A stretch of DNA of 64,000 nt from assembly GCA_947306365.1 (NCBI GenBank), contig CAMZGD010000009.1, positions 1 through 64,000 of the forward strand. Reading direction: 5' to 3'. Under the pieces are notes generated by a model, which saw only the letters and a program-made list of their open reading frames with translations, did no database searches and was not told the DNA's origin. How positions within the stretch are numbered: position 1 is the first letter of the stretch; each line of letters begins with the position of its first letter. This stretch comes from an uncultured Bacteroidales bacterium (GTDB taxonomy: Bacteria; Bacteroidota; Bacteroidia; Bacteroidales; UBA932). Below, piece by piece: positions 1 through 64,000 of the stretch. Made by a program: the position numbers and the translations under genes.

Positions 1-1204
1 GAATCTCCCAGATGCGGAAGAAGCCCAGCACGTGGTCGATGCGGTAGGCGTCGAAATACTCGGCCATCTTGCGGAAGCGGCGCTTCCACCACGCATAGCC
101 GTCTTCGGCCATCCGGTCCCAGTTGTACGTGGGGAATCCCCAGTTCTGCCCGTCGGCCGCAAAGGCATCCGGCGGTGCGCCGGCCTGCTCGCCCATATTG
201 AAGTATTCCGGCTGCGCCCAGGCCTCCACGCTGTGCGGCGTGATGCCGATGGGGATGTCTCCCTTGAGGGCGACGCCCTTCGCGCGGGCGTATTCGTGTG
301 CGTCGCGCAACTGGCGGTCGAGGTGGTACTGCACGAAGATGTAGTAGTCCATTTCGTCTTTCGCTTCCCCGTAGAGACGCGCCACACCCGCCGCGCTGTA
401 TTTCCGCAGCCGTTTCCACTTCGTGAAGTCGGCCGTGCCGAAGCGGTCGCGGAGCACGCAGAAGGCGGCGTAGGGCAGCAGCCAGTCGCGGTTCTCATCG
501 AAGAAGGCCTTGAACGCCTTGCTGCCCAGGGTGCGGGTGCCTTTCTGGGCAAAGACGGCACGCATGTACCGTTCCTTCAGGTCGAACACCCTTTCATAGT
601 CGAGCTGCGGCAGGGCGTTGAGTGCGGCGGCTTCGGCGAGGAAGGCGTTTTCCGCTTCGCGGCTGCGGAGCGGTCCCACTGCCTGCAGGTTCAGGTAGAT
701 GGGATGCAGCGCCATGATGGTGATGCCGCCGTAGGGATACGAATCGGTCCACGTCTTGGTGGAGGTGGTGTCGTTGACCGGCAGGAGCTGCAGCACGGCC
801 TGTCCGGTCGCGGCCGCCCAGTCGACCATCCGCTTGATGTCGGCGAAATCGCCGATGCCGGCGGACGTCCGGCTCCGGAGCGAGAAGACGGGAATGGCCG
901 TTCCGGCATAGCGGGGATGCTGGTCGGGGAAGGTGGTCTCCGTGACGGCGCGGGGATCGGTGCGGTTGAAGCAGGTTTCCCAGGTGAAGGAGCCGTCGAG
1001 CTCCTTGCGGAGGAATTTGTATTCGAAATAGTCGGGCAGGCGTTTCCGGTCGAGGTCGATGTGCCAGACGATGCCTTGCGTGGCCGTCATCGGCAGGGCC
1101 TTCTCCGGGTTCCAGGCACCCAGGGCGGGGCAGCTGCCCACGATATAGAGTTGCTGGCCGTGGGGCATCCACGGTCCGATGGTCTTGATGGTCAATGTTT
1201 CCAT
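1..1204 (-). CDS. malQ: 4-alpha-glucanotransferase (amylomaltase, GH77), 3' end outside window
   Basis: Transfers maltodextrin chains between glucans in the cytoplasm; part of starch and maltose use. About 401 residues are visible from the ATG at 1204-1202, with no stop before the window edge. Residues about 3-95 form one CBM20-like starch-binding domain (YIVGSCPALGAWNPEKALPM). The GH77 barrel follows, with SYPYGGITIMALHPIYLNL, then GDIPIGITPHSVEAW, and YRIDHVLGFFRIW near the edge; the Asp of RIDH is the expected nucleophile. The acid/base Glu lies outside the window. Related DPE2-type enzymes of Bacteroidales usually carry two CBM20 domains; only one is visible after this start. The gene is divergent from radA, with its own -7 element TATCTTTG at 1234-1227. 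The family call is secure; the start rests on promoter position. Confidence 0.93.
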   Translation of the reverse strand, partial: METLTIKTIGPWMPHGQQLYIVGSCPALGAWNPEKALPMTATQGIVWHIDLDRKRLPDYFEYKFLRKELDGSFTWETCFNRTDPRAVTETTFPDQHPRYAGTAIPVFSLRSRTSAGIGDFADIKRMVDWAAATGQAVLQLLPVNDTTSTKTWTDSYPYGGITIMALHPIYLNLQAVGPLRSREAENAFLAEAAALNALPQLDYERVFDLKERYMRAVFAQKGTRTLGSKAFKAFFDENRDWLLPYAAFCVLRDRFGTADFTKWKRLRKYSAAGVARLYGEAKDEMDYYIFVQYHLDRQLRDAHEYARAKGVALKGDIPIGITPHSVEAWAQPEYFNMGEQAGAPPDAFAADGQNWGFPTYNWDRMAEDGYAWWKRRFRKMAEYFDAYRIDHVLGFFRIWEI

Positions 1205-1226
1205 AGCAGGATATCTATTTATCTGT

Positions 1227-1254
1227 CAAAGATAGCGAAAATTTCTTATTTTTG
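1227..1254. promoter_or_regulatory. Divergent -7 elements for malQ and radA
   Basis: Two Bacteroidota -7 elements (TAnnTTTG) lie back to back. TATCTTTG on the reverse strand (1234-1227) points at malQ, and TATTTTTG on the forward strand (1247-1254) points at radA. The radA ATG begins only four bases after its element, so the transcript would be leaderless or nearly so. I see no clear -33 TTTG for either. Confidence 0.6.
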
Positions 1255-1258
1255 TCGT

Positions 1259-2656
1259 ATGGCAACAAAGATCAAGAGCGTGTGGTACTGCACGTCGTGC
1301 GGTAATGAGAGCCCGAAGTGGATGGGGCGCTGCCCCGCCTGCGGCGAGTGGAATACGATGGTGGAGGAACCCAGGGCGCCGAAGGCAACATCGGCCGCTC
1401 CGGCGGTGCGGTCGCGCGCCTATATCGATGCGGCCGACACCCGCCCGCAGCGGCTTCGCGAGATCGACCTGTCGAACGAAGGCCGGTTCTCCATCGGCAT
1501 CGAGGAGCTGGACCGTGTGCTCGGCGGCGGGATGGTCGCCGGCTCGATGATCCTCATCGGCGGGGAACCCGGCATCGGAAAATCCACGCTGTCGCTGCAG
1601 ATCCCGCTCTGCTGCAAGGACTTGCGGACCCTTTACGTATCGGGCGAGGAAAGTCCCAAGCAGATCAAGCTCCGGGCGGAACGGCTCGGCGGCCGCGATG
1701 ACGACTGCTTCATCCTCAGCGAGACGCTGCTCGAGAACATCCTCTCGCAGGCCCGCGAGATCAAGCCCGCCCTGCTGATCGTCGATTCCATCCAGACCAT
1801 CTACAGCGAAGCGCTCGACTCGTCGGCGGGCAGCGTTTCCCAGGTGCGGGAATGCGCCTCGGCGCTGCTGCGCTACGCCAAGGAAACGGGTACGCCCGTG
1901 ATCCTCATCGGCCATATCACGAAAGACGGCACGCTGGCCGGACCGAAGATCCTCGAACATATCGTCGACGTGGTGCTGCAGTTCGAAGGCGACACCAAGG
2001 GCGCCTACCGCATCCTGCGCAGCATCAAGAACCGTTTCGGCTCCACCGACGAGCTGGCGGTCTTCGAGATGACCGGTACGGGTCTCCGCGAGGTGCGCAA
2101 CCCTTCGGAAATCCTCATCCCGATGCACCAGGACGACCTCTCCGGCATTGCCGTCGCCGCGATGATGGACGGCACGCGGCCGTTCCTCATCGAAATCCAG
2201 GCGCTCGTCAGCACGGCGGCCTACGGCACGCCGCAGCGTTCGGCCACGGGCTTCGACAGCCGCCGGCTCAACATGCTCCTGGCGGTGCTCGAGAAGCGCG
2301 CCGGCTTCAAACTGGCATCCAAGGATGTGTTTCTCAACATTGCCGGCGGACTGCGGGTCTCCGACCCGGCCTGCGATCTGGCCATCGTGGCCTCCATCCT
2401 TTCATCGAACTTCGACCTCTATATTTCGCCCAAGGTCTGTTTCGCCGCCGAGGTCGGCCTCAGCGGGGAAATCCGTCCGGTCAGCCAGGTGGAACGCCGC
2501 ATCGCCGAAGCCGGAAAGCTGGGCTTCGAGGAGATTTACATCTCGTCGTTCAACAAGGACACTTCTTTTTCCAAACAGCGGAAAACGGCCGATGGCGGCA
2601 TCACCGTGACGCCCGTGGCCGACATCGCGGCTCTCTGCCGCCGCCTGTTCCAATAG
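1259..2656 (+). CDS. radA: DNA repair protein RadA
   Basis: RecA-like ATPase that drives branch migration during recombinational repair. The 465-residue product has the N-terminal four-Cys zinc finger (CTSCGNE...GRCPACGEW), a Walker A motif GGEPGIGKST near residue 100, the RadA-specific KNRFG motif (KNRFGSTDE), and a C-terminal Lon-like domain (FLNIAGGLRVSDPACDLAI). The length is normal for RadA. The frame stays open far upstream, but the product starts at the ATG at 1259, where the zinc finger begins and a -7 element sits just ahead. The ybaK-like gene follows 14 bases downstream on the same strand, so the two may be cotranscribed. Confidence 0.97.
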   Translation: MATKIKSVWYCTSCGNESPKWMGRCPACGEWNTMVEEPRAPKATSAAPAVRSRAYIDAADTRPQRLREIDLSNEGRFSIGIEELDRVLGGGMVAGSMILIGGEPGIGKSTLSLQIPLCCKDLRTLYVSGEESPKQIKLRAERLGGRDDDCFILSETLLENILSQAREIKPALLIVDSIQTIYSEALDSSAGSVSQVRECASALLRYAKETGTPVILIGHITKDGTLAGPKILEHIVDVVLQFEGDTKGAYRILRSIKNRFGSTDELAVFEMTGTGLREVRNPSEILIPMHQDDLSGIAVAAMMDGTRPFLIEIQALVSTAAYGTPQRSATGFDSRRLNMLLAVLEKRAGFKLASKDVFLNIAGGLRVSDPACDLAIVASILSSNFDLYISPKVCFAAEVGLSGEIRPVSQVERRIAEAGKLGFEEIYISSFNKDTSFSKQRKTADGGITVTPVADIAALCRRLFQ

Positions 2657-2670
2657 GATTCCCCGTCTGT

Positions 2671-3204
2671 ATGTTCAAAGTTGGCGATCCCCTGACCACG
2701 CCGCCCCCGGCCTTTTCAACGTCGTTGCAACAGCTTGTGTATGAGACGTTCTCCCGGCTGGAAATTCCATTTGAGCGCGTAGATACCGATCCGGGGCTGA
2801 CGATGGAGGACTGTCAGCATATCGATGCAAAGATCGGGGTACGCATCGTAAAGACGATTTTTCTCTGCAACCGGCAACAGACGGAGTTCTATCTGTATGT
2901 CACGACCGACGACAAGCCCTTTGTCACGCGGGAGTTCTGCGCCGCGCTGGGCATCCCGCGCGTATCGTTCGCTTCTGCCGAAAAGCTGTGGGAGCTGACG
3001 GGGGTCGAAGTCGGGGCGACGACAATCCTGAGCGCCGTGCTGCCGCAGGCCTCCGCCGTCCATCTGGTGATGGATCACGCCGTGGCCGAAGCGCCCTGGT
3101 ACGCCTGCACCGACGGCACCGCCACCAGCTTCGTCAAACTCCATACCCACGACCTCCTGGAAAAATACCTCGCCGGCCGCTCCGTGCGGATGATTGATGA
3201 ATGA
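2671..3204 (+). CDS. YbaK/PrdX-type aminoacyl-tRNA deacylase
   Basis: The 177-residue protein belongs to the YbaK/EbsC/ProXp superfamily, whose members hydrolyse mischarged tRNAs such as Ala-tRNA(Pro). It resembles the stand-alone PrdX branch: ERVDTDPGLTMEDC near the N terminus, a conserved Lys in IVKTIFLCNRQQTEFYLYV, and SFASAEKLWELTGVEVGATT then PWYACTDGTATSFVKL. The first Met (2671) follows the radA stop by 14 bases and is the best start. Its stop overlaps the first base of a 47-base duplicated segment (see 3203-3250). Substrate specificity cannot be read from the sequence. Confidence 0.88.
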   Translation: MFKVGDPLTTPPPAFSTSLQQLVYETFSRLEIPFERVDTDPGLTMEDCQHIDAKIGVRIVKTIFLCNRQQTEFYLYVTTDDKPFVTREFCAALGIPRVSFASAEKLWELTGVEVGATTILSAVLPQASAVHLVMDHAVAEAPWYACTDGTATSFVKLHTHDLLEKYLAGRSVRMIDE

Positions 3205-3250
3205 TCGGGAGGAATCCGGAATTGCCGGCGTCGGTGATTACTTCCGGATT
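3203..3250. repeat. Relic copy of the amidotransferase gene 3' end, now a hairpin
   Basis: Positions 3203-3249 match 4632-4678 (the 3' end of the glutamine amidotransferase gene) at 42 of 47 bases, and all five differences are transitions. In this copy the changes complete a perfect 9-base inverted repeat, AATCCGGAA at 3213-3221 and TTCCGGATT at 3242-3250, with a 20-base spacer containing GCCGGC. It lies exactly between the convergent ybaK-like and DUF5723 genes. It could serve as a transcription stop for both, although there is no T-tract. Confidence 0.6.
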
Positions 3251-4595
3251 ATAGCAGGATGTTGACACCGAGGCAGGCGCTCTCGGTGAAATTGGCGACC
3301 GGAATGTGCTTCCGGTTGGTTTTCAGCGATGATTTCTGGATGCCGAAGAAGATGCTGGCCCGTTTGCCGGGGATGAATTCGGCGTAGATGCCATAGGTGT
3401 TGGCGGCGCCGAAAAAGGTCCCGTTGAGGCCCACGTTAAGCCAGCTTTCGGGCATGAGGTTGCATGAGACCATCAGGTGGTTGAAGCCCAGGGTCCGGTA
3501 GTAGAGAAGGCCCACGCTCATGATCTCGTCGATGAACGGCAACTCAAGGCCCGCATACACGGACGGGGCGATGGAGGGAATGTAGCTGTCTGTCGCTGTG
3601 CTGCCGATATCGGCGAGCCGGCTGATATCTTCGGTCACGCGTTCGAAACCGGTCTTGAAGTCGTCGTCGGCGCTGATGCCCTGAAAGCCCGTAAATGACG
3701 TCGTGGCGCCTGTCGTAAGCCGGGTGACGTTCCGGTTGAAGCGGAGCGAGCCCAGGTTGTTTACGGCAGCCGACAGGTTGATGCCGTTGAAAAAACCGTC
3801 GAACGTGAGCCGGTATTCGACGCCCAGGTCGACGGCGGCGCCGAAGCCATTGATGGAAAGCCTGTCGCGCCGGATCTTTCCGTCCGCCCAGGTGAGGCCC
3901 GACAGGAAGCCGCCGCCGTCGGTACTGACGCTGATACCTTCGTCCGACGTCTGTACGTTGACCTGGCGAAGATCCAGCGAACCGGCATAGAGACCGGTGA
4001 GCAGTTTAACGCGGCCTCCGATGTGCAGGCCTTCGACCAGGGCCCCCAAGTCATAGCTGTAGCCGGCCGAAAGGACGCCGTAGGCGCAGACCTGGGCGGA
4101 AGGTCCCGGGAAAACGGCGATCTGGCCAAGCTTGGCGAAGCGCAGGAATTCATTGGGTACGAGCGCAGCGGCCTCTGTCACGACAGACAGGCCCACGGTC
4201 AGGAAACCGCTCTCCCCGAGCCGGAAACCGGCGCCGAGCAGGTCATCCTCGCAACGAGCCTTCAGGTAGGGATTGTCCGCGGGCAGTTTGTCGAAGAAGG
4301 TGTCGGCCGGAACATTCTCGTCCATGAACGTATAGGTTTCGGTGGGTCCCAGCCAGGCGGTGGTGAGTTTGACGGTGAACAGGAAATTGCGCAGACCGAC
4401 GTTGCTGTATGTGTCGAAGCCGGCCGCGCCGAGCATCGGAACGGAAATATAGTTGTTTTGGGGTGCGAAGGCCGCGTTGAGCCTGCTGCGCTGCAGGGAC
4501 GATTCGAAGAAGTAACTGCCGCGGAACGATTGTGCGGAAACCAGGGTCGTCAGGCTGAGCAGCCCGGTCAGTGTGATCAAACAGAATCGCTTCAT
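3249..4595 (-). CDS. DUF5723-type outer-membrane protein
   Basis: A 448-residue exported protein: signal peptide MKRFCLITLTGLLSLTTLVSA, then a beta-rich sequence of alternating hydrophobic strands ending in GVNILL, as expected for an outer-membrane barrel. N-terminal RGSYFFESSLQRSRLNAAFA and the overall length fit the DUF5723 family of Bacteroidota, for which I know no proven function. It is the last gene of a reverse-strand block; its ATG lies 3 bases after the amidotransferase stop, so the two are almost certainly cotranscribed. A link to starch use is not shown by the sequence. Confidence 0.8.
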   Translation of the reverse strand: MKRFCLITLTGLLSLTTLVSAQSFRGSYFFESSLQRSRLNAAFAPQNNYISVPMLGAAGFDTYSNVGLRNFLFTVKLTTAWLGPTETYTFMDENVPADTFFDKLPADNPYLKARCEDDLLGAGFRLGESGFLTVGLSVVTEAAALVPNEFLRFAKLGQIAVFPGPSAQVCAYGVLSAGYSYDLGALVEGLHIGGRVKLLTGLYAGSLDLRQVNVQTSDEGISVSTDGGGFLSGLTWADGKIRRDRLSINGFGAAVDLGVEYRLTFDGFFNGINLSAAVNNLGSLRFNRNVTRLTTGATTSFTGFQGISADDDFKTGFERVTEDISRLADIGSTATDSYIPSIAPSVYAGLELPFIDEIMSVGLLYYRTLGFNHLMVSCNLMPESWLNVGLNGTFFGAANTYGIYAEFIPGKRASIFFGIQKSSLKTNRKHIPVANFTESACLGVNILL

Positions 4596-4598
4596 GGG

Positions 4599-5408
4599 CT
4601 ATTTGCCGGCTTCCTCGACCAGTTGCTGGAAGATTGGGAGGAATTCGGGATTGCCGGCGTTGGTGATCACTTCCGGATGGAACTGGACGCCGAGGATCCA
4701 GCCGCCGCCGTCCTTGAATTCGGGCGCCAGCTTGCCGGAAGCGGCGTTCGTGCGTTCGACGGCCTCGATGATGCCGTCGGCCGCCCGGGCCGTGACGCGG
4801 AAGCCCTTCGGGACGTCCTTGATGGCCTGGTGGTGGAACGAATTGACCACGGCATGTTCGCGGTTGCCCAGGATGCGGTAGAGGAACGAATTGGATTCGA
4901 TTTCGATCGAGTGGGTGCCGACCGTTCCGGTTGTGGGTCCCTGGCGGTGCTTTACGTAGGATGTCGGCACCTGCGAAGGGATGTCCTGCCAGAGGGAGCC
5001 GCCGAAGGCGACCGCCAGCAGCTGTTCGCCGCGGCAGATGCCCAGCACCGGGATGCCCTTCGCAACGGCCGCCCGCACCAGCTTGACGTCGAACTCGTCC
5101 CGCGCCGGGACGACTTCGCCCAGGCCGCGGACAGGCTCTTCGCCATACCATTTCAGCGGGTCGAAATCCTCGCCGCCGGTCATCACCAGGCCGTCGATGG
5201 CTTCGACGATGGCCGCTATCTGCGCATCGTCGCCCGTGACGGGAATTACCAGCGGGACGCCGCCGGCCAGGCGGACGGAGTTGACATAGGTCATGTTGAC
5301 CTGGCAGGTGCCGCCTTCGCTGTAGGCGGAAATGCCGATGACCGGGGTTTTGGCCCAGAGGCCGGACGCTGCGGCCAGCAGCGCCGCAATGAGAAGAAGT
5401 CGTTTCAT
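4599..5408 (-). CDS. Exported class-I glutamine amidotransferase (peptidase C26, gamma-glutamyl hydrolase-like)
   Basis: A 269-residue protein of the PuuD / gamma-glutamyl-gamma-aminobutyrate hydrolase family. The nucleophile is Cys125 in GICRGEQ, with His244 and Glu246 in QFHPE; TGGEDFDP (about 77-84) is the family's substrate loop. The family cleaves gamma-glutamyl amide bonds. Unlike cytoplasmic PuuD it begins with a signal peptide (MKRLLLIAALLAAASGLWA), so it probably acts in the periplasm. It sits between a beta-lactamase-like hydrolase and the DUF5723 gene on the same strand. Its last 47 bases have a diverged copy at 3203-3249. Confidence 0.88.
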   Translation of the reverse strand: MKRLLLIAALLAAASGLWAKTPVIGISAYSEGGTCQVNMTYVNSVRLAGGVPLVIPVTGDDAQIAAIVEAIDGLVMTGGEDFDPLKWYGEEPVRGLGEVVPARDEFDVKLVRAAVAKGIPVLGICRGEQLLAVAFGGSLWQDIPSQVPTSYVKHRQGPTTGTVGTHSIEIESNSFLYRILGNREHAVVNSFHHQAIKDVPKGFRVTARAADGIIEAVERTNAASGKLAPEFKDGGGWILGVQFHPEVITNAGNPEFLPIFQQLVEEAGK

Positions 5409-5412
5409 AAAT

Positions 5413-5442
5413 CGTCATGCCCGGCCTGACCGGGCCTCTCTG
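5413..5442. repeat. REP-like palindrome
   Basis: A GC-rich hairpin, GCCCGG (5419-5424) and CCGGGC (5430-5435) with a 5-base loop, sits in the 34-base gap between two genes and abuts the stop codon of the next one. The flanks (CGTCAT before, TCTCTG after) recur at 60334-60364 inside rsmE around a similar hairpin, so this looks like one member of a short interspersed repeat family. Confidence 0.6.
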
Positions 5443-7017
5443 TTAAAGTTTTCTTTTCCAGTTGGCGAATTCTTCGCCCGATCCGACCGTGATCGACAGG
5501 CCGCGGGCGAGGGAGCCCCATTCGTCGGGCTTCTCGAAATCGAAGGTCACATCGAAGCCCCAGCCGTCCGCACGGAAGTTGAACACGTTGCCGTTCACGT
5601 GCTTGAGTTCGCGTTTCCACGCTTTCCGGTTGTGCATCTGAATCATCAGTTTGCCGCCTTCGATGAAGACGTCGATGTCGCCCAGGACGTCGTGCTCGCC
5701 GGTGTAGTGTCCCTGGATGCGCGACCACGCGGGGGCGGGGACGGCCACGCGCTCCGCGGCGGCCTTCTCGTCGGCCGTCGCACGCTCGTCGGCGCGCTTG
5801 TACCAGGCCGTCAGGTATTCGGCCTCGTAGTCGTAGTCTTCATAGCCCAGGAACAGGTCGATGGCCCGCCGCAGGATGGCGTGGCGTGCTTCGGAAGGCG
5901 ATTCGTTGTTGACCTGGATGGTCATGGCAAAGTCCATTTCCGGGATGAAGGCACATAGCGTGGTCATTCCCCAGGTCGTTCCGGTATGGAAGTAAAGACG
6001 CCCTTTCCGGGTCTGCTCGATGAACCAGCAGTGGCCGTAGAGATTCGTCTTTTCAGGCGTCTGCGAGGTGATGGTAACGCCCCGGTGCAGGAAGTCCATC
6101 TGCTTTTCGGAGATGAGCTGCGTGTCGCCCGCCTTTCCGCCGTGCAGGTGGAAGACGGCCCATTTGATGAGGTCTTCCGGCGGGCAGCTGATCGAGCCCG
6201 CCGGCCCGATGACGGTCAGCCACCAGAGGGCCTGCTCGTCGCCGAGCATCGGCCAGACGTCCATCTCGCGGCCCTTGCGCTCGAAGGCGTAGGGGAGGGC
6301 GGCCGACCCGTCGGCCAGCGCGGCGCCGAACCCCTCGCCGTTCAGCGTCGAGTGCGTCATCCCGAGGGGCGTGAAGATGCGCTCGCGGACGTTCTCCTCC
6401 CAGGATTTGCCCGTCACCTTCTCGATGATCATCGCGGCGGGGATGAACGTGATGTTGTTGTACTGGTAGTCGCCCCGGAAGGTGTAGGCGGGCGGCATCA
6501 GTTTCAGCATCCGGTAGATGTCGTCGCGGTTGTAGCCCAGGTTGCCCAGGTAGGTGCCGATGTCGTCGCGCAGGCCGGTCCGGTGCGAGGTCAGGTCCTT
6601 GATCTGGATGTTTTCCGTGACCCAGGGGTCGAACAGTTCGAAGTCGGGAAGGTGGTCCTTTACGCGGTCGTCCCAGCCCAGGAGCCCCTCATCGGACAGT
6701 TGCGCCAGGATGGCTGCGGTGAACGACTTGGATACGGACCCGATCTGGAAGAGGGTGTGCGCATCGACCGGCGCGCCGGTGGAAAGGTCCTTGACGCCGT
6801 AGCCCTTGCAGAGAAGGATTTCCCCGTCCTTGTAGAGGGCCACGCCCATGCCGGGAATCTTCCAGTCCTGCATGACCTGGCCGATGGTGGCTTCGATGTT
6901 GGCGATAATGGCGTCTTGGGAGAGCGAGGGATGGCGCTCCGGGATGTTTTTCATCGTCTGCGCGCCGGCCGTCACGGCCAGCAGCGCTATGACTAAAAAG
7001 AGAATCGTCTTTTTCAT
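5443..7017 (-). CDS. Exported serine hydrolase, beta-lactamase / AmpC-like family
   Basis: A 524-residue protein with signal peptide (cleavage near AGAQ) and a class-C beta-lactamase fold. The catalytic Ser94-Val-Ser-Lys97 motif is in QIGSVSKSFT, Tyr186-x-Asn188 in RGDYQYNNIT, and His344-Thr-Gly in LYFHTGTTWG. Residues from about 420 form an extra C-terminal beta domain of the DUF3471 type. Such proteins include D-amino-acid peptidases and esterases, and resistance to beta-lactams should not be assumed. I start at 7017 because MKKTILFLVI gives a clean signal peptide; an upstream in-frame start would add a non-signal extension. A near-consensus -7 element TATCTTTA lies just upstream (7029-7022). 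Confidence 0.88.
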   Translation of the reverse strand: MKKTILFLVIALLAVTAGAQTMKNIPERHPSLSQDAIIANIEATIGQVMQDWKIPGMGVALYKDGEILLCKGYGVKDLSTGAPVDAHTLFQIGSVSKSFTAAILAQLSDEGLLGWDDRVKDHLPDFELFDPWVTENIQIKDLTSHRTGLRDDIGTYLGNLGYNRDDIYRMLKLMPPAYTFRGDYQYNNITFIPAAMIIEKVTGKSWEENVRERIFTPLGMTHSTLNGEGFGAALADGSAALPYAFERKGREMDVWPMLGDEQALWWLTVIGPAGSISCPPEDLIKWAVFHLHGGKAGDTQLISEKQMDFLHRGVTITSQTPEKTNLYGHCWFIEQTRKGRLYFHTGTTWGMTTLCAFIPEMDFAMTIQVNNESPSEARHAILRRAIDLFLGYEDYDYEAEYLTAWYKRADERATADEKAAAERVAVPAPAWSRIQGHYTGEHDVLGDIDVFIEGGKLMIQMHNRKAWKRELKHVNGNVFNFRADGWGFDVTFDFEKPDEWGSLARGLSITVGSGEEFANWKRKL

Positions 7018-7034
7018 TCGATAAAGATAATGAT

Positions 7035-7048
7035 TATTATCGATAATA
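7035..7048. promoter_or_regulatory. 14-base perfect palindrome in a divergent promoter region
   Basis: TATTATCGATAATA is a perfect palindrome between the divergent hydrolase gene and the starch-locus transporter. An AT-rich palindrome of this size in a shared upstream region is a reasonable operator candidate. No regulator gene is adjacent. Confidence 0.35.
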
Positions 7049-7112
7049 TGGCATAATCCTGCTTCCTTTTCAAAACCGTCTGCGCCCACGCAGTCGGAAC
7101 TATGCAGTTATT

Positions 7113-7144
7113 TTTGTCGGATATCTAAAAAATGCGTACTTTTG
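7113..7144 (+). promoter_or_regulatory. Promoter of the transporter-susCDE/F operon
   Basis: The -33 element TTTG (7113-7116), a 20-base spacer and the -7 element TACTTTTG (7137-7144) match the Bacteroidota housekeeping promoter closely. Transcription would begin near 7150, which rules out the in-frame ATG at 7132 and supports translation from 7180. Confidence 0.75.
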
Positions 7145-7179
7145 ATGGATATTTTGGCATAAAAGCCTTAAATGTGACT

Positions 7180-8517
7180 ATGCAAAAGAGAAATCTTTCC
7201 TTCTGGCAGATGTTCAACCTGAGCTTCGGGTTCTTCGGCGTGCAGATCGCCTATGCGCTGCAGAGCGCGAACATCAGCCGGATCTTTGCGACGCTGGGTG
7301 CAGACCCGCATCAGCTCAGCTTTTTCTGGATCCTGCCGCCGCTGATGGGCATGATCGTCCAGCCGCTCATCGGCCACTGGTCCGACCGTACCTGGTGCCG
7401 GATGGGCCGCCGCAAGCCCTATCTGCTCATCGGCGCCATCGTCGCCGTGCTGGTGATGGTGTTCCTGCCCAATGCGGGCAGCCTCAACTTCAGCCAGCGA
7501 CTCTTCCTGGGCCTCAACGGGGCGATGTGGTTCGGCCTGTTCTCGCTCATCTTTCTCGACACCTCCATCAACGTGGCGATGCAGCCCTTCAAGATGATGG
7601 TGGGCGACATGGTGAACGAAAAGCAGAAGACGCAGGCCTATTCCATCCAGAGCTTCCTGTGCAACGCCGGCTCGCTGGTGGGCTACATCTTCCCGATCTT
7701 CTTCACGTGGATCGGCATCGCCAATACGGCACCCAAGGGCGTGATTCCCGATTCGGTGATCTGGAGCTTCTACTGCGGCGCCGCCATCCTCATCCTGTGC
7801 GTCCTCTACACCTTCATGAAGGTGAAGGAGATGCCCCCGAAGGAATACGCCGAGTTCCACGGCTTCGACCTGCAGAAGCAGCAGGAGGGCAAGAAGGAAG
7901 GCTTCATCAAGCTGCTGGCACAGGCGCCGAAGGCGTTCTGGACCGTGGGTCTGGTGCAGTTCTTCTGCTGGGCGGCGTTCCTGTTCATGTGGACCTATAC
8001 CAACGGCGCCATCGCCAAGAACGTGTGGAACACCACCGACGTCGTGTCGGAAGGCTATCAGGCCGCCGGAAACTGGGTGGGCGTGCTTTTCGCCGTCCAG
8101 GCCGTAGGGTCGCTCTGCTGGGCGCTCTTCATTCCGAAATTCAAGTCGAACCGGGCCGCCTACATCGCCTCCCTCGTGATCGGAGCGGCCGGTTTCATTT
8201 CCGTGTATTTCCTCCACGACAAGTACCTGCTTTTCATCTCGTACTTCCTGATCGGCTTCGCGTGGGCCGCGATGCTCGCCCTGCCGTTCTCGATCCTGAC
8301 CAACGCGCTCAAAGGCAGTTCCCATATGGGTGAGTACCTGGGCCTGTTCAACTGCACCATCTGCCTGCCCCAGATCGTGGCGGCCGCCCTGGGAGGCCTC
8401 GTGCTCAAGGCCGTGGGCGGCACTCAGGCGGGGATGCTCGTCATCGCGGGCGTCCTGCTCCTGTGCGGCGCCGTAAGCGTGCTGGCCATCCGTGAGGCAA
8501 AACAGCAAAATCAATAA
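7180..8517 (+). CDS. SLC45-type MFS sugar (maltose/maltodextrin) transporter
   Basis: A 445-residue integral membrane protein with about 12 hydrophobic segments, related to the glycoside-pentoside-hexuronide/SLC45 group of sucrose and maltose symporters. The first segment NLSFGFFGVQIAYALQSANISRIF, the loop WSDRTWCRMGRRKPYL and LALPFSILTNALKGSSHMGEYLGLFN are typical. It most likely carries maltose or short maltodextrins from periplasm to cytoplasm after SusA/SusG-type cleavage; this is inferred from family and position. The start at 7180 (MQKRNLSFWQ) is set by the promoter at 7113-7144 and matches related proteins. susC follows after 33 bases. Confidence 0.9.
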   Translation: MQKRNLSFWQMFNLSFGFFGVQIAYALQSANISRIFATLGADPHQLSFFWILPPLMGMIVQPLIGHWSDRTWCRMGRRKPYLLIGAIVAVLVMVFLPNAGSLNFSQRLFLGLNGAMWFGLFSLIFLDTSINVAMQPFKMMVGDMVNEKQKTQAYSIQSFLCNAGSLVGYIFPIFFTWIGIANTAPKGVIPDSVIWSFYCGAAILILCVLYTFMKVKEMPPKEYAEFHGFDLQKQQEGKKEGFIKLLAQAPKAFWTVGLVQFFCWAAFLFMWTYTNGAIAKNVWNTTDVVSEGYQAAGNWVGVLFAVQAVGSLCWALFIPKFKSNRAAYIASLVIGAAGFISVYFLHDKYLLFISYFLIGFAWAAMLALPFSILTNALKGSSHMGEYLGLFNCTICLPQIVAAALGGLVLKAVGGTQAGMLVIAGVLLLCGAVSVLAIREAKQQNQ

Positions 8518-8550
8518 CCAATATCATTTTTATCAACAAAAGCAGTTTCT

Positions 8551-11529
8551 ATGAAGAAGATTCTTACTCTGCTCTCGATCCTGGCCCTGACCTCGGCCAC
8601 CGCCTTTGCGCAGTATACCGCCAAGGGCGTCGTGGAAGACAAATACGGTCCGGTGATCGGGGCTGCTGTGATCCAGGTGGGTACCAGCAACGGCGTGCAG
8701 ACGGATCTCGACGGTGCGTGGACACTTACCGTCCCCTCCGCCAGCACGCTTCTCGAGATCAGCTTCCTGGGCCTGAAGACCGTACAGGTGGAAGCCGGCA
8801 AGGCCGGCCACATTGTGCTCGAAGACGACCAGGAGTTCCTTGACGAAGTGGTCGTCATCGGCTACGGTACCGTCAAGAAGAGCGATCTCACCGGTTCCGT
8901 CTCGACGGTCCGGGCGGACGAAATCAACAAGGGTGTCATCACGACGCCCGCCGACCTGCTCCGCGGCAAGAGCGCCGGCGTGGTCGTCACTGCCGGTTCC
9001 GGTATGCCGGGTTCGGGTGCGACGATCCGTATCCGCGGCGGCTCTTCCATCAATGCCTCCAACGACCCGCTCATCGTCATCGACGGCCTGCCGGTCTCGA
9101 ACGACGGCATCAGCGGCATGTCCGACCCGCTTTCTTCCATCAACCCGGAAGACATTGAAAGCTTCACCGTGCTGAAGGATGCCTCGGCGACCGCCATCTA
9201 CGGTTCCCGTGCTTCCAACGGTGTCATCGTGATCACCACCAAGAAGGGCTCGAAGACCGCCAGCAAGATTCCGCACGTGGCCGTCGACCTGACCGGTTCG
9301 GTCAACACGATCGCCAAGTACAACAGCCTCCTCGACAAGGAGGGCATCATCAGCATGATCCGTTCCTTCTACGGCGAGAATTCCGCCGCCGAAGCCAACC
9401 TCGGTATCTACGAGGGCGGCAGGCAGGTGCTCTACGATACCGACTGGCAGCGCGAGATCTACCAGATCGCCCCGACCTACGACGGCAACGTGAGCGTCAA
9501 CGGCAAGATCGGCGACTTCCTGCCGTACCGCGTATCCGGCGGCTACACCCGGCAGGTGGGTACCCTCAAGGGCTCGCAGATGGACCGCGCCACGGCTTCG
9601 GTCAACCTTTCGCCGAGCTTCCTCAAGAGCCACCTGACCGTGAACCTGAACGGCAAGGGCACGTATGCCATCAACCAGTACGCCAACCAGAGCGCCATCG
9701 GAGCGGCCAACCACTACGATCCGACCAAGCCGGTCCACAACAACGTGGGCGGCTACAACCTCAACGGCTACACCACCTGGTTCGATCAGTCGGGCAACAT
9801 CAACACGATGGCCACGATGAACCCGGTGGCCCTGCTTGACGCGAAGGACGACACGGCGAACGCCACCCGCTTCATCGGCAATGCGCAGTTCGACTACAAG
9901 GTCCACGGTTTCGAGGCGCTCCGCTTCAACCTCAACCTCGGTCTCGACTGGGCCAAGAGTGCCGGCGTCACCGAACTGGCGAAGGGTTCCGAGGCTTCGT
10001 ACCACAACACCAACCAGTCGGGCGGCGGTTCGCACACCGACTACAGCTATGGCCGCCGCAACACCACGCTGGAATTCTACGGCGACTGGAACCAGACCTT
10101 CGGCAAGCACAACGTCGACCTGATGGCCGGTTATTCCTGGCAGCACTTCTACAGCGAGAGCGACAGCAAGTCCTACCGCATCAGCGACAAGGCTTCGCTC
10201 GGCAGCTCCATCGGCAAGGGCGAACTGTTCCTGATCTCGTTCTTCGGCCGCGCCAACTATACGTTCGCCGACAAGTACCTGATCACCGCTACGATGCGTG
10301 CCGACGGTACCTCGCGCTTCCAGAACCACAAGTGGGGCTACTTCCCCTCCGTGGCTTTGGGCTGGAACGTGATGAAGGAAGACTTCATGCCCGGTGACGG
10401 CGCACTCAGCACCCTGAAGCTGCGTCTCTCCTGGGGTGAGACCGGACAGCAGGAGGTGGGCGGCTACTACGACACCTTCGCACAGTTCCTCACCAACCAG
10501 CTGGGTTCGTACTATTTCTTCAACGACAGGCTCATCACCCCGATCTCCGCGCTGGGTTACAGCGCCGACCTCCGCTGGGAGACCACTACGACCTACAACG
10601 TGGGTCTCGACTTCGGCATGTGGAACGACCGCCTGACGGCCAACCTCGACCTGTACAAGCGTGATACGCGCGACATCCTCAACTATATTCCGGTTCCCGC
10701 CCTTTCGAACCTGACCAACTACCTCAACACGAACATCGGCGACATGACCAACCTTGGCGTCGAGCTCGGTTTGAACGGCATTCTGGTCGAGACGAAGGAC
10801 ATGAGCTGGACGGCCGGCTTCAACGCGGCGTACAACTACAACGTGATCACGCGCCTGACGGCTTCGGAAGACGACGCCACGGGCGTGGAGACGGGCGGTG
10901 TCTCGGGCGGTACCGGCAACAACGTGCAGATGCACCAGGTCGGCCATCCGATGCGCGCCTTCTACGTGTATCAGCAGGTCTATGACGTGCAGGGCCGTCC
11001 GATCAGCGGCGTGTATGTGGACCGCAACAACGACGGTGTGATCAATGCCGACGACAAGTACTTCTATCACAAGCCCGACGCCGACTTCACCTTCGGCTTC
11101 AACACCAACTTCAGCTGGAAGAACTGGACGGCGGCCCTCTCCGGCCACGCCTCCGTCGGCAACTGGGTGTACAACAACGTGGCTTCCGATACCGAAATGC
11201 TGGCCGACCTGTGGACGAACAGCTTCATCAGCAACCGCCTGACCTCGGCGTGGGATTCCTACTTCTCGCAGGCCCAGTACACGTCGGACTACTACATCAC
11301 CGACGCGTCGTTCCTGAAGCTTGACAACTTCACCCTCGGCTACACCCTCCCGAAACTGTTCCGGGTGGGCGTCGACAACTACGCTTCCCTCAATATCTTC
11401 GGCACGGTCCAGAACATCTGCACCCTGACCCGGTACAAGGGAATGGATCCTGAGGTGTACGGCGGCATCGACGGTACGCTCTATCCGCGTCCGCGGACCT
11501 TCGTGCTCGGTCTCAAGTTCAACTTCTAA
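8551..11529 (+). CDS. susC: SusC-like TonB-dependent outer-membrane transporter
   Basis: A 992-residue protein that pulls bound maltooligosaccharides through the outer membrane using TonB energy. Signal peptide 1-20 (ATAFAQ). Residues about 22-105 form the carboxypeptidase-D regulatory-like domain typical of SusC proteins. A TonB-box-like EVVVIGYGT follows, then the plug domain (TIRIRGGSSINASNDPLIVIDGLPV; GSRASNGVIVITTKKG). The remaining 750 residues are the beta barrel, ending in LGLKFNF with the usual terminal Phe. It heads the outer-membrane part of the starch locus, 14 bases before susD. The symbol reflects its locus; sequence alone cannot prove starch as substrate. Confidence 0.95.
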   Translation: MKKILTLLSILALTSATAFAQYTAKGVVEDKYGPVIGAAVIQVGTSNGVQTDLDGAWTLTVPSASTLLEISFLGLKTVQVEAGKAGHIVLEDDQEFLDEVVVIGYGTVKKSDLTGSVSTVRADEINKGVITTPADLLRGKSAGVVVTAGSGMPGSGATIRIRGGSSINASNDPLIVIDGLPVSNDGISGMSDPLSSINPEDIESFTVLKDASATAIYGSRASNGVIVITTKKGSKTASKIPHVAVDLTGSVNTIAKYNSLLDKEGIISMIRSFYGENSAAEANLGIYEGGRQVLYDTDWQREIYQIAPTYDGNVSVNGKIGDFLPYRVSGGYTRQVGTLKGSQMDRATASVNLSPSFLKSHLTVNLNGKGTYAINQYANQSAIGAANHYDPTKPVHNNVGGYNLNGYTTWFDQSGNINTMATMNPVALLDAKDDTANATRFIGNAQFDYKVHGFEALRFNLNLGLDWAKSAGVTELAKGSEASYHNTNQSGGGSHTDYSYGRRNTTLEFYGDWNQTFGKHNVDLMAGYSWQHFYSESDSKSYRISDKASLGSSIGKGELFLISFFGRANYTFADKYLITATMRADGTSRFQNHKWGYFPSVALGWNVMKEDFMPGDGALSTLKLRLSWGETGQQEVGGYYDTFAQFLTNQLGSYYFFNDRLITPISALGYSADLRWETTTTYNVGLDFGMWNDRLTANLDLYKRDTRDILNYIPVPALSNLTNYLNTNIGDMTNLGVELGLNGILVETKDMSWTAGFNAAYNYNVITRLTASEDDATGVETGGVSGGTGNNVQMHQVGHPMRAFYVYQQVYDVQGRPISGVYVDRNNDGVINADDKYFYHKPDADFTFGFNTNFSWKNWTAALSGHASVGNWVYNNVASDTEMLADLWTNSFISNRLTSAWDSYFSQAQYTSDYYITDASFLKLDNFTLGYTLPKLFRVGVDNYASLNIFGTVQNICTLTRYKGMDPEVYGGIDGTLYPRPRTFVLGLKFNF

Positions 11530-11543
11530 AAACAGCGTGCGAT

Positions 11544-13094
11544 ATGAAAACGATCAAATACATTTTCGGCATTCTCGCCATCTCTGCCGCGCTGACTTCC
11601 TGCATCGGCGACCTCGACGTCACCCCGATCGACCCGAACGCCAATACGGCGGACAAGGCCCTCGTGGATGAGGCCTCCTTCACCTCCTTCCTGGCAGGCG
11701 TTTATACGGGCTTTGCCACGTCCGGCTACTACGGCGCCAACGGAAGTGCTTCCATTTCCGGCCTTGACGGCGGTGCCTCGCAGTACATCCGCGGCCTGTA
11801 TCACCACTCCGAACTGACGACCGATGAGTCTGTCTGCGGTTGGAATGACCAGACGATCAAGAATTTCCACTATATGAACTGGACGACGGACGACACCTTC
11901 ATCTATGCGTTCTACTCCCGCATCTTCATGCAGGTGTCCGCCGCCAACGAGTTCATCCGCGAAGCGAAGGCTTCCGAGGTGACCTTCCCCAACAAGGAAG
12001 AGTACATCGCCGAGGCCCGCGTGCTCCGCGCCCTGGCTTACTACCACGCCATCGACAACTTCGGCAACGTTCCGTTCGCCGACGAGTCGTCCGTGGTGGG
12101 CGCTTTCCCCGACCAGATCAGCCGGGCCGACCTGTTCACCTGGCTTGAAAAGGAACTGAACGCCCTGATCAACGACAGCGCGCTGGCCGCTCCCCGCGGC
12201 AACGGCTATGCCCGCGCCGACAAGGGCGTGGCGAAGTTCCTGCTGGCCAAGCTGTATCTCAACGCCCAGGTCTATACGGGCACCCCGATGTACGACAAGT
12301 GCGCCACGGTCCTCCAGAGCCTGATGAACGACGGCTACAAACTGCATACTTCTTCCGCCGGCACCTTCTCGCCGTACCAGGAACTCTTCCTGGCCGACAA
12401 CAACCGGTGCACCGACGAGATCATCTTCGCCGTCGAGCAGGATGGCATCAACACCACCAGCTACGGTGCGACCAACTACCTGATCTTCGCCTCTACGGGC
12501 GGTGAGATGGACCCGGCCGCCCTGGGCATCTCCTCCGGTTGGGGCGGTCTCCGCACCACGCCTGAGTTCTACGACAAGTTCAGCGGTTCGGATGCCCGCA
12601 ACCTCTTCTACACCGCTACCCAGCAGAAGAGCATCGACGACATCGGCGAGTTCACCAATGGCTACGCCTTCATGAAGTTCCGCAACATCAAGAGCGACGG
12701 CAACCCGGGCCAGGAGCTCGGCTTCGTCGACACCGACTTCCCGATGATGCGCTACGCCGACGTGCTGCTGATGGCGGCCGAGTGCCAGGCGCGCAACGCG
12801 AACATCGACGGTCTTTCGGCCTTCAACCAGGTCCGTGAGCGCGCAGGCCTGTCGAAAGTCAACTCGCTCAGCCTCAACGAAATCATCGACGAACGCGGCC
12901 GCGAACTCTATCAGGAGTGCTGGCGGCGCAACGACCTGGTCCGCTTCGGCCTGTTCACCGGCTCGGAATATGTCTGGCAGTGGAAGGGCGGCGTCCAGGG
13001 CGGTGCCGGCGTCGAGAGCTATCGCAATCTGTTCCCGATTCCGGATTCCGACCGGCTTGCAAACAACAAACTGGTTCAGAACCAGGGCTATTAA
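11544..13094 (+). CDS. susD: SusD-like starch-binding lipoprotein
   Basis: A 516-residue surface lipoprotein that forms the lid of the SusC transporter and binds the glycan. The lipobox is LTSC (Cys about 19). The body shows the SusD/RagB pattern: N-terminal helical TPR-like segments, EYIAEARVLRALAYYHAIDNFGNVPF, FPMMRYADVLLMAAECQARNA, and the terminal ELYQECWRRNDLVRFGLF. Aromatic-rich stretches such as HYMNWTTDDTFIYAFY could help bind sugar. It lies 14 bases after susC and 15 before the SusE/F gene, so it is cotranscribed. Confidence 0.95.
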   Translation: MKTIKYIFGILAISAALTSCIGDLDVTPIDPNANTADKALVDEASFTSFLAGVYTGFATSGYYGANGSASISGLDGGASQYIRGLYHHSELTTDESVCGWNDQTIKNFHYMNWTTDDTFIYAFYSRIFMQVSAANEFIREAKASEVTFPNKEEYIAEARVLRALAYYHAIDNFGNVPFADESSVVGAFPDQISRADLFTWLEKELNALINDSALAAPRGNGYARADKGVAKFLLAKLYLNAQVYTGTPMYDKCATVLQSLMNDGYKLHTSSAGTFSPYQELFLADNNRCTDEIIFAVEQDGINTTSYGATNYLIFASTGGEMDPAALGISSGWGGLRTTPEFYDKFSGSDARNLFYTATQQKSIDDIGEFTNGYAFMKFRNIKSDGNPGQELGFVDTDFPMMRYADVLLMAAECQARNANIDGLSAFNQVRERAGLSKVNSLSLNEIIDERGRELYQECWRRNDLVRFGLFTGSEYVWQWKGGVQGGAGVESYRNLFPIPDSDRLANNKLVQNQGY

Positions 13095-13109
13095 CAGGAG
13101 GACAATGTT

Positions 13110-16100
13110 ATGAAGAAAGTATTATCCATCCTTTTTGCAGGTATGGTCGCCCTGATGGCGACGGCCTGCTTTCCCGAAGAGAATTTCGCCACGTTCGACG
13201 CCTCGAAAGCCACCGCGCCGGTGGTGAACGGGTATGAACTGGGCGATAAGGCACTGACTGTCAACTACACGCCGGGCAAGTTCAACATGGGCTTCAACGA
13301 CAAGCTGGCCGTCAACCATATGCTGGTCATCGTCTCGGCCGACGGCAAGACCGTCAGCAAGCCCGTCGCCACGTCCAACAAGGACAATGTCCTTACGGCC
13401 AGCGTCACGGCGCTGAGCAACGCGCTCGTCGCCCTGGGCTATCAGGAAGACCAGACGGCCTCCTTCGACATGGTACTCCGCGCGACGATGCAGAATCCGG
13501 CGCAGGACAACGGCCGCAACGGTTATGTCGATGCGACGGGCAAGATTTCCATCAGCAACTTCGTGGTGACCTTCCCGAAGGGCAGCCCGTACCAGGATTA
13601 CACGGCGACGAGCCCGTGGAGCGTCATCGGCTCGATTTCGGCCTACGACATGTCGTGGAACAAGGATCTCGAGATGTGGGCGACCGAAGACGGCCTGCTG
13701 CACGTGGCCAAGTGCGTCAGCCTCAAGGCCGGTGAAGAATTCAAGTTCCGCAAGAACCAGGATTGGGGCGTGAACGTGGGCGGTACCTACGGCAGCCTCG
13801 GCACCCCGTTCGAGGTGACGCAGGATGGTCCGAACATCGTCGCTCCGGCCGACGGTCTCTATGACCTGTGGCTCGACGAGGCGGCCGGTTCGGCCATGCT
13901 CACCGAAGCCTACCAGGCTTATCCCGACCACAAGGACGCCAGCAACTGGAGCGTCATCGGTTCGCTGTCCGAATACGGCATCAGCTGGAACGGCGACCTT
14001 CCGATGCTGACCGACGGAACGACGCACGTGGCCCAGGGCATCAAGCTGACGGGTTCCGACGAGTTCAAGTTCCGTCAGGACAAGGACTGGGCTGTCAACC
14101 TCGGCGGTGACTTCGGCAGCCTCGGCTCCGACTTCGCCGTGACGCAGGACGGTCCGAACATCAAGGGTGTCGCGGACGGCGTCTACGACCTTATCGTCAA
14201 TCCGGGCGCCGGTACGGCCCAGATCGTCGAGACCCTCGGCGGCGGCGTTTCCGGCATCATCGGCGGCGACAACCCCGAACCGGAGAAGCCGGAGGTATGG
14301 TCCCTGATCGGCACCCTCGGCGGTACCGGCTGGGATACCGATTTCGACCTGTCCAACACCACGGGCGACATCTGGGTGATCCGCAGCGTGAAGCTCACGG
14401 CCAGCGACGAGTTCAAGATCCGTGCAGACCATTCCTGGGACACCAACGTTGGCGGCCCGGATGCCAATGATGTGAGCATCATCGATCCGGACAACCCGTA
14501 CGATGTGTACAAGCCTGTCCTTGGCACGGCGTTCGCTGCCGGTGGCTACAACATCCACGTGGGTGTGGAAGGCTACTACGACGTGACCTTCGACTATGCC
14601 GCCCAGACCATCCTCATCGAGGAGCACGAGGCTGTCTTCAGCCTGATCGGGCAGCTCAACGGCACCAGCTGGAACGTCGATATCCCGATGACGGAAGAGA
14701 ACGGTGTCTGGACGAGCCCCGTCGTATCGGTGGAAGGCGAGTTCAAGATCCGCTTCGACTATTCCTGGGATGCCGACAAGACGTACGGCGTCGCCGACAA
14801 GTCGTTCGTGGCTGTGCCGGGTGAGCCGTTCACGCTCGTTCAGCCGGGTGAGAACATCAAGCTCGCCGAGGCCGGCAATTACAAGGTCATCTTCACGCCG
14901 GCGACCATGGAGGTGGTCGTCAAGGCCGTGGCGTTCCCCGAACAGCTCTACATGATCGGCGCCGAGTTCGGCGGCTGGAACTGGGAATCCGACGGTGTCG
15001 TCGAAATGACGCCGGTGCTGCATAACCCCGACTGGGGTGCGGAGGCGGAAGGCCAGTTCTGGACGGTCCGTTACTTCACCGCCGGACAGGGCTTCAAGTT
15101 CAATTCCAAGCGCGCCTGGGGCGGTGACTTCTGGGGCCTGACCACCAACGAGGGCTTTACCGAGGAGGGCGGCAACTGTGTCGTCGCAGAGGATGGCTAC
15201 TATATGGTGCACATCGATCTCAAGCGTGAGATCGTGCACGTGGAACCTGCCCGTATCTATGGCATCGGCAGCTGCTTCGGCGGCTGGAACGAAGGCATGG
15301 AGGATGCGCTCTTCAAGGCTGACGGCAAGACCCTGAAGGCGACGACGGTCGCCGAAGGCGAGGTCCGCCTGTATGCGGCATCGGCCATTTCCACATCCGA
15401 CTGGTGGACGCGTGAATTCGTCTTCTTCGACGGCAAGATCGCCTACCGCGGCAACGGCGGCGACCAGGAGCGCGTGACCGTGCTCAAGGGCCAGCAGATC
15501 ACCCTCGACTTCAACGCCGGTACGGCGACGGTCACCGGTGAGGGAGAGCAGTCCGAACTGCCGACCACCATGTACGTCATCGGCGATGCCGTCGGCGGCT
15601 GGAACTGGGAGGAGAATGGCCTTGCGATGATTCCAGTCAACAGCCACGACGGCTGCTTCTGGGTCATCCGCTATCTGGAACCCGACAAGGGCTTCAAGTT
15701 CTGCCCGGTCAAGGAGTGGAACGGTGATTTCTACAGCCTGGGCGAGAATGACAGCGGTTTCACCGTCGATGGCGGCAACTGCTACGTGGCGGAGAAAGGT
15801 CTCTATATCCTGGGCGTCGATTTCGGCGCCAAGGTCATCAAGGCTGAGCCCGCGAAGGTCTATGGCATCGGCGACTGCTTCGAGCAGGGCTGGGACGCTT
15901 CCGTGCCGTTCACGCAGCTGAACGAAGACGGCAGCATCACATCCCCTGTCCTGAAGGCAGGCGATATCCGCATGCATACGGCCTGCAGTGTTTTCCCCGA
16001 TGCGGCATGGTGGCAGATGGAGTTCGTCTTCTTCGACGGCAAGATCGCCTACCGCGGCAACGGCGGTGACCAGGAACGTGTCAAAATGGAAGAGGGCCAG

Positions 16101-16145
16101 ACCGTGACCCTCGACTTCAACGCAGGCACCGCTACGGTCAAGTAG
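13110..16145 (+). CDS. Giant SusE/SusF-like starch-binding lipoprotein with about eight binding modules
   Basis: A 1011-residue surface lipoprotein (lipobox MATAC) expected to hold starch at the cell surface next to SusCD. Residues about 25-160 match the SusE N-terminal domain. About eight modules of roughly 95-125 residues follow. Modules 1-4 begin near WSVIGSISAYDMSWN, WSVIGSLSEYGISWN, WSLIGTLGGTGWDTD and FSLIGQLNGTSWNVD; modules 5-8 near LYMIGAEFGGWNWE, IYGIGSCFGGWNEG, MYVIGDAVGGWNWE and VYGIGDCFEQGWDA. Each has the Trp-rich face and EFKxR or GFKFxxxxxW strand seen in SusE/F modules. Known SusE and SusF have two and three such modules, so this protein looks like a fused and expanded SusE-SusF. 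Modules 5-6 and 7-8 are a recent tandem duplication (see 15417-16066). Confidence 0.88.
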   Translation: MKKVLSILFAGMVALMATACFPEENFATFDASKATAPVVNGYELGDKALTVNYTPGKFNMGFNDKLAVNHMLVIVSADGKTVSKPVATSNKDNVLTASVTALSNALVALGYQEDQTASFDMVLRATMQNPAQDNGRNGYVDATGKISISNFVVTFPKGSPYQDYTATSPWSVIGSISAYDMSWNKDLEMWATEDGLLHVAKCVSLKAGEEFKFRKNQDWGVNVGGTYGSLGTPFEVTQDGPNIVAPADGLYDLWLDEAAGSAMLTEAYQAYPDHKDASNWSVIGSLSEYGISWNGDLPMLTDGTTHVAQGIKLTGSDEFKFRQDKDWAVNLGGDFGSLGSDFAVTQDGPNIKGVADGVYDLIVNPGAGTAQIVETLGGGVSGIIGGDNPEPEKPEVWSLIGTLGGTGWDTDFDLSNTTGDIWVIRSVKLTASDEFKIRADHSWDTNVGGPDANDVSIIDPDNPYDVYKPVLGTAFAAGGYNIHVGVEGYYDVTFDYAAQTILIEEHEAVFSLIGQLNGTSWNVDIPMTEENGVWTSPVVSVEGEFKIRFDYSWDADKTYGVADKSFVAVPGEPFTLVQPGENIKLAEAGNYKVIFTPATMEVVVKAVAFPEQLYMIGAEFGGWNWESDGVVEMTPVLHNPDWGAEAEGQFWTVRYFTAGQGFKFNSKRAWGGDFWGLTTNEGFTEEGGNCVVAEDGYYMVHIDLKREIVHVEPARIYGIGSCFGGWNEGMEDALFKADGKTLKATTVAEGEVRLYAASAISTSDWWTREFVFFDGKIAYRGNGGDQERVTVLKGQQITLDFNAGTATVTGEGEQSELPTTMYVIGDAVGGWNWEENGLAMIPVNSHDGCFWVIRYLEPDKGFKFCPVKEWNGDFYSLGENDSGFTVDGGNCYVAEKGLYILGVDFGAKVIKAEPAKVYGIGDCFEQGWDASVPFTQLNEDGSITSPVLKAGDIRMHTACSVFPDAAWWQMEFVFFDGKIAYRGNGGDQERVKMEEGQTVTLDFNAGTATVK
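15417..16066 (+). repeat. Direct repeat inside the SusE/F-like gene
   Basis: A 44-base stretch at 15417-15460 recurs without change at 16023-16066, 606 bases (202 codons) later. The distance equals two starch-binding modules, so it marks duplication of a two-module unit. Near-identity at DNA level in this stretch, against weaker identity around it, suggests recent copying or gene conversion. Confidence 0.8.
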
Positions 16146-16165
16146 CGGTATCTGATTGACTGCTG

Positions 16166-16198
16166 AATCGGCCTGTCCGTAAGGGCAGGCCGATTTTT
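16166..16198 (+). terminator. Rho-independent terminator after the susC-D-E/F operon
   Basis: AATCGGCCTGTCC (16166-16178) pairs with GGGCAGGCCGATT (16183-16195) through one G-T wobble, with a 4-base loop (GTAA) and a run of Ts after it. It begins 21 bases after the operon's last stop codon and overlaps the end of the converging toxin gene. Confidence 0.85.
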
Positions 16199-16622
16199 AT
16201 TCCTCGATGAACTCCCGGCAGAATTCGTCGGGACTGACGAGGGGCAGGCCGAAGGGGTCGTCGAAACGTTTGTCGTTTGTGACGATGACATCGCAGTCTG
16301 CGCTTAGGGCGACGGCGGCCTGGAAGGCGTCTTCGAAGTCGTCGGTGAAGTGCGATGCTGCCAGCAAGAGATCGTGGCGGGTGGTATCCTTGATTGTGAG
16401 AAGATTGTCCAGGTCCCTGATGAGACCCTGCAATTCAGACAAGCGCTCTTTCTTTCCTATTGTATAGATATAAGCAAAATCTACCAGACACTGTGTCGAA
16501 GTGATGCCTTTGATCGCACCATCTTTGGATAGTGTGAGGAGCATTTGACCCCAGAAGTGCTGCTCTCTTTGGGAGTCAAATCCGTCCAGCAGGACGTTCG
16601 TATCAAGAAAAGCTCGTTTCAT
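16197..16622 (-). CDS. PIN-domain ribonuclease toxin (VapC-like)
   Basis: A 141-residue PIN-domain protein. The acidic metal-binding residues are visible: Asp7 in AFLDTNVLLD, a central Asp/Glu cluster in DDFEDAFQAAVALSADCDVIVTND, and a final Asp in NDKRFDD. PIN toxins of VapBC systems cut RNA. The ATG overlaps the antitoxin stop as ATGA, the usual translationally coupled layout. The pair sits between two converging starch-locus operons. The RNA target is unknown. Confidence 0.88.
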   Translation of the reverse strand: MKRAFLDTNVLLDGFDSQREQHFWGQMLLTLSKDGAIKGITSTQCLVDFAYIYTIGKKERLSELQGLIRDLDNLLTIKDTTRHDLLLAASHFTDDFEDAFQAAVALSADCDVIVTNDKRFDDPFGLPLVSPDEFCREFIEE

Positions 16623-16915
16623 AGTTCTTTCCTCAAGATTCTTTGGAGTTTGTAGTCAGCCTCAATTTCTTCTTTTGTGAAGTTCAGGGAAGGGACAATG
16701 AATGACTCCAAGACAGGGTTCAGCATAATGTCTTCCAGCCGGTACTTTTTTACCGGCTTGGGATTGACCACTTCTTCGAGGGTTTCGACCGCGTAGCGGT
16801 TGAAGGAGCGGCCGCTCCGCCGGGCCGCCCGGCGGATGGCTTCGTAGGTCTTGACGTCCATCCGCAGGATGGCCTGGACCTTGCCGTTCTTTTCGGTAGG
16901 GGTAGCTGTATTCAT
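16619..16915 (-). CDS. Ribbon-helix-helix antitoxin for the PIN toxin
   Basis: A 98-residue protein: the N-terminal part (KVQAILRMDVKTYEAIRRAARRSGRSFNRYAVETLEEVV) fits an Arc-like ribbon-helix-helix DNA-binding domain. The C-terminal tail from about residue 55, ending in KEEIEADYKLQRILRKEL, would wrap the toxin. It is the first gene of the operon. I start at 16915 (MNTATPTEKNG); the frame is open upstream, but this ATG lies right at the inverted-repeat operator and after a -7 element. It probably represses its own operon with the toxin as corepressor; this is inferred from family behaviour and the operator. Confidence 0.8.
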   Translation of the reverse strand: MNTATPTEKNGKVQAILRMDVKTYEAIRRAARRSGRSFNRYAVETLEEVVNPKPVKKYRLEDIMLNPVLESFIVPSLNFTKEEIEADYKLQRILRKEL

Positions 16916-16939
16916 ATCTTTGCTTTTTCTGCAAAGATA
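16915..16939 (-). promoter_or_regulatory. Inverted-repeat operator containing the toxin-antitoxin promoter
   Basis: TATCTTTGC (16915-16923) and GCAAAGATA (16931-16939) form a perfect 9-base inverted repeat with a 7-base spacer. Read on the reverse strand, the outer arm holds the -7 element TATCTTTG (16939-16932), and the inner arm ends on the A of the antitoxin ATG. A repressor bound here would cover both promoter core and start codon. Confidence 0.65.
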
Positions 16940-16976
16940 GGCAAATAATGATATCAAGCAAAAAGAATGATATCTT

Positions 16977-18959
16977 TTATTGCAGGAACACGGCCGAGGC
17001 ATAGGGGCCGAGGGAGAGCAGACCGCTGGAGCCGTCGGCCATTCCGTTGGAAACGATCATCTTGTCTGTCTTGTAGCCCGTCACGGCGAAGGCGGCGGAG
17101 CCGTTTCCGAAATTGTGCGCCACGAGCACCGTCTGGCCTTCGTAATCCATCGCCCAGAGCGCCACGGCGGCGTTGGGACTGGAAACGGCGCGGATGGTTC
17201 CCCGGGCCAGTGCCTTCCAGGCGTTGCGGGCCTTCGCAAAATCGCGGTACACACGCAGAACGGAAGTCGGGTCCTGCTCCTGCGCCTCGACCGAGATGTC
17301 GGCCGAGAGCATGGTATTGTCCACCTTGCCGTTCAAGGCGCCCGAGGGAACGCCGCCGGACCGCGTCCACTTGACCGGCGCACGCACGTACTCGTCGCCC
17401 TTGCTCTTGTTGCCCCAGTAACCGAGCTCTTCACCCTGGTAGATGAAGGGCTTGCCCGGCGAGGTCAGCAGGACGGCCGCCGCCAGCTTCTCCTTGGCCA
17501 GGTCACGGCCCAGGTCGTTTGCGGCACGGTCTTCGTCGTGGTTGGTGAGCTTGATGGCGTCGATGAAGTCGGCGCGGTAACCGCGGAACAGGTTCTGGAA
17601 ATAGATGACCGTAGCGGCGAAGTCGTCGCCCTTCCCCTTGCCGATGCGGTCCCTGAGCGTATACCAGTAGTAGAAATTGAAGTTCGACGGGAGGCCCTCA
17701 TAATAGGGCGCCATCTTCTCGGCATTGTCGCACCAGGCTTCCCCCACCATATAGAAATCGCCCTTGCCGCCCGATGCTTTCCAGGAACTGTTGCAGCGGT
17801 CGTACCACTGCTTCAGGAAGGAAACGTTGGCGGAGGTCTGGTTCTGGTAGATCCAGATCACGGCATCGAGCCGCAGCCCCGCCACGCCCATCCTGATCCA
17901 TTTGTCCGCCGCACCGGCCAAGTCCTTGAAGGCGGCCGATTCGGACGCTGTGGCATAGGGACCGTAGTTGAGGTCGGGCATCGAACTGTCGAAGCTGGCG
18001 AAATACTGGATGCTGGTGCCTCCGAAAGTGATGTCATTGGCGGCGTCGCCCTTGACGAGGGTCTTGGGCGTGCCGAACGTGACGACCTGGTCGCCCGCCC
18101 TGGCGCCCCACTTGTGGTCGCCCCACGCCGTAGCGTCGTCCTTCACCAGGACACCCCAGTTGTTGTTGATGTTGAGGGTGATTTCAAAGACGTTGTCGCC
18201 CGTCTTGTACATGCGGATGGGGTTGTTCTCGTAGATGAACCACTTGACCGACGTGTCGGTATTGCCGCCCTGGGCAGATCCCGTTGCCTGTGTGACAGTC
18301 AGTTTAGGCTGCGATGCGTTCGAGGCGTCGAGTTTGAAATGCAGCAGGCCGTTGTAGCCGAGCGCTCCGCTGGAGGCCGAATACCAGGTGCCCATGCCGG
18401 GCGAAGCGGCGCCGGCGTAATTGTCGATCCGGCCGGCCGCCACGTCGGCCTGCGGATTGTCGGAAAGCACATAATACGCGCGATAAGGGCTTGCCGGGTC
18501 GGAAATGGCGTTCCGGAACCACGCGTTGTCCTTTCCCGAATGGTTGAGCACGAAATCGAGATAGATGTCGATATTCTTCGAACGGGCCTTGGTTATCAGG
18601 TCTTGCAAGTCCGCTTCCGTGCCGAGCTTCGGACTTACGGAATAATAGTCGTTCACGTTGTAGCCGTGATAAGACATCGCCTCGTGGACGGGCGACAGCC
18701 AGAGCGCCGTGGCGCCCAGCGAGTCCAGGTAGTCCAGATGCTGCGTGATGCCGCGGATATCGCCCCATCCGTCGCCGTCGCTGTCGGCGAAGCTGTAGAC
18801 GTTGAGCTGATAGGTGATGCCAGAAAGCTTCTCGGTGGAAGCCTGCATCCGCCAGGATTCATCGGTGCCGTCCACGTCCGGTCCGGGTTTGATCTCGGGA
18901 CAGGCGGTTAGCAGCAGCAAGGCGCCCATCAGTACGAAAAACTGGTAAAAGCGTTTCAT
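16977..18959 (-). CDS. susG: Surface alpha-amylase SusG (GH13 with CBM58 insertion)
   Basis: Surface lipoprotein amylase that cuts starch outside the cell for SusCD import. 660 residues, lipobox LLTAC (Cys20). The GH13 barrel starts near SGITYQLNVYSFADSDGDGWGD (46-67). Expected catalytic residues are Asp365 (GLRLDAVIW), Glu407 (MVGEAWCD) and Asp475 (LTNHDED). Residues about 205-325, between YNGLLHFKLDAS and IQYFASFDSS, form an extra domain at the place where SusG carries CBM58; this and the length (SusG is 692) support the call. MM at the start leaves 18962 or 18959 possible; I use 18959. It is transcribed towards the toxin-antitoxin pair and divergently from the next GH13 gene. Confidence 0.93.
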   Translation of the reverse strand: MKRFYQFFVLMGALLLLTACPEIKPGPDVDGTDESWRMQASTEKLSGITYQLNVYSFADSDGDGWGDIRGITQHLDYLDSLGATALWLSPVHEAMSYHGYNVNDYYSVSPKLGTEADLQDLITKARSKNIDIYLDFVLNHSGKDNAWFRNAISDPASPYRAYYVLSDNPQADVAAGRIDNYAGAASPGMGTWYSASSGALGYNGLLHFKLDASNASQPKLTVTQATGSAQGGNTDTSVKWFIYENNPIRMYKTGDNVFEITLNINNNWGVLVKDDATAWGDHKWGARAGDQVVTFGTPKTLVKGDAANDITFGGTSIQYFASFDSSMPDLNYGPYATASESAAFKDLAGAADKWIRMGVAGLRLDAVIWIYQNQTSANVSFLKQWYDRCNSSWKASGGKGDFYMVGEAWCDNAEKMAPYYEGLPSNFNFYYWYTLRDRIGKGKGDDFAATVIYFQNLFRGYRADFIDAIKLTNHDEDRAANDLGRDLAKEKLAAAVLLTSPGKPFIYQGEELGYWGNKSKGDEYVRAPVKWTRSGGVPSGALNGKVDNTMLSADISVEAQEQDPTSVLRVYRDFAKARNAWKALARGTIRAVSSPNAAVALWAMDYEGQTVLVAHNFGNGSAAFAVTGYKTDKMIVSNGMADGSSGLLSLGPYASAVFLQ

Positions 18960-18968
18960 CATAACTCC

Positions 18969-18999
18969 CAAAGTTACAGAATTGTTGTGATAATACAAA
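18969..18999 (-). promoter_or_regulatory. susG promoter
   Basis: On the reverse strand TTTG (18999-18996), 19 bases, then TAACTTTG (18976-18969) match the Bacteroidota -33/-7 consensus. The susG ATG is 7 to 10 bases past the -7 element, so the leader is very short or absent. Confidence 0.75.
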
Positions 19000-19097
19000 A
19001 AAAGTGCCGTCCCTCCCTGGGTCTTCATTGTAAGTTGCTGACAGACAGCTGCGTCCGTTGCAGGCGTAAAAGGCGAGGATAATTGCGAAATAATGAT

Positions 19098-19105
19098 TAA
19101 CTTTG
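19098..19105 (+). promoter_or_regulatory. -7 element of the GH13-susA operon
   Basis: TAACTTTG, identical to the susG -7 element on the other strand, ends 7 bases before the ATG at 19112. No good -33 element is visible, which could mean an activator is needed. The 149-base region 18963-19111 between the two divergent starch genes is the natural place for a shared regulator site, but I see no convincing repeat there. Confidence 0.6.
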
Positions 19106-19111
19106 TTCGTT

Positions 19112-21148
19112 ATGCGCAAACTATCATTTTTCTTGCTCTTGTTCGTGGCCGCCGGGTGCGGCCACGTGAAGGTGGCGCCCTCGCCGCTGTTCGACCGGGG
19201 GCCGCTGGCAAGTCCTTGCCTGATTCAGGAAACGCTGCAGCAGGTGATCCTGCGCGACTATTTCCCGACCCTTCCCGAATCGGACACCCTTTCGCTCGCG
19301 CTGATGCCGTGCGATCCGTTCCTCTCCTGGACGGAAATCACATCGAAGGCCGGGAAAGGCGCGCTCGTGATCAAGAACCTGCTGCCGGAGAAACTGGCTG
19401 CCTGCGATCCGGATAAGGCCCCCTTCATCACGACCGCACCGGTGGAAGGGAAACCGGACCGGTTCTACATCCTCATCGACAACGAGGCGGACGACGTGCT
19501 GGTGCTCTGGCAGAATACCGTGCTGGACAAGGACCATGGCATCCGTGTGATCGACCGCACGAAGCTGGAGATCACCGTGCCCCGCAACGCCCGGAAGATG
19601 GAGCGTTCCTATGTCCGCGCTTTCTGCGCGAACGCCGACGGCATCGGGAACGACATCCTCGTCCCCGTCCGCTACGGCCGGGTGATGCGCAGCACGGACG
19701 AACTCGACCGGACCGACAAGCACGCCCAGGTGCTCTATTCGCTGATGGTCGACCGCTTCGTGGACGGCAGGAAGGACAACGACATGCCGCTGAACATGAA
19801 GAATGTGAACCATAAGGTCGATTACTGGGGCGGCGACATCCTCGGCGTGACGCAGACCCTCGAAAACGGATATTTCGATTCGCTGGGCGTAACCACGATC
19901 TGGCTCTCGCCGATCACCCAGAACCCCTATGACGCCTGGGGACAGATCCACGATCCCGAGACGCAGTTCAGCGGCTACCACGGCTACTGGCCCTATTATG
20001 CCACGGCCGTGGACGTGCGCTACGGCACCGAGGCGGAACTCCGCGACCTCCTCGACAAGGCCCATAAGGACGGCAAGAACGTGATCCTGGACTACGTGTC
20101 CAACCACATGCACATCCAGAGTCCCACGCTGACGGCCCATCCCGACTGGACCACGCCGTCCGATACGCCCGACGGCCGTCCGAACCGCCAGCTCTACGAC
20201 GAGTTCCGCCTGACCACCTGGTTCGACGACCATATCCCGACCCTCGACCTGGAGCGCGCCGACATCTGCGCCCAGCTCACCGACTCGGCGCTCTATTGGG
20301 TGCAGCACTTCGATTTCGACGGCTTCCGCCATGACGCCACCAAGCACGTGCCCGAGCAGTATTGGCGGATGCTCACGCGCAAGCTCTACGACAGCCTGCC
20401 GGGGCGTACGTTCTTCCAGATCGGCGAGACCTACGGCTCCACGTCGCTCATCAATTCCTACGTGAAGCCGGGAATGCAGGACGCCCAGTTCGACTTCAAC
20501 GTCTATGACACCTTCATCTGGGCGACAACCCGGCCCGAAGGCTCCTTCGAAGGGCTGGCCGCCCGCCTTGCGGAAGACCTCTCCATCTATGGCTCGCACC
20601 ACCTGATGGGCAACATCTCCGGCAACCACGACCGTCCCCGCTACGTCTGTCTGGCGAGCGGCGACGTCCGGCAGGACGAGGACCAGAAACTGGCGGGCTG
20701 GCACCGCGACATCCGGGTTACCGACCCGGTGGGCTACCGGTACCTGAAGATGCTCCACGCGCTCAATTTCACGATTCCGGGCGTGCCGTGCATCTATTAC
20801 GGCGACGAATACGGACAGCCGGGAGCGAACGACCCGGACAACCGCCGCTGGATGCAGTTCGACGGCCTGACCGAAAGTGAACGGGACGTGCTGGCGGAGA
20901 CCGAGGCGCTCGCACGGCTGCACAACGGCTCGATGCCGCTCATCTACGGCGACTTCCGGCTGCTGTCCTGCGACCGGGACGTGCTGGCCTACAGTCGTAC
21001 CTATATGGGTGAGACCGTGGTCACGGTGCTCAACAAGGGTTCCGAGCCCCGCAGCGTGGAGATCGCGCTGCCGCTGGGCCTGACCTGCGGCGGAAAGGAC
21101 CGCTTCACGGTCGAAGTGGCGCCCGTATCTTTTGAAATCATCAAATAA
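19112..21148 (+). CDS. GH13 alpha-amylase-family lipoprotein with an N-terminal extension
   Basis: A 678-residue lipoprotein (lipobox VAAGC, Cys16). Residues about 20-200 form a beta-rich extension I cannot assign with confidence, perhaps a starch-binding domain. The GH13 barrel runs from about 205 (AQVLYSLMVDRFVDG) with Asp408 (GFRHDATKH), Glu439 (IGETYG) and Asp507 (SGNHDRPR) as expected catalytic residues, and SGYHGYWPYYA as a typical early motif. It probably hydrolyses alpha-1,4 or alpha-1,6 glucans at the surface or in the periplasm. I start at the ATG at 19112, after the -7 element; an upstream TTG would lie inside that element. First gene of a forward run of starch genes. Confidence 0.88.
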   Translation: MRKLSFFLLLFVAAGCGHVKVAPSPLFDRGPLASPCLIQETLQQVILRDYFPTLPESDTLSLALMPCDPFLSWTEITSKAGKGALVIKNLLPEKLAACDPDKAPFITTAPVEGKPDRFYILIDNEADDVLVLWQNTVLDKDHGIRVIDRTKLEITVPRNARKMERSYVRAFCANADGIGNDILVPVRYGRVMRSTDELDRTDKHAQVLYSLMVDRFVDGRKDNDMPLNMKNVNHKVDYWGGDILGVTQTLENGYFDSLGVTTIWLSPITQNPYDAWGQIHDPETQFSGYHGYWPYYATAVDVRYGTEAELRDLLDKAHKDGKNVILDYVSNHMHIQSPTLTAHPDWTTPSDTPDGRPNRQLYDEFRLTTWFDDHIPTLDLERADICAQLTDSALYWVQHFDFDGFRHDATKHVPEQYWRMLTRKLYDSLPGRTFFQIGETYGSTSLINSYVKPGMQDAQFDFNVYDTFIWATTRPEGSFEGLAARLAEDLSIYGSHHLMGNISGNHDRPRYVCLASGDVRQDEDQKLAGWHRDIRVTDPVGYRYLKMLHALNFTIPGVPCIYYGDEYGQPGANDPDNRRWMQFDGLTESERDVLAETEALARLHNGSMPLIYGDFRLLSCDRDVLAYSRTYMGETVVTVLNKGSEPRSVEIALPLGLTCGGKDRFTVEVAPVSFEIIK

Positions 21149-21158
21149 TGCAACGAAT

Positions 21159-22538
21159 ATGAAAAAGACGCTGACTTTTCTTCTGCTTTCCGTCGTGTGC
21201 CTGGCCGCCTGCCACCGCACGCCGGCCCCGCAAGGGAACTTCACGAATGTCCGCCACGCGGAATGGATCCAGCACGCCGTGATCTATCAGGTCAACGTGC
21301 GCCAGTTTACGCCGGAAGGTACGTTCGCGGCTGCGGAGCAGCAGCTCGACCGCCTCGCCGGCCTGGGTGTCGACATCCTCTGGCTGATGCCCGTCCATCC
21401 GATCGGCGTCGAGGGACGCAAGGGAACGCTTGGCAGCTACTATGCCGTGCAGGACTACTGCGCCGTCAATCCCGAATTCGGGACGCTGGACGACTTCGAC
21501 CACTTCCTGGCCGCCGCCCACGACAAGGGATTCAAGGTGATCCTCGACTGGGTGGCCAACCATACCGGCCGCGACCACGCCTGGACGACCGAGCACCGCG
21601 ACTGGTATTTCCTCGATTCGCTGGGCGGCCTGGCCACGCAGTACGACTGGACTGACATCGCCCACCTGAACTACGAGAACAACCCCGACCTCTATGCGGC
21701 GATGGAGGCGCAGATGCGTTTCTGGCTGGACCGGGGCGTGGACGGCTTCCGCTGCGACGTGGCGTCCGAGGTGCCGACCGACTTTTGGGAGAAGGCGTTC
21801 GCCGACTTCCGTGCGGTCCGTCCCGACGGCCTCTTCTTCCTGGCCGAGGCGGAGTCGCCGGACCTGCAGAAGAACGCTTTTGACGCCTACTATGCCTGGC
21901 GCCAGATGCACCTGTGGTACGACCTGGCCGCCGGCAAGAAGACGGCGGAAGACCTGGCCGACTTCTATGTGAGCTATGCCGATTCGACGGGGATGCCCGT
22001 CGGAACCCTCGCGATGAACTTCATCTCCAATCACGACCAGAATTCCTGGACGGGAACCAATACCGAAATGTACGGCGACGCCGTCAAGCAGTTCGCCGTG
22101 TTGTCGTTTATGCTGCCCGGCATCCCGATGCTCTACAACGGCGATGAGGTCGGCCTGCCGAAACGCCTCGAATTCTTCGAGAAGGATCCGATCGACTGGA
22201 GCAGCGACCCGCTCGACCTGACGACGTTCTACACCGAGCTCATCAAGCTGCGTGACGAACACGCCTGCCTGTGGACCGCGCCCTGGGGCGGCTCGATGGC
22301 GGTGCTGCCGAGCGACCATCCGGAACAGATTTTCGCCTTCGAGCGCGAGGTCGAGGGCGATATGTGCCTGGCGATGTTCAATTTCTCCGACGCGGAGGTG
22401 ACGTACAAGGTGGAGAACCACCTGGTGACGGTCGACAGCGAGTTCACGCTGCCGGCACACGGCTATCACATCATCTTCAGCGTGGGCGACTGTTTCGGTG
22501 ACTGCGATGAAAGCGAGTTTGAAGATGCGGGCGAGTAG
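21159..22538 (+). CDS. GH13 alpha-amylase-family lipoprotein
   Basis: A 459-residue lipoprotein (lipobox LAAC, Cys18) with a compact GH13 domain: VIYQVNVRQFTPEGTF (about 41-56), Asp200 (VDGFRCDVAS), Glu230 (FLAEAESPD) and Asp293 (FISNHDQNSWTG) as expected catalytic residues. It lacks the insertion seen in susG and the N-terminal extension of the preceding gene. The last 20 residues are acidic and cysteine-containing (GDCFGDCDESEFEDAGE), which is unusual; this part of the gene overlaps the start of the next gene by 32 bases (14 if the later start is used). Likely an exported maltodextrin-cleaving enzyme; exact specificity is not evident. Confidence 0.88.
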   Translation: MKKTLTFLLLSVVCLAACHRTPAPQGNFTNVRHAEWIQHAVIYQVNVRQFTPEGTFAAAEQQLDRLAGLGVDILWLMPVHPIGVEGRKGTLGSYYAVQDYCAVNPEFGTLDDFDHFLAAAHDKGFKVILDWVANHTGRDHAWTTEHRDWYFLDSLGGLATQYDWTDIAHLNYENNPDLYAAMEAQMRFWLDRGVDGFRCDVASEVPTDFWEKAFADFRAVRPDGLFFLAEAESPDLQKNAFDAYYAWRQMHLWYDLAAGKKTAEDLADFYVSYADSTGMPVGTLAMNFISNHDQNSWTGTNTEMYGDAVKQFAVLSFMLPGIPMLYNGDEVGLPKRLEFFEKDPIDWSSDPLDLTTFYTELIKLRDEHACLWTAPWGGSMAVLPSDHPEQIFAFEREVEGDMCLAMFNFSDAEVTYKVENHLVTVDSEFTLPAHGYHIIFSVGDCFGDCDESEFEDAGE

Positions 22539-24369
22539 GTGGCTTTTCCTGTGTGTGGCGATGCTGTGCACGACTGCGCTGGAGGCGGGGACCCTCGACC
22601 GGATCGAACCGCCCTGCTGGTGGGTCGGGATGCATACCGACCTGCAGCTGATGCTCCACGGCCCGGACATCCGTGGCGCGAGGGTGACGACGGACGCTTC
22701 CGTGAAGGGCCTTTCGGTCACCGGGGTGACCTCGACCGACAATCCCGACTACCTGTTCGTGGACGTGCGCGTATCAGACCGCCTGGCGCCCGGCGTCTAT
22801 GCGTTCAACCTGGTCACGCCCGACGGACGCCAGTTCGATTTCGACTATGAGTTCCTGCCGCGCCGGAAGGGTTCCGCCCGGCGGGAGTCCTTCGGCACGG
22901 CCGATGCGGTCTACCTGCTGATGCCCGACCGGTTCGCCAACGGCGACCGCCGGAACGATTCCGTGAAGGAAGCGGCCGAGAAGGCCGACCCGAAGAACCT
23001 GGGCGGCCGCCACGGCGGTGACATCCAGGGCATCATCGACCATCTCGACGACCTGGTGAAACTGGGCGTTACGACCATCTGGCCCACGCCGCTGACCTTC
23101 GACAACGAGAAGAGCTACTCGTACCACGGCTATGCGTGTGCGGACTATTACCGCATCGACCCGCGCTACGGCAGCAACGAGCTGTACCGCACCTTCGTCG
23201 GAAAGGCGCACGACAAGGGGCTGAAAGTGATCATGGACATGGTGCCGAACCACTGCGGCACCGCGCACTGGTGGATGAAGAGCCTGCCGTCCTCCACGTG
23301 GATCAATTATCCGGAGAATCTCAAGCGGGGCGGGGACCGGCTCATCCGCACCAATGCCGCGATGAGCACCCACAGCGACCCCCACGCGGCGGCGGTCGAC
23401 AAGGAATCGTGCGTGAAAGGCTGGTTCGACACGACGATGCCCGACATGAACCTCGCCGATCCGCTGGTGCGGCACTATCTGCTCCAGATGGCGGTCTGGT
23501 GGGTGGAATGGGCCGATCTCGACGGATTGCGCGTCGATACGTTCCCGTATTCCGACAAACAGGGCATCGCCGCCTGGACGAAGGGCATCCTCGACGAATA
23601 CAGGAACCTCAACATCGTGGGCGAGGTGTGGTTCGGTGACGTGGCTTCGTGCGCCTACTGGGAAGGTGTCCGGCAGAAGGACGGCTACAACTCCCATCTG
23701 CCTTCGGTGATGGACTTCCCGCTGATGTTCGCGACGATTTCCGCCCTCACGCAGGAAGGGACGTCGTGGGAACCGAGCATGCTGCGGATCTACAATTCGC
23801 TGTCGCTCGACCGGCTCTATGCCGACCCGTCCGACATCCTGGTCTTCATCGGCAATCACGACACCCCGCGTCTCGCGCACGAGCTGGGCGGCGATCCCGA
23901 CAAGATCAGGATGGCCTACGCCCTGCTGGCCACCGTGCGGGGGGTGCCGCAACTGTATTACGGCGACGAATACGGCTTGCAGAGCGCCGACGGCACGACG
24001 GGCCATTCCCAGGAACGGGTGGATATGCCCTGGGGCAAATTCACGCGTCAGCAGGAAGACCTGCAGCAGTATGTGGCCGGCCTGTTCAACTGGCGGAAAG
24101 GCTCCAAGGCCGTCACGGAAGGCGACTTCGTGCATTTCCGTCCGGACGAGCGCAATGTTTATGTCTATTTCCGTACGGGAAAGAAGGAATCCGTGATGGT
24201 GATCCTCAACGGCGGAAAGGACGATTATAAGGTGGACTGGGCTCATTTCTCGGAAATTACCGCTAAATTTGCGCAGAAAGGCAAGAATGTATTGACCGGC
24301 GAGCGGGTGAAGGTGGATGCGCCGTATGTCGTCGCTCCGAATACCGCCGCCATTATTGAATTCAGATAG
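22507..24369 (+). CDS. susA: SusA-like neopullulanase / cyclomaltodextrinase
   Basis: Periplasmic GH13 enzyme that cuts maltooligosaccharides after import through SusC. About 620 residues, like SusA (617). Signal peptide near the N terminus, then an immunoglobulin-like cyclomaltodextrinase N domain (about 28-125), the barrel (AVYLLMPDRFANGD near 134), expected catalytic Asp344 (LDGLRVDTFPY), Glu373 (IVGEVWFG) and Asp452 (IGNHDTPR), and a C-terminal beta domain. ATGs at 22507 and 22525 both give workable signal peptides and both overlap the preceding gene. The next gene begins on the base after the stop codon, so the operon continues. Confidence 0.92.
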   Translation: MKASLKMRASRWLFLCVAMLCTTALEAGTLDRIEPPCWWVGMHTDLQLMLHGPDIRGARVTTDASVKGLSVTGVTSTDNPDYLFVDVRVSDRLAPGVYAFNLVTPDGRQFDFDYEFLPRRKGSARRESFGTADAVYLLMPDRFANGDRRNDSVKEAAEKADPKNLGGRHGGDIQGIIDHLDDLVKLGVTTIWPTPLTFDNEKSYSYHGYACADYYRIDPRYGSNELYRTFVGKAHDKGLKVIMDMVPNHCGTAHWWMKSLPSSTWINYPENLKRGGDRLIRTNAAMSTHSDPHAAAVDKESCVKGWFDTTMPDMNLADPLVRHYLLQMAVWWVEWADLDGLRVDTFPYSDKQGIAAWTKGILDEYRNLNIVGEVWFGDVASCAYWEGVRQKDGYNSHLPSVMDFPLMFATISALTQEGTSWEPSMLRIYNSLSLDRLYADPSDILVFIGNHDTPRLAHELGGDPDKIRMAYALLATVRGVPQLYYGDEYGLQSADGTTGHSQERVDMPWGKFTRQQEDLQQYVAGLFNWRKGSKAVTEGDFVHFRPDERNVYVYFRTGKKESVMVILNGGKDDYKVDWAHFSEITAKFAQKGKNVLTGERVKVDAPYVVAPNTAAIIEFR

Positions 24370-25287
24370 ATGAAACCGACATTACTCGTGCTTGCGGCCG
24401 GGATGGGCTCCCGCTACGGCTCGCTCAAGCAGATGGACGGCCTCGGACCTTCCGGCGAGGCGATCATCGACTATTCCATTTATGATGCGATCCAGGCAGG
24501 TTTCGGCAAGGTCGTCTTCGTGATCCGGCATTCGTTTGCCGAAGAATTCCGGCAGATCTTTTCCCGGGAACGCTTCGGCGGGCAGGTCGAGGTGGAATTC
24601 GTCTACCAGGAACTGGATTGTCTTCCGGCGGGATACACCGTGCCGGAAGGCCGCCAGAAGCCCTGGGGGACGAACCACGCCGTGATGATGGCCCGCGATG
24701 TGATCCACGAGCCGTTCGCCGTGATCAATTCCGACGACTTCTACGGCCGTGAAGGTTTCCGGGCCATTGCCGACTTCCTGCGCGGCGTCGAAGGGCAGGC
24801 GGGCCGCTATGCCCTGGTAGGCTACTACCTGAAGAACACGCTGTCCGATTTCGGCAGCGTGTCGCGCGGCATCTGCGAGACCGACGGCGACGGCCTTCTG
24901 ACTGAAGTCGTCGAGCGGACCTCCATCCAGCGGAAGGACGACGGCAAGGTGTATTTCGCCGAAAACGGCGAAGACCACGCAGTCCCGGAGGAAAGCCTGG
25001 TGTCGATGAATTTCTGGGGCTTTACGCCCGACTACTTCGCATGGTCGGACGAGATTTTCCGCCGTTTCCTCGATTCGGACGCCGCGAAGACCAACCCCAA
25101 GGCTGAATTCTTCATCCCCTATGTGGCCGACGTGCTCATCAAGCGGGGCGACGCTTCCTTCCGGGTGCTGAACTGCGATGCCAAGTGGTTCGGCGTCACG
25201 TATAAGGAAGACCGTCCTTTTGTGGTCGCGAAGATCGGCGAACTGATCGAACGGGGTGTCTATCCGCGCAGTCTCTGGGGCCGGTAG
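24370..25287 (+). CDS. Sugar-phosphate nucleotidyltransferase family protein
   Basis: A 305-residue cytoplasmic enzyme with the NTP-transferase signature LVLAAGMGSRYGSLKQMDGLG at the N terminus and the metal-binding NSDDFYG (about 118-124). Members make NDP-sugars from sugar phosphates and NTP; the sugar is not predictable. The ATG directly follows the susA stop without spacer, and the flippase-like and kinase genes follow at 3 bases and by overlap. The position suggests that part of the imported glucose is routed into an activated sugar or cell-envelope precursor, which is an inference from gene order only. Confidence 0.85.
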   Translation: MKPTLLVLAAGMGSRYGSLKQMDGLGPSGEAIIDYSIYDAIQAGFGKVVFVIRHSFAEEFRQIFSRERFGGQVEVEFVYQELDCLPAGYTVPEGRQKPWGTNHAVMMARDVIHEPFAVINSDDFYGREGFRAIADFLRGVEGQAGRYALVGYYLKNTLSDFGSVSRGICETDGDGLLTEVVERTSIQRKDDGKVYFAENGEDHAVPEESLVSMNFWGFTPDYFAWSDEIFRRFLDSDAAKTNPKAEFFIPYVADVLIKRGDASFRVLNCDAKWFGVTYKEDRPFVVAKIGELIERGVYPRSLWGR

Positions 25288-25290
25288 CCG

Positions 25291-26307
25291 ATGGACGCCC
25301 GTCTTAAGAAAACACTCAAGTATGCACTGCTGCTCGCGCTGGTGGCAGTGCTTCTCTTTTTCGCTTTCCGCGGCGTGAAGTGGAGCGACTTCATGGACGG
25401 TCTCCGGAGTTGCCGCTGGGAGTGGATCATCGCTACGATCGCGGTCCAGTGGATCATCACCTGGCTGCGCGGAAACCGCTGGCGCATCCAGCTGGAACCG
25501 GTGCGGACGGGCGACCGGAAGATCACCCGTCGCGAAACCTATGATGCCTATGCCATCTGCTACCTGTCGAACATCGCGTTTCCGCGTTCCGGCGAGGTGG
25601 TGCGCTGCGGCCTGCTGGCCGAGACGAAGAAGACGACGTTCGAGGGCGCCCTGGGGACGGTGGTGATCGAGCGGACCTGGGACTTGCTCTGCATGGCCCT
25701 GGCCGTGGTGCCGCTGCTGTTCTTCGGCCGTTTCCGCGATTTCCTGGTCGAGAAGATGTTCCGACCGGCGGCCGGATCGATGGGCATTGGCTGGTTCTGG
25801 ATCGTGATGATCGCCCTGGCCCTGCTGGCGGCCGTCATCTTCCTGATCCGGGCCTACCGCGAGCGGATTGCCCGCAGCAAGGCCGGTGCCGCGTTCCTCA
25901 AGTTCTTCAAGGGGCTGGGAAGCGGGATCGCCGCGGCTTTCAAGATGGACCGCAAGGTCGCCTTCTTCGGCTATACCCTGCTCATCTGGTCCGGTTACTG
26001 GCTCACCAGCCTGATGACCATCCGGGCGTTCCCGAGCGCCGATTCGCTCACCGGCCTCGATGCGCTCTTCCTGATGGTGGTCGGGGCCCTGGGCTGGGTC
26101 GTGCCGGTGCAGGGCGGCTTCGGCGCCTATCATTTCATCGTCTCGATGACGCTGGTTCCCATCTATGGGTTCGAGAAGTCCACGGGACTGATCTTCGCCA
26201 CGCTGTCGCACGAATCACAGATCGTGCAGATGCTCCTGTGCGGTCTGATCTCGCTCGTGAGCTGGACCCTCTATCGCAGAAAACTGAAACGACAATCCGT
26301 GCAATGA
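25291..26307 (+). CDS. LPG-synthase-TM / flippase-like integral membrane protein (UPF0104, YbhN family)
   Basis: A 338-residue protein with 7-8 hydrophobic helices beginning YALLLALVAVLLFFAF. SNIAFPRSGEVVRC and GTVVIERTWDLLCM match the conserved SxxxPxRxGEx and ERxxD motifs of the family that includes the membrane half of lysylphosphatidylglycerol synthase. No catalytic synthase domain follows, so the role (often suggested as lipid or lipid-linked sugar flipping) is uncertain. It overlaps the kinase gene as ATGA. Confidence 0.85.
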   Translation: MDARLKKTLKYALLLALVAVLLFFAFRGVKWSDFMDGLRSCRWEWIIATIAVQWIITWLRGNRWRIQLEPVRTGDRKITRRETYDAYAICYLSNIAFPRSGEVVRCGLLAETKKTTFEGALGTVVIERTWDLLCMALAVVPLLFFGRFRDFLVEKMFRPAAGSMGIGWFWIVMIALALLAAVIFLIRAYRERIARSKAGAAFLKFFKGLGSGIAAAFKMDRKVAFFGYTLLIWSGYWLTSLMTIRAFPSADSLTGLDALFLMVVGALGWVVPVQGGFGAYHFIVSMTLVPIYGFEKSTGLIFATLSHESQIVQMLLCGLISLVSWTLYRRKLKRQSVQ

Positions 26308-27299
26308 AATCGATTCTCGGAATCGGGAATGCGCTGACCGACATCCTGGCCGTGCTTCCCGACGATTCGCTCCTCAAGAAATACAATCTTCCGCTCGGCA
26401 GCATGCAGCACGTGGATGCGCAGACGGGCAATACCATCTGGGCCGACCTCAAGGAAATCGGCATCCAGTATGTGGCCGGCGGGTCGGCCGCCAACACCGT
26501 CTCGGCGACATCCATCCTGGGAATGCCTTCGGGGTACATCGGCAAGGTCGGCGACGACGAACTGGGCTCGCTGTTCCGCCAGTCGCAAATCCAGAACGGC
26601 ATCAAGTCGAACCTGCTGGTGGGTACCGTGGCTTCGGGCCGGGCGATGGTCTTCATCACGGCGCCGAACGCCGACCGCACCTTCGCCACCTATCTGGGCG
26701 CGGCGCTGCAGCTCGACCCCGACGACCTGAAACCCGAGTACTTCGAGGGGTACGACTACCTGCACATCGAAGGCTATCTGGTGCAGAACCAGAACCTGGT
26801 GCGCCGGGCGGCGGAGATGGGGCGGGAGCGGGGGATGACCATCTCGCTCGACATGGCCTCCTACAACGTGGTCGAGTCGAACAACGTGTTCCTGCAGGAC
26901 ATCGTGAAGAACTATGTGGACATCGTCTTTGCCAACGAGACGGAGGCGGCGGCCTTCACGCACCGACCGCCGCGCGAGGCGCTGCAGGCGATGTCGGAGA
27001 TGACGGACATCGCCGTGGTGAAGATCGGCAAGGACGGATCGATGATCCAGCGCGGCGACGAATTTCATTTCATCGATCCCTGGCCGGGCGAAGCCGTGGA
27101 CGCAACGGGCGCGGGTGACACCTATGCCGCCGGCTTCCTGTTCGCGCATGCGCAGGGAATGCCGCTCAAGACCTGCGGCGAGGTAGGCTCCGCGCTGGCG
27201 GCCAAGGTGGTGGAAGTCATCGGCACCAAGATCGACATACCGCGCTGGAAGGCGGCCAAGACCGAAATCCGGCGTCTGATGGGCGCCGAAGCGGGATAA
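26304..27299 (+). CDS. PfkB-family carbohydrate/nucleoside kinase
   Basis: A 331-residue kinase with the ribokinase-family N-terminal pattern (GIGNALTDILAVLPD; GGSAANTVSATSILGMPSGYIGKVGDDELG) and the C-terminal DATGAGDTYAAGFL with the catalytic Asp. This branch is often annotated as adenosine kinase or sugar kinase; the substrate cannot be fixed from sequence. It starts inside the stop of the preceding gene (ATGA at 26304) and ends the forward starch-locus run; the next gene is convergent, 14 bases away. Confidence 0.87.
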   Translation: MKSILGIGNALTDILAVLPDDSLLKKYNLPLGSMQHVDAQTGNTIWADLKEIGIQYVAGGSAANTVSATSILGMPSGYIGKVGDDELGSLFRQSQIQNGIKSNLLVGTVASGRAMVFITAPNADRTFATYLGAALQLDPDDLKPEYFEGYDYLHIEGYLVQNQNLVRRAAEMGRERGMTISLDMASYNVVESNNVFLQDIVKNYVDIVFANETEAAAFTHRPPREALQAMSEMTDIAVVKIGKDGSMIQRGDEFHFIDPWPGEAVDATGAGDTYAAGFLFAHAQGMPLKTCGEVGSALAAKVVEVIGTKIDIPRWKAAKTEIRRLMGAEAG

Positions 27300-27313
27300 A
27301 CCCCTGCTGCGTG

Positions 27314-27928
27314 TCAGAACAGGCCGTTCAGCTGCGCCTCTATGCGGTCGCAGATGGTGCCGAAGTCTTCGGTACTTTCTTCAAAATTGAGCTTGTCCAC
27401 GTCGAGGATGAGCAGTTTCCCGTCGGTGTAGTTTTCAATCCACTGCTCGTAGAGCGCATTGAGGCCCTTGAGGTAGTCGAGGCGGATGCTGCTCTCGTAC
27501 TCGCGGCCGCGCTTCTGGATGTTGCCCACCAGGTGCGGGATGGAACTGCGCAGGTAGATCAGCAGATCGGGCGCCTTGACCAGCGACGACATCAGCGAAA
27601 ACAGCGACTTGTAGTTGTCGAAGTCCCGGGTGGACATCAGGCCCATGTTGTGCAGGTTGGGGGCGAAGATGCAGGCGTCCTCGTAAATGCTGCGGTCCTG
27701 GACGATGATTTCATCGTGCTTGCTGATCTCCACCACGTCGAGAAAGCGCTTGTTGAGGAAGTAAATCTGGATGTTGAACGACCAGCGTTCCATATCGTTG
27801 TAGAAATCAGCCAGGTACGGATTATAATCCACGGATTCGTACTTCGGGGTCCAGTGGAAATGGTCGACCAGCATCCGGGTCAGGGTGGTCTTGCCGCTGC
27901 CGATGTTGCCTGCGATCGCGATGTGCAT
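27314..27928 (-). CDS. Deoxynucleoside kinase (dNK family)
   Basis: A 204-residue salvage enzyme that phosphorylates a deoxynucleoside. The P-loop [10 protein letters not shown] is at residues 7-16; [14 protein letters not shown] and the DRS motif ([14 protein letters not shown]) are typical of the deoxyadenosine/deoxyguanosine kinase family; [14 protein letters not shown] is the lid/Arg region. I start at 27928, where the P-loop lies correctly near the N terminus; the frame runs open upstream but over an unrelated gene. Its -7 element TAAATTTG is at 27963-27956. Confidence 0.92.
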
Positions 27929-27955
27929 AATCTTTTCTGTTTTTGGTTCGCCTGT

Positions 27956-27984
27956 CAAATTTACAACATCTTTTCGTATTTTTG
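27956..27984. promoter_or_regulatory. Divergent -7 elements for the dNK and MBL genes
   Basis: TAAATTTG on the reverse strand (27963-27956) and TATTTTTG on the forward strand (27977-27984) serve opposite genes from a 75-base region. The forward element lies one base before the in-frame ATG at 27986, so transcription from it would begin after that ATG. This is why I place the MBL start at 28004. Confidence 0.6.
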
Positions 27985-28003
27985 TATGTCTGAAGAGAAA
28001 AAG

Positions 28004-28645
28004 ATGGAAATCAAGACTTTCTATTTCAACCCGCTGCGGGAGTGCTGCTATGTCGTCTGGGACGTGTCGGGCGCGTGTGTGATCGTGGATCCCGGATGCT
28101 ACGGTCCGCGTGAATTCCAGCGCTTGAAAGACTTTGTGGAAGACAAGGGACTCAAACCCGAAAGGATCCTGCTGACACACGGCCATTTCGACCATACGCT
28201 CGGGCTGGAAGCCACGGCACGCTGCTGGGGGCTGGACGTCTGGCTCCATCCCGCCGACCGGGAACAGCTGACACAGTCCGGTGAATGGTGCCGGCAGCTG
28301 GGCCTGGCCTTTATGCCGTACACGGGGCGGCTTCGCGTCCTGGCCGACGGCGACGTGCTGTCCTTCGGCGAATCCTCCCTCACGGTCATCGCCACGCCCG
28401 GCCATACGCAGGGCGGCGTCTGCTTCTACAACGCGGACGAAGGCGTGCTGTTTTCGGGCGATACGCTCTTTGCCGGAAGCATCGGACGGACCGACCATCC
28501 GGGCGGCGACTACGACCAGCTGATCGAAAGCATCGGCCGGAAGATCCTTCCCCTCGACGGCGACGTCTCCGTGCTGCCGGGGCACGGTCCGGCGACTTCC
28601 GTCGGCTACGAACGCGTGACCAATCCCTTCCTGCAATCCGCGTGA
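28004..28645 (+). CDS. MBL-fold hydrolase, glyoxalase II-like
   Basis: A 213-residue metallo-beta-lactamase-fold enzyme. Zinc ligands are visible in [12 protein letters not shown] (HxHxDH), [16 protein letters not shown] and LPGHGPATS. Small Bacteroidales proteins of this type are usually annotated as glyoxalase II or thioesterase-like; the C-terminal glutathione-binding domain of true GloB is missing, so I do not assign glo[14 protein letters not shown] is taken as the start because of the promoter position. uvrA follows after 1 base. Confidence 0.87.
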
Positions 28646-28646
28646 G

Positions 28647-31466
28647 ATGGTGGACGGCGAAAAGATCTCCATTGCCGGGGCACGGGTCCATAACCTGAAG
28701 GACATCAGCCTGGATATCCCACGGGGGCGCCTTGTGGTGGTGACCGGCCTTTCGGGCAGCGGCAAGTCGTCCCTGGCCTTCGACACGATCTGCGCCGAGG
28801 GGCAGCGCCGGTATATGGATACCCTTTCCGCTTATGCCCGCCAGTTCATCGGGATGCTGGAACGGCCCGACATCGAGGAGATCCAGGGCCTCAGCCCGGT
28901 CATTTCCATCGAGCAGAAGACGGTCGGACGCAATCCCCGGTCCACGGTCGGCACCATCACGGAGATCTACGACTTCTTCCGGCTGCTGTACGCCCGGGCC
29001 GCCCAGGCTTATTCGCCGGAAAGCGGCAAGGAGATGGTGCGCTACACCGACGAAGAGATCGTCGACCTGGTCCTGAGCCGGTTCGACGGGAAGAAGATCC
29101 TCCTGCTGGCGCCGCTGGTTCGGGGCCGGAAAGGCCACTACCGCGAACTGTTCGTCCAGCTGCAGCGGCGCGGCTACAGCCAGGTCCGCATCGACGGGCA
29201 GCTGTGCGACCTTGCAGAGGCAGGTCCGCTCGACCGCTACAAGGTCCATTTCGTGGAACTCGTGGTCGACAAGCTGGTTCCCCGCGCCGAAGACCGGAAA
29301 CGGATCCGCGACTCGGTCGCCGCCGCACTCAACCAGGGAAAGGGTTCCCTCGCCGTCCTGTCGCTGGAGGATGACAGTCTCCAGCATTTCAGCCGCAACC
29401 TTGTCTGTCCCGATACCGGACTGTCCTTCGACATTCCGGCACCCCATACCTTTTCGTTCAATTCGCCCCAGGGCGCCTGTCCGCACTGCCGCGGACTGGG
29501 CACCGTGGCCCGGGCCGACCTCGACAAGATCATCCCCGACCGCAGCCGGTCGATCGCCGACGGCGGCATCGAAAGCGTCGGGCCCCTGCGGGGCAACACC
29601 CTTTTCCGCTACCTGGAAGCCATCGCCCGCCGCTACCGGTTCTCGCTTCACGACCCGATCCGCGACATTCCGGAAGAGGCGCTGCAGATGATCCTCTACG
29701 GCTCCGACGAGCTGCTGCGGATCGGCACGGATTCGGATATGGAGATGTCCACCTTCCCGGGCATCCTCTCGCAGCTGTCCGCCGAACCGGAAGACGAAGA
29801 CAGCCCCTGGAAGCAGAAACGCAAGGAACTGTTCCTGGAAGAAATGACCTGCCCGGTCTGCGGCGGCACCCGGCTCAAGCCGGAGGCCCTGTATTTCAAG
29901 ATCGACGGGAAGAACATCGCCGAGGTGTCCGACATGGACATAGCCCGTCTCTACGAATGGGTGCAGGCCCTGCCCGCCCGCCTGTCGAAGCGGCAGCTGG
30001 CCATCGCCACCGACATCCTCAAGGAGCTCTCCGCCCGCATCGGCTTTCTGAAGGACGTGGGTCTGGAGTATCTTTCCCTCAGCCGCGCCACCCGTACGCT
30101 CAGCGGGGGCGAGAGCCAGCGCATCCGCCTGGCCACGCAGATCGGCTCCAAGCTGGTGGGCGTGCTCTATGTGCTCGACGAGCCGAGCATCGGCCTCCAC
30201 CAGCGCGACAACCGGAAACTCATCGAGTCGCTCAAGGCCCTGCGCGACGAAGGCAACTCCGTGATGGTGGTCGAGCACGACGAAGAGATGATGCGCAGCG
30301 CCGACTGGCTGGTCGACCTGGGGCCCGGCGCCGGCGAGAAGGGCGGCTACCTGCTCTACAACGGACGGCCGGACGCGATCGGCGACGTCCCGCCCGGACA
30401 GAGCCCGACCATCGACTACCTGCTCGGCCGCAAGCGGATCGAGATTCCGGCGCAGCGCCGCCCGGGCAACGGGAAATTCATCACGGTCAAGGGCGCGCGG
30501 GGCAACAACCTCAAGGACGTGACGCTCGACCTGCCGCTCGGCCTGCTGGTGGGTGTCAGCGGCGTGAGCGGCAGCGGCAAATCGTCGCTCATCAACGAAA
30601 CGCTGATGCCGGCCATCAGCAACAGGCTCTACCGTTCCCGGTACCCGGTCCTCCCTTACGACCGCATCGACGGCATGGCGAACATCGACAAGATCATCGA
30701 GATCGACCAGTCGCCCATCGGCCGCTCCCCGCGCAGCAATCCGGCCACCTACACCGACGTGATGACCGACATCCGCCGCCTCTTCGAGCAGACGCCCGAT
30801 GCCAAGATCCGCGGTTTCAAGGCCAACCGGTTCTCCTTCAACGTGAAGGGCGGACGCTGCGAAGCCTGCAAGGGCGCCGGGCTCCAGCTCATCGAGATGC
30901 ATTTCCTGCCCTCGGCCCAGGTGACCTGCAAGGAATGCGGCGGCCGCCGCTACAAGCCCGACACCCTGGCCGTCCGCTACAAGGGAAAGAACATCAGCGA
31001 AGTGCTCGACATGAGCATCTCGCAGGCCGCCGCCTTCTTCGACGCCATCCCGTCCATCGCCCAGAAACTGCGGACGCTGGAAGAAGTGGGCCTCGGCTAC
31101 CTGACGCTCGGGCAGCCCGCCACCACGCTCAGCGGCGGCGAGAGCCAGCGGCTCAAGATCTCCGCCGAACTCGCCCGGCGCGACACGGGCGAAACGCTCT
31201 ACCTGCTCGACGAACCGACCACCGGACTGCATTTCGAAGACATCCAGGTGCTGATCGGCGTGCTGCAGCGGCTGGTGGACAAGGGCAACACCGTCGTCAT
31301 CATCGAACACAACCTGGACATCCTCAAGTCGGTGGACTGGCTCATCGATCTCGGCCCCGAAGGCGGCCGGGACGGTGGAACGATCGTTGCGGCCGGAACG
31401 CCGGAACAGGTGGCCTGCGTCCCCGGCTCCTATACCGGACAATATTTAAAAAAGATACTATGGTAA
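28647..31466 (+). CDS. uvrA: Excinuclease ABC subunit A with an incomplete first zinc finger
   Basis: ATPase that finds DNA damage in nucleotide-excision repair. 939 residues, normal length. Two ABC modules: Walker [10 protein letters not shown] near 34 and GVSGSGKSS near 640, signatures LSGGESQRI and LSGGESQRL, and the Asp-box segments [11 protein letters not shown] and [11 protein letters not shown]. The central CPVCGG and the C-terminal CEACKG...CKECGG are intact. In the first zinc motif, Cys254-Pro-Asp-Thr257 replaces the usual CxxC, while the partner GACPHCRG is kept, so this finger probably binds no zinc in the normal way. Such loss is typical of UvrA2-like paralogues; whether another uvrA exists is outside this window. 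Confidence 0.93.
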
Positions 31467-32437
31467 AAGAAATGTCGATGTGGCGGACCGTCTTCCGCGA
31501 GAACAACGTGACTTCGCTCAACCACGCCGTTGCCAGCGGAAAGGCCCGTTACCTGGTCAACCTGAGTGAAACCCTGCACGACCACCGCTATGCGGAGATC
31601 GCCAACAAGATCGCCGAACGTCCGGGCGTCCGCCTCGTGCTGATTGCCGGTCCGTCCAGTAGCGGAAAGACCACGTCGTCGAAGCGGCTCGCCCTCCATA
31701 TGCGGGTCAACGGTCTCAACCCCATCGTCATCTCGCTCGACGACTATTTCCGCAACCGCGTGGAAACGCCGCTCGACGAGAACGGGGAATACGATTTCGA
31801 ATGCCTGGAAGCGCTCGACGTGCCGTTCCTGAACCAGCAGCTCGAGCAGCTGTTCTCCGGACAGCGGGTCGAGATTCCGAAATACGACTTTGCCTCTGGC
31901 TCCCGCAAGTTCGTGGGCCAGTTCCTGCAGCTGACGGAAAACGACGTGCTGATCATGGAGGGCATCCACGGCCTGAACCCCGCGCTGACGCCGCAGATTC
32001 CGCGTGACGAGAAGTTCCAGCTCTATGTATCTGTGCTGACGCCGATCTCCATCGACCGGGAGACGCGGATGCAGGCGCAGGACTACCGGCTGATGCGCCG
32101 GATGGTGCGGGACAACCAGTTCCGCGGGATGACGGCGGAAGATACGATCCTCCGCTGGCCGAGCGTGCGCGCCGGCGAGGAAAAGCACATCCTGCCCTTT
32201 AAGAAGCAGGCTGACGCCGCATTCAATTCAGCGCTGTTCTATGAGATTCCGATGCTCAAGTGCTATGCGGAGCCGCTGCTGCAGATGATTCCATCCGGTT
32301 CACCCGCCTATGGTGAGGCGAACCGGCTGCTCAACCTGATCCGCAGCGTCATCGCCATGACGCCGGTCGACGTGCGCCACATCCCGCCGACGTCCATCAT
32401 CCGGGAGTTCATCGGGGGCAGCAGCTTCCATTATTAA
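31460..32437 (+). CDS. Uridine kinase-like nucleoside kinase lacking the usual N-terminal half
   Basis: A 325-residue protein matching the C-terminal kinase part of the roughly 550-residue Bacteroidales nucleoside kinases: P-loop LIAGPSSSGKTTSSKRL near 58, SLDDYFRNRVETPLDENGEYDFECLEALD, MEGIHGLNP, RLMRRMVRD, and the closing PPTSIIREFIGGSSFHY. The long homologues have about 230 extra N-terminal residues of TGS/threonyl-tRNA-synthetase-like type; here the ATG overlaps the uvrA stop by 7 bases, so that part is absent. It ends tail-to-tail with the EnvC-like gene, the two stop codons sharing TTATTAA. Confidence 0.86.
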   Translation: MVKEMSMWRTVFRENNVTSLNHAVASGKARYLVNLSETLHDHRYAEIANKIAERPGVRLVLIAGPSSSGKTTSSKRLALHMRVNGLNPIVISLDDYFRNRVETPLDENGEYDFECLEALDVPFLNQQLEQLFSGQRVEIPKYDFASGSRKFVGQFLQLTENDVLIMEGIHGLNPALTPQIPRDEKFQLYVSVLTPISIDRETRMQAQDYRLMRRMVRDNQFRGMTAEDTILRWPSVRAGEEKHILPFKKQADAAFNSALFYEIPMLKCYAEPLLQMIPSGSPAYGEANRLLNLIRSVIAMTPVDVRHIPPTSIIREFIGGSSFHY

Positions 32438-33609
32438 CGCCGGAGCCACTTCTCGGGATCCTGTTTGTCGGTACCCTTCCAGAGCTGGAAATGCAGGGAG
32501 GAGGCGTTCCCGTCGGCCTCCAGTGTACCCAGCTTTTCGCCGGTGGCGACCTTCTGTCCGGCCTTCACGCTGACTTTCGCCAGCCGGCAGTAGAGGGTGA
32601 AGTATTCGCCGTGCTGGATCAGCACGCACTGGTTGTAGCCGGGCATCACGAAGACCTTGCGCACCTCGCCGTCGAAGACGCAGAAGACTTCGGCGCCCCG
32701 GACGGTGGAGAAGGTGACGCCCGGGTTGTCGGGCAGCTTCAGGTTCTTGTAGACGGGATGATTGTGAACCCCGAAGCGTTCCGTGATGACGCCCTGCTTG
32801 AGCGGCCAGGGCAGCCGGCCCCTGTTCTGCGCGAACTGGCCGGAGAGCGCCGTGTCGATGCGGGTGTTGTCCTTCTTCTGTTCCGTGACGGTGCTCTTGA
32901 GCATCTTCTGGATTTCCCGGCTCAGGCGGTCCACTTCCTTCTTCTTGGCGGCGAGTTCGTCGCGGTACTGCTTTTCGCTCCGGGCCAGGCGCTTCATGTC
33001 CTCCTTCGACTGCCGCTCCTCGGCCTGCAGCTTGCGGTACTCGGCCTCGCGTTCGTTCCGGGTTGTCTGTGCGTCGGCCTTGATGGCGGCGAGTTTTTCC
33101 CGTTCGGCCTGCAGTTCCGCCTGCTTGTCGCGCATCTTTTCCGCCTGGACGCCCACTTCGCCGGCGAGGCTCTTCAGGAAGGAGAACCGCCGGTATCCCT
33201 GTCCCAGGTTCTCGCTGGAAAGGATGTACAGGAACCAGACCTTGGTGTCGCGGTTCTTGTAGGTGTTGTAGATGAGCTTCTCGTAGTAGGTCTCCAGCGT
33301 GTCGAGTTCCTTCTGGATCCGGTTGATCTCGCGCTGCTTGGCCGTCATCTGGTCGTTGACGACGGCGATGCGCCGGTCGAGGTCGCTGATCAGCGCCTGC
33401 CGGTTGGTGACGCGCTTGCGGATGAGCGAGAGCTGTTCCGTGGTGGCTTTCTGCTTGCTGGTGATGGACTTCAGCTGTTTGTCGATGAAACTGATCTCCT
33501 CCTCGATCTGGCGCTTGCGCTCCGTCTGCCGGGACACGTCCTGTCCGAAGGCAGCCGTTCCGAGCAGTAGCAGCACCAGGGTGAGAAGGAGGCTCCGGTT
33601 CATCGTCAT
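32434..33609 (-). CDS. EnvC-like murein hydrolase activator (coiled coil plus LytM/M23 domain)
   Basis: A 391-residue exported protein: signal peptide (LLLTLVLLLLGTAAFGQ), a long charged coiled coil (about 25-245) and a C-terminal LytM-like domain (about 265-391; VYKNLKLPDNPGVTF, VLIQHGEYFTLYCRLAKVSVKAGQ). The His/Asp zinc ligands of active M23 peptidases are not preserved (LKLPDNPG where HxGxD is expected), as in EnvC, so it most likely activates amidases during cell separation. The start ATG overlaps the preceding TPR gene's stop as ATGA; this fixes the start at 33609. Confidence 0.88.
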   Translation of the reverse strand: MTMNRSLLLTLVLLLLGTAAFGQDVSRQTERKRQIEEEISFIDKQLKSITSKQKATTEQLSLIRKRVTNRQALISDLDRRIAVVNDQMTAKQREINRIQKELDTLETYYEKLIYNTYKNRDTKVWFLYILSSENLGQGYRRFSFLKSLAGEVGVQAEKMRDKQAELQAEREKLAAIKADAQTTRNEREAEYRKLQAEERQSKEDMKRLARSEKQYRDELAAKKKEVDRLSREIQKMLKSTVTEQKKDNTRIDTALSGQFAQNRGRLPWPLKQGVITERFGVHNHPVYKNLKLPDNPGVTFSTVRGAEVFCVFDGEVRKVFVMPGYNQCVLIQHGEYFTLYCRLAKVSVKAGQKVATGEKLGTLEADGNASSLHFQLWKGTDKQDPEKWLRR

Positions 33610-35252
33610 TCTTCCTCCTTCAGGGCGGCGGCCTGGTTGAAATAGATGTTCGCCAGGTCCTTCTCGCCGAGTTTTTCCAGTACGGTGGCGTAGTGTTCGA
33701 GGATCGTGCGGCTTTCCTTTCCGCCGTAGAGCATCGCGTGCTTGAAGATCGCCTTGGCCTCGATGTCCTCCCCGAGCAGGTGCAGGATCCACGCATACGT
33801 GTCGAGGTACGTGGGATTGTCGGGCTCGGAGGTGATGGTCTTTCGGCTCATCTCCTTGGCTTTCTTGAGGCGTTTCCCCTCCAGGGAAAGGTAATAGGCG
33901 TAGTTGTTGAGCACGGGGTTGTAGTCCGGGTCGATGCGGAGGGCCTTCTCATAGTACTTGAAGGCCTTCTTGCTTTCACCGAACTTGTAGTAGATGTCGC
34001 CGATGGCGGAGCAGGTCACCTTGACGACGGTGGTGTCCTTCGCATGGATCCGCAGCAGGGTTTCGTAGTCGTCGAGGGCAGACCGGTATTTGTTCAGCTG
34101 GCTGTTCGCGATGGCCCGCAGCTGGAGGATGTCGGCATTGTCGGGGAAGCGCACGAGCGCCGCGGTGGCCTGTTCGGCCAGCGGCTGCCAGGTCTGCTGG
34201 TAGTAGAGGAGGATCAGGTGCTGGAGCGCCGCGTCGGAACTCCCGGGATGCTGCTCCGCGTTCTGGCGCATCACCTCGATGGCCAGGTGCGGGCGGCCTG
34301 TCCGGTAATAGTAGCCGCCGGTCAGGGCGTTGATCGTGCTGTCGGCGGGATGGGCGGCGCGCAGGTCGAGCATCATCTGGTCGAAATCGTCGATGAACGT
34401 CCGCACGAACTGCGGATTGGACGTCAGCTGTTCCACCTGTCCGGCCTTGGCTTCGGGCTGGACGTAGGGATCCTTCATCACGTGCGAGAGGCTGTTGAAG
34501 AAGTTGTCGTACTGGCGGAGCACCTGGTAGACGGCCGCCTTGCCATACCAGGCCGGCGTGTAGTCGGGTTCCATGGCAAGGGCTTCCTCGTAATAGCCCA
34601 GTCCCAGCGAGTCGCGGTAGGTGCTGGCGTAGAAGTCCCCCAGGACCGATGCCAGGCGCGGCGTGCGGCATTCCTCATAATAGCGGGCGAGCGCGGCATA
34701 TACGCTGTCCGGATTCGCATCGGGCCGCTTGAGCAGGAGTTCGGTCCGGGTGAGTCCCACCACTTCGGTCTTTCCCTTGATGGCGTCGATCTTGTCGAGG
34801 GTGGCCAGCGCCTTGTCCAGGTCGTTGTCGGAGAGGTAGACGTTGATCAGGTCGAGATAGAGGTCGCTTTTCTTCGGATAGTCCGCCGCCAGGGTTTCGA
34901 GCATCGGGACGGCGAGTTCCTGCCGGTCGGTATGCAGGTAGTAGAGCGCCAGCGTATAGCTGTACCAGAAGTTGCCGGGTGCCAGCGAGACGGCTTTCCT
35001 GAGCCAGGATTCCGCCTCCGCCCTGCTGTCCGGTTCGGCGGCGCAGAGCATGCCCAGGTAGTAGCAGGCCGCATCGTTGGACGGGTTTTCGCGGACCTCT
35101 TCCAGGAAGAGGCTGCGCGCTTCGGCGCGGTCTCCCTGCTGATAATATTTCAGGGCGTCGATATACTTGACGGACTGGGCCGGGAGATTGAAACAGGCGC
35201 ACAAAAGGACGATTCCCACCACAATCTTGCGCAAAAAACTTGAACTATCCAT
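33606..35252 (-). CDS. Exported TPR-repeat protein
   Basis: A 548-residue protein with signal peptide (IVVGIVLLCACFNLPAQ) and tetratricopeptide repeats along most of its length, for example CYYLGMLCAAEPDSRAEAESW, YEEALAMEPDYTPAWYGKAAVY and YEKALRIDPDYNPVLNNYAYYL. TPR arrays hold protein partners; here probably a periplasmic or lipid-anchored scaffold. It is translationally coupled to the EnvC-like gene, which points to a cell-envelope task. I start at 35252 because this ATG gives the signal peptide. Confidence 0.86.
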   Translation of the reverse strand: MDSSSFLRKIVVGIVLLCACFNLPAQSVKYIDALKYYQQGDRAEARSLFLEEVRENPSNDAACYYLGMLCAAEPDSRAEAESWLRKAVSLAPGNFWYSYTLALYYLHTDRQELAVPMLETLAADYPKKSDLYLDLINVYLSDNDLDKALATLDKIDAIKGKTEVVGLTRTELLLKRPDANPDSVYAALARYYEECRTPRLASVLGDFYASTYRDSLGLGYYEEALAMEPDYTPAWYGKAAVYQVLRQYDNFFNSLSHVMKDPYVQPEAKAGQVEQLTSNPQFVRTFIDDFDQMMLDLRAAHPADSTINALTGGYYYRTGRPHLAIEVMRQNAEQHPGSSDAALQHLILLYYQQTWQPLAEQATAALVRFPDNADILQLRAIANSQLNKYRSALDDYETLLRIHAKDTTVVKVTCSAIGDIYYKFGESKKAFKYYEKALRIDPDYNPVLNNYAYYLSLEGKRLKKAKEMSRKTITSEPDNPTYLDTYAWILHLLGEDIEAKAIFKHAMLYGGKESRTILEHYATVLEKLGEKDLANIYFNQAAALKEEE

Positions 35253-35272
35253 CTTTTTTTCTAAATTCGTTA

Positions 35273-35280
35273 CAAAAATA
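35273..35280 (-). promoter_or_regulatory. -7 element of the TPR-EnvC operon
   Basis: TATTTTTG on the reverse strand, 20 bases before the ATG at 35252. Candidate -33 TTTG motifs exist at spacings of 16 and 23 bases, neither ideal. Confidence 0.5.
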
Positions 35281-35372
35281 GTGGTTAAACGCTGAACAAA
35301 AAACAAACCACATTTTTTTTTGCAGGGAACACGCAACATTCGCCCCTGCTCCTGCATCTATAAATAGCAGCG

Positions 35373-35927
35373 ATGAGGGATTCTTCCAGATATACCGAAG
35401 CAGAACTGATTGCCGGCTGCACCCGTGGGGAACGGGGAGCGCAACAGCTGCTGTATGAGCGCTATGCATCGGTGATGTATCCGGTGTGTCTGCGTTATCT
35501 CGGGCGGGAAGATGCGAAGGATGTGCTGCAGGACGGTTTCCTGACGGTCTTTGACAAGATTGGCACCTACAAGGGAGAAGGCTCTTTCGAGGGATGGATG
35601 CGGAAGATTTTCGTCAATGCCTGCCTGATGCGCCTCCGCAAGTCGGATGCGCTCCGGTTTACAGAAGACATTGCCGAGGCGCCCGAACTGGGCGGGACGG
35701 TGGATTACGGCGTGCTGGAGCAGCTTGGGACAAAAGAGATCTTGGACCTGGTGGCACAGCTGCCGCCGGGCCTGCGCAGCGCCTTCAACCTGTTCGTGCT
35801 GGAAGGCTACACGCACGCCGAGGTGGCGAAGGCGCTCGGGATGACCGAGCAGTCCTCCCGTTCCCAGGTGAGCCGTGCGCGAAGCCTGTTGCAGAGAAAG
35901 ATAAAAGAGTTATATAATGGAAAATAA
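35373..35927 (+). CDS. ECF-family RNA polymerase sigma factor (copy 1)
   Basis: A 184-residue sigma-70 family protein with only regions 2 and 4. Region 2 covers about 20-90 (YERYASVMYPVCLRYLG, EDAKDVLQDGFLTVFDKI, FEGWMRKIFVNACLMRLR). Region 4 covers about 120-180 (LPPGLRSAFNLFVLEGYTHAEVAKALGMTEQSSRSQVSRAR) with the helix-turn-helix. The last 11 bases overlap the next gene, which encodes an inner-membrane-anchored barrel protein that probably acts as its anti-sigma/sensor. A second, similarly arranged pair is at 48658-50389. Confidence 0.93.
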   Translation: MRDSSRYTEAELIAGCTRGERGAQQLLYERYASVMYPVCLRYLGREDAKDVLQDGFLTVFDKIGTYKGEGSFEGWMRKIFVNACLMRLRKSDALRFTEDIAEAPELGGTVDYGVLEQLGTKEILDLVAQLPPGLRSAFNLFVLEGYTHAEVAKALGMTEQSSRSQVSRARSLLQRKIKELYNGK

Positions 35928-37059
35928 AGATTTCGACAAGATGCTGCGCGATCGCCTTTCCGGCGTGACCGTGCCGGCGCCCGATGTCTGGGAAGGCATC
36001 AGCAAGGGGCTGGCGCGCAGGCATCGCCGGGTGCTGGTGCGCCGGTTTGCGACGGCTGCCGTCGCGGCGGCAGCCGGCCTCGCCGTCGCATTCCTCGCCT
36101 TCCGGGATCCGAAACCTGAAAAACAGGTTCCGGCTCCGGTACAGACAGCCCGGGTGGAGCCTTCACAACAGCCGCTGCAGGCCGCCCCGTCCGAAGAGAT
36201 CGCCCCGATCGCCGAACAGATTGCCGCCTTCACGAAGAAGCAGGCCGTTGCACAGGCCGTCGTGACGAAGCCCGCCACGGTTCCCGCCGCCGAAACGGTG
36301 ACGGAACCCGAAACGGAAATGGTGCAGCCGGAAACCGAACCGGAAACGGTGACAGAGCCCGAAACGGTAACCGAGCCTGTCGCACAGGAACCCGTACCCG
36401 CCGACTTCTGGGTGGAAGACGTCCCCGAACGCAAGACACACACATCCAAACTATCCATATTATCCAATCTTACCACCGTCGCCTCCGACGGGGACCTTAT
36501 GTACAAGGCGAGTCCGATGCACAGCTCCTCCCAGACCGGCAACCGCGCCGAATCTTCGGTGGAGCCTGTCGCCGGGACGCCCCGGTTCTTCTCGCCGCTG
36601 AGCCTGGGCCTGCAGGTCGAAGTCCCGGTGTCCGGCCGCCTGTCGGTCGCCACCGGCCTGACGTACTCGTACCTGGTTTCCCAGTATGACATGCTGGTCG
36701 ACAAGGTCCGATACGACGGGGCCTACAACCAGCTTCACTATGTCGGCATTCCGCTGTCGCTGTCGCTGCATTTGGTGGAGACGCCTTCCTTCGGGTTCTA
36801 TGCGTCGGCCGGCGCCGCCGTGGAGAAATGCGTGGCCCAGCGCTATGTCTATGCGAGCAACACGCTCAGCGAGAAGGTCGGCGGCCTGCAGTGGTCGGCC
36901 CGGGCGGGTCTCGGCGCCGAGTACTGGTTCGTACCGCGCCTGGGACTCTATTTCGATCCGAGCCTGGTGTATTTCTTCGACAACAGTCAGCCGCTGAGCA
37001 TCCGTACGCAGCAGCCGCTGCAGGCCCGCCTGGAAGTTGGCCTGCGTTTCAAGCTCTGA
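35917..37059 (+). CDS. Inner-membrane anchor / Pro-Glu linker / C-terminal beta-barrel protein, putative anti-sigma (copy 1)
   Basis: A 380-residue protein with an unusual plan. Residues 1-42 are short, charged and cytoplasmic (DKMLRDRLSGVTVPAPDVWEGI). Residues about 43-62 form one transmembrane helix. Residues 63-165 are a Pro/Glu/Val-rich linker with TEPETE-type repeats (about 127-154), followed by FWVED. From about 222 an outer-membrane beta-barrel-like domain runs to the terminal GLRFKL. It overlaps its sigma gene by 11 bases. The short N-terminal segment is the likely sigma-binding part. No FecR or zinc-binding anti-sigma domain is present. I infer that it tethers the sigma factor and reports outer-envelope state; no function is proven. 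Confidence 0.8.
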   Translation: MENKDFDKMLRDRLSGVTVPAPDVWEGISKGLARRHRRVLVRRFATAAVAAAAGLAVAFLAFRDPKPEKQVPAPVQTARVEPSQQPLQAAPSEEIAPIAEQIAAFTKKQAVAQAVVTKPATVPAAETVTEPETEMVQPETEPETVTEPETVTEPVAQEPVPADFWVEDVPERKTHTSKLSILSNLTTVASDGDLMYKASPMHSSSQTGNRAESSVEPVAGTPRFFSPLSLGLQVEVPVSGRLSVATGLTYSYLVSQYDMLVDKVRYDGAYNQLHYVGIPLSLSLHLVETPSFGFYASAGAAVEKCVAQRYVYASNTLSEKVGGLQWSARAGLGAEYWFVPRLGLYFDPSLVYFFDNSQPLSIRTQQPLQARLEVGLRFKL

Positions 37060-37099
37060 TCCTTCCGGAAAAAATCTGCATATTCTTGCTGAAATTTGG

Positions 37100-37129
37100 A
37101 AAACGGTTAATCTATTAGCCGTTTTTTTT
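37100..37129 (+). terminator. Rho-independent terminator after sigma/barrel pair 1
   Basis: AAAACGG (37100-37106) pairs with CCGTTTT (37119-37125), extended inward by TTAAT/ATTAG with one wobble, and is followed by a run of eight Ts (37122-37129). It starts 41 bases after the barrel gene's stop. Confidence 0.85.
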
Positions 37130-37147
37130 CTTGCGTCCGGGCCGTGT

Positions 37148-37155
37148 TATCTTTG
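37148..37155 (+). promoter_or_regulatory. comM -7 element
   Basis: TATCTTTG lies 25 bases before the comM ATG, right after the terminator of the preceding operon. No -33 TTTG is visible at 19-21 bases. Confidence 0.55.
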
Positions 37156-37180
37156 CGGAAACACCCAAACAGGACGAATC

Positions 37181-38728
37181 ATGCTGAACAAATGCTATTG
37201 CGCCACCTGCATCGGGGTCGAGGCGGTGGTGGTTACGGTGGAAGTGGACCTTTCCACAGGAATCGGCATCCATCTCGTGGGCCTTCCCGACAGCGCCGTG
37301 CGGGAAAGCCTGCTCCGCGTCGTCACGGCGCTCACCGCATACGGCTTCCGGATTCCGGGCCGCAGGATTGTCGTGAACCTCGCCCCGGCCGACATCCGCA
37401 AGGAGGGGTCTGCCTACGACCTGGCCATCGCGCTGGGACTCCTGGCGGTGTCGGAGCAGATCCGGACCGAGGACTGCGGTGCGTATGTCATCATGGGGGA
37501 GTTGGCGCTGGACGGCAGGATCCGTCCGGTCAACGGTGTGCTGCCGGTCGCGCTGCAGGCGCAGAAGGAAGGCTTTCGCGGCTGCATTTTTCCGGCCGGT
37601 TCGGCGCAGGAGGCGGCGGAAGTGGAAGGGCTGGCGGTTTATGGGGTTTCAACGCTCGGCGAAGCCATCGAAGTGCTCACGCAGCGCGAGTCGTGTGCGC
37701 ATCTGCGCGTGCGACGGCAGCCGGAGACCGCATGCCGGCCGAGCGGAAACGACTTCCGGCAGGTACGTGGCCAGCACGTGGCCAAGCGGGGGCTGGAGAT
37801 CGCCGCTGCGGGCGGGCACCATCTGATCCTTGTCGGCAGTCCGGGCTGCGGAAAGAGCCTGATGGCTTCGTGCCTGCCTTCCATCCTGCCTCCGATGACG
37901 CGCGAAGAGGCCATCGAGACCGGCAAGATCTATTCCGTGGCCGGCCGGGGCGTCCCCGCCGGGGGGCTGCCGCAGGAACGGCCCTTCCGGGCGCCGCACC
38001 ATAGCGCCAGTCTGGTGTCGCTGATTGGCGGGGGCCCGCAGGCGGGTCCCGGCGAAATCTCCCTGGCACACAACGGTGTCTTGTACCTCGATGAGATCGC
38101 GCAGTTCAGCCGCGGCCTGCTCGATGCGCTCCGTCAGCCGTTGGAAGACGGCCGCGTCACCATTTCCCGGGCCCGGTACAAGGTCGAATATCCGGCCCAC
38201 TTCATGCTCGTCGCTTCGATGAATCCCTGCCCCTGCGGGTATTATGGCGACGAAACCGGCCGCTGTACGTGCTCGCGCGGCGCCGTGGAAGGGTATCTGT
38301 CCCGGATTTCCGGACCGATGATGGACCGCATCGACCTGCAGGTCTGGGTGCGGAGCCTTTCGGCCGCGGAACTGCTCGGCCTGTCGGCGCCTGCGGCGCC
38401 GTTGCCCGAAACAAGCAGTGCAGCCATCGCCCGGCGGGTGGCGCAGGCACGACATGTCCAGGCATTCCGGTTTGCCGGAGAAGGGATCCATACCAATGCG
38501 GCGATGAACGCACGGCAGGTAGAACGGTTCTGCCGGCTGTCCGATGCGTGCCTTGAGACGTTGGAAAAGATTCTCGACCGGATGGGCCTTTCCGCCCGCG
38601 CTTATACCCGCATCCTGAAGGTCGCCCGTACCATTGCCGACCTGGCGGGCGCATCCGATATCCAGCCCGCCCATCTGCTGGAAGCCGCCGGCTTCCGCTT
38701 TCTCGACCGCCGGAAGCCCCCATTATAA
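37181..38728 (+). CDS. comM: ComM-like Mg-chelatase-family AAA+ protein (YifB)
   Basis: A 515-residue AAA+ ATPase that in other bacteria drives branch migration during natural transformation. The N-terminal Lon-like domain has VDLSTGIGIHLVGLPDSAVRES and RIPGRRIVVNLAPADIRKEGSAYDL. Walker A is GSPGCGKSL near 220, followed by RAPHHSASLVSLIGGG, the Walker B-type LYLDEIAQF, and the ComM Cys-rich loop MNPCPCGYYGDETGRCTCS. Length and motifs are normal. The start at 37181 places MLNKCYCATCIG as the N terminus, after the -7 element at 37148. An earlier in-frame start would run through the terminator. Confidence 0.94.
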   Translation: MLNKCYCATCIGVEAVVVTVEVDLSTGIGIHLVGLPDSAVRESLLRVVTALTAYGFRIPGRRIVVNLAPADIRKEGSAYDLAIALGLLAVSEQIRTEDCGAYVIMGELALDGRIRPVNGVLPVALQAQKEGFRGCIFPAGSAQEAAEVEGLAVYGVSTLGEAIEVLTQRESCAHLRVRRQPETACRPSGNDFRQVRGQHVAKRGLEIAAAGGHHLILVGSPGCGKSLMASCLPSILPPMTREEAIETGKIYSVAGRGVPAGGLPQERPFRAPHHSASLVSLIGGGPQAGPGEISLAHNGVLYLDEIAQFSRGLLDALRQPLEDGRVTISRARYKVEYPAHFMLVASMNPCPCGYYGDETGRCTCSRGAVEGYLSRISGPMMDRIDLQVWVRSLSAAELLGLSAPAAPLPETSSAAIARRVAQARHVQAFRFAGEGIHTNAAMNARQVERFCRLSDACLETLEKILDRMGLSARAYTRILKVARTIADLAGASDIQPAHLLEAAGFRFLDRRKPPL

Positions 38729-38801
38729 CAAAGCCCGCAAAGATGTCCCCCTTTTTTAAAAATCGGTTCCCTAATTGATAACGGACGGGGACGGAATAGG
38801 C

Positions 38802-38809
38802 TACCTTTG
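38802..38809 (+). promoter_or_regulatory. -7 element of the small gene at 38818
   Basis: TACCTTTG ends eight bases before an ATG, the same close spacing seen at radA, tsaE and the 19112 GH13 gene, and supports expression of the small open frame. Confidence 0.5.
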
Positions 38810-38817
38810 CTAAAAAA

Positions 38818-39012
38818 ATGGAAGACAATGATCGTTTGAGGCAGCAGCCAGTATGCGGAGATGCCATTCAGGACATCATTGACAAACGGGTGGAAGAGTT
38901 GATTCAAAAGGAAACGTCCGAAGCGGAAGAGCGGCCGGACTCCAAAGAAGGAAAGAAGTGCCCCCGCAGGTTGAGACTCAAGAAACTCCTGAAACGTTCA
39001 TCCCGCAGATGA
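38818..39012 (+). CDS. Small charged hypothetical protein
   Basis: A 64-residue frame without recognisable family: an acidic helical stretch (AIQDIIDKRVEELIQKETSEAEERPD) then a strongly basic tail (KKCPRRLRLKKLLKRSSRR). A -7 promoter element sits just upstream and no longer gene overlaps it. The basic tail could bind nucleic acid or membrane, but nothing shows this. It might be spurious. Confidence 0.4.
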   Translation: MEDNDRLRQQPVCGDAIQDIIDKRVEELIQKETSEAEERPDSKEGKKCPRRLRLKKLLKRSSRR

Positions 39013-39079
39013 TTCATCTGTTATCCTGTGTCTGTGTGCCAAGGTGCTGAGGAAAGGTCCGGACAGCAAATACTCCTCT

Positions 39080-39268
39080 TTAGTTTTCGAATCGACCGTC
39101 CTTTCCCAGCACCTTTTTCTTTTTCATGTTGTCGCAACCGCGGCAGGACCCGCAACCGCTGCCGCAATCGGTCAGCTTTCGGCCGCTGCGCCGGTTGAGC
39201 CACAGCGCCAGGAACAGGGCCGCTGCAATCAGCAACAAGACGATGAGGGTCGGAAGGTTCATGGCCAT
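39080..39268 (-). CDS. FeoB-associated Cys-rich single-span membrane protein
   Basis: A 62-residue protein starting 5 bases after the feoB stop. One transmembrane helix (about 5-23, LPTLIVLLLIAAALFLALWL) is followed by a cluster of cysteines (CGSGCGSCRGC), as in the small Cys-rich proteins often encoded after feoB. It may help the iron transporter, for example by metal binding; this is inferred from the pattern and position. ATGs at 39268 and 39262 are both possible. Confidence 0.75.
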   Translation of the reverse strand: MAMNLPTLIVLLLIAAALFLALWLNRRSGRKLTDCGSGCGSCRGCDNMKKKKVLGKDGRFEN

Positions 39269-39273
39269 GCAGA

Positions 39274-41619
39274 CTATCCGATGAACAGGCCTGCCGCCTG
39301 ATAGGCCAGCCAGGCCGCCAGCCAGGCGACAAGACATTGGAAAATGACCATCCAGACAGCCAGCTTACCGCCCAGTTCCCGCTTCACGGCGGCGATTGCC
39401 GCTACGCAAGGCGTATAGAGCAGGCAGAAGGCCAGCATCGGGATGGCCGTCAGCGTTGTCAGGGCCGCCGTCACACCAAGCACTTCCAGCGTCGAGACCA
39501 CCGCTTCCTTGGCCAGGAAACCCGTGATGAGCGCCGTGACGATGCGCCAGTCTCCCAGGCCGAGCGGGCCGAACACCGGTGCAATCAAGCCGGCAATCTG
39601 CGCCAGCATGCTGCCCTCCCCGTTTTCGACCATCGTAAGCCGGAAGTCAAATGACTGCAGGAACCAGATGACGATCGAGGCCACGAAGATGACCGTGAAG
39701 GCACGCTGCAGGAAATCGCGGGTCTTGTACCAGAGCAGGTGCGCCACGTTCTTCACGCCCGGAAGGCGGTAGTTCGGCAGTTCCATCACAAAGGGCGCCG
39801 GATGGTTGTCCGGATGGATCCACTTGGACAGCAGCGCCACCAGGATGCCGATCAGGATTGCCGACAGATACAGGATCACCAGCACGATGCCGCCGTGGCC
39901 GGGGAAAAAGGCGGCGGAAAAGAAAGCGTAGATCGGAATCTTCGCCGAACAGCTCATAAACGGCGTCAGCAGGACGGTCAGCCGCCGGTCGTGGGCCGAA
40001 GGCAGCGTACGGGTGGCCATCACGGCCGGGACACTGCAGCCGAAACCGATGAGCAGCGGCACGATGCTGCGGCCGGTCAGGCCGAGTTGCCGCAACAGCT
40101 TGTCGCTCACGAAGGCCACGCGGGCCATATAGCCGCTGTCTTCGAGCAGGGACAGGAAGAAGAACAGGATGATGATGATCGGCACGAAACTGATGACCGT
40201 GCCCACGCCGCCGAAGATGCCGTCGACCACCAGCGAACGGACGGCCGGGGCGACGCCCCAGCGTTCCATACCGGCATCGGTCCGTCCCCCCAGCCACTGG
40301 ATACCCCTATCCAGCAGATCCTGGAGCGGAGCCCCGAGCACGTCGATGGACAGCCAGATAACCAGCGAGATGACCGCCAGGAAGATCGGAAGCGCCGTCC
40401 AGCGGCCTGTGAGCACGCGGTCGATACGGCGGCTGCGCTGGTATTCCCTGCTTTCCTGCGGCTTGATCACCGTCTTGTTGCAAAGCTTCCGGATGAACGA
40501 GAACCGCATGTCGGCCATCGCGGCCTGGCGGTCGAGTCCCCGTTCCTCCTCCATCTGGACGATGATGTGTTCGATCATCTCCTTTTCGTTCCGCTGCAGG
40601 TCCAGGGCCTGTTCGACAGCCGCGTCGCCGTCGATGAGCCGGCTGGCCGCAAAGCGGACCGGCAGGCCGGCGTTGCGCGCGTGATCCTCCACCAGATGCA
40701 TGATGCCGTGCAGGCAACGGTGCACCGCACCTTCGTGATCCCGTTCGTCGCAGAAATCCTGGCGGGCAGGCTTCTCCTGGTAACGGGCGACGTGGACGGC
40801 GTGCTCCACCAGTTCCTCGACACCTTCGTTCCGGGCGGCGGAAATGGCCACGACCGGCAGGCCGAGCGCCTCCTCCATCTCGTTGACGCGGATGGAACCG
40901 CCGTTGCCGCGCACCTCGTCCATCATATTGAGGGCCAACACCATCGGTACATCGAGTTCCATCAGCTGCATCGTGAGGTACAGATTCCGTTCGATGTTGG
41001 TGGCATCGACGATGTTGATGATGGCGTGGGGTTTCTCCTTCAGGATGAAATCGCGCGAGACAATCTCCTCGGACGTATAGGGCGCGAGGGAATAGATGCC
41101 GGGCAGGTCGGTGATGCGGGTACCGGGGTGCCGGCGGATCGAGCCGTCCTTCCGGTCGACCGTTACGCCGGGGAAATTGCCCACGTGCTGGTTGGAACCG
41201 GTAAGCTGGTTGAACAGGGTTGTCTTGCCGCAGTTCTGGTTGCCCGCCAGCGCAAAGGTGAGCGTCGTCCCCTTGGGCAGGGCGTGCGCATGCTCCTTGT
41301 CGTGGTATTTTCCGCCTTCACCCAATCCCGGGTGATCCTCTTCGTGGGGCTCGTCGGGCGCCTTGACCGGCTCGGCCGGCTCGGCCGGCTCTACCTCGAT
41401 CCGCGCCGCATCGGCCTTGCGGAGCGACAGCACGTAACCGTTGACCAGCAGTTCCATGGGATCGCCCAACGGCGCCAGCTTGGTCAGTTGCAGTACGGTG
41501 CCGGGAATCATGCCCATATCGAGAAAATGCTGGCGGAGCGCGCCGCTGCCGCCCACTTTCAGGATCCGCGCCCACTGGCCGACCTGCAGTTCATTCAATG
41601 TCAAACTCCGGTGAAACAT
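39274..41619 (-). CDS. feoB: Ferrous iron transporter, FeoA-FeoB fusion
   Basis: A 781-residue inner-membrane Fe(II) transporter. Residues 1-75 are a FeoA-like SH3 domain (LTLNELQVGQWARILKVGG...FLDMGMIPGT). A His/Glu-rich linker (about 80-115) precedes the G domain: G1 AGNQNCGKTTLFNQLTG (Asn-Gln-Asn instead of the common NPN), G3 DLPGIYSL, G4 NMMDE. The Gate regions follow, with SVPAVMATRTLP and FMSCSAKIPIYAFF, and about 8-10 membrane helices. FeoA-FeoB fusions are normal in Bacteroidales. I start at 41619 (MFHRSLTLNE); no ATG fits better. Confidence 0.95.
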   Translation of the reverse strand: MFHRSLTLNELQVGQWARILKVGGSGALRQHFLDMGMIPGTVLQLTKLAPLGDPMELLVNGYVLSLRKADAARIEVEPAEPAEPVKAPDEPHEEDHPGLGEGGKYHDKEHAHALPKGTTLTFALAGNQNCGKTTLFNQLTGSNQHVGNFPGVTVDRKDGSIRRHPGTRITDLPGIYSLAPYTSEEIVSRDFILKEKPHAIINIVDATNIERNLYLTMQLMELDVPMVLALNMMDEVRGNGGSIRVNEMEEALGLPVVAISAARNEGVEELVEHAVHVARYQEKPARQDFCDERDHEGAVHRCLHGIMHLVEDHARNAGLPVRFAASRLIDGDAAVEQALDLQRNEKEMIEHIIVQMEEERGLDRQAAMADMRFSFIRKLCNKTVIKPQESREYQRSRRIDRVLTGRWTALPIFLAVISLVIWLSIDVLGAPLQDLLDRGIQWLGGRTDAGMERWGVAPAVRSLVVDGIFGGVGTVISFVPIIIILFFFLSLLEDSGYMARVAFVSDKLLRQLGLTGRSIVPLLIGFGCSVPAVMATRTLPSAHDRRLTVLLTPFMSCSAKIPIYAFFSAAFFPGHGGIVLVILYLSAILIGILVALLSKWIHPDNHPAPFVMELPNYRLPGVKNVAHLLWYKTRDFLQRAFTVIFVASIVIWFLQSFDFRLTMVENGEGSMLAQIAGLIAPVFGPLGLGDWRIVTALITGFLAKEAVVSTLEVLGVTAALTTLTAIPMLAFCLLYTPCVAAIAAVKRELGGKLAVWMVIFQCLVAWLAAWLAYQAAGLFIG

Positions 41620-41690
41620 ATGGCAAAGGTCGTCATTATCCACTTGCGCGGCAATACCAAGAAATAATGACGGGCATCCCGATAATTTGC

Positions 41691-41698
41691 TATCTTTG
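41691..41698 (+). promoter_or_regulatory. tsaE -7 element
   Basis: TATCTTTG ends 6 bases before the tsaE ATG, implying a leaderless or near-leaderless transcript. It is divergent from feoB. Confidence 0.55.
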
Positions 41699-41704
41699 CA
41701 AGGT

Positions 41705-42118
41705 ATGTCGGAAATCATCGTGCACGGGACAGCCGGCCTCCCCCAGGCGGCAAACGCCTTTCTCGAACAGGCGGGGGCGCACCGCATCATCGCCTTCTAC
41801 GGCTCGATGGGCGCCGGGAAGACCACGTTCATCACCGCCCTTTGCGAGGCGCTTGGCGTGCAGGACGTCGTCAACAGTCCCACGTTCACCATCGTCAACG
41901 AATACCGCGACGGATGCGGGGAGCCTGTCTTCCATTTCGACTTCTACCGGATCAACCGGCTTTCCGAAGCCCTGGACATCGGGCTGTTCGAGTATTTCGA
42001 CTCCGGTGCGCGCTGCCTGATCGAGTGGCCCGAACAGATCGAGGAACTGCTCCCCGAAGACACGCTGCGCGTGCGGATCCGCATCGATGACGCCGAGACC
42101 AGAACGTTGTTATTCTGA
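41705..42118 (+). CDS. tsaE: tRNA threonylcarbamoyladenosine biosynthesis ATPase TsaE
   Basis: A 137-residue P-loop ATPase that works with TsaB and TsaD to add the t6A base modification at position 37 of ANN-decoding tRNAs. Walker A is GSMGAGKTTF near 34; NSPTFTIVNEYRD and HFDFYRI are family hallmarks; IEWPEQIEELLP is the C-terminal motif. The enzyme for the first step of the same pathway is partly encoded at the right end of this window. The DUF1343 gene follows after 5 bases. Confidence 0.95.
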   Translation: MSEIIVHGTAGLPQAANAFLEQAGAHRIIAFYGSMGAGKTTFITALCEALGVQDVVNSPTFTIVNEYRDGCGEPVFHFDFYRINRLSEALDIGLFEYFDSGARCLIEWPEQIEELLPEDTLRVRIRIDDAETRTLLF

Positions 42119-42123
42119 ACGAT

Positions 42124-43320
42124 ATGAAACGAATCCTCCTGCTGGCCTCCCTGCTGGCCTCCCTGGCCGCCTGCGGCAGGCAGCCGCTCGCCCGGTCCTA
42201 TGCCGCCACGCCCGACATCCTCCCGGGCGCCACGGACATCGAGGCCTACCTTCCGCTGCTCGAAGGCCGGCGCGTGTCGATCCTGTCGAACCAGACCGGT
42301 ATGGTCACGCCGGAGCGGCACGTGCTCGACACGCTGCTCGCCCTGGGCGTGAACGTGGTTTCGATTTTCTCGCCGGAACACGGTTTCCGCGGTACGGCGG
42401 ATGCAGGCGAACGCGTGGCCAGTTCCGTGGACGGCCTCACCGGCGTACCCATCCGTTCACTCTATGACGGGAAGGGCGGCGTGCCGTCCGACGAGGCGGT
42501 GTCCGAATTCGACGTGCTGGTCTTCGATCTCCAGGACGTGGGCTGCCGGTTCTATACGTACAATGTGACGATGGGCAAGATGATGGCTGTCTGCGCCGCA
42601 CACGGCAAGCAGATGGTCATCCTCGACCGTCCCAACCCGATCGGCTTCTACGTGGACGGCCCGATTCTCGACCTGAAATACAAGTCCGGCGTAGGCGGGT
42701 ACCCGATTCCCGTCTGCCACGGCATGACGCTGGGCGAACTGGCGCAGATGATCAACGGCGAAGGATGGCTGCCCGGCGGCGTCCGTTGCGACCTGACCGT
42801 CGTCAAGTGCCGCAACTACACGCATCGTTCCCGCTACGTGCTGCCCGTCAAACCGTCACCCAACCTGCCCGACATGCGGTCCGTATATCTGTACCCGTCA
42901 CTCTGCTACTTTGAAGCGACACCGGTCAGCCTGGGCCGCGGCACGGACACGCCCTTCCAGCTGTACGGCCATCCGAACATGAAGGGTTGCCGCTTTTCCT
43001 TCACCCCGCGCAGCATCGAAGGCGCAAAGAACCCCCCGCAGCTTGACCAGGAATGCTTCGGCGTGGACCTGCGCACCCAACCGTCCGACGAGGCCGTCAA
43101 TGCGGCCGGCATCAACCTCGAATACGTGATCGACGCCTACCGCAACCTGCATATGGGCGACCACTTCTTCCGTTCGTTCTTCGAACTGCTGATCGGCCGC
43201 GACTACGTGCGCAAGATGATTGAGGAAGGCGCTTCAGCCGCCGAAATCAAGGCGATGTGGTCGGAGGACGTGGCCTCTTTCAAGGAACAGCGAAAGCCCT
43301 ATCTGCTTTATGAAGAGTAA
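42124..43320 (+). CDS. DUF1343 / NamZ-like exo-beta-N-acetylmuramidase lipoprotein (GH171)
   Basis: A 398-residue lipoprotein (lipobox LAAC, Cys17) of the DUF1343 family, which includes NamZ, an enzyme removing terminal MurNAc from peptidoglycan fragments. Family motifs: RVSILSNQTGM, IFSPEHGFRGTADAGE, FDLQDVGCRFYTYNVTMG, ILDRPNPIG and LSLGRGT-like VSLGRGTDTPFQLYG. It probably acts in the periplasm on recovered muropeptides. The GH18 gene overlaps its end by 11 bases, so the two are coupled. Confidence 0.88.
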   Translation: MKRILLLASLLASLAACGRQPLARSYAATPDILPGATDIEAYLPLLEGRRVSILSNQTGMVTPERHVLDTLLALGVNVVSIFSPEHGFRGTADAGERVASSVDGLTGVPIRSLYDGKGGVPSDEAVSEFDVLVFDLQDVGCRFYTYNVTMGKMMAVCAAHGKQMVILDRPNPIGFYVDGPILDLKYKSGVGGYPIPVCHGMTLGELAQMINGEGWLPGGVRCDLTVVKCRNYTHRSRYVLPVKPSPNLPDMRSVYLYPSLCYFEATPVSLGRGTDTPFQLYGHPNMKGCRFSFTPRSIEGAKNPPQLDQECFGVDLRTQPSDEAVNAAGINLEYVIDAYRNLHMGDHFFRSFFELLIGRDYVRKMIEEGASAAEIKAMWSEDVASFKEQRKPYLLYEE

Positions 43321-44461
43321 ATGCCTGTGCGTGCTCCTGCTCGCAGCCCTGGCGGCCGTATCGTGCGAAGAAGAGCCTATCTTGACGCATCCCGTCCCCG
43401 AAGAGGAGATCGACCCGGAAATCATAGAGCCGTACGCCGTACCCAACGAGCGCATCGACGACGGCCGCCACGTCACGGCCTACGTGACGTACTACGGAGA
43501 CCGGATACCCGAGGTCGAAGTGCTGACGCATATCAACTATGCCTTCGCCGAACTGTATATGGCGGACGGCATATACCAGGGGTTCAAGGTGCAGGGCAGC
43601 CAGGCCCGGTTCGAGCGCATCGTCGCGCTCAAGCAGCGTAATCCGGACGTGAAGATTTCCCTGAGCTTCACCCATAGCGTCTCCAATTCCGACAACAGGC
43701 AGGGCGGCAGTTTCTCGGCCCTCTGCAAGCAGGAAGAGAGCCGGAAACGCTTTGCCGAAGACTGTCTGGCCTTCCTGGAACTGTACGGGCTCGACGGCAT
43801 CGACCTCGACTGGGAGTTCCCCGGCCTGTCGTGGAGCGGCGCGGCCTGCGACCCAAGCGTCGATACGGACAACTACGTCCTGCTGGTCAAGCAGCTGCGG
43901 GAAACCCTGGGTACGGACTACCTGCTATCGTATGCGGGCTACTGCAAGGACAGGACGGCCGTCACGAACGGCTGGCGCTACATCGACATCAAGGCGATGG
44001 ATCCGTATGTCGACTTTGTGCACGTGATGACGTACGACCTGGACGAGGCGCCGCACCATCACTCGGCCCTGTCCGACAGCCGGGCCTATATGGACTGCGC
44101 CCGTTCGGTGCAGGCATATCTCGATGCGGGGGTCCGCCCGGAAAAACTGGTGATCGGCATTCCCTTCTACGGACGGTGTTCGTTCAGCCAGTCGCCGACC
44201 GCCATCTCCTACAAGGCCATCCTGCAGCTCGACCGCCGCAAATACCGTCGCAACCAGTGGGACGAAACGGCGCAGTGCCCTTATGTGGAAACGATGAGCG
44301 GCGCTTTCGTCTGCGGCTACGACAATCCCCGCAGCATTGCCGCCAAGGGAAGCTGGGCACGCGCAAAGGGGCTTGGCGGCCTGATGTACTGGGAGTACGA
44401 CCAGGACGATGAAAACGGGACGCTCCGGCGTGCCGTCTGGAACGCCGTCATGACCCGATAG
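43310..44461 (+). CDS. GH18 chitinase/endoglycosidase-family lipoprotein
   Basis: A 383-residue lipoprotein (lipobox AVSC, Cys19). The GH18 signature LDGIDLDWEFPG holds Asp162, Asp165, Asp167 and the acid Glu169; other strands are HVTAYVTYYGD, KISLSFTHSV, VHVMTYDLDEA and GLGGLMYWEYDQDD. GH18 enzymes cleave beta-1,4 bonds at GlcNAc (chitin, N-glycans, or peptidoglycan-like glycans). Coupling to the NamZ-like gene favours an amino-sugar polymer of cell-wall or host origin. The gene converges on the fimbrillin-like gene, 3 bases apart. Confidence 0.9.
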   Translation: MKSKCLCVLLLAALAAVSCEEEPILTHPVPEEEIDPEIIEPYAVPNERIDDGRHVTAYVTYYGDRIPEVEVLTHINYAFAELYMADGIYQGFKVQGSQARFERIVALKQRNPDVKISLSFTHSVSNSDNRQGGSFSALCKQEESRKRFAEDCLAFLELYGLDGIDLDWEFPGLSWSGAACDPSVDTDNYVLLVKQLRETLGTDYLLSYAGYCKDRTAVTNGWRYIDIKAMDPYVDFVHVMTYDLDEAPHHHSALSDSRAYMDCARSVQAYLDAGVRPEKLVIGIPFYGRCSFSQSPTAISYKAILQLDRRKYRRNQWDETAQCPYVETMSGAFVCGYDNPRSIAAKGSWARAKGLGGLMYWEYDQDDENGTLRRAVWNAVMTR

Positions 44462-44464
44462 GCC

Positions 44465-47245
44465 CTAGTCTTTTTCGGGACGGACAGGAAAGCCGTTGGC
44501 GGCCGGCATATAGGTTGTTATCAGATGCCGTATTCCGGTAAAATACAAGCCCATGCAAGTAAAAGTGCTGGATGAGGTCTGATAGGGAGCGGCCGTCCAG
44601 GAGTAACCATATTCGTACGTCGTACCCTTCAGATTCAGCAGTTCACTGGAAACGTTCCCCCGTAAGCCCGAAGCCGGGAAATAGCAGTTCTTGTCGTTGT
44701 TTGAATGGGTTGTCGTCAGATTCATCCCTGCGGGGTATTCATTCGCCGCATTTACCCACTCACCCAGCACGTTTGAAGATCCACTTCCTGTGAAACCGGA
44801 AAAAGCAGAACGTCGTGGTACTTTGAATCCACGGGGGCAGGGGTCATAGACGCTCTTGACTACGGGCGCATCCCCGAATCCGCCGTTATGTGCGTTCCAT
44901 TGGTTCCCATAATGCGGGAGCCGTTGTGCGGTAAAAACGTAGCGCCAGGGGTTCCGGTGCATCCACAACAACTTGCGCGTGCCATCGGACGTGTATGTCG
45001 GATATTCAGACGGCATGCCGGCAAGCGTGGCGTCGGAAGCGTGTATACAATAGTAACGGGATGTGTATGCCCTGTTTCCCTTGTGTCCCAGCGACGGAAG
45101 GAACGGGTCTTTCCGTCCCCATTGATAATAGGTATGTGAATAATGGTCTGCGTTGACCAGGGGTAGTGCGTAATCCGACTGGCTCACACGGAAGGACCCC
45201 ATCTTCACGCCATCTGAGGCTCGCGTAATAACGATGTACTGACTTCGTGCATCAGCAGATCCCTGCGAATAGGAAATGGGCGGAGTCCAGCCAAGCGGGC
45301 AGTTCAAAAGGTTGGTCGTAATGGAAGGATCAGCGGTTGCGACGGACTGGGTGTAGAAGGCTTCGTCCGTTACCCAGATGTGCCAGCTCCAGAGGATTTT
45401 CCCCTTTCCATCGTCATACAGGGCTACGAGGGCATTCCCGGGTTTGATATTGTCTGCTTCAATATTGAAAAGGAGATATTTGCATGAAAGCGTTGATCCT
45501 GAAGGGGCGTTGATGATATGAACATCTTCATCTTTGATGATTTCAAAGGTTTGATCGGTGTCCTGCCAGACAATGCGGGCAGAAATCGATTCGCTTGTGT
45601 CGAGATTCGGATCGTCCAGGATAAAGGGGCTTGCAATCGGCGCCCCGTCGGCATTGACGAACCCTGCGAGCGGATTGTTGTTGCCTGTGGCAATGCCCGT
45701 ATAGGGATCGGCGGTTGCCATACCTCCTTGTACGGCATTTCCATAGACCAAGGGGAAGGCGAACCATCCGTAACCGTTGATCACATAGCAGTTGGCTGTT
45801 TCAGCGGGGAGGTTGCGGGAATGAGAAAGAAAGTCGTAGGCCGAAAGGTCGAGCGGCGTGGTTTCCGAAGCACCGCCGAGGCGTCTGGTTTTCAGGGTGT
45901 TGATCATTTCCGTCGCGTTCGTTCCGGGATACATTGCCAGTCCGTCAAGAACCGTGGCTTTGGCGACAACGTTGACGGACGTGTATCCGTCTCCTTCGTA
46001 CTGGGATAGCCGAACCCAGTTGCTGCCCCAGTCTTCGCGCCAGTCGGAAGGATCGTCTGAATCTGTCGGACAGTACCAGGCTTTCCAGGCTACAGGTTCT
46101 GTTGTGGCCCCGTTCGTGCGTTTCAGGCGCACGTCTACAGTCTTTGCCGTGTCTCTCAGTACACTGCTTCCGGTAACCGGGAATTCGGCAATCGGATCGA
46201 GCGAATACGTCCATACATTGTTGGGAACGCCCAGGCTGTTGACATAGATTTTTTTCATGGCATCGACGGATATCCACACGCCGTTTTCTTTCAGTTCCAG
46301 CGAGCGGCTCGTTCCGTCGGAGAGACCCAGTTCGAGCGTGAGGCGTTCCTGCCGGACAGGCAGAGTGAACACGGTCAGCGTGCAAGGTTCTGTAGAACTT
46401 AGCGAAATGCCGGATCCCAGGTCAATCCGGATGCTTTTTCCGATGTCGCTTGTGGAAACGGTCGGGGTGCCACTCGCGTCAACCAGCGCTTCAAAATCAC
46501 CGCACAACGGGGTCTCCTCCGACTTGAGCGTGACGGTCGTCAGGCGTTTGCTTGCCGGCAGCCCGTTGGACGAAAGGGTCTGGATCGAAAACTGAAGCGT
46601 CGTGACCAGTGGCTTGAAGTCCAGGTCTACGTTGCCGCTCTCATCAGGATAGGCCGTTTTCGCCGCATACATATATGCATAGTTCATATTCGGCCTGAAT
46701 GTGCTGCCTTCACGCGTGACGGTCTGCACTTCGGGGATGGCACCGGATATCCGTACACGGTTGCCACCGGCTGCTTCAAGGGTGGCAGGGGGGACATCCT
46801 CTCCGTTGTCGATGGTTTCCGCCGGATAAAGAGCGTAAAAATAATGCGTGGCTGCGGCGCCCCACTGCAGTCCGTTTCCGGCGACCGGTCGGACTTCCGC
46901 CCGGCTGTACTGCCCCGTGTTGCTTTTCGGAATGATTTGATAATCTGCATAATGCTGTGACCCTTCCAGCAGCGTCGCTTGTTCGCACCAGATTCGGATC
47001 CGGTCGGATGAAAGCCAATTGATCCTTTCCTGTCGTGAAGCGGCGCTGATTGTCCGGTCGTTCTCGTCCCGGCCGCTGTATTCGGTTTTTGTAGCAATCC
47101 CGCCGGCATTGCTGCTTATAGCGCCAAACAGGATTTGCGCACCTTGTTGACGGGTGGGGTTAAGCGGATGCTGGCATCCGGTGAGCACAAGAAGCGAGGC
47201 GGCAAGCCCTCGGGCCACCTTAATAAGATAAGACATGTTCTGCAT
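44465..47245 (-). CDS. Large fimbrillin-like surface lipoprotein
   Basis: A 926-residue lipoprotein (lipobox LVLTGC, Cys24). The first 330 residues resemble the fimbrillin/Mfa family (ATKTEYSG, a Trp-rich IRIWCEQATLL, YFYALYPAE). The C-terminal part has the Fibrobacter-type DPCPRGFKVPRRSAF motif of FISUMP-like domains and ends GFPVRPEKD. It likely forms surface fibres or an adhesin. Base composition is clearly lower in G+C than in the neighbouring core genes, which suggests horizontal acquisition. ATGs at 47245 and 47236 are both possible. Confidence 0.72.
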   Translation of the reverse strand: MQNMSYLIKVARGLAASLLVLTGCQHPLNPTRQQGAQILFGAISSNAGGIATKTEYSGRDENDRTISAASRQERINWLSSDRIRIWCEQATLLEGSQHYADYQIIPKSNTGQYSRAEVRPVAGNGLQWGAAATHYFYALYPAETIDNGEDVPPATLEAAGGNRVRISGAIPEVQTVTREGSTFRPNMNYAYMYAAKTAYPDESGNVDLDFKPLVTTLQFSIQTLSSNGLPASKRLTTVTLKSEETPLCGDFEALVDASGTPTVSTSDIGKSIRIDLGSGISLSSTEPCTLTVFTLPVRQERLTLELGLSDGTSRSLELKENGVWISVDAMKKIYVNSLGVPNNVWTYSLDPIAEFPVTGSSVLRDTAKTVDVRLKRTNGATTEPVAWKAWYCPTDSDDPSDWREDWGSNWVRLSQYEGDGYTSVNVVAKATVLDGLAMYPGTNATEMINTLKTRRLGGASETTPLDLSAYDFLSHSRNLPAETANCYVINGYGWFAFPLVYGNAVQGGMATADPYTGIATGNNNPLAGFVNADGAPIASPFILDDPNLDTSESISARIVWQDTDQTFEIIKDEDVHIINAPSGSTLSCKYLLFNIEADNIKPGNALVALYDDGKGKILWSWHIWVTDEAFYTQSVATADPSITTNLLNCPLGWTPPISYSQGSADARSQYIVITRASDGVKMGSFRVSQSDYALPLVNADHYSHTYYQWGRKDPFLPSLGHKGNRAYTSRYYCIHASDATLAGMPSEYPTYTSDGTRKLLWMHRNPWRYVFTAQRLPHYGNQWNAHNGGFGDAPVVKSVYDPCPRGFKVPRRSAFSGFTGSGSSNVLGEWVNAANEYPAGMNLTTTHSNNDKNCYFPASGLRGNVSSELLNLKGTTYEYGYSWTAAPYQTSSSTFTCMGLYFTGIRHLITTYMPAANGFPVRPEKD

Positions 47246-47552
47246 TGTCGTTTACATCCATTCGTGATTGAACGAACTCCCGTCCCCGTCAAAATAGCCA
47301 TCGATTTCCTGACCTGTAGTCCGAATGGCCGTATCGTCGACGATGGATCACGCCAGCAGGTCTGTTACGGGCCTTGACAGGAGATGGATTTTGATTACGG
47401 AGGGGGCGGTATATTCTTTCTTCTTCATTGAAAACATAGCCGTTGTCCAGTTTGGATGCAAAAATAGACAGGACACGCGCAAACGTGTTTTCAATCGGGG
47501 GACGACATTTTTAATAGAAGGAACAGTAAAGAGGAAAAAGACCGTTTCCGGT
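47246..47552. other. 307-base gap without a gene, possible long leader
   Basis: The region between the mini-regulator and the fimbrillin-like gene has no convincing coding frame. It contains one reverse-strand -7 element (47466-47459) and, beside it, an imperfect small stem (ACACG / CGTGT near 47474-47489). If that promoter is used, the fimbrillin-like mRNA would carry about 200 untranslated bases, far longer than others here. Confidence 0.4.
47459..47466 (-). promoter_or_regulatory. -7 element upstream of the fimbrillin-like gene
   Basis: TATTTTTG on the reverse strand, about 214 bases before the ATG. No -33 TTTG at 19-21 bases, so an activator such as the adjacent AraC-type protein may be needed. 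Confidence 0.4.
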
Positions 47553-48587
47553 TCAGCGGTTCCGCTTTTTGTATTGACTGGGCGTCATTCCCGTCGTCTT
47601 TTTGAACAGGGAACTGAAATAGGTGAAATGGTCCATGCCGCAGCGGAAAGCCACGTCTCCGATGGGAATGTCCGTGTTGTCCAAAAGCTTCTTGGCAACG
47701 GACATCCGGATATGCAGGATGCATTCGCTGGTCGTCTGTCCCGTGATAGCTTTCAACTTCCGGTTGAGATGGGGCCTGGACATGCATAGGCTGCGTGCGA
47801 TTTCATCATAGTCGATTCGGGATCCCTTTTCCATGCTCTGTTCGACGAGCGTCGAGAACTTATGGATAAAAGAACGCTCGGAATGGGACAGCGTTTTCTC
47901 CCGTTCCCGGGGGAGGTGGATGGAAAACCGTTTCTGGACCGGGATGTTGACGATGAAGGTCGATCCGATATTGGGAAAACTATAGATGTCGAGGTGGCCG
48001 TCCATGGCGTCTACCGCCATCTTCGTCAGGGGAAGACCGATGCCGATACCTTGTTCGTCGGCTTCGTCAACCTGATAGAAGGGCTTGAAAATATGCTCTT
48101 TCTGCTCGGCGGTTATGCCGATTCCCTTGTCGCTGACGAAGATTTGCAAGAGTCCGTCTTTCAATCGGGTGGAGATGAGCACTTCGCTGCCGGAAGGAGA
48201 AAACTTGATGGCGTTGCGGATCAGCTCTTCCACTATCTTGTAAGTATAAAAGGGGATGTGTTCGATCTCTACGGGTTCCTTCTGCTGGCCGTAAATGAGC
48301 CGGATTCCGTTTTCCTGCGCGAACGGCTCGCAACCGCGGCAGGCGTTTGAGACCAGACTGACGATATCGCTGCATTTCCAATTTGCGGAATACTCGACGG
48401 GAATGGAAACGTCCGCCACATCCAGATAATTACGGGAGATTGCGGAAAACAAGAGATTATGCTTGTCCGATATCTCTTCCCTGGCCGCCCTTTCCCGCTT
48501 CCGGAGACAGCGTATATAGCAGACCAGGCCGACAGAAACACTGACGGCCAGAATGGTCAGGAGGGCGTATAAGGTAGTCAGGGACAT
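47553..48587 (-). CDS. Miniature membrane-anchored HATPase-AraC regulator
   Basis: A 344-residue protein with one N-terminal membrane helix (about 5-25), a histidine-kinase-type ATPase domain (about 70-218) and an AraC helix-turn-helix domain (about 240-344). ATPase motifs are intact: N box ELIRNAIKFSP with Asn125, DKGIGI, IFKPFYQV and GIGIGLPLTK. The usual Bacteroidales hybrid two-component system also has a large periplasmic sensor, a HisKA phosphoacceptor and a receiver domain; none is seen here, and the short stretch 35-70 has no HE/D-type phosphoacceptor motif. The AraC part (AVAKKLL-like MSVAKKLLDN, GDVAFRCGMDHFTYFSSLFKKTTGMTPSQYKK) looks functional. It probably controls the fimbrillin-like gene downstream. 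The start at 48587 is the only plausible ATG. Confidence 0.85.
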   Translation of the reverse strand: MSLTTLYALLTILAVSVSVGLVCYIRCLRKRERAAREEISDKHNLLFSAISRNYLDVADVSIPVEYSANWKCSDIVSLVSNACRGCEPFAQENGIRLIYGQQKEPVEIEHIPFYTYKIVEELIRNAIKFSPSGSEVLISTRLKDGLLQIFVSDKGIGITAEQKEHIFKPFYQVDEADEQGIGIGLPLTKMAVDAMDGHLDIYSFPNIGSTFIVNIPVQKRFSIHLPREREKTLSHSERSFIHKFSTLVEQSMEKGSRIDYDEIARSLCMSRPHLNRKLKAITGQTTSECILHIRMSVAKKLLDNTDIPIGDVAFRCGMDHFTYFSSLFKKTTGMTPSQYKKRNR

Positions 48588-48657
48588 ATCGCACCATTGT
48601 CTGGCGCAAGATACATCAAAAAGTTTGAAAAACCAAAAGGACGGGGATCGGACGGGT

Positions 48658-49827
48658 TCAGTCCTGTCCCATCCGCAGCCGGAGGCCGACGTGCAGGTCG
48701 AAGGAGAACGGGTGCTCCCGATAATAGTTCGGCAGTTTGTCCGAAGGCGTGATATGCCAGGCGAAACCGGGCTCGAGGTAAAGACCGAGCCGGGGTGAGA
48801 AAGCGTATTCCGCTCCGGCGGCGCCGGTAAGCGAGAAGAAAACGGGATGCGTTTCCACGTGGCCGGAAGCGACGGTCTGTCCGTCGGCACGGGTCAGGAG
48901 CCGGCCGGCTATGAGCCATTCGGCTTCTCCGCCGGCAGCGGCATAGAGTGAGCCCCGTTTCCAGTCAGCCAGGGTAAGGATGCCCTTGAGCGGAATGCCG
49001 GCATAATGGAGCCGGTACTCCTGGCTTTGCGCGGGGAAAGTCTGGTTCTGGCCGGACACCCGGATGCGGTGGAAACTGTAGTCGAGTCCGCTTTCCCAGG
49101 ATAGGCGTGAGCCGTTTTCGAACTGTATGGCGATGCCCGTCTTGACAGGGAGGTCGCATAGCAGGTTGACCGGGAGGCTGCTGACGGGATTACGCTTGTT
49201 GTCCATCAGGTTTCCCAGCAGGGCGTAGTCTGTCGTTTGTCCGGTCGGGGAACCTTTTCGAGTGGAAACGGCATCGAGGGTGGGTGCCGCGTCGGTGGTG
49301 GTGCCGTTGCGAAGGGAAAGCGGCGAGAAGTGGATGCGTGCGGACAGCCGGGGCTGTCGCCCGGATTCCGGTTCATCCACCCACACCGGGCTGGCAGCGG
49401 CAGGCGCAGCGGGGCCTTCCGGCTGCATTTCCGGTTGTACTTCCGGTTGGATTTCCGGTTCGGCCGCGTCCGGGACGGACGGCGTAGCGGGTACGGCGGG
49501 TTTGGCAAGACTGGATACGGGACCCGGATGGGAGACGTTAGCGGCAGGCAGGCGGCGGGCCGGCCGGTCAGGCAGCGGCCGGGCAGCAGCCAGGTACGAG
49601 GGCGTTTCCGTGGCGAGGGTGGCCGGCAGGGCGGCAATCAGCGGCTCCCGGAGCGTCCGCTCCGTTTCCGGTTTCCGGACCAGAAGCATCAGCAGGAGGG
49701 CGGCGGCAGCGCCGGTGAGCAGCGGCAGGATCCATCCGGTCCACCGCCGGGCCGGTGCCGCCGCGGGCAGATCGAGCTCATAGTCGCCGAGCTTGTCCTG
49801 GAAGGGTTCGATCCATTTATCTTTCAT
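48658..49827 (-). CDS. Inner-membrane anchor / Pro-rich linker / C-terminal beta-barrel protein, putative anti-sigma (copy 2)
   Basis: A 389-residue protein with the same plan as the one at 35917: short cytoplasmic N terminus (1-29), one membrane helix (about 30-50, GWILPLLTGAAAALLLMLLV), a Pro-rich linker (51-150) with PEIQPEVQPEMQPE repeats ending in VWVDEPE, and a C-terminal barrel-like domain from about 216 to GLRLRMGQD. Shared barrel positions include LHYxGIPL, YAxAGxxxE, PRLGLYxxP and VGLRxxL. It overlaps its sigma gene by 11 bases, exactly as in copy 1. Likely anti-sigma or envelope sensor; unproven. Confidence 0.78.
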   Translation of the reverse strand: MKDKWIEPFQDKLGDYELDLPAAAPARRWTGWILPLLTGAAAALLLMLLVRKPETERTLREPLIAALPATLATETPSYLAAARPLPDRPARRLPAANVSHPGPVSSLAKPAVPATPSVPDAAEPEIQPEVQPEMQPEGPAAPAAASPVWVDEPESGRQPRLSARIHFSPLSLRNGTTTDAAPTLDAVSTRKGSPTGQTTDYALLGNLMDNKRNPVSSLPVNLLCDLPVKTGIAIQFENGSRLSWESGLDYSFHRIRVSGQNQTFPAQSQEYRLHYAGIPLKGILTLADWKRGSLYAAAGGEAEWLIAGRLLTRADGQTVASGHVETHPVFFSLTGAAGAEYAFSPRLGLYLEPGFAWHITPSDKLPNYYREHPFSFDLHVGLRLRMGQD

Positions 49828-50389
49828 GGTCCTTTCTGTTTCTGTATTCTCTGATCCATTGCGAAAGCAGGGCCTTGGCCCGGTGCAGGTTGGAGGCGGA
49901 GGTGCTTTCGCCGATCTGCAGTTGTTCCGCAATTTCCTTGTGGCTCATTTCTTCAAAGATGTAGAGGTTGAACACGGTCCTGTACCGGTCGGGCAGCCTG
50001 CGTATCATGGCCAGCAGTTCCTGCTGCGGGATGTCGGCGATGTCCGGCGCCTCGTCGGGTTCGGGCAGTTCGCCCAGGAAGTCTATATCGGTCTGCGGCA
50101 TCTTCTTTTTCGCCCGCAGGTATTGCAGCGCTTCGTTGGCGGCAATCCGCCGGCACCAGGCCTGAAGGGATCCGGTACCCCGGTAGGCGAAGCTGTCGAA
50201 CCGGGTGTATATCTTGATGAACGTATCCTGCAGAAGGTCTTTCACCGCCTCGTCGTCCCGGACATAACGTGCACATACGGCAGCCAGATAGCGGTGAAAC
50301 TGCTCGTAGAAAGAACGCTTCGCAGCGGGACTGCCCCTGCGAAGCGATTCGATCAAGTCTCTTTCCTTTTCTGCAGAGGCGGGAATCAT
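49817..50389 (-). CDS. ECF-family RNA polymerase sigma factor (copy 2)
   Basis: A 190-residue sigma factor: region 2 about 25-95 (YEQFHRYLAAVCARYVRD, VKDLLQDTFIKIYTRFDSF, LQAWCRRIAANEALQYLRA) and region 4 about 125-185 (LPDRYRTVFNLYIFEEMSHKEIAEQLQIGESTSASNLHRAK). It lies 13 bases after the first serpin's stop and overlaps the barrel gene, so it may be cotranscribed with the serpins. A near-consensus -7 element TAACTTTA (50401-50394) before its ATG could add an internal start. Confidence 0.92.
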   Translation of the reverse strand: MIPASAEKERDLIESLRRGSPAAKRSFYEQFHRYLAAVCARYVRDDEAVKDLLQDTFIKIYTRFDSFAYRGTGSLQAWCRRIAANEALQYLRAKKKMPQTDIDFLGELPEPDEAPDIADIPQQELLAMIRRLPDRYRTVFNLYIFEEMSHKEIAEQLQIGESTSASNLHRAKALLSQWIREYRNRKDHER

Positions 50390-50402
50390 CCGCTAAAGTT
50401 AC

Positions 50403-51644
50403 TCATTTTCCGGCATACTTCCCGGCGAAGAGGACGGCTCCGGTGCTTGATTCGGTTATCAGGTAAAGGAAGGGGCGGTTGGCGTGGAACACGACCTTTC
50501 CCGACGGTCCGATGGCTGTGGTCATCATGCCGATGACGGTGACGGCTGCCGCTTCGGTCCCTTCTTCGTCCACCTTGATGACGGCGTCCTGCTGGACAAA
50601 GTCCACGTAGCTCGCCTTCTCGCTCATCGCCAGGAAATCGGCGGTCTGCGGGTTGAAGCTGCGCTTCATGCCCAAATCCTGGAGGATACCGTTGAGGAGG
50701 ATGTGGTACTTCATCTCAAAGCGGGGGAGCCAGAGGTCGGTTTCCACTGGACTGCCTGTGCGGATGCCTTCCTTGGCGAGCCGTCCGGAAATCTCCTGCA
50801 CCGTATGGCCCTTCTTCGGCAGCAGCACGGCCATCGAATAGGCGCCGTTTCCGTAAGGCAGCCAGATGGCCTGGTACGCATCGCTCTCCCGGTAATTGAA
50901 TTGCTTGCCGTCCAGTTTCATCATCTTGACCTTGTCGGTCTTGCCGTCTTCCTGCGTGAAGGTTTCCGCTTCTGTACGGTTCTTGTCAAACTTTTCCCGC
51001 CATTCGCTCTTGAAATACAGCGCATTGATCAGGTAGGCCAGCGCCTGGGCCTCCACATTGTCGATAACCGAGGGGATCAGGCCGTTCGTCTGCCGGCTGC
51101 ACCAGTCGTTGATGGTGCCGGCCGCGGCCTTTCCCTTCGTGAAGTCGAGCGCCTTGAGTTCGGCGGAATAGTAATCGGTCACCGTGTTCTTGAACGGTGT
51201 CTTCAACGTGAGCTTCTGGTTGTAGAAGATGGCATTGGCCAGTGTCAGCTTCGTTTTCTTGTCGAGGGCGGGCAACTGCTTGAGCAGCAGCTTGCAGAAC
51301 TCATTGATGTCGGCTGTCTCTCCCTTACCGTAGCCCAGCAGGCCGCAGATCTCGTCGGCCGTCTCTCCCTGCGCTCCGTTGAGGAGCATGCCCAGGGCGA
51401 GCTGAAGGCTCAGCGGCGAGACGAACCACGCGTCTTCCTTGTTCTTTGCCGCCTGGTCGGCGACCTGTCCGATGAAGCGGAAGGCAAAGTCGTTGCCCGC
51501 CGCAACATAGCCAGCCTGTTTCGTGGAAAGGGAGAGGGGCTTGTACGGATTGTCTCCGTTGTCGTCATTCGGAATCACTTCCCCGCAAGAAACCGTCAGG
51601 AAGGGGAGCAGTGCAAACATCAGTATCCAGGCGATTCTTTTCAT
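50403..51644 (-). CDS. Serpin protease inhibitor, lipoprotein (copy 1)
   Basis: A 413-residue serpin with lipobox LTVSC (Cys20). Core motifs: AWFVSPLSLQLALGMLLNGAQGET, NAIFYNQKL, NDWCSRQTNGLIP, ALYFKSEW, FLYLITE. The reactive-centre hinge VDEEGTEAAAVTV keeps the small residues needed for an inhibitory serpin (P15 Gly, P12-P10 Ala), and the exposed loop reads MMTTAIGP. Counting 17 residues from the hinge Glu puts P1 at about the second Thr, suggesting a target with elastase-like preference; this is an estimate. Surface anchoring would protect the cell from host or rival proteases. Confidence 0.9.
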   Translation of the reverse strand: MKRIAWILMFALLPFLTVSCGEVIPNDDNGDNPYKPLSLSTKQAGYVAAGNDFAFRFIGQVADQAAKNKEDAWFVSPLSLQLALGMLLNGAQGETADEICGLLGYGKGETADINEFCKLLLKQLPALDKKTKLTLANAIFYNQKLTLKTPFKNTVTDYYSAELKALDFTKGKAAAGTINDWCSRQTNGLIPSVIDNVEAQALAYLINALYFKSEWREKFDKNRTEAETFTQEDGKTDKVKMMKLDGKQFNYRESDAYQAIWLPYGNGAYSMAVLLPKKGHTVQEISGRLAKEGIRTGSPVETDLWLPRFEMKYHILLNGILQDLGMKRSFNPQTADFLAMSEKASYVDFVQQDAVIKVDEEGTEAAAVTVIGMMTTAIGPSGKVVFHANRPFLYLITESSTGAVLFAGKYAGK

Positions 51645-51712
51645 CTTGTCGATTTTTGTCTGTTCTACTTCATCAAATGCCGGATTCCGGAAACCTTGCG
51701 TGCCGGCCGCCG

Positions 51713-52939
51713 TTATTTTCCGGTATACTTTCCGGCAAAGAGGATAGCGCCCGACTTCGCTTCCGTGATGACATACAGGAACGGACGGTCGGCGTGGAAT
51801 TCCACTATGCGCGGCGGCTGGCCGACAGCCGTGGTCATCATCATGCCGGCGCTGGAGATGGCGGCCGCTTCGGACCCCGTTTCATCGACCTTGATGACGG
51901 CGTCCTGCTGGACGAAGTCGAGGTAGTCGGCGCGGTCGGACATCGCCTTGAAGTCGGCCTTTCCTTTCTTGAAGGCGCGCGGCATGCCCATTTCCGACAG
52001 GATATCGTTGAGCTTGACGTGGTACTTGGTCTCAAAGCGGGGCAGCCAGAGATCGACTTTCACGCTGTACTGGCCCGCGCAGATCTCGTTCCAGCTGTCC
52101 GCGTCAAGCGCGGCGGCCAGTTCGCCGACGGTGCGTCCTCCGGCAGGCAGCAGCACGATCATCGAAAACGCGCCGTTTCCGTAGGGCAGCCGGACGCAGC
52201 GGCACAGCGCGTGCTCACCGTAACGGAACCGTTCGGTCTGCTGCATCATCTTGACCGGCGTGTCGCCGCCTTGCTCGCGGTGGAAGGGTTTCTCCTCCGT
52301 ACGTTTCGCCGGGAAGGCATCCTGCCAGCTTCCCTTGAAATAGAGCGCATTGAGCAGGTAGGCGAGCATTTCGGGCTCCACCTTGTCGAGGACGCCGGGA
52401 ATCAGGCCGTTGGTCTTTTCGCTGCACCAGCCGTTGATGCGCTTCAGGGAAGCCGTTCCGTTCCGGAAGTCTAGATTCTCGACGGTCGCGTCATAGTATG
52501 CGTCCATCTGCTGCACATAGGAGGGCTTGAGCTTCGCCTGCTCATTGAGGAAGATGGCATTGGCCAGCGTGAGCTTTGTCTTTGGATCGCGCAAGGGAAG
52601 CGAATCCAGCATCGCCCGGGCATAGGCGTTGGCCGCGTCGATCTCGTCGGCGCCATAACCCAGCACGCGTGCAATTTCGTCGGCCGTCCCGTCCTGTGCG
52701 CCGCTGAGGAGCATGCCGAGCAGGAACTGCATGCTGACCGGCGAGACGAACCAGTCGCCCGGCTCGTTGCGTTCAATCTGCCGCAGGAAGCGGAAGGCGA
52801 AGTCGTTTCCGGCTTCGACGAAGGATGGCTGTTCGGTTTCCCGTTCGATGTGTACGTTTGTTGTCGTGCCACAGGCGCTAAGCGCAGCCGTCAACAGCAA
52901 GAGGGGCAATCCGCCAAATAAATGCATAATATGTGTCAT
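51713..52939 (-). CDS. Serpin protease inhibitor, lipoprotein (copy 2)
   Basis: A 408-residue paralogue of the serpin 68 bases downstream (lipobox LSAC). It shares DWFVSPVSMQFLLGMLLSGAQDGT, NGWCSEKTNGLIPGVLDKVE and DFVQQDAVIKVDE. Its hinge is VDETGSEAAAISS, again of inhibitory type, but the loop differs (AGMMMTTAVGQPP), so the two probably inhibit different proteases. I start at 52939 (MTHIMHLFGG), which gives the lipoprotein signal; 52972 and 52927 are alternatives. First gene of the reverse-strand serpin-sigma run. Confidence 0.9.
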   Translation of the reverse strand: MTHIMHLFGGLPLLLLTAALSACGTTTNVHIERETEQPSFVEAGNDFAFRFLRQIERNEPGDWFVSPVSMQFLLGMLLSGAQDGTADEIARVLGYGADEIDAANAYARAMLDSLPLRDPKTKLTLANAIFLNEQAKLKPSYVQQMDAYYDATVENLDFRNGTASLKRINGWCSEKTNGLIPGVLDKVEPEMLAYLLNALYFKGSWQDAFPAKRTEEKPFHREQGGDTPVKMMQQTERFRYGEHALCRCVRLPYGNGAFSMIVLLPAGGRTVGELAAALDADSWNEICAGQYSVKVDLWLPRFETKYHVKLNDILSEMGMPRAFKKGKADFKAMSDRADYLDFVQQDAVIKVDETGSEAAAISSAGMMMTTAVGQPPRIVEFHADRPFLYVITEAKSGAILFAGKYTGK

Positions 52940-53053
52940 TTTGAAAGGGTATCGTCGCAAAAAAGAGGCCATACTTCCTGAATGACCGGGTAAAAGGTTC
53001 CCAGATAGAAAAAACAGGTTCTCCTGATGCTAACGCCAGCGGTGGGGGTGTTT

Positions 53054-53061
53054 TAATTTTG
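53054..53061 (+). promoter_or_regulatory. -7 element of the barrel/coiled-coil gene pair
   Basis: TAATTTTG, 27 bases before the ATG at 53089; no -33 TTTG at standard spacing. Confidence 0.5.
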
Positions 53062-53088
53062 TACCAATTATCTTAAAGATTAATGCTT

Positions 53089-53856
53089 ATGAAAAAACTA
53101 CGAATTGCACCGCCTTTGCGTGGCGCGGTAATGAAAGCAGGCTTGCTGCTGTTGCTGGCTGTCTGTTTTGTCTTGCACGCGCAAGCGCAGCCCAAGGCAG
53201 GTTGGAGCCTCCATGCTGACGGCGGCGTATCTGTCGCGGCCGGTGTGGCTTATGAGAACATCAATGCCCGACGCGGTTTCAACATCTCACCTGCCGTCGG
53301 CGGGGGCGTGGATTATCGGCTCAATCCTTTGATCCGTTTCGGGGGCGCCTATCAGTATGCGTCCTACCGTCGCGAACAACTTTTTACAACGCTTGGTGCT
53401 GAGGCGCCGGTCAAGGCCTATGGCAGTTATCAAGTGATGCACCATGACATCAAGCTGGGTGCGGAGGCGGATCTTCTGCAACTCCTGCCCGGCTTCTCCG
53501 TGCCATGGCTGGGTGTCTACCTTGGTACGGGAGTGGGCTGCACGATCGGCTACGGCGTCGATTACGGCGTCTTCTTCAGTACGCTGCTCACGCAGAACGG
53601 TACCACTACGCCTGTTTCCGGTCCTGTCGAGATCGATGCAGGCGGAACGGTTACCTTCAGCAGCCAGGTGCAGACGACCAACGACCGCATCAACTTCGTC
53701 AAGCCTTTCATTCCGCTGTCGCTCCAGGTCGAGGCTGATCTGGGCCGTGATTTCTCGGTGGGCGTAAAAGGCGAGGCCGACTTCATTCTGAATCCCGCCG
53801 ACGTCGCGCCGAAGCAGTTCTTTTCCGCAGGGGTTCTGCTTCGATACCATTTTTGA
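53089..53856 (+). CDS. Outer-membrane beta-barrel protein
   Basis: A 255-residue exported protein with a long basic N terminus and a signal peptide ending HAQAQ (about residue 32-34), then alternating beta strands (GWSLHADGGVSVAAGVAYENI, IRFGGAYQYASYR, WLGVYLGTGVGCTIGYG) ending LLRYHF. It fits the PorT/OmpA-like eight-strand class. The coiled-coil lipoprotein gene follows after 30 bases, so the two may form one envelope unit. A second ATG at 53083 is also in frame. Function unknown. Confidence 0.8.
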   Translation: MKKLRIAPPLRGAVMKAGLLLLLAVCFVLHAQAQPKAGWSLHADGGVSVAAGVAYENINARRGFNISPAVGGGVDYRLNPLIRFGGAYQYASYRREQLFTTLGAEAPVKAYGSYQVMHHDIKLGAEADLLQLLPGFSVPWLGVYLGTGVGCTIGYGVDYGVFFSTLLTQNGTTTPVSGPVEIDAGGTVTFSSQVQTTNDRINFVKPFIPLSLQVEADLGRDFSVGVKGEADFILNPADVAPKQFFSAGVLLRYHF

Positions 53857-53886
53857 AAATAAACAATAATCAATACCCAAAAGACT

Positions 53887-55392
53887 ATGAAAAGAATTAT
53901 TACCCTGTTGTTTTCCTTCCTGCTGCTGGCGGGAGGTGCTTCCCTGATCTCTTCCTGCGTCGAAGAGGCTCCTTCGATCAACTATTCGGTCAGCGTGACG
54001 GTTGTCAACGACTTTACCAAAGTCGTCGAAGCCATCAACGCAGGTGCCCTCCAGCAGGCCGAGGCGACCGACCGGCTGACGGCAGCCATCGACGGAATGG
54101 CCGCTGACCAGCTCGCCAAGCTCGAGGCCCTGACGGAGGTCATCACTTCACAGGCCAACACACTGGATACGAAACTGGCGGCGATCGAGGCTGCGCTCCA
54201 GGCGCAGACCCTGTCGTTGGAAGGTAAATTCGAGTTGCTGAAAACGGCCGTTGAGAACGGCACGCTCAAGAGCGAGGAACTCGCGGAAAAGCTGGCTGTC
54301 GCCATCGACAACCTGGGCGGAACAGTGGCTGAGAAGCTCGAGGCCGTGAAGGCGGTCATCGAAAGTACATCCGCCGCCAGCGCCGAGAAAATAGCGGCGA
54401 TCGAAGCGGCGCTGCTGGCGCAGACCCTGTCGCTCGAAGGCAAATTCGACCTGCTCCAGGCGGCCGTTGAGGACGGTACGCTCAAGAGCGAGGAACTTGT
54501 GGAAAAGCTGGCTGTCGCCATCGACAACCTGGCCGAAAAGTTCGAAGCCGTGAAGGCAATCATCGAAAGCACATCAGCTGCGACTGGCGAAAAACTGGCC
54601 GCGCTGGAAGCCGCTCTAAAGGCACAGACCCTGTCGTTTGAGGCCAAGCAGGCCCTGCTGATTGCTGCCGTAGAGAAGGCTGCAACTTCAAGCAATGCCA
54701 CGGCCACCCAGCTTGCTGCGTTGGAAGCAGTGCTGAAAGCGCAGACCTTGTCACTGGAAAACAAGCTTGAGTTGATCAAAAATGCCGTCAACAACATTGA
54801 CCTCGGCTATGAACTCAATGACCTCATCGATGCGGTCAACAGCCTTGCGCAGGACGTTGCGAATGGTTCTGTCGATGTGGAGAGTGCTATCAGTGCCATC
54901 GCGGATACCCTGCAGGCGCTCCAAGATTTCATCAATGAAATCGTTTATGACAATACCGTTGTTTTCGATGGTGTAAGCATGCCGGTATTTGGCGCTACGA
55001 TAGATGCTGTTGATTTAACGGAGAATAATTATGATATTAAGTTGAATCTGTCCGGAGATGGTTCAAAAGTGCTTAATATCCAGGCGTCCGCCGAATTCCA
55101 TGAAGGCCGGCTTCTTGACCTTACGCAGTATGAATCGGAGCATGATGGTTGGTATTGGGTGGTCGATATGCATGATTATAATACTTTTACCACTTACTTT
55201 GAAACCTTTGCTGCGCCTTCATCTTATTATGTGGTCTTCCTTGAGGGAACACTCTATGTCGAGCGCATCGGATCGGGTAATGAGTTCAAGATCGTGCTGC
55301 AAAACGGCAGAGTAAAGGATACGTGGAATGGGGATGGCATCGAGCACACCATTTCGCTGGCTTTCAAAGGCGAACTTGAAGTAGTCGACTAA
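53887..55392 (+). CDS. Repeat-rich coiled-coil lipoprotein with a distinct C-terminal domain
   Basis: A 501-residue lipoprotein (lipobox LISSC, Cys24). Residues about 40-320 are alanine/leucine/glutamate-rich helical repeats with the recurring AALxAQTLSLExK core at four places, and a longer 72-residue unit twice in tandem. They predict an elongated coiled-coil stalk. Residues about 350-501 are beta-rich (WYWVVDMHDYNTFTTYF) and encoded by noticeably more AT-rich DNA than the stalk. I do not recognise the family. It may be a surface fibre displaying the C-terminal domain, perhaps working with the barrel protein upstream. Confidence 0.72.
   Translation: MKRIITLLFSFLLLAGGASLISSCVEEAPSINYSVSVTVVNDFTKVVEAINAGALQQAEATDRLTAAIDGMAADQLAKLEALTEVITSQANTLDTKLAAIEAALQAQTLSLEGKFELLKTAVENGTLKSEELAEKLAVAIDNLGGTVAEKLEAVKAVIESTSAASAEKIAAIEAALLAQTLSLEGKFDLLQAAVEDGTLKSEELVEKLAVAIDNLAEKFEAVKAIIESTSAATGEKLAALEAALKAQTLSFEAKQALLIAAVEKAATSSNATATQLAALEAVLKAQTLSLENKLELIKNAVNNIDLGYELNDLIDAVNSLAQDVANGSVDVESAISAIADTLQALQDFINEIVYDNTVVFDGVSMPVFGATIDAVDLTENNYDIKLNLSGDGSKVLNIQASAEFHEGRLLDLTQYESEHDGWYWVVDMHDYNTFTTYFETFAAPSSYYVVFLEGTLYVERIGSGNEFKIVLQNGRVKDTWNGDGIEHTISLAFKGELEVVD
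54150..54790 (+). repeat. In-frame tandem repeats encoding the coiled-coil stalk
   Basis: Two long units, near 54181-54315 and 54397-54531, are highly similar at 216-base spacing. The shorter core (GCGCAGACCCTGTCG and variants) occurs four times near 54199, 54415, 54622 and 54738. The last copies have diverged more. Such arrays can change length by recombination. Confidence 0.75.
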
Positions 55393-55413
55393 TCGTTGCG
55401 AAGTTGGTATACT

Positions 55414-55449
55414 GAAAAAGGGTGACGGCACATGTCCGTCACCCTTTTC
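55414..55449. terminator. Bidirectional rho-independent terminator
   Basis: AAAAGGGTGACGG (55416-55428) and CCGTCACCCTTTT (55436-55448) form a perfect 13-base stem with a 7-base loop, with A-rich and T-rich ends on the two sides. It separates the coiled-coil lipoprotein gene and the converging peptidase operon. Confidence 0.88.
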
Positions 55450-55475
55450 TTGTGCTGCTTCAGGCTGCGCCTGCG

Positions 55476-57962
55476 TCAGTCGTTGTTCATCTCCCGGATG
55501 TCGACCTGGTCGCGGTGCGAGGTGCCGAGCAGCCATTCGCTGTACCAGTCGGCCATCCGCCAGAAGAAGTATTCGTTCATGTCGCCAAAACCGTGCCGCT
55601 GGCCCGGAAGGACGAGCATGTCGAAGCGCTTGTTGGCGCGGATCAGCGCGTTGACCACGCGGATCGTGTTGCTCGGGCTCACGTTGTCGTCGATGTCGCC
55701 CGTCACCAGCAGCAGGTGTCCCTTGAGGTTGCCGGCGATGTCCTGGTTCTTGTCGATGCTGTACTTGAAGGTGGTATCGCCCGAAGCCGTGATCTCTTCG
55801 AGGATGCCGTGGTGCTGCTCGCTCCACCAGCGGTTGTAGATGCTGTTGTCGTGGTTGCCGGCGCAGGAGACGGCGGCCTTGAAGAAGTCGGGATACTTGA
55901 GGATGGCCGCGGTGGACATGAAACCGCCGCCGCTGTGGCCGTGGATGCCCACGCGGTTGATATCGATGAATTTATGGCGCGAAGCCAGCTGCTGGATGGC
56001 GTATTTCTGGTCTTCCAGGCCGTAGTCGCGGAGGTTGCCGTAGCCGAAGTTGTGGTACCACTTCGAACGGTTCGGGTGACCGCCGCGGTTGCCCACGGTG
56101 ATTACGATGAAGCCGATCTGGGCGAGCCGGTCGGTGCGGGTGAAGTTCTTCGACCAGTACTCGAAGTTGCCTTCGACCTGCGGGCCGGGGTACACGTAGT
56201 CGATGATCGGATATGTCTTCGTGGAGTCGAAGTCGAACGGCTTGTACATATAGCCGTAGAGGTCGGTCACGCCGTCGGCGGCCTTCACCTTGAACGGGGT
56301 GGGGAACTGGTAGCCAGCCGCCAGCAACAGGGAGAAGTCGGCTTCCTGGAGGGGCATCACCCGGCGTCCCGTGGCGTCGAAGAGCGTGACCTGCGGGATG
56401 GCGTCGACACGGGAGCCGTTGCTCACGAAGAATTTCGCGTCGTCGCTGAAGCTGTTGGAATAGGCGTTGTAGTCGGCCGTGTCGAGCTGCTTCAGGCCGG
56501 TGCCGTCGAAATTGATCCGGTAAACGTGGCCGTTGTAGGGATTCTCGTCCTTGTTCACGCCCATCGCCAGGAAGTAGATGACCCGGGCGGCCTCATCCAC
56601 GGCCAGCACGTTTTCCACGTGGTAGGCGCCGTCGGTGATCTGGCGCTTGAGCGTACCGTCCGCGCCATAAAGATAGAGCTGGGCCCATCCGTTGCGTTCG
56701 GACCACCAGATAATGTCCTTGCCGGCGTTCAGGAGCCGCGGGTCGCGGACTTCCACGTAGGTGTTGAGGCGCTCCTCGATGACGGTGCGGGCGCTGTCCT
56801 GCGCCAGATCGATGCGGAGCAGGTCGGTGCGCTTGAGGTCGCGGCTGCGGCGGATCATGTAGAAGCCGTCGTTGTCGCCCATCCAGACGCTCTTGCGCCA
56901 GTCGTCATAGCGGTCGGCGTTCCGCGCCGTCCTGCGGAACAGCTCGGTGTCCTGGTCCTTGAAGGCGGCGACATTGATCTCCCGGCCGGTTTCCGTGGCC
57001 ATGTCGAACACGTAAAGGTGGTTGACCGGCCCGGGCTCGCCCGGCATCTGGTATTTGTAGGTCTGCAGCGTCGGGCGCGGCTGTGCCACGGAGTTGATGA
57101 CCCAGAGGTCCTTGACCTTCGTCATATCGAACTTCTCCACGGCGAAGTGCTTCGAGTCGGGCGACCACAGCACGTAGTTGGGTGTGCGCCGGGTGGTGTC
57201 CTTCATTTCGGAGGCGCGGTAGTTGCTGCCGCCCCAGTAGAAGTCCTTCGTGCCGTCGCTGGTAAGGCGGTGGTCCACCACGGTGGAGTCCTTTTCGTCC
57301 TCCATCAGCTTACGCACGTCTTCGATGTCCATCCAGTAAAGGTCATATCCCTTGGAATACACGGCTTTCGTGCCGTCGGGCGAGATGCAGGCCCACATCG
57401 GATAATCTTTCTTCTCTTCGTTCTCGGTCACGTCCACCAGCTTTCCGGTGGCAAGGATGTACTCGAAGCGATAGACTTTCGGCTCTTTCCTGGGCTTTCC
57501 CTTGGGCTTGGGCTTTCCTTCCTTTCCGTCCTCTCCTTCCTTCATCTGGCCTTCGTCCCTCTTTTTCTTGTCTTTCTTCTCCACCATTTCGGTGCTCTGG
57601 ACTTCGAAGGTGAACTTTGCGTCGTCTTTCAGTTCGAGTTTGCGGAGCGGCAGGTGCTGGGCGTCGAACGGGTCCTTGACGATGGCCGAGATCTCCATGG
57701 CGAGGCGCTCCATGTCGAAGGCCTTGGTCTGGGTTTTGGCCACCGGATCCACGATGTAGTATTCGGTCCCGGCGGAGGTCTTCCACTCATACCAGAACTT
57801 GTCGGAGTTCTTGAACCAGTTGGGGCGGATGGAGGTACTGAAGACCATATTGCCCACCTTCTTGGCGGAGAACTGGTCGGCCAGGGCGTAGTTCGGCTCC
57901 TGGGCCGTGGCTGCGGCGCAGAGCGTCAGGGCAGCGATGCAGCAGAAAAGCAGTCGTTTCAT
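55476..57962 (-). CDS. S9 family peptidase, dipeptidyl-peptidase IV type
   Basis: An 828-residue periplasmic serine peptidase that removes N-terminal dipeptides. Signal peptide (LTLCAAATAQ), an N-terminal beta-propeller (about 60-570), and a C-terminal alpha/beta-hydrolase domain with Ser677 in GHSGGG, the Asp in DIDDNVS (about 758-759) and His790 in GQRHGF. Residues about 127-162 are a strongly charged Lys/Glu/Gly/Pro insertion inside the propeller. I start at 57962, where the signal peptide begins; the open frame runs on upstream into another gene. Last gene of a three-gene reverse operon. Confidence 0.92.
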   Translation of the reverse strand: MKRLLFCCIAALTLCAAATAQEPNYALADQFSAKKVGNMVFSTSIRPNWFKNSDKFWYEWKTSAGTEYYIVDPVAKTQTKAFDMERLAMEISAIVKDPFDAQHLPLRKLELKDDAKFTFEVQSTEMVEKKDKKKRDEGQMKEGEDGKEGKPKPKGKPRKEPKVYRFEYILATGKLVDVTENEEKKDYPMWACISPDGTKAVYSKGYDLYWMDIEDVRKLMEDEKDSTVVDHRLTSDGTKDFYWGGSNYRASEMKDTTRRTPNYVLWSPDSKHFAVEKFDMTKVKDLWVINSVAQPRPTLQTYKYQMPGEPGPVNHLYVFDMATETGREINVAAFKDQDTELFRRTARNADRYDDWRKSVWMGDNDGFYMIRRSRDLKRTDLLRIDLAQDSARTVIEERLNTYVEVRDPRLLNAGKDIIWWSERNGWAQLYLYGADGTLKRQITDGAYHVENVLAVDEAARVIYFLAMGVNKDENPYNGHVYRINFDGTGLKQLDTADYNAYSNSFSDDAKFFVSNGSRVDAIPQVTLFDATGRRVMPLQEADFSLLLAAGYQFPTPFKVKAADGVTDLYGYMYKPFDFDSTKTYPIIDYVYPGPQVEGNFEYWSKNFTRTDRLAQIGFIVITVGNRGGHPNRSKWYHNFGYGNLRDYGLEDQKYAIQQLASRHKFIDINRVGIHGHSGGGFMSTAAILKYPDFFKAAVSCAGNHDNSIYNRWWSEQHHGILEEITASGDTTFKYSIDKNQDIAGNLKGHLLLVTGDIDDNVSPSNTIRVVNALIRANKRFDMLVLPGQRHGFGDMNEYFFWRMADWYSEWLLGTSHRDQVDIREMNND

Positions 57963-57973
57963 ATCGTGTCTGT

Positions 57974-58471
57974 TTAATTGTTTCGTTCCCATTCTCCCAC
58001 TTCCATGTCTTTCAGGGCGCCGTCTTCGATGCGGAAGCGCAGGGCGGTCCTGACCAGGTGGAAGCCCTGGATGCCGGCGGCGCCGGGGTTGAGCACCATC
58101 ATGTCGTAGTGCTTGTCGTAGACGACTTTCAGGATGTGCGAGTGCCCGCAGACGAACAGTTTCGGGCGGTAGGCTTCGATGAGCCGGAGTGCCCGGTAGT
58201 CGTAGTGACCGGGGTAGCCGCCGATGTGCGTCATCAGCACGCTCATCCCGTCCTGTTCGAAGAAGGCGCTTGCGCGGGCGAACGACCGTACGTCGTAACC
58301 GTCGCAGTTGCCGTGGACGCAGACCAGGGGCTTGAAGGTGGCGATCTCCGAGAGGGTGGCTTCGCCTCCGAAGTCGCCGGCGTGCCACACCACGTCCACC
58401 GGTTCGAGGAACCGGCGTACCTTTTCGTCAAAATATCCGTGCGTGTCGGAGATCAGTCCGATGTAGGCCAT
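57974..58471 (-). CDS. YfcE/MJ0936-type metallophosphoesterase
   Basis: A 165-residue calcineurin-like phosphoesterase. Metal-binding motifs: SDTHG (7-11 region), AGDFGG, VHGNCD, THIGG and CGHSHI, in the normal order. Such proteins hydrolyse phosphodiesters; the substrate is unknown. It lies 3 bases after the acetyltransferase-like gene and 11 before the peptidase gene, so all three are cotranscribed. Confidence 0.9.
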   Translation of the reverse strand: MAYIGLISDTHGYFDEKVRRFLEPVDVVWHAGDFGGEATLSEIATFKPLVCVHGNCDGYDVRSFARASAFFEQDGMSVLMTHIGGYPGHYDYRALRLIEAYRPKLFVCGHSHILKVVYDKHYDMMVLNPGAAGIQGFHLVRTALRFRIEDGALKDMEVGEWERNN

Positions 58472-58474
58472 TCT

Positions 58475-59647
58475 CTATAGTTTGATGATGATCTTCTTCC
58501 GATAGAGCCACATCGCCATGAGGATGAAGAGGGCGACGTAGCAGAGGGCGTACATCAGCGATGCGTATTCGTTGTCGCCGAAGATGCTCGCGCAGCAGTT
58601 CCGGTAGAACCAGTTGAGGCAGTTGGTGGTCTTGCCGTCGGGCGTGGTCCAGTGGATCATCCGGCCGAGGATCTTTACGGTAAGGCCGGCCATGACAAAG
58701 CAGAAGAGGGGGTTCATTCCCAGCGCCTTGAAGGGGACGAACGGCTTCTCCTTGCCCTTCACGTCGATGAACCAGATGAAGAAGGCCAGGCAGAGGATGG
58801 CCCAGCCGCCTGCGTAGAGCACGTAGGAGCCGGTCCAAAGCGCCTTGCTGACAGGCAGCCAGATGCTCCACACGCAGCCGAGCGCAAGGCAGACGGCTGC
58901 GATGGTATAGAGTTTCGCCACGGCTTCGGTCTTGTCATCCGTATGCCGGATGGTCTGTCCGATGAAATAGCCCAGCAGCACCGTGCCCGCGCCGGAAATG
59001 GCGCCGAGCAGGCCTTCGGGATCGAACGGTATGCCGTAGCCGTGATAGACGTGGTTCTCGCCGAGCAGCGCGATGTCGATCTTGCCCGAAATGTTCCCTT
59101 CCAGCGTCGCCCAACCGGGATCCGTACCGAACACGTAGAGGATCAGCCAGTGGAGGCAGGTCACGCCGGCGATGCCCCAGAGAATCTGCCTGGGTGTTTT
59201 CAGGAGCAGGGCCAGGAAGCCGCCGAGCAGGTAGCACATGGCGATGCGCTGCAGCACGCCGAAGATGCGCACATGCTGGATCCAGTACACCCAGTTCTGG
59301 CCGAAGGTCCAGGATGCGTCGTGGGGCGAAGTGGGGTAGAAGGGGAACAGGTTCAGTCCCAGGCCCACCAGGAAGATGAGGATGGCGCGTCTGACCAGCT
59401 TCCAGGCACTCTTGCGGTTGAGCGCATCGCCGTACTTCGCGTAGGAGAAGGCCATGGCGACGCCTACGCAGAAAAGGAAGAACGGAAACACGAGGTCGGT
59501 CGGCGTGCACCCGGTCCAGGGCGCGTGTTCCAGGGGCGGGAAGATATGGGCCCAGCTCCCTGGATTGTTGACCAGGATCATTCCGGCCACCGTCATCCCC
59601 CGCAGGACGTCGAGGGCGACATAGCGTTGGGTTTTTGCTTGTGTCAT
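58475..59647 (-). CDS. Heparan-alpha-glucosaminide N-acetyltransferase-like membrane protein (COG4299/NagX family)
   Basis: A 390-residue protein with about 10 membrane helices. RYVALDVLRGMTVAGMILVNNPGSW at the N terminus, WTGCTPTDLVFPFFLFCVGVAMAFS, and VLQRIAMCYLLGG match the family that includes human HGSNAT and bacterial NagX-like proteins. These are thought to acetylate sugars across a membrane or to import amino sugars. It has its own promoter in the inverted repeat at 59652-59684 and heads the peptidase operon. Confidence 0.87.
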   Translation of the reverse strand: MTQAKTQRYVALDVLRGMTVAGMILVNNPGSWAHIFPPLEHAPWTGCTPTDLVFPFFLFCVGVAMAFSYAKYGDALNRKSAWKLVRRAILIFLVGLGLNLFPFYPTSPHDASWTFGQNWVYWIQHVRIFGVLQRIAMCYLLGGFLALLLKTPRQILWGIAGVTCLHWLILYVFGTDPGWATLEGNISGKIDIALLGENHVYHGYGIPFDPEGLLGAISGAGTVLLGYFIGQTIRHTDDKTEAVAKLYTIAAVCLALGCVWSIWLPVSKALWTGSYVLYAGGWAILCLAFFIWFIDVKGKEKPFVPFKALGMNPLFCFVMAGLTVKILGRMIHWTTPDGKTTNCLNWFYRNCCASIFGDNEYASLMYALCYVALFILMAMWLYRKKIIIKL

Positions 59648-59651
59648 ATTC

Positions 59652-59684
59652 TACAAAGATACGTTTTTTTGCCGTATCTTTGTA
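59652..59684. promoter_or_regulatory. Divergent promoters arranged as a perfect 12-base inverted repeat
   Basis: TACAAAGATACG (59652-59663) and CGTATCTTTGTA (59673-59684) are exact reverse complements with a 9-base T-rich spacer. Each arm holds a -7 element TATCTTTG: 59661-59654 on the reverse strand for the acetyltransferase-like gene and 59675-59682 on the forward strand for rsmE. Both ATGs are within 7 bases of their elements. The two promoters would compete for polymerase. Confidence 0.7.
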
Positions 59685-59689
59685 ATCCG

Positions 59690-60532
59690 ATGGAACTCTT
59701 CTATTCAAAAGACATTTCGCTGGGCGGACGGGTGCTCGACCCGGGCGAGTCGGGGCATTGCGTCAAGGTGCTGCGGCATCGTGCCGGCGACACCATCCAC
59801 GTGGTGGACGGACACGGGATGCTTTATTGCTGCACGATTGTCGACGCCGACCCGCGTGCGGTGGCGTTCACGGTGGACCGGCAGGTGGAGAACTACGGCA
59901 GCCACGGATACCGGCTCCGGATGGCGGTCTGTCCGCCCAAGAACACAGACCGGTTCGAATGGTTCGCCGAGAAGGCGACGGAGATCGGCGTAGATGTGAT
60001 CACGCCGCTCTTCGGCGATTATTCCGAGCGGAAGGTCTTCAAGGGGGATCGGATCGAACGGTTGCTGGTAAGTGCGGCCAAGCAGTCGCACAAGGGGGCC
60101 ATCCCCCGGCTCGACGAGGCGATGACCGTCACCGAATTCCTCCGGCAAGACCACGCCGGCTTGAAGCTTATCTGCTACTGCGACGAAGCCGCCGGAAAGA
60201 TCGACATCAAGGAAGCGCTGAGGGCGGGCTTGCCTCACGCGCGGCAGAACCTTTTCGAGCCGGGCGAAGGCGCCTCGGCTCGAAAGAACCTGCCGCTCCA
60301 CCAGGCTTGCGCACAGTCCGCTTCCGATCAGTCCGTCATACCCGGCTCCGACCGGGTATCTCTGCCGATGATTACGATTATGATCGGTCCGGAAGGCGAT
60401 TTCTCCCGGGCGGAGGTGGCGCTGGCGCTCGAGCGCGGCTGGCAGCCGGTATCGCTGGGCGACAGCCGCCTGCGCATAGAAACGGCGGCCCTGGTCGCCA
60501 CGGCCGCCGTCTATCTGCATTTCACCCGGTAG
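59690..60532 (+). CDS. rsmE: 16S rRNA (uracil-1498-N3)-methyltransferase RsmE with a repeat-derived insertion
   Basis: Methylates U1498 of 16S rRNA, using SAM in a trefoil-knot SPOUT fold. 280 residues instead of about 235. The N-terminal PUA-like part (HCVKVLRHRAGDTIHVVDG), the central KNTDRFEWFAEKATEIGVDVI and PLFGDYSERK, and the knot motifs MIGPEGDFSRAE and LGDSRLRIETAA are all present. Between about residues 176 and 226 (KIDIKE to MITIMIGPEGDF) lies a segment absent from normal RsmE, encoded by palindromic repeat DNA at about 60217-60369. The frame is kept, so the protein may still work; the insertion lies just before the SAM-binding knot. Confidence 0.9.
   Translation: MELFYSKDISLGGRVLDPGESGHCVKVLRHRAGDTIHVVDGHGMLYCCTIVDADPRAVAFTVDRQVENYGSHGYRLRMAVCPPKNTDRFEWFAEKATEIGVDVITPLFGDYSERKVFKGDRIERLLVSAAKQSHKGAIPRLDEAMTVTEFLRQDHAGLKLICYCDEAAGKIDIKEALRAGLPHARQNLFEPGEGASARKNLPLHQACAQSASDQSVIPGSDRVSLPMITIMIGPEGDFSRAEVALALERGWQPVSLGDSRLRIETAALVATAAVYLHFTR
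60217..60369 (+). repeat. Palindromic repeat element read as coding sequence inside rsmE
   Basis: About 153 bases hold two hairpins. The first pairs 60241-60262 with 60276-60296 (GCGGCAG...TTTCGAGCCG against CGGCTCGAAA...CTGCCGC) with few mismatches. The second is REP-like, ATACCCGG (60338-60345) with CCGGGTAT (60352-60359). The flanks CGTCAT and TCTCTG match the intergenic REP-like element at 5413-5442. The exact insertion ends are estimated from where RsmE homology stops and resumes. Confidence 0.75.
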
Positions 60533-60534
60533 GA

Positions 60535-63500
60535 TTACCGTACGATCACCGGTGGGGTCGTGTGCCCGTAGCGGCTGTTTGCGGCGGCCTTCATCGGTGG
60601 ACGGGCGGCAGAAACCGCTGCGGTGCCGCGGTTCACGGCGTCGTATTCGAGGAACTTGTCGAAGTCCGGGGTCTCACCGCTGCGCTTCATGATTTGCTGG
60701 TAGATCGCCCAGCGGGAAGGTGCGTTGAAGTATTCGACGTTCTGGTTCATCATGCTGTTCAGTGAAGGGCGCCAGGCCCCCTTGATGCAATTGGCTGCAC
60801 CTTCAAAGATTCCGACGTCGTCTTTGTAACGGTCATCCGACAGGAATACGTTCCATCGCACATTCTTCGGATCGTTGGTGAAGTCAATGTTGGCTTGCCA
60901 TCCGTATTGTTTGAACAGCCGGTTGGATTCGGCAATGTATTCCTGGCCCACTGCTGCGTTCTGGGTGAAATACTCGTCGGCCAGGAAGGCGAAGCCGTGG
61001 CCGCCGGCTTCGTGCCGCAGCGTCGGGCCGAAGGAGTCTTGTTCATTGCCGTATGACGAATAGAATGCAACCCCGGACTGGAGCGATTCGATCATCACGG
61101 CGACGCCTCCGTGATGGATGGAGTTGACCAGTACGCCGACCAGCAGGTTCTTCGTATCCTTGATGCCCGGAATCTTCAGGGCATATTCAAAGCACTTGTC
61201 CGTGGATCCGGAAATGGTCGTGCCGTTGGAAATCACCGCGCCCAATGCCGTAGAATACTTGTCGCCGGTCTTCCCGTTCTTCGAGACCACAGTGACCGCA
61301 TAGACATTGAAGCGGTTTCGGAAAGTTTTGTACGGTTCGATGGAGAACAGTGCTTCCATGGACTCCCGCATCAGTCTTTCATAGAGACCGCTGTTGATAT
61401 CCCTGTCGGTATAGGCATCGCCCATGAACACGACGTTGATTCCTTTGCCGACAGTGGCGGTTTGCAGCGTTGTAACCACGCCGTCCTGGGAATAGTCGGT
61501 GGATGCGTAATCATCTTCGTCCTCAAGCGGTCCGAACATATCCTCGAGGAACGGGATCATGTCGTTGAAGGCTAAATGGCCGAATCTGCCCCGGGAAGGG
61601 TCGCTGACATTCTTGGAACAACTGAAGATGATGTTTCCCTGATTGTCAAGGATATTGACAAACGGCATGCTGCCGGAGCCGATGGCGGCTTCCTCGGCAA
61701 AGCTGATATCCTCAGAAGAGAAATTGTACCATCTGTCATATCCGTTCTTCTTCAGGTAATCTTTCTGTGTCCTCAGCCCTTCCGCATCACCCCATGCCGG
61801 ATAGGCAATTACTTCAAGTCCGGCATCATGATACTTCTCGTGCATCCGTCTCAGTTGTGGCAGTAGCGTGGCGGAAAAAGTACACCAGGATGCCCACCGG
61901 TAGATGACCGTTGCTTTGTTTTTGGAGACAATCTCGTTGTACGGGATCGTCTTTTCGGTAAGGATATCCTTCAGTCCTCTTTCCGGCCAGTAAGCCGGAA
62001 TGTCAAGATCCTTGACGGAAAATGGATGCAATGTCCTGTATCCGGCATCATCGAGCGGTTCGCCGTGGTTGATGTACGAATTGATCCAATAACCGGGATC
62101 GTGGGCCGAATAGAAGTAGTCAGGAATCTGTCCGTCCAGTTTGTGCGCGTACATGGTCAGCCTGGGACCAAGCCGGAGCCAGGATTCTGGAATCGTTCCT
62201 GTGAAGCCGTTGCCGGAAACAACCAGTTCCGCGTCGTAGATGCCTTCTATCTTTGTGTCAGCCATCAGACCGTCACTGCTCCCCAACGTCTCCGGCAGCT
62301 GGCCAGTCATGGATTCGTTGCTGGAAATACTCACAAAGCCAAGCGGCAGGCCTGCGAAAAGATCCGGGAGCCGGGCCATCGATGTTGATTCAATGACTAG
62401 TGACGTCAATCGGGTAAGTTTATTGAAACTCGAGGGGAGCGTTCCCGTGAGGCCGGGTTGGTTCTGGACCCAGAAGTGAACGCAGGGTGTCAACGCAGCA
62501 AAGCAGTCGGGGAACTCGCCCTTGAGTTTGAACTGATCGTTGAAATCCAACTTAAGTTCGTGCGTCTCGTCATTCCATCGCACGCCTTGCCAGGAATTGA
62601 GGTCCTTTGCAGGATCCCATTTGTTCTGGATCCCCCACTGCGGGCCATTCATCGCATCGTAAATCCTCATCAGCGCTGCCTTGATCCGGTTTTCTTCATC
62701 CGGTGTCACGGTGATGATGCAAGCAGCAGATTTATTTCCGGCCTTTGCCGTGATGGTGGCCGTTCCTTCTGCCACGCCGGTCACCCGGCCGTTTTCGTCG
62801 GCGGTGGCAACTTCGGGCTTGTCGGACGACCAGGTCACGGTCTTGTCGGAAGCATTCTCCGGCTCAACGGTGACTTCCAGCGCCATAGTCTCGCCGATCT
62901 CGATCTCCGCGCTCGTCCGGTCCAGTTTGACAGAGGTCACGTCCACCCATTCCTTCGCCTCTTGCTTGAAGGTCAGCGTTACATCGGCCACCTTGCCCGC
63001 CTTGTCCTTGACCGTCGCGTTTCCCGTACGCTCTTCGTATTCGTCATTTGCCTTGAACGAAAACACGAGCTGGCCGCTTTTGAGTGCCTTGGTCTGAACG
63101 AAGGAGATCCAGGACTGTGCGGCGGATTCTATCGCAACGGAGAAATCGGTATTGTACCGGATATCTACCGTAACCGTACCCCCTTCAGCAGGGATCTTCG
63201 AGATGCTGCCCACCTCGATGACAGACTTGGCTTCCTGCTTGATGGCGACACTGGCCGTCAGGCCTTCGCTCCGGAAGCTGATGCTGCCCGTGATATCGTC
63301 CGGAGATGACGAAGCGGAAGCCGTAACGGTCACCGACCCTGCACCTTCTCCCGAGGACGGGGAGATCTTGAATCCGGAGCCGGTGATGCTTGCGGTCCAT
63401 GCATAGTTTGCCGAAACCTGGACGGTCTGCGAGCCGCCTTCCTGCGTGAAGGACAGGCTTTCGGGCGAGACTGTCAGATAGGGATCTTCGTGGCAGGCCT

Positions 63501-63549
63501 GCAGCAGCAGGAGCGACACGCAGCTGAGAAGGGCAAGGAGACGTTGCAT
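60535..63549 (-). CDS. Multidomain lipoprotein: BACON / Big_2 / leucine-rich / thioredoxin-like / M64-type metallopeptidase
   Basis: A 1004-residue surface lipoprotein (lipobox LLQAC, Cys19). In order: two BACON-like domains (about 25-110 and 110-195), a Big_2 bacterial immunoglobulin-like domain (about 200-285), a leucine-rich-repeat-like region (about 330-500), a thioredoxin/AhpC-like domain (about 540-680) and an M64-type peptidase domain (about 700-970). The Trx-like active site reads WASWCTFS, so only one of the two usual cysteines is there. The zinc motif begins at His846, RHEAGGHGFAFLADEY, with three residues between Glu and the second His. M64 enzymes include bacterial IgA peptidases; the substrate here is unknown. 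BACON domains often bind mucin-like glycans. Confidence 0.82.
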   Translation of the reverse strand: MQRLLALLSCVSLLLLQACHEDPYLTVSPESLSFTQEGGSQTVQVSANYAWTASITGSGFKISPSSGEGAGSVTVTASASSSPDDITGSISFRSEGLTASVAIKQEAKSVIEVGSISKIPAEGGTVTVDIRYNTDFSVAIESAAQSWISFVQTKALKSGQLVFSFKANDEYEERTGNATVKDKAGKVADVTLTFKQEAKEWVDVTSVKLDRTSAEIEIGETMALEVTVEPENASDKTVTWSSDKPEVATADENGRVTGVAEGTATITAKAGNKSAACIITVTPDEENRIKAALMRIYDAMNGPQWGIQNKWDPAKDLNSWQGVRWNDETHELKLDFNDQFKLKGEFPDCFAALTPCVHFWVQNQPGLTGTLPSSFNKLTRLTSLVIESTSMARLPDLFAGLPLGFVSISSNESMTGQLPETLGSSDGLMADTKIEGIYDAELVVSGNGFTGTIPESWLRLGPRLTMYAHKLDGQIPDYFYSAHDPGYWINSYINHGEPLDDAGYRTLHPFSVKDLDIPAYWPERGLKDILTEKTIPYNEIVSKNKATVIYRWASWCTFSATLLPQLRRMHEKYHDAGLEVIAYPAWGDAEGLRTQKDYLKKNGYDRWYNFSSEDISFAEEAAIGSGSMPFVNILDNQGNIIFSCSKNVSDPSRGRFGHLAFNDMIPFLEDMFGPLEDEDDYASTDYSQDGVVTTLQTATVGKGINVVFMGDAYTDRDINSGLYERLMRESMEALFSIEPYKTFRNRFNVYAVTVVSKNGKTGDKYSTALGAVISNGTTISGSTDKCFEYALKIPGIKDTKNLLVGVLVNSIHHGGVAVMIESLQSGVAFYSSYGNEQDSFGPTLRHEAGGHGFAFLADEYFTQNAAVGQEYIAESNRLFKQYGWQANIDFTNDPKNVRWNVFLSDDRYKDDVGIFEGAANCIKGAWRPSLNSMMNQNVEYFNAPSRWAIYQQIMKRSGETPDFDKFLEYDAVNRGTAAVSAARPPMKAAANSRYGHTTPPVIVR

Positions 63550-63606
63550 AATTGGCCGAAATATGGAATTTCAGCCAAGTTACGAAATAAACGGTAAAAA
63601 TGAAAG

Positions 63607-64000
63607 CTATTCCCGGATAATCTTGATCTCGCCGTGGAGGCCGACGGCGATGATCTGGGAGGGTTCGCCGGTGGCGCCTTCCTCAAGATATGGGTCGGCC
63701 ACCCAGTCCACGGCCTCGATAATTCCAAGCGGGATGTCTTCGTAGCAGGCCGGTGCCGGCTCTCCGGAAAGGTTGGCCGAAGTCGAGACGATCGGCTTGC
63801 GGAACCGCCGGATGACTTCGACGCAGAAATCGTTCATCGGAATCCGGATGCCGGCGCTGCCGTCCTCAGCCACGACGCCGGGCGCCAGGCCCATGGCGCC
63901 GGGATAGATGATGGTCATCGGCTTGTCGTTGACTTCGAGCAGGTTGATGGCCACTTCCGGAATCACCTTCACGTACTTGCCCAGCATATCGGCATCGGCC
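63607..64000 (-). CDS. Threonylcarbamoyl-AMP synthase (Sua5/YrdC/YciO family), 5' end outside window
   Basis: About 131 C-terminal residues are visible and the frame stays open to the edge (ADADMLGKYVKVIP precedes the first Met at 63987). KPMTIIYPGAMGLAPG, GIRIPMN and PIVSTSANLSGEPAP are the nucleotide-binding motifs of the YrdC fold, which makes threonylcarbamoyl-AMP from Thr, bicarbonate and ATP. This is the first step of tRNA t6A formation, whose ATPase TsaE is at 41705. The length suggests the short YrdC/TsaC form rather than long Sua5, but the missing N terminus does not affect that call. A YciO-type role cannot be excluded. Confidence 0.9.
   Translation of the reverse strand, partial: ADADMLGKYVKVIPEVAINLLEVNDKPMTIIYPGAMGLAPGVVAEDGSAGIRIPMNDFCVEVIRRFRKPIVSTSANLSGEPAPACYEDIPLGIIEAVDWVADPYLEEGATGEPSQIIAVGLHGEIKIIRE

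Follow-up and report, generated by a model that had tools for sequence, protein, structure and literature searches.

The window analyzed here, the whole stretch of 64,000 nucleotides from an uncultured Bacteroidales bacterium, contains two gene pairs in which the gene of an ECF sigma factor is followed by that of a protein with a membrane anchor, a long linker and a barrel-like C-terminal domain. What holds such a sigma factor, and which genes respond when it is freed? An earlier note, made from the letters of this DNA alone, had suggested that one polypeptide could span the periplasm and inform the sigma factor of outer-membrane assembly or of a ligand, and it had named no characterised member. 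In the FecI/FecR and RpoE/RseA systems, the anti-sigma factor lies across the inner membrane, and the RpoE response includes periplasmic foldases and small RNAs. The EcfO-Reo pair was reportedly described by Ndamukong in 2013.

Members of this kind have in fact been characterised genetically, namely Dma1 and Dma2 (PMC13088901) and Reo (PMC9308784, PMC13114119). In this published work, the cognate sigma factor becomes free once dma1, dma2 or reo is lost. Dma1, Dma2 and Dma3 of B. thetaiotaomicron are described in PMC13088901, in which mutants deleted for dma1 or dma2 form more vesicles, by way of the cognate sigma factor; the same paper cites a PNAS 2024 paper on the Dma family, gives the family as reported solely from Bacteroidota, and calls Dma sensing and control largely unknown. 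In P. vulgatus, Reo (M0N98_03760) has the same plan; a protective regulon is turned on when its gene is disrupted, and with the toxin BcpT the transcript of the sigma factor increases 33-fold (PMC9308784, PMC13114119).

Two Dma-type gene pairs in one window

Both pairs lie exactly where the earlier note had placed them (Table 1), and each sigma factor is of the ECF type as it had stated, by Pfam (Sigma70_r2 and r4 matches) and by the NCBIfam superfamily TIGR02937. The two partner proteins are homologous to each other (BLASTP, 30% over 288 residues, E=1e-23). In each pair the two genes share 11 bases, ATGGAAAATAA in copy 1 and ATGAAAGATAA in copy 2, which confirms the earlier observation for the window. 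Among orthologs, however, the overlap varies between 1 and 17 bases (11-17 in the closer copy-1 orthologs; 11, 4 or 1 in those of copy 2), and an 11-base overlap as a conserved device is thereby ruled out.

Table 1. Features of the two sigma factor loci and their neighbors (positions in the window)
Feature	Position	Strand	Evidence and remarks
TPR protein, conserved copy-1 neighbor	33606..35357	-	TPR family matches
Predicted ECF-type promoter of copy-1 sigma gene, CAACATT-N13-GCATCT	35334..35359	+	ends 13 nt before start codon
Copy-1 ECF sigma factor	35373..35927	+	184 aa; Pfam Sigma70_r2 6.6e-13, Sigma70_r4_2 1.9e-14
Copy-1 Dma-type anti-sigma factor	35917..37059	+	380 aa; model, fold matches, hhalign E=1.1e-46
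Copy-1 cytoplasmic head, two helices	35917..36048	+	alignment, model
Copy-1 inner-membrane helix, about residues 44-64	36046..36108	+	hydropathy peak from residue 44; model helix 24-61
Copy-1 Pro/Glu-rich periplasmic linker, about residues 62-175, predicted disordered	36100..36441	+	block pLDDT 42-65, residues 61-170
Copy-1 8-strand outer-membrane barrel (modelled), residues 178-379	36448..37053	+	
Copy-2 Dma-type anti-sigma factor	48658..49827	-	389 aa; alignment, model, fold matches, hhalign E=1.3e-46
Copy-2 ECF sigma factor	49817..50389	-	190 aa; Pfam Sigma70_r4_2 1.2e-16, r2 1.9e-12
Serpin 1	50403..51644	-	13 bp before copy-2 sigma gene; PF00079 3.1e-97
Serpin 2, furthest upstream in copy-2 cluster	51713..52972	-	PF00079 8.1e-99; true start may be further inside

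In the predicted structure of the copy-1 partner, a head helix (residues 3-14) is followed by a second helix (24-61) that continues into the membrane span, by a linker of low confidence, and by eight strands of at least 9 residues between positions 178 and 379; pLDDT, taken by blocks, is 88-97 in residues 221-380 and 69 for the first strand. The copy-2 model has a head helix (6-13), a membrane helix (33-49), a linker and eight strands of at least 9 residues between 160 and 386, with a block pLDDT of 82-98 in residues 221-389 and, for the first strand, of 69-84. Among solved structures, both partners come nearest to outer-membrane barrels (OprF, OmpA, NspA and OmpW), and Pfam barrel families are matched by both only below the curated cut-offs. 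The models of the two full-length proteins thus support, for both copies, a predicted architecture of head, single membrane helix, disordered linker and 8-strand outer-membrane barrel, much as the earlier note had proposed and as published for Dma and Reo. We find it scarcely credible that the C-terminal domain stays in the periplasm as a soluble beta-barrel and does not enter the outer membrane.

The claim that both pairs have the same plan holds for the sigma factor, membrane helix, linker and barrel, but not for the head. A head of 42 residues fits copy 1, whereas that of copy 2 consists of about 31 residues with a single helix ahead of the membrane helix; in the alignment, copy 2 and its 11 orthologs have no counterpart of the second head helix, nor of the conserved W that it carries. 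The absence of a FecR domain was borne out, as no FecR family was found among the Pfam matches of either partner at E up to 1. The W-V-[ED] motif that had been noticed at the linker end is present in both window proteins, but these are the only 2 of 63 rows (58 distinct proteins) to carry it, and we discarded it as a family motif. The linker-end W alone is nearly invariant among copy-1 orthologs.

Both pairs belong to the known Dma family, which includes Dma1 and Dma2 of B. thetaiotaomicron and Reo of B. fragilis and P. vulgatus. Alignments of the copy-1 orthologs (n=21) and of the copy-2 orthologs (n=12) were each compared by hhalign with the same set of Phocaeicola, Bacteroides and Coprobacter sequences (n=12), including both members of P. 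vulgatus ATCC 8482, and matched over the barrel with a probability of 100 (E=1.1e-46 and E=1.3e-46, respectively). Two genes of P. vulgatus ATCC 8482 match the family strongly, each with a sigma factor gene upstream. A sigma factor gene lies directly upstream of the Dma-type gene in 63/64 rows (58 distinct proteins), the exception being at a contig start, and in all 30 loci of another set, that of the window included. Among 57 rows from relatives, mostly records titled Bacteroides, Phocaeicola or Barnesiella and with one gene counted twice, a sigma factor gene was upstream in 56, and the exception is a contig-edge fragment. With an E cut-off of 0.001, the family profile had matches, many of them weak, in 228 of 295 Bacteroidales genomes. 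In a scan of named records with a 6-row alignment, none of the matches listed was titled B. thetaiotaomicron or B. fragilis.

The window also encodes, just downstream of copy 2 (47556-48599, minus strand), a protein made of a histidine-kinase-type ATPase domain with an AraC-type DNA-binding domain attached to it directly; at E up to 1e-4, Pfam showed neither a receiver nor a HisKA match in it.

The head as a candidate sigma-binding module

A pattern of roughly L+..L.....P...W..I...L, that of the copy-1 head, recurs across Bacteroidales. Four of the 11 long-frame relatives fetched (L162-L165) are sigma fusions, single chains that start with the sigma factor and continue with membrane span, linker and barrel. 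In each of these fusions, the membrane span is where the family match begins, and no head was found. Other relatives carry tandem heads before a single membrane span, six in L325 and four in L326 as counted by eye. The lack of a head where the sigma factor is fused and the presence of tandem heads elsewhere fit a head that serves as a module for holding a separate sigma factor. If the copy-2 head binds its sigma factor, it would do so with a segment of unusually small size, judging from the alignment. The tandem-head proteins L325 (the same place as L169) and L326 come from one other Bacteroidales genus.

A conserved element before the copy-1 sigma gene

The sequence CAACRTT-N13-GCATCT precedes the copy-1 sigma gene (sigA) at exact spacing in 26 of 26 copy-1 loci, L020 included, as CAACATT in 24 and CAACGTT in 2 (L008 and L014), and it is kept even where the copy-1 sigma proteins share only about 50% identity. 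The whole window contains one exact match, the predicted promoter in Table 1. In 40 congeneric genomes, the A form (CAACATT) has 110 sites vs 6 for the reversed control and the G form (CAACGTT) 79 vs 4, that is, 189 vs 10 for both forms. These sites follow the distribution of the sigma factor: 186 are in the 32 genomes classed as sigA-positive, and 3 in the 8 classed as negative. The TPR gene adjoins the pair in 9 of 9 copy-1 regions (L184-L192) and is divergent from the sigma gene in 8.

A general Bacteroidales motif is ruled out, because beyond the genus only variant forms (for example, CAGTATT...CATTTA) were found before some Dma sigma genes, mostly scoring no higher than shuffled sequence. 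For EcfO of B. fragilis, PMC7366714 mentions a published promoter motif. A third group of Dma pairs (L051, L052, L062 and L047) appears by eye to have its own promoter of like design upstream of the sigma gene, the candidate being ACGCATT, about 13-15 nt, and GTGTTTAT or GTATTTAT.

The co-distribution was also followed before ppiD, which was searched for in 30 of the 40 genomes and found in 25, the other 5 giving no match. A perfect element precedes ppiD in 18/18 genomes with the copy-1 pair vs 1/7 of those first classed as without it (Fisher p=4e-5). The one exception, G021, does contain a copy-1 pair, though a diverged one; its neighbors are again the TPR and M23 genes, and its element matches at 12/13 positions. 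Reclassing this genome, which was done post hoc, gives 19/19 vs 0/6. A second, weaker ppiD match in G021 is outside the count. In the six genomes without the sigma factor, element scores before ppiD were no higher than those of shuffled sequence. On the ppiD tree, the sigma-less label requires 3 changes; furthermore, G021, with sigma factor and element, and G006, with neither sigA nor element, are sisters with full support.

The predicted copy-1 regulon

Downstream DNA was read for 120 distinct sites of the 189, with identical contexts removed. Most sites before known sigA genes are outside these 120, and the group sizes below reflect the loci fetched. The largest group, 16 sites, precedes a PpiD/SurA_N peptidyl-prolyl isomerase gene (Pfam SurA_N_2 3e-28). 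Lipoproteins recur: radical-SAM-associated lipoproteins lie behind 9 sites (TIGR04134, over cut-off), a further group of 4 resembles them only below the cut-off, and the products of a group of 7 and of others are lipoprotein-like by eye. In relatives, serpin genes (PF00079) follow 5 sites. ECF sigma genes lie behind 13, sigA plus others such as L244, which was scanned, and this suggests a sigma cascade. Those other than sigA that stand directly behind the element (L228, L239, L244, L251 and L275) are FecI-like in appearance, L244 being the one scanned.

Thirty-six of the 120 sites have no such reading frame behind them; 8 of these precede tmRNA and 10 precede a short RNA. The tmRNA was confirmed by Rfam (RF00023) in both loci scanned, L285 and L204, and a ninth site, in G034, has a context identical to another. 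The gene of its partner SmpB follows 2 of the 120 sites (PF01668 2e-53 for the one scanned). Because tmRNA and SmpB are found independently of each other behind the element, they argue for a real regulon. The short RNA, whose ten loci were picked by its constant leader GGTTTAGGTTTTAGTA, is about 65 nt long and has a strong terminator-like hairpin with a variable stem sequence; a scan of 4 of these loci (L203, L242, L267 and L286) against Rfam gave nothing at gathering score. It occurs at G000:C34:223-248 (loci L279 and L286) and in nine further loci.

In the genome of the window itself, sigA, the short RNA (C34) and tmRNA (C19) have exact A-form sites before them, G-form sites precede ppiD and a gene for a lipoprotein-like protein of 166 aa (both on C1), and there are six further sites with one mismatch. 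The copy-1 sigma factor, once freed, probably activates a regulon for the envelope and for protein quality control. In this genome, its predicted members are probably sigA itself, the PpiD/SurA_N isomerase, tmRNA, the short terminator RNA and a lipoprotein, with the probable addition, in relatives, of SmpB, serpins, more lipoproteins and other ECF sigma factors.

Copy 2 and the serpin genes

At the copy-2 locus, the sigma gene stands 13 bp behind serpin genes, and its output therefore probably includes protease inhibitors. A serpin gene on the same strand was directly upstream of the copy-2 sigma gene in all 11 orthologous loci examined, of 12 known (G036 was left out). L051, the third pair in the genome of the window, has a serpin gene directly downstream. 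Over the 40 congeneric genomes, 41 of 58 non-copy-1 Dma genes lie within 3.5 kb of a serpin gene, where about 1.1 would be expected for genomes taken as 2 Mb, vs 1 of 29 copy-1 Dma genes. This count used Dma matches with E up to 8.9e-39, weaker rows being excluded, and a second piece was merged into one gene of G017. The contrast is understated, because four genes counted as non-copy-1 (G013:C39, G032:C30, G019:C16 and G021:C15) look like the copy-1 type by identity and elements. From the side of the serpins, 57 of 115 matches are within 3.5 kb of a Dma gene; serpins are found in 34/36 Dma-bearing vs 0/4 Dma-free genomes, counts that ignore kinship and genome incompleteness.

The copy-1 element was absent, within one mismatch, from all four serpins of the genome of the window, and the regions upstream of the serpin genes gave no aligned motif for a copy-2 promoter in the 9 loci tried. 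Among the papers listed in literature searches on serpins with sigma factors or Bacteroidales, no title or abstract opening contained a serpin-Dma link, and the term 'serpin' is absent from the accessible text of PMC13088901. A gene of a DPP-IV type peptidase lies in the window at 55479-58313 (minus strand); in L174, L175 and L177, a gene that appears to be its counterpart leads directly into the cluster of serpin, sigma and Dma genes.

Discussion

The reading that we favor, and consider very probable, is that Dma-type anti-sigma factors attached to both membranes hold the two sigma factors until the envelope is disturbed, and that copy 1 then probably leads to a quality-control regulon and copy 2 to serpins. 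In the mechanism proposed, the cytoplasmic head would bind the sigma factor, and the same polypeptide would cross the inner membrane, then the periplasm by means of a disordered tether, and end in the outer-membrane 8-strand barrel. The sigma factor would be freed when the outer membrane, the assembly of the barrel or the tether is disturbed by damage, misassembly or cutting; the freed copy-1 sigma factor would act on the envelope and quality-control regulon, and that of copy 2 on protease inhibitors. The computations show the architecture of both copies, their homology to members from characterised species, the pairing with sigma genes and, for copy 1, the conservation of the element and its co-distribution with the sigma factor; from these we infer that the head binds the sigma factor, what the signal is and how release occurs, and that the copy-1 sigma factor itself recognizes the element.

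Compared by published description, the pairs resemble Dma1/Das1 and Dma2/Das2 of B. thetaiotaomicron in combining an ECF sigma factor with an anti-sigma factor that reaches from the cytosol to the outer membrane (PMC13088901). They likewise share the protein plan of EcfO-Reo of B. fragilis and P. vulgatus, and both P. vulgatus ATCC 8482 members are in the set of sequences that matched the window proteins by profile. Dma3 is described as a sigma factor fused to a barrel protein (PMC13088901) and so resembles L162-L165, whereas neither window copy is fused. The published outputs of Dma1 and Dma2 are vesiculation, NigD and PUL changes; here, ppiD, tmRNA, the short RNA and lipoproteins are predicted for copy 1, and copy 2, unlike the published cases, is linked to serpins and has a head of about 31 residues. 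The likeness to FecI/FecR and RpoE/RseA is that of an anti-sigma factor across the inner membrane. By analogy, the gene set predicted for copy 1 is similar to the output of RpoE and may be called RpoE-like. Unlike in FecI/FecR, the window partners have no FecR match, and the sensor barrel is built into the anti-sigma factor rather than being a separate transducer. What is new here is the predicted quality-control gene set of the copy-1 sigma factor and the close genetic link of copy 2 with serpins.

The barrel could instead respond to one particular ligand, for example a glycan, and not to damage; the pair would then be a nutrient sensor. Pardue et al. hypothesise surface glycan sensing by Dma2 of B. 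thetaiotaomicron, in which deletion of dma2 alters PUL expression (accessible text of PMC13088901). However, neither SusC nor SusD was matched among the ten neighboring proteins scanned, the genes linked to the copy-1 element are those of protein quality control, lipoproteins and serpins, and the P. vulgatus pair is described as responding to an envelope-damaging toxin (PMC9308784, PMC13114119), so that we consider a ligand sensor unlikely. It is still less likely that CAACRTT-N13-GCATCT is recognized by another sigma factor or by a repressor in place of the copy-1 sigma factor. Further ECF sigma genes do exist, and some are themselves behind the element, but its presence before every copy-1 sigma gene compared, and its absence before ppiD wherever that sigma factor is missing, the sister genomes included, speak for the copy-1 sigma factor.

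For copy 2, a narrower signal deserves more weight, although we lean against it: a protease that reaches the envelope may cut the tether, which is long and exposed, or the barrel loops and free the sigma factor, and the serpins would then block the protease. Such a proteolysis sensor is consistent with the serpin genes directly before the copy-2 sigma gene in every locus examined, with the apparent DPP-IV type peptidase gene directly before the serpin genes in several relatives, with the half or so of serpin matches (57/115) that lie near a Dma gene, and with the restriction of serpins to Dma-bearing genomes (34/36 vs 0/4). However, the co-occurrence counts ignore kinship and incomplete genomes, and the serpins may be merely co-transcribed neighbors.

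A more far-reaching proposal, on which we are evenly divided, is that the copy-1 Dma sigma factor is the RpoE-like envelope-stress factor of the genus, recognizing CAACRTT-N13-GCATCT and coupling the state of the outer membrane, as read by a single continuous protein, to a PpiD-type foldase, ribosome rescue by tmRNA/SmpB, a short RNA of the trans-acting type, lipoproteins and serpins, and that paralogous Dma pairs acquired control of serpin operons and use them to respond to protease attack.

A predicted promoter with a list of genes, absent before ppiD where the sigma factor is absent, makes the question of Dma output testable in any species that has an ortholog of copy 1. A second Dma output, defence against proteases, is suggested by the serpin link. 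Furthermore, by comparison with what is generally held of Enterobacteria, the findings suggest that a one-protein sensor reaching both membranes may fill the place that RseA/RpoE has there.
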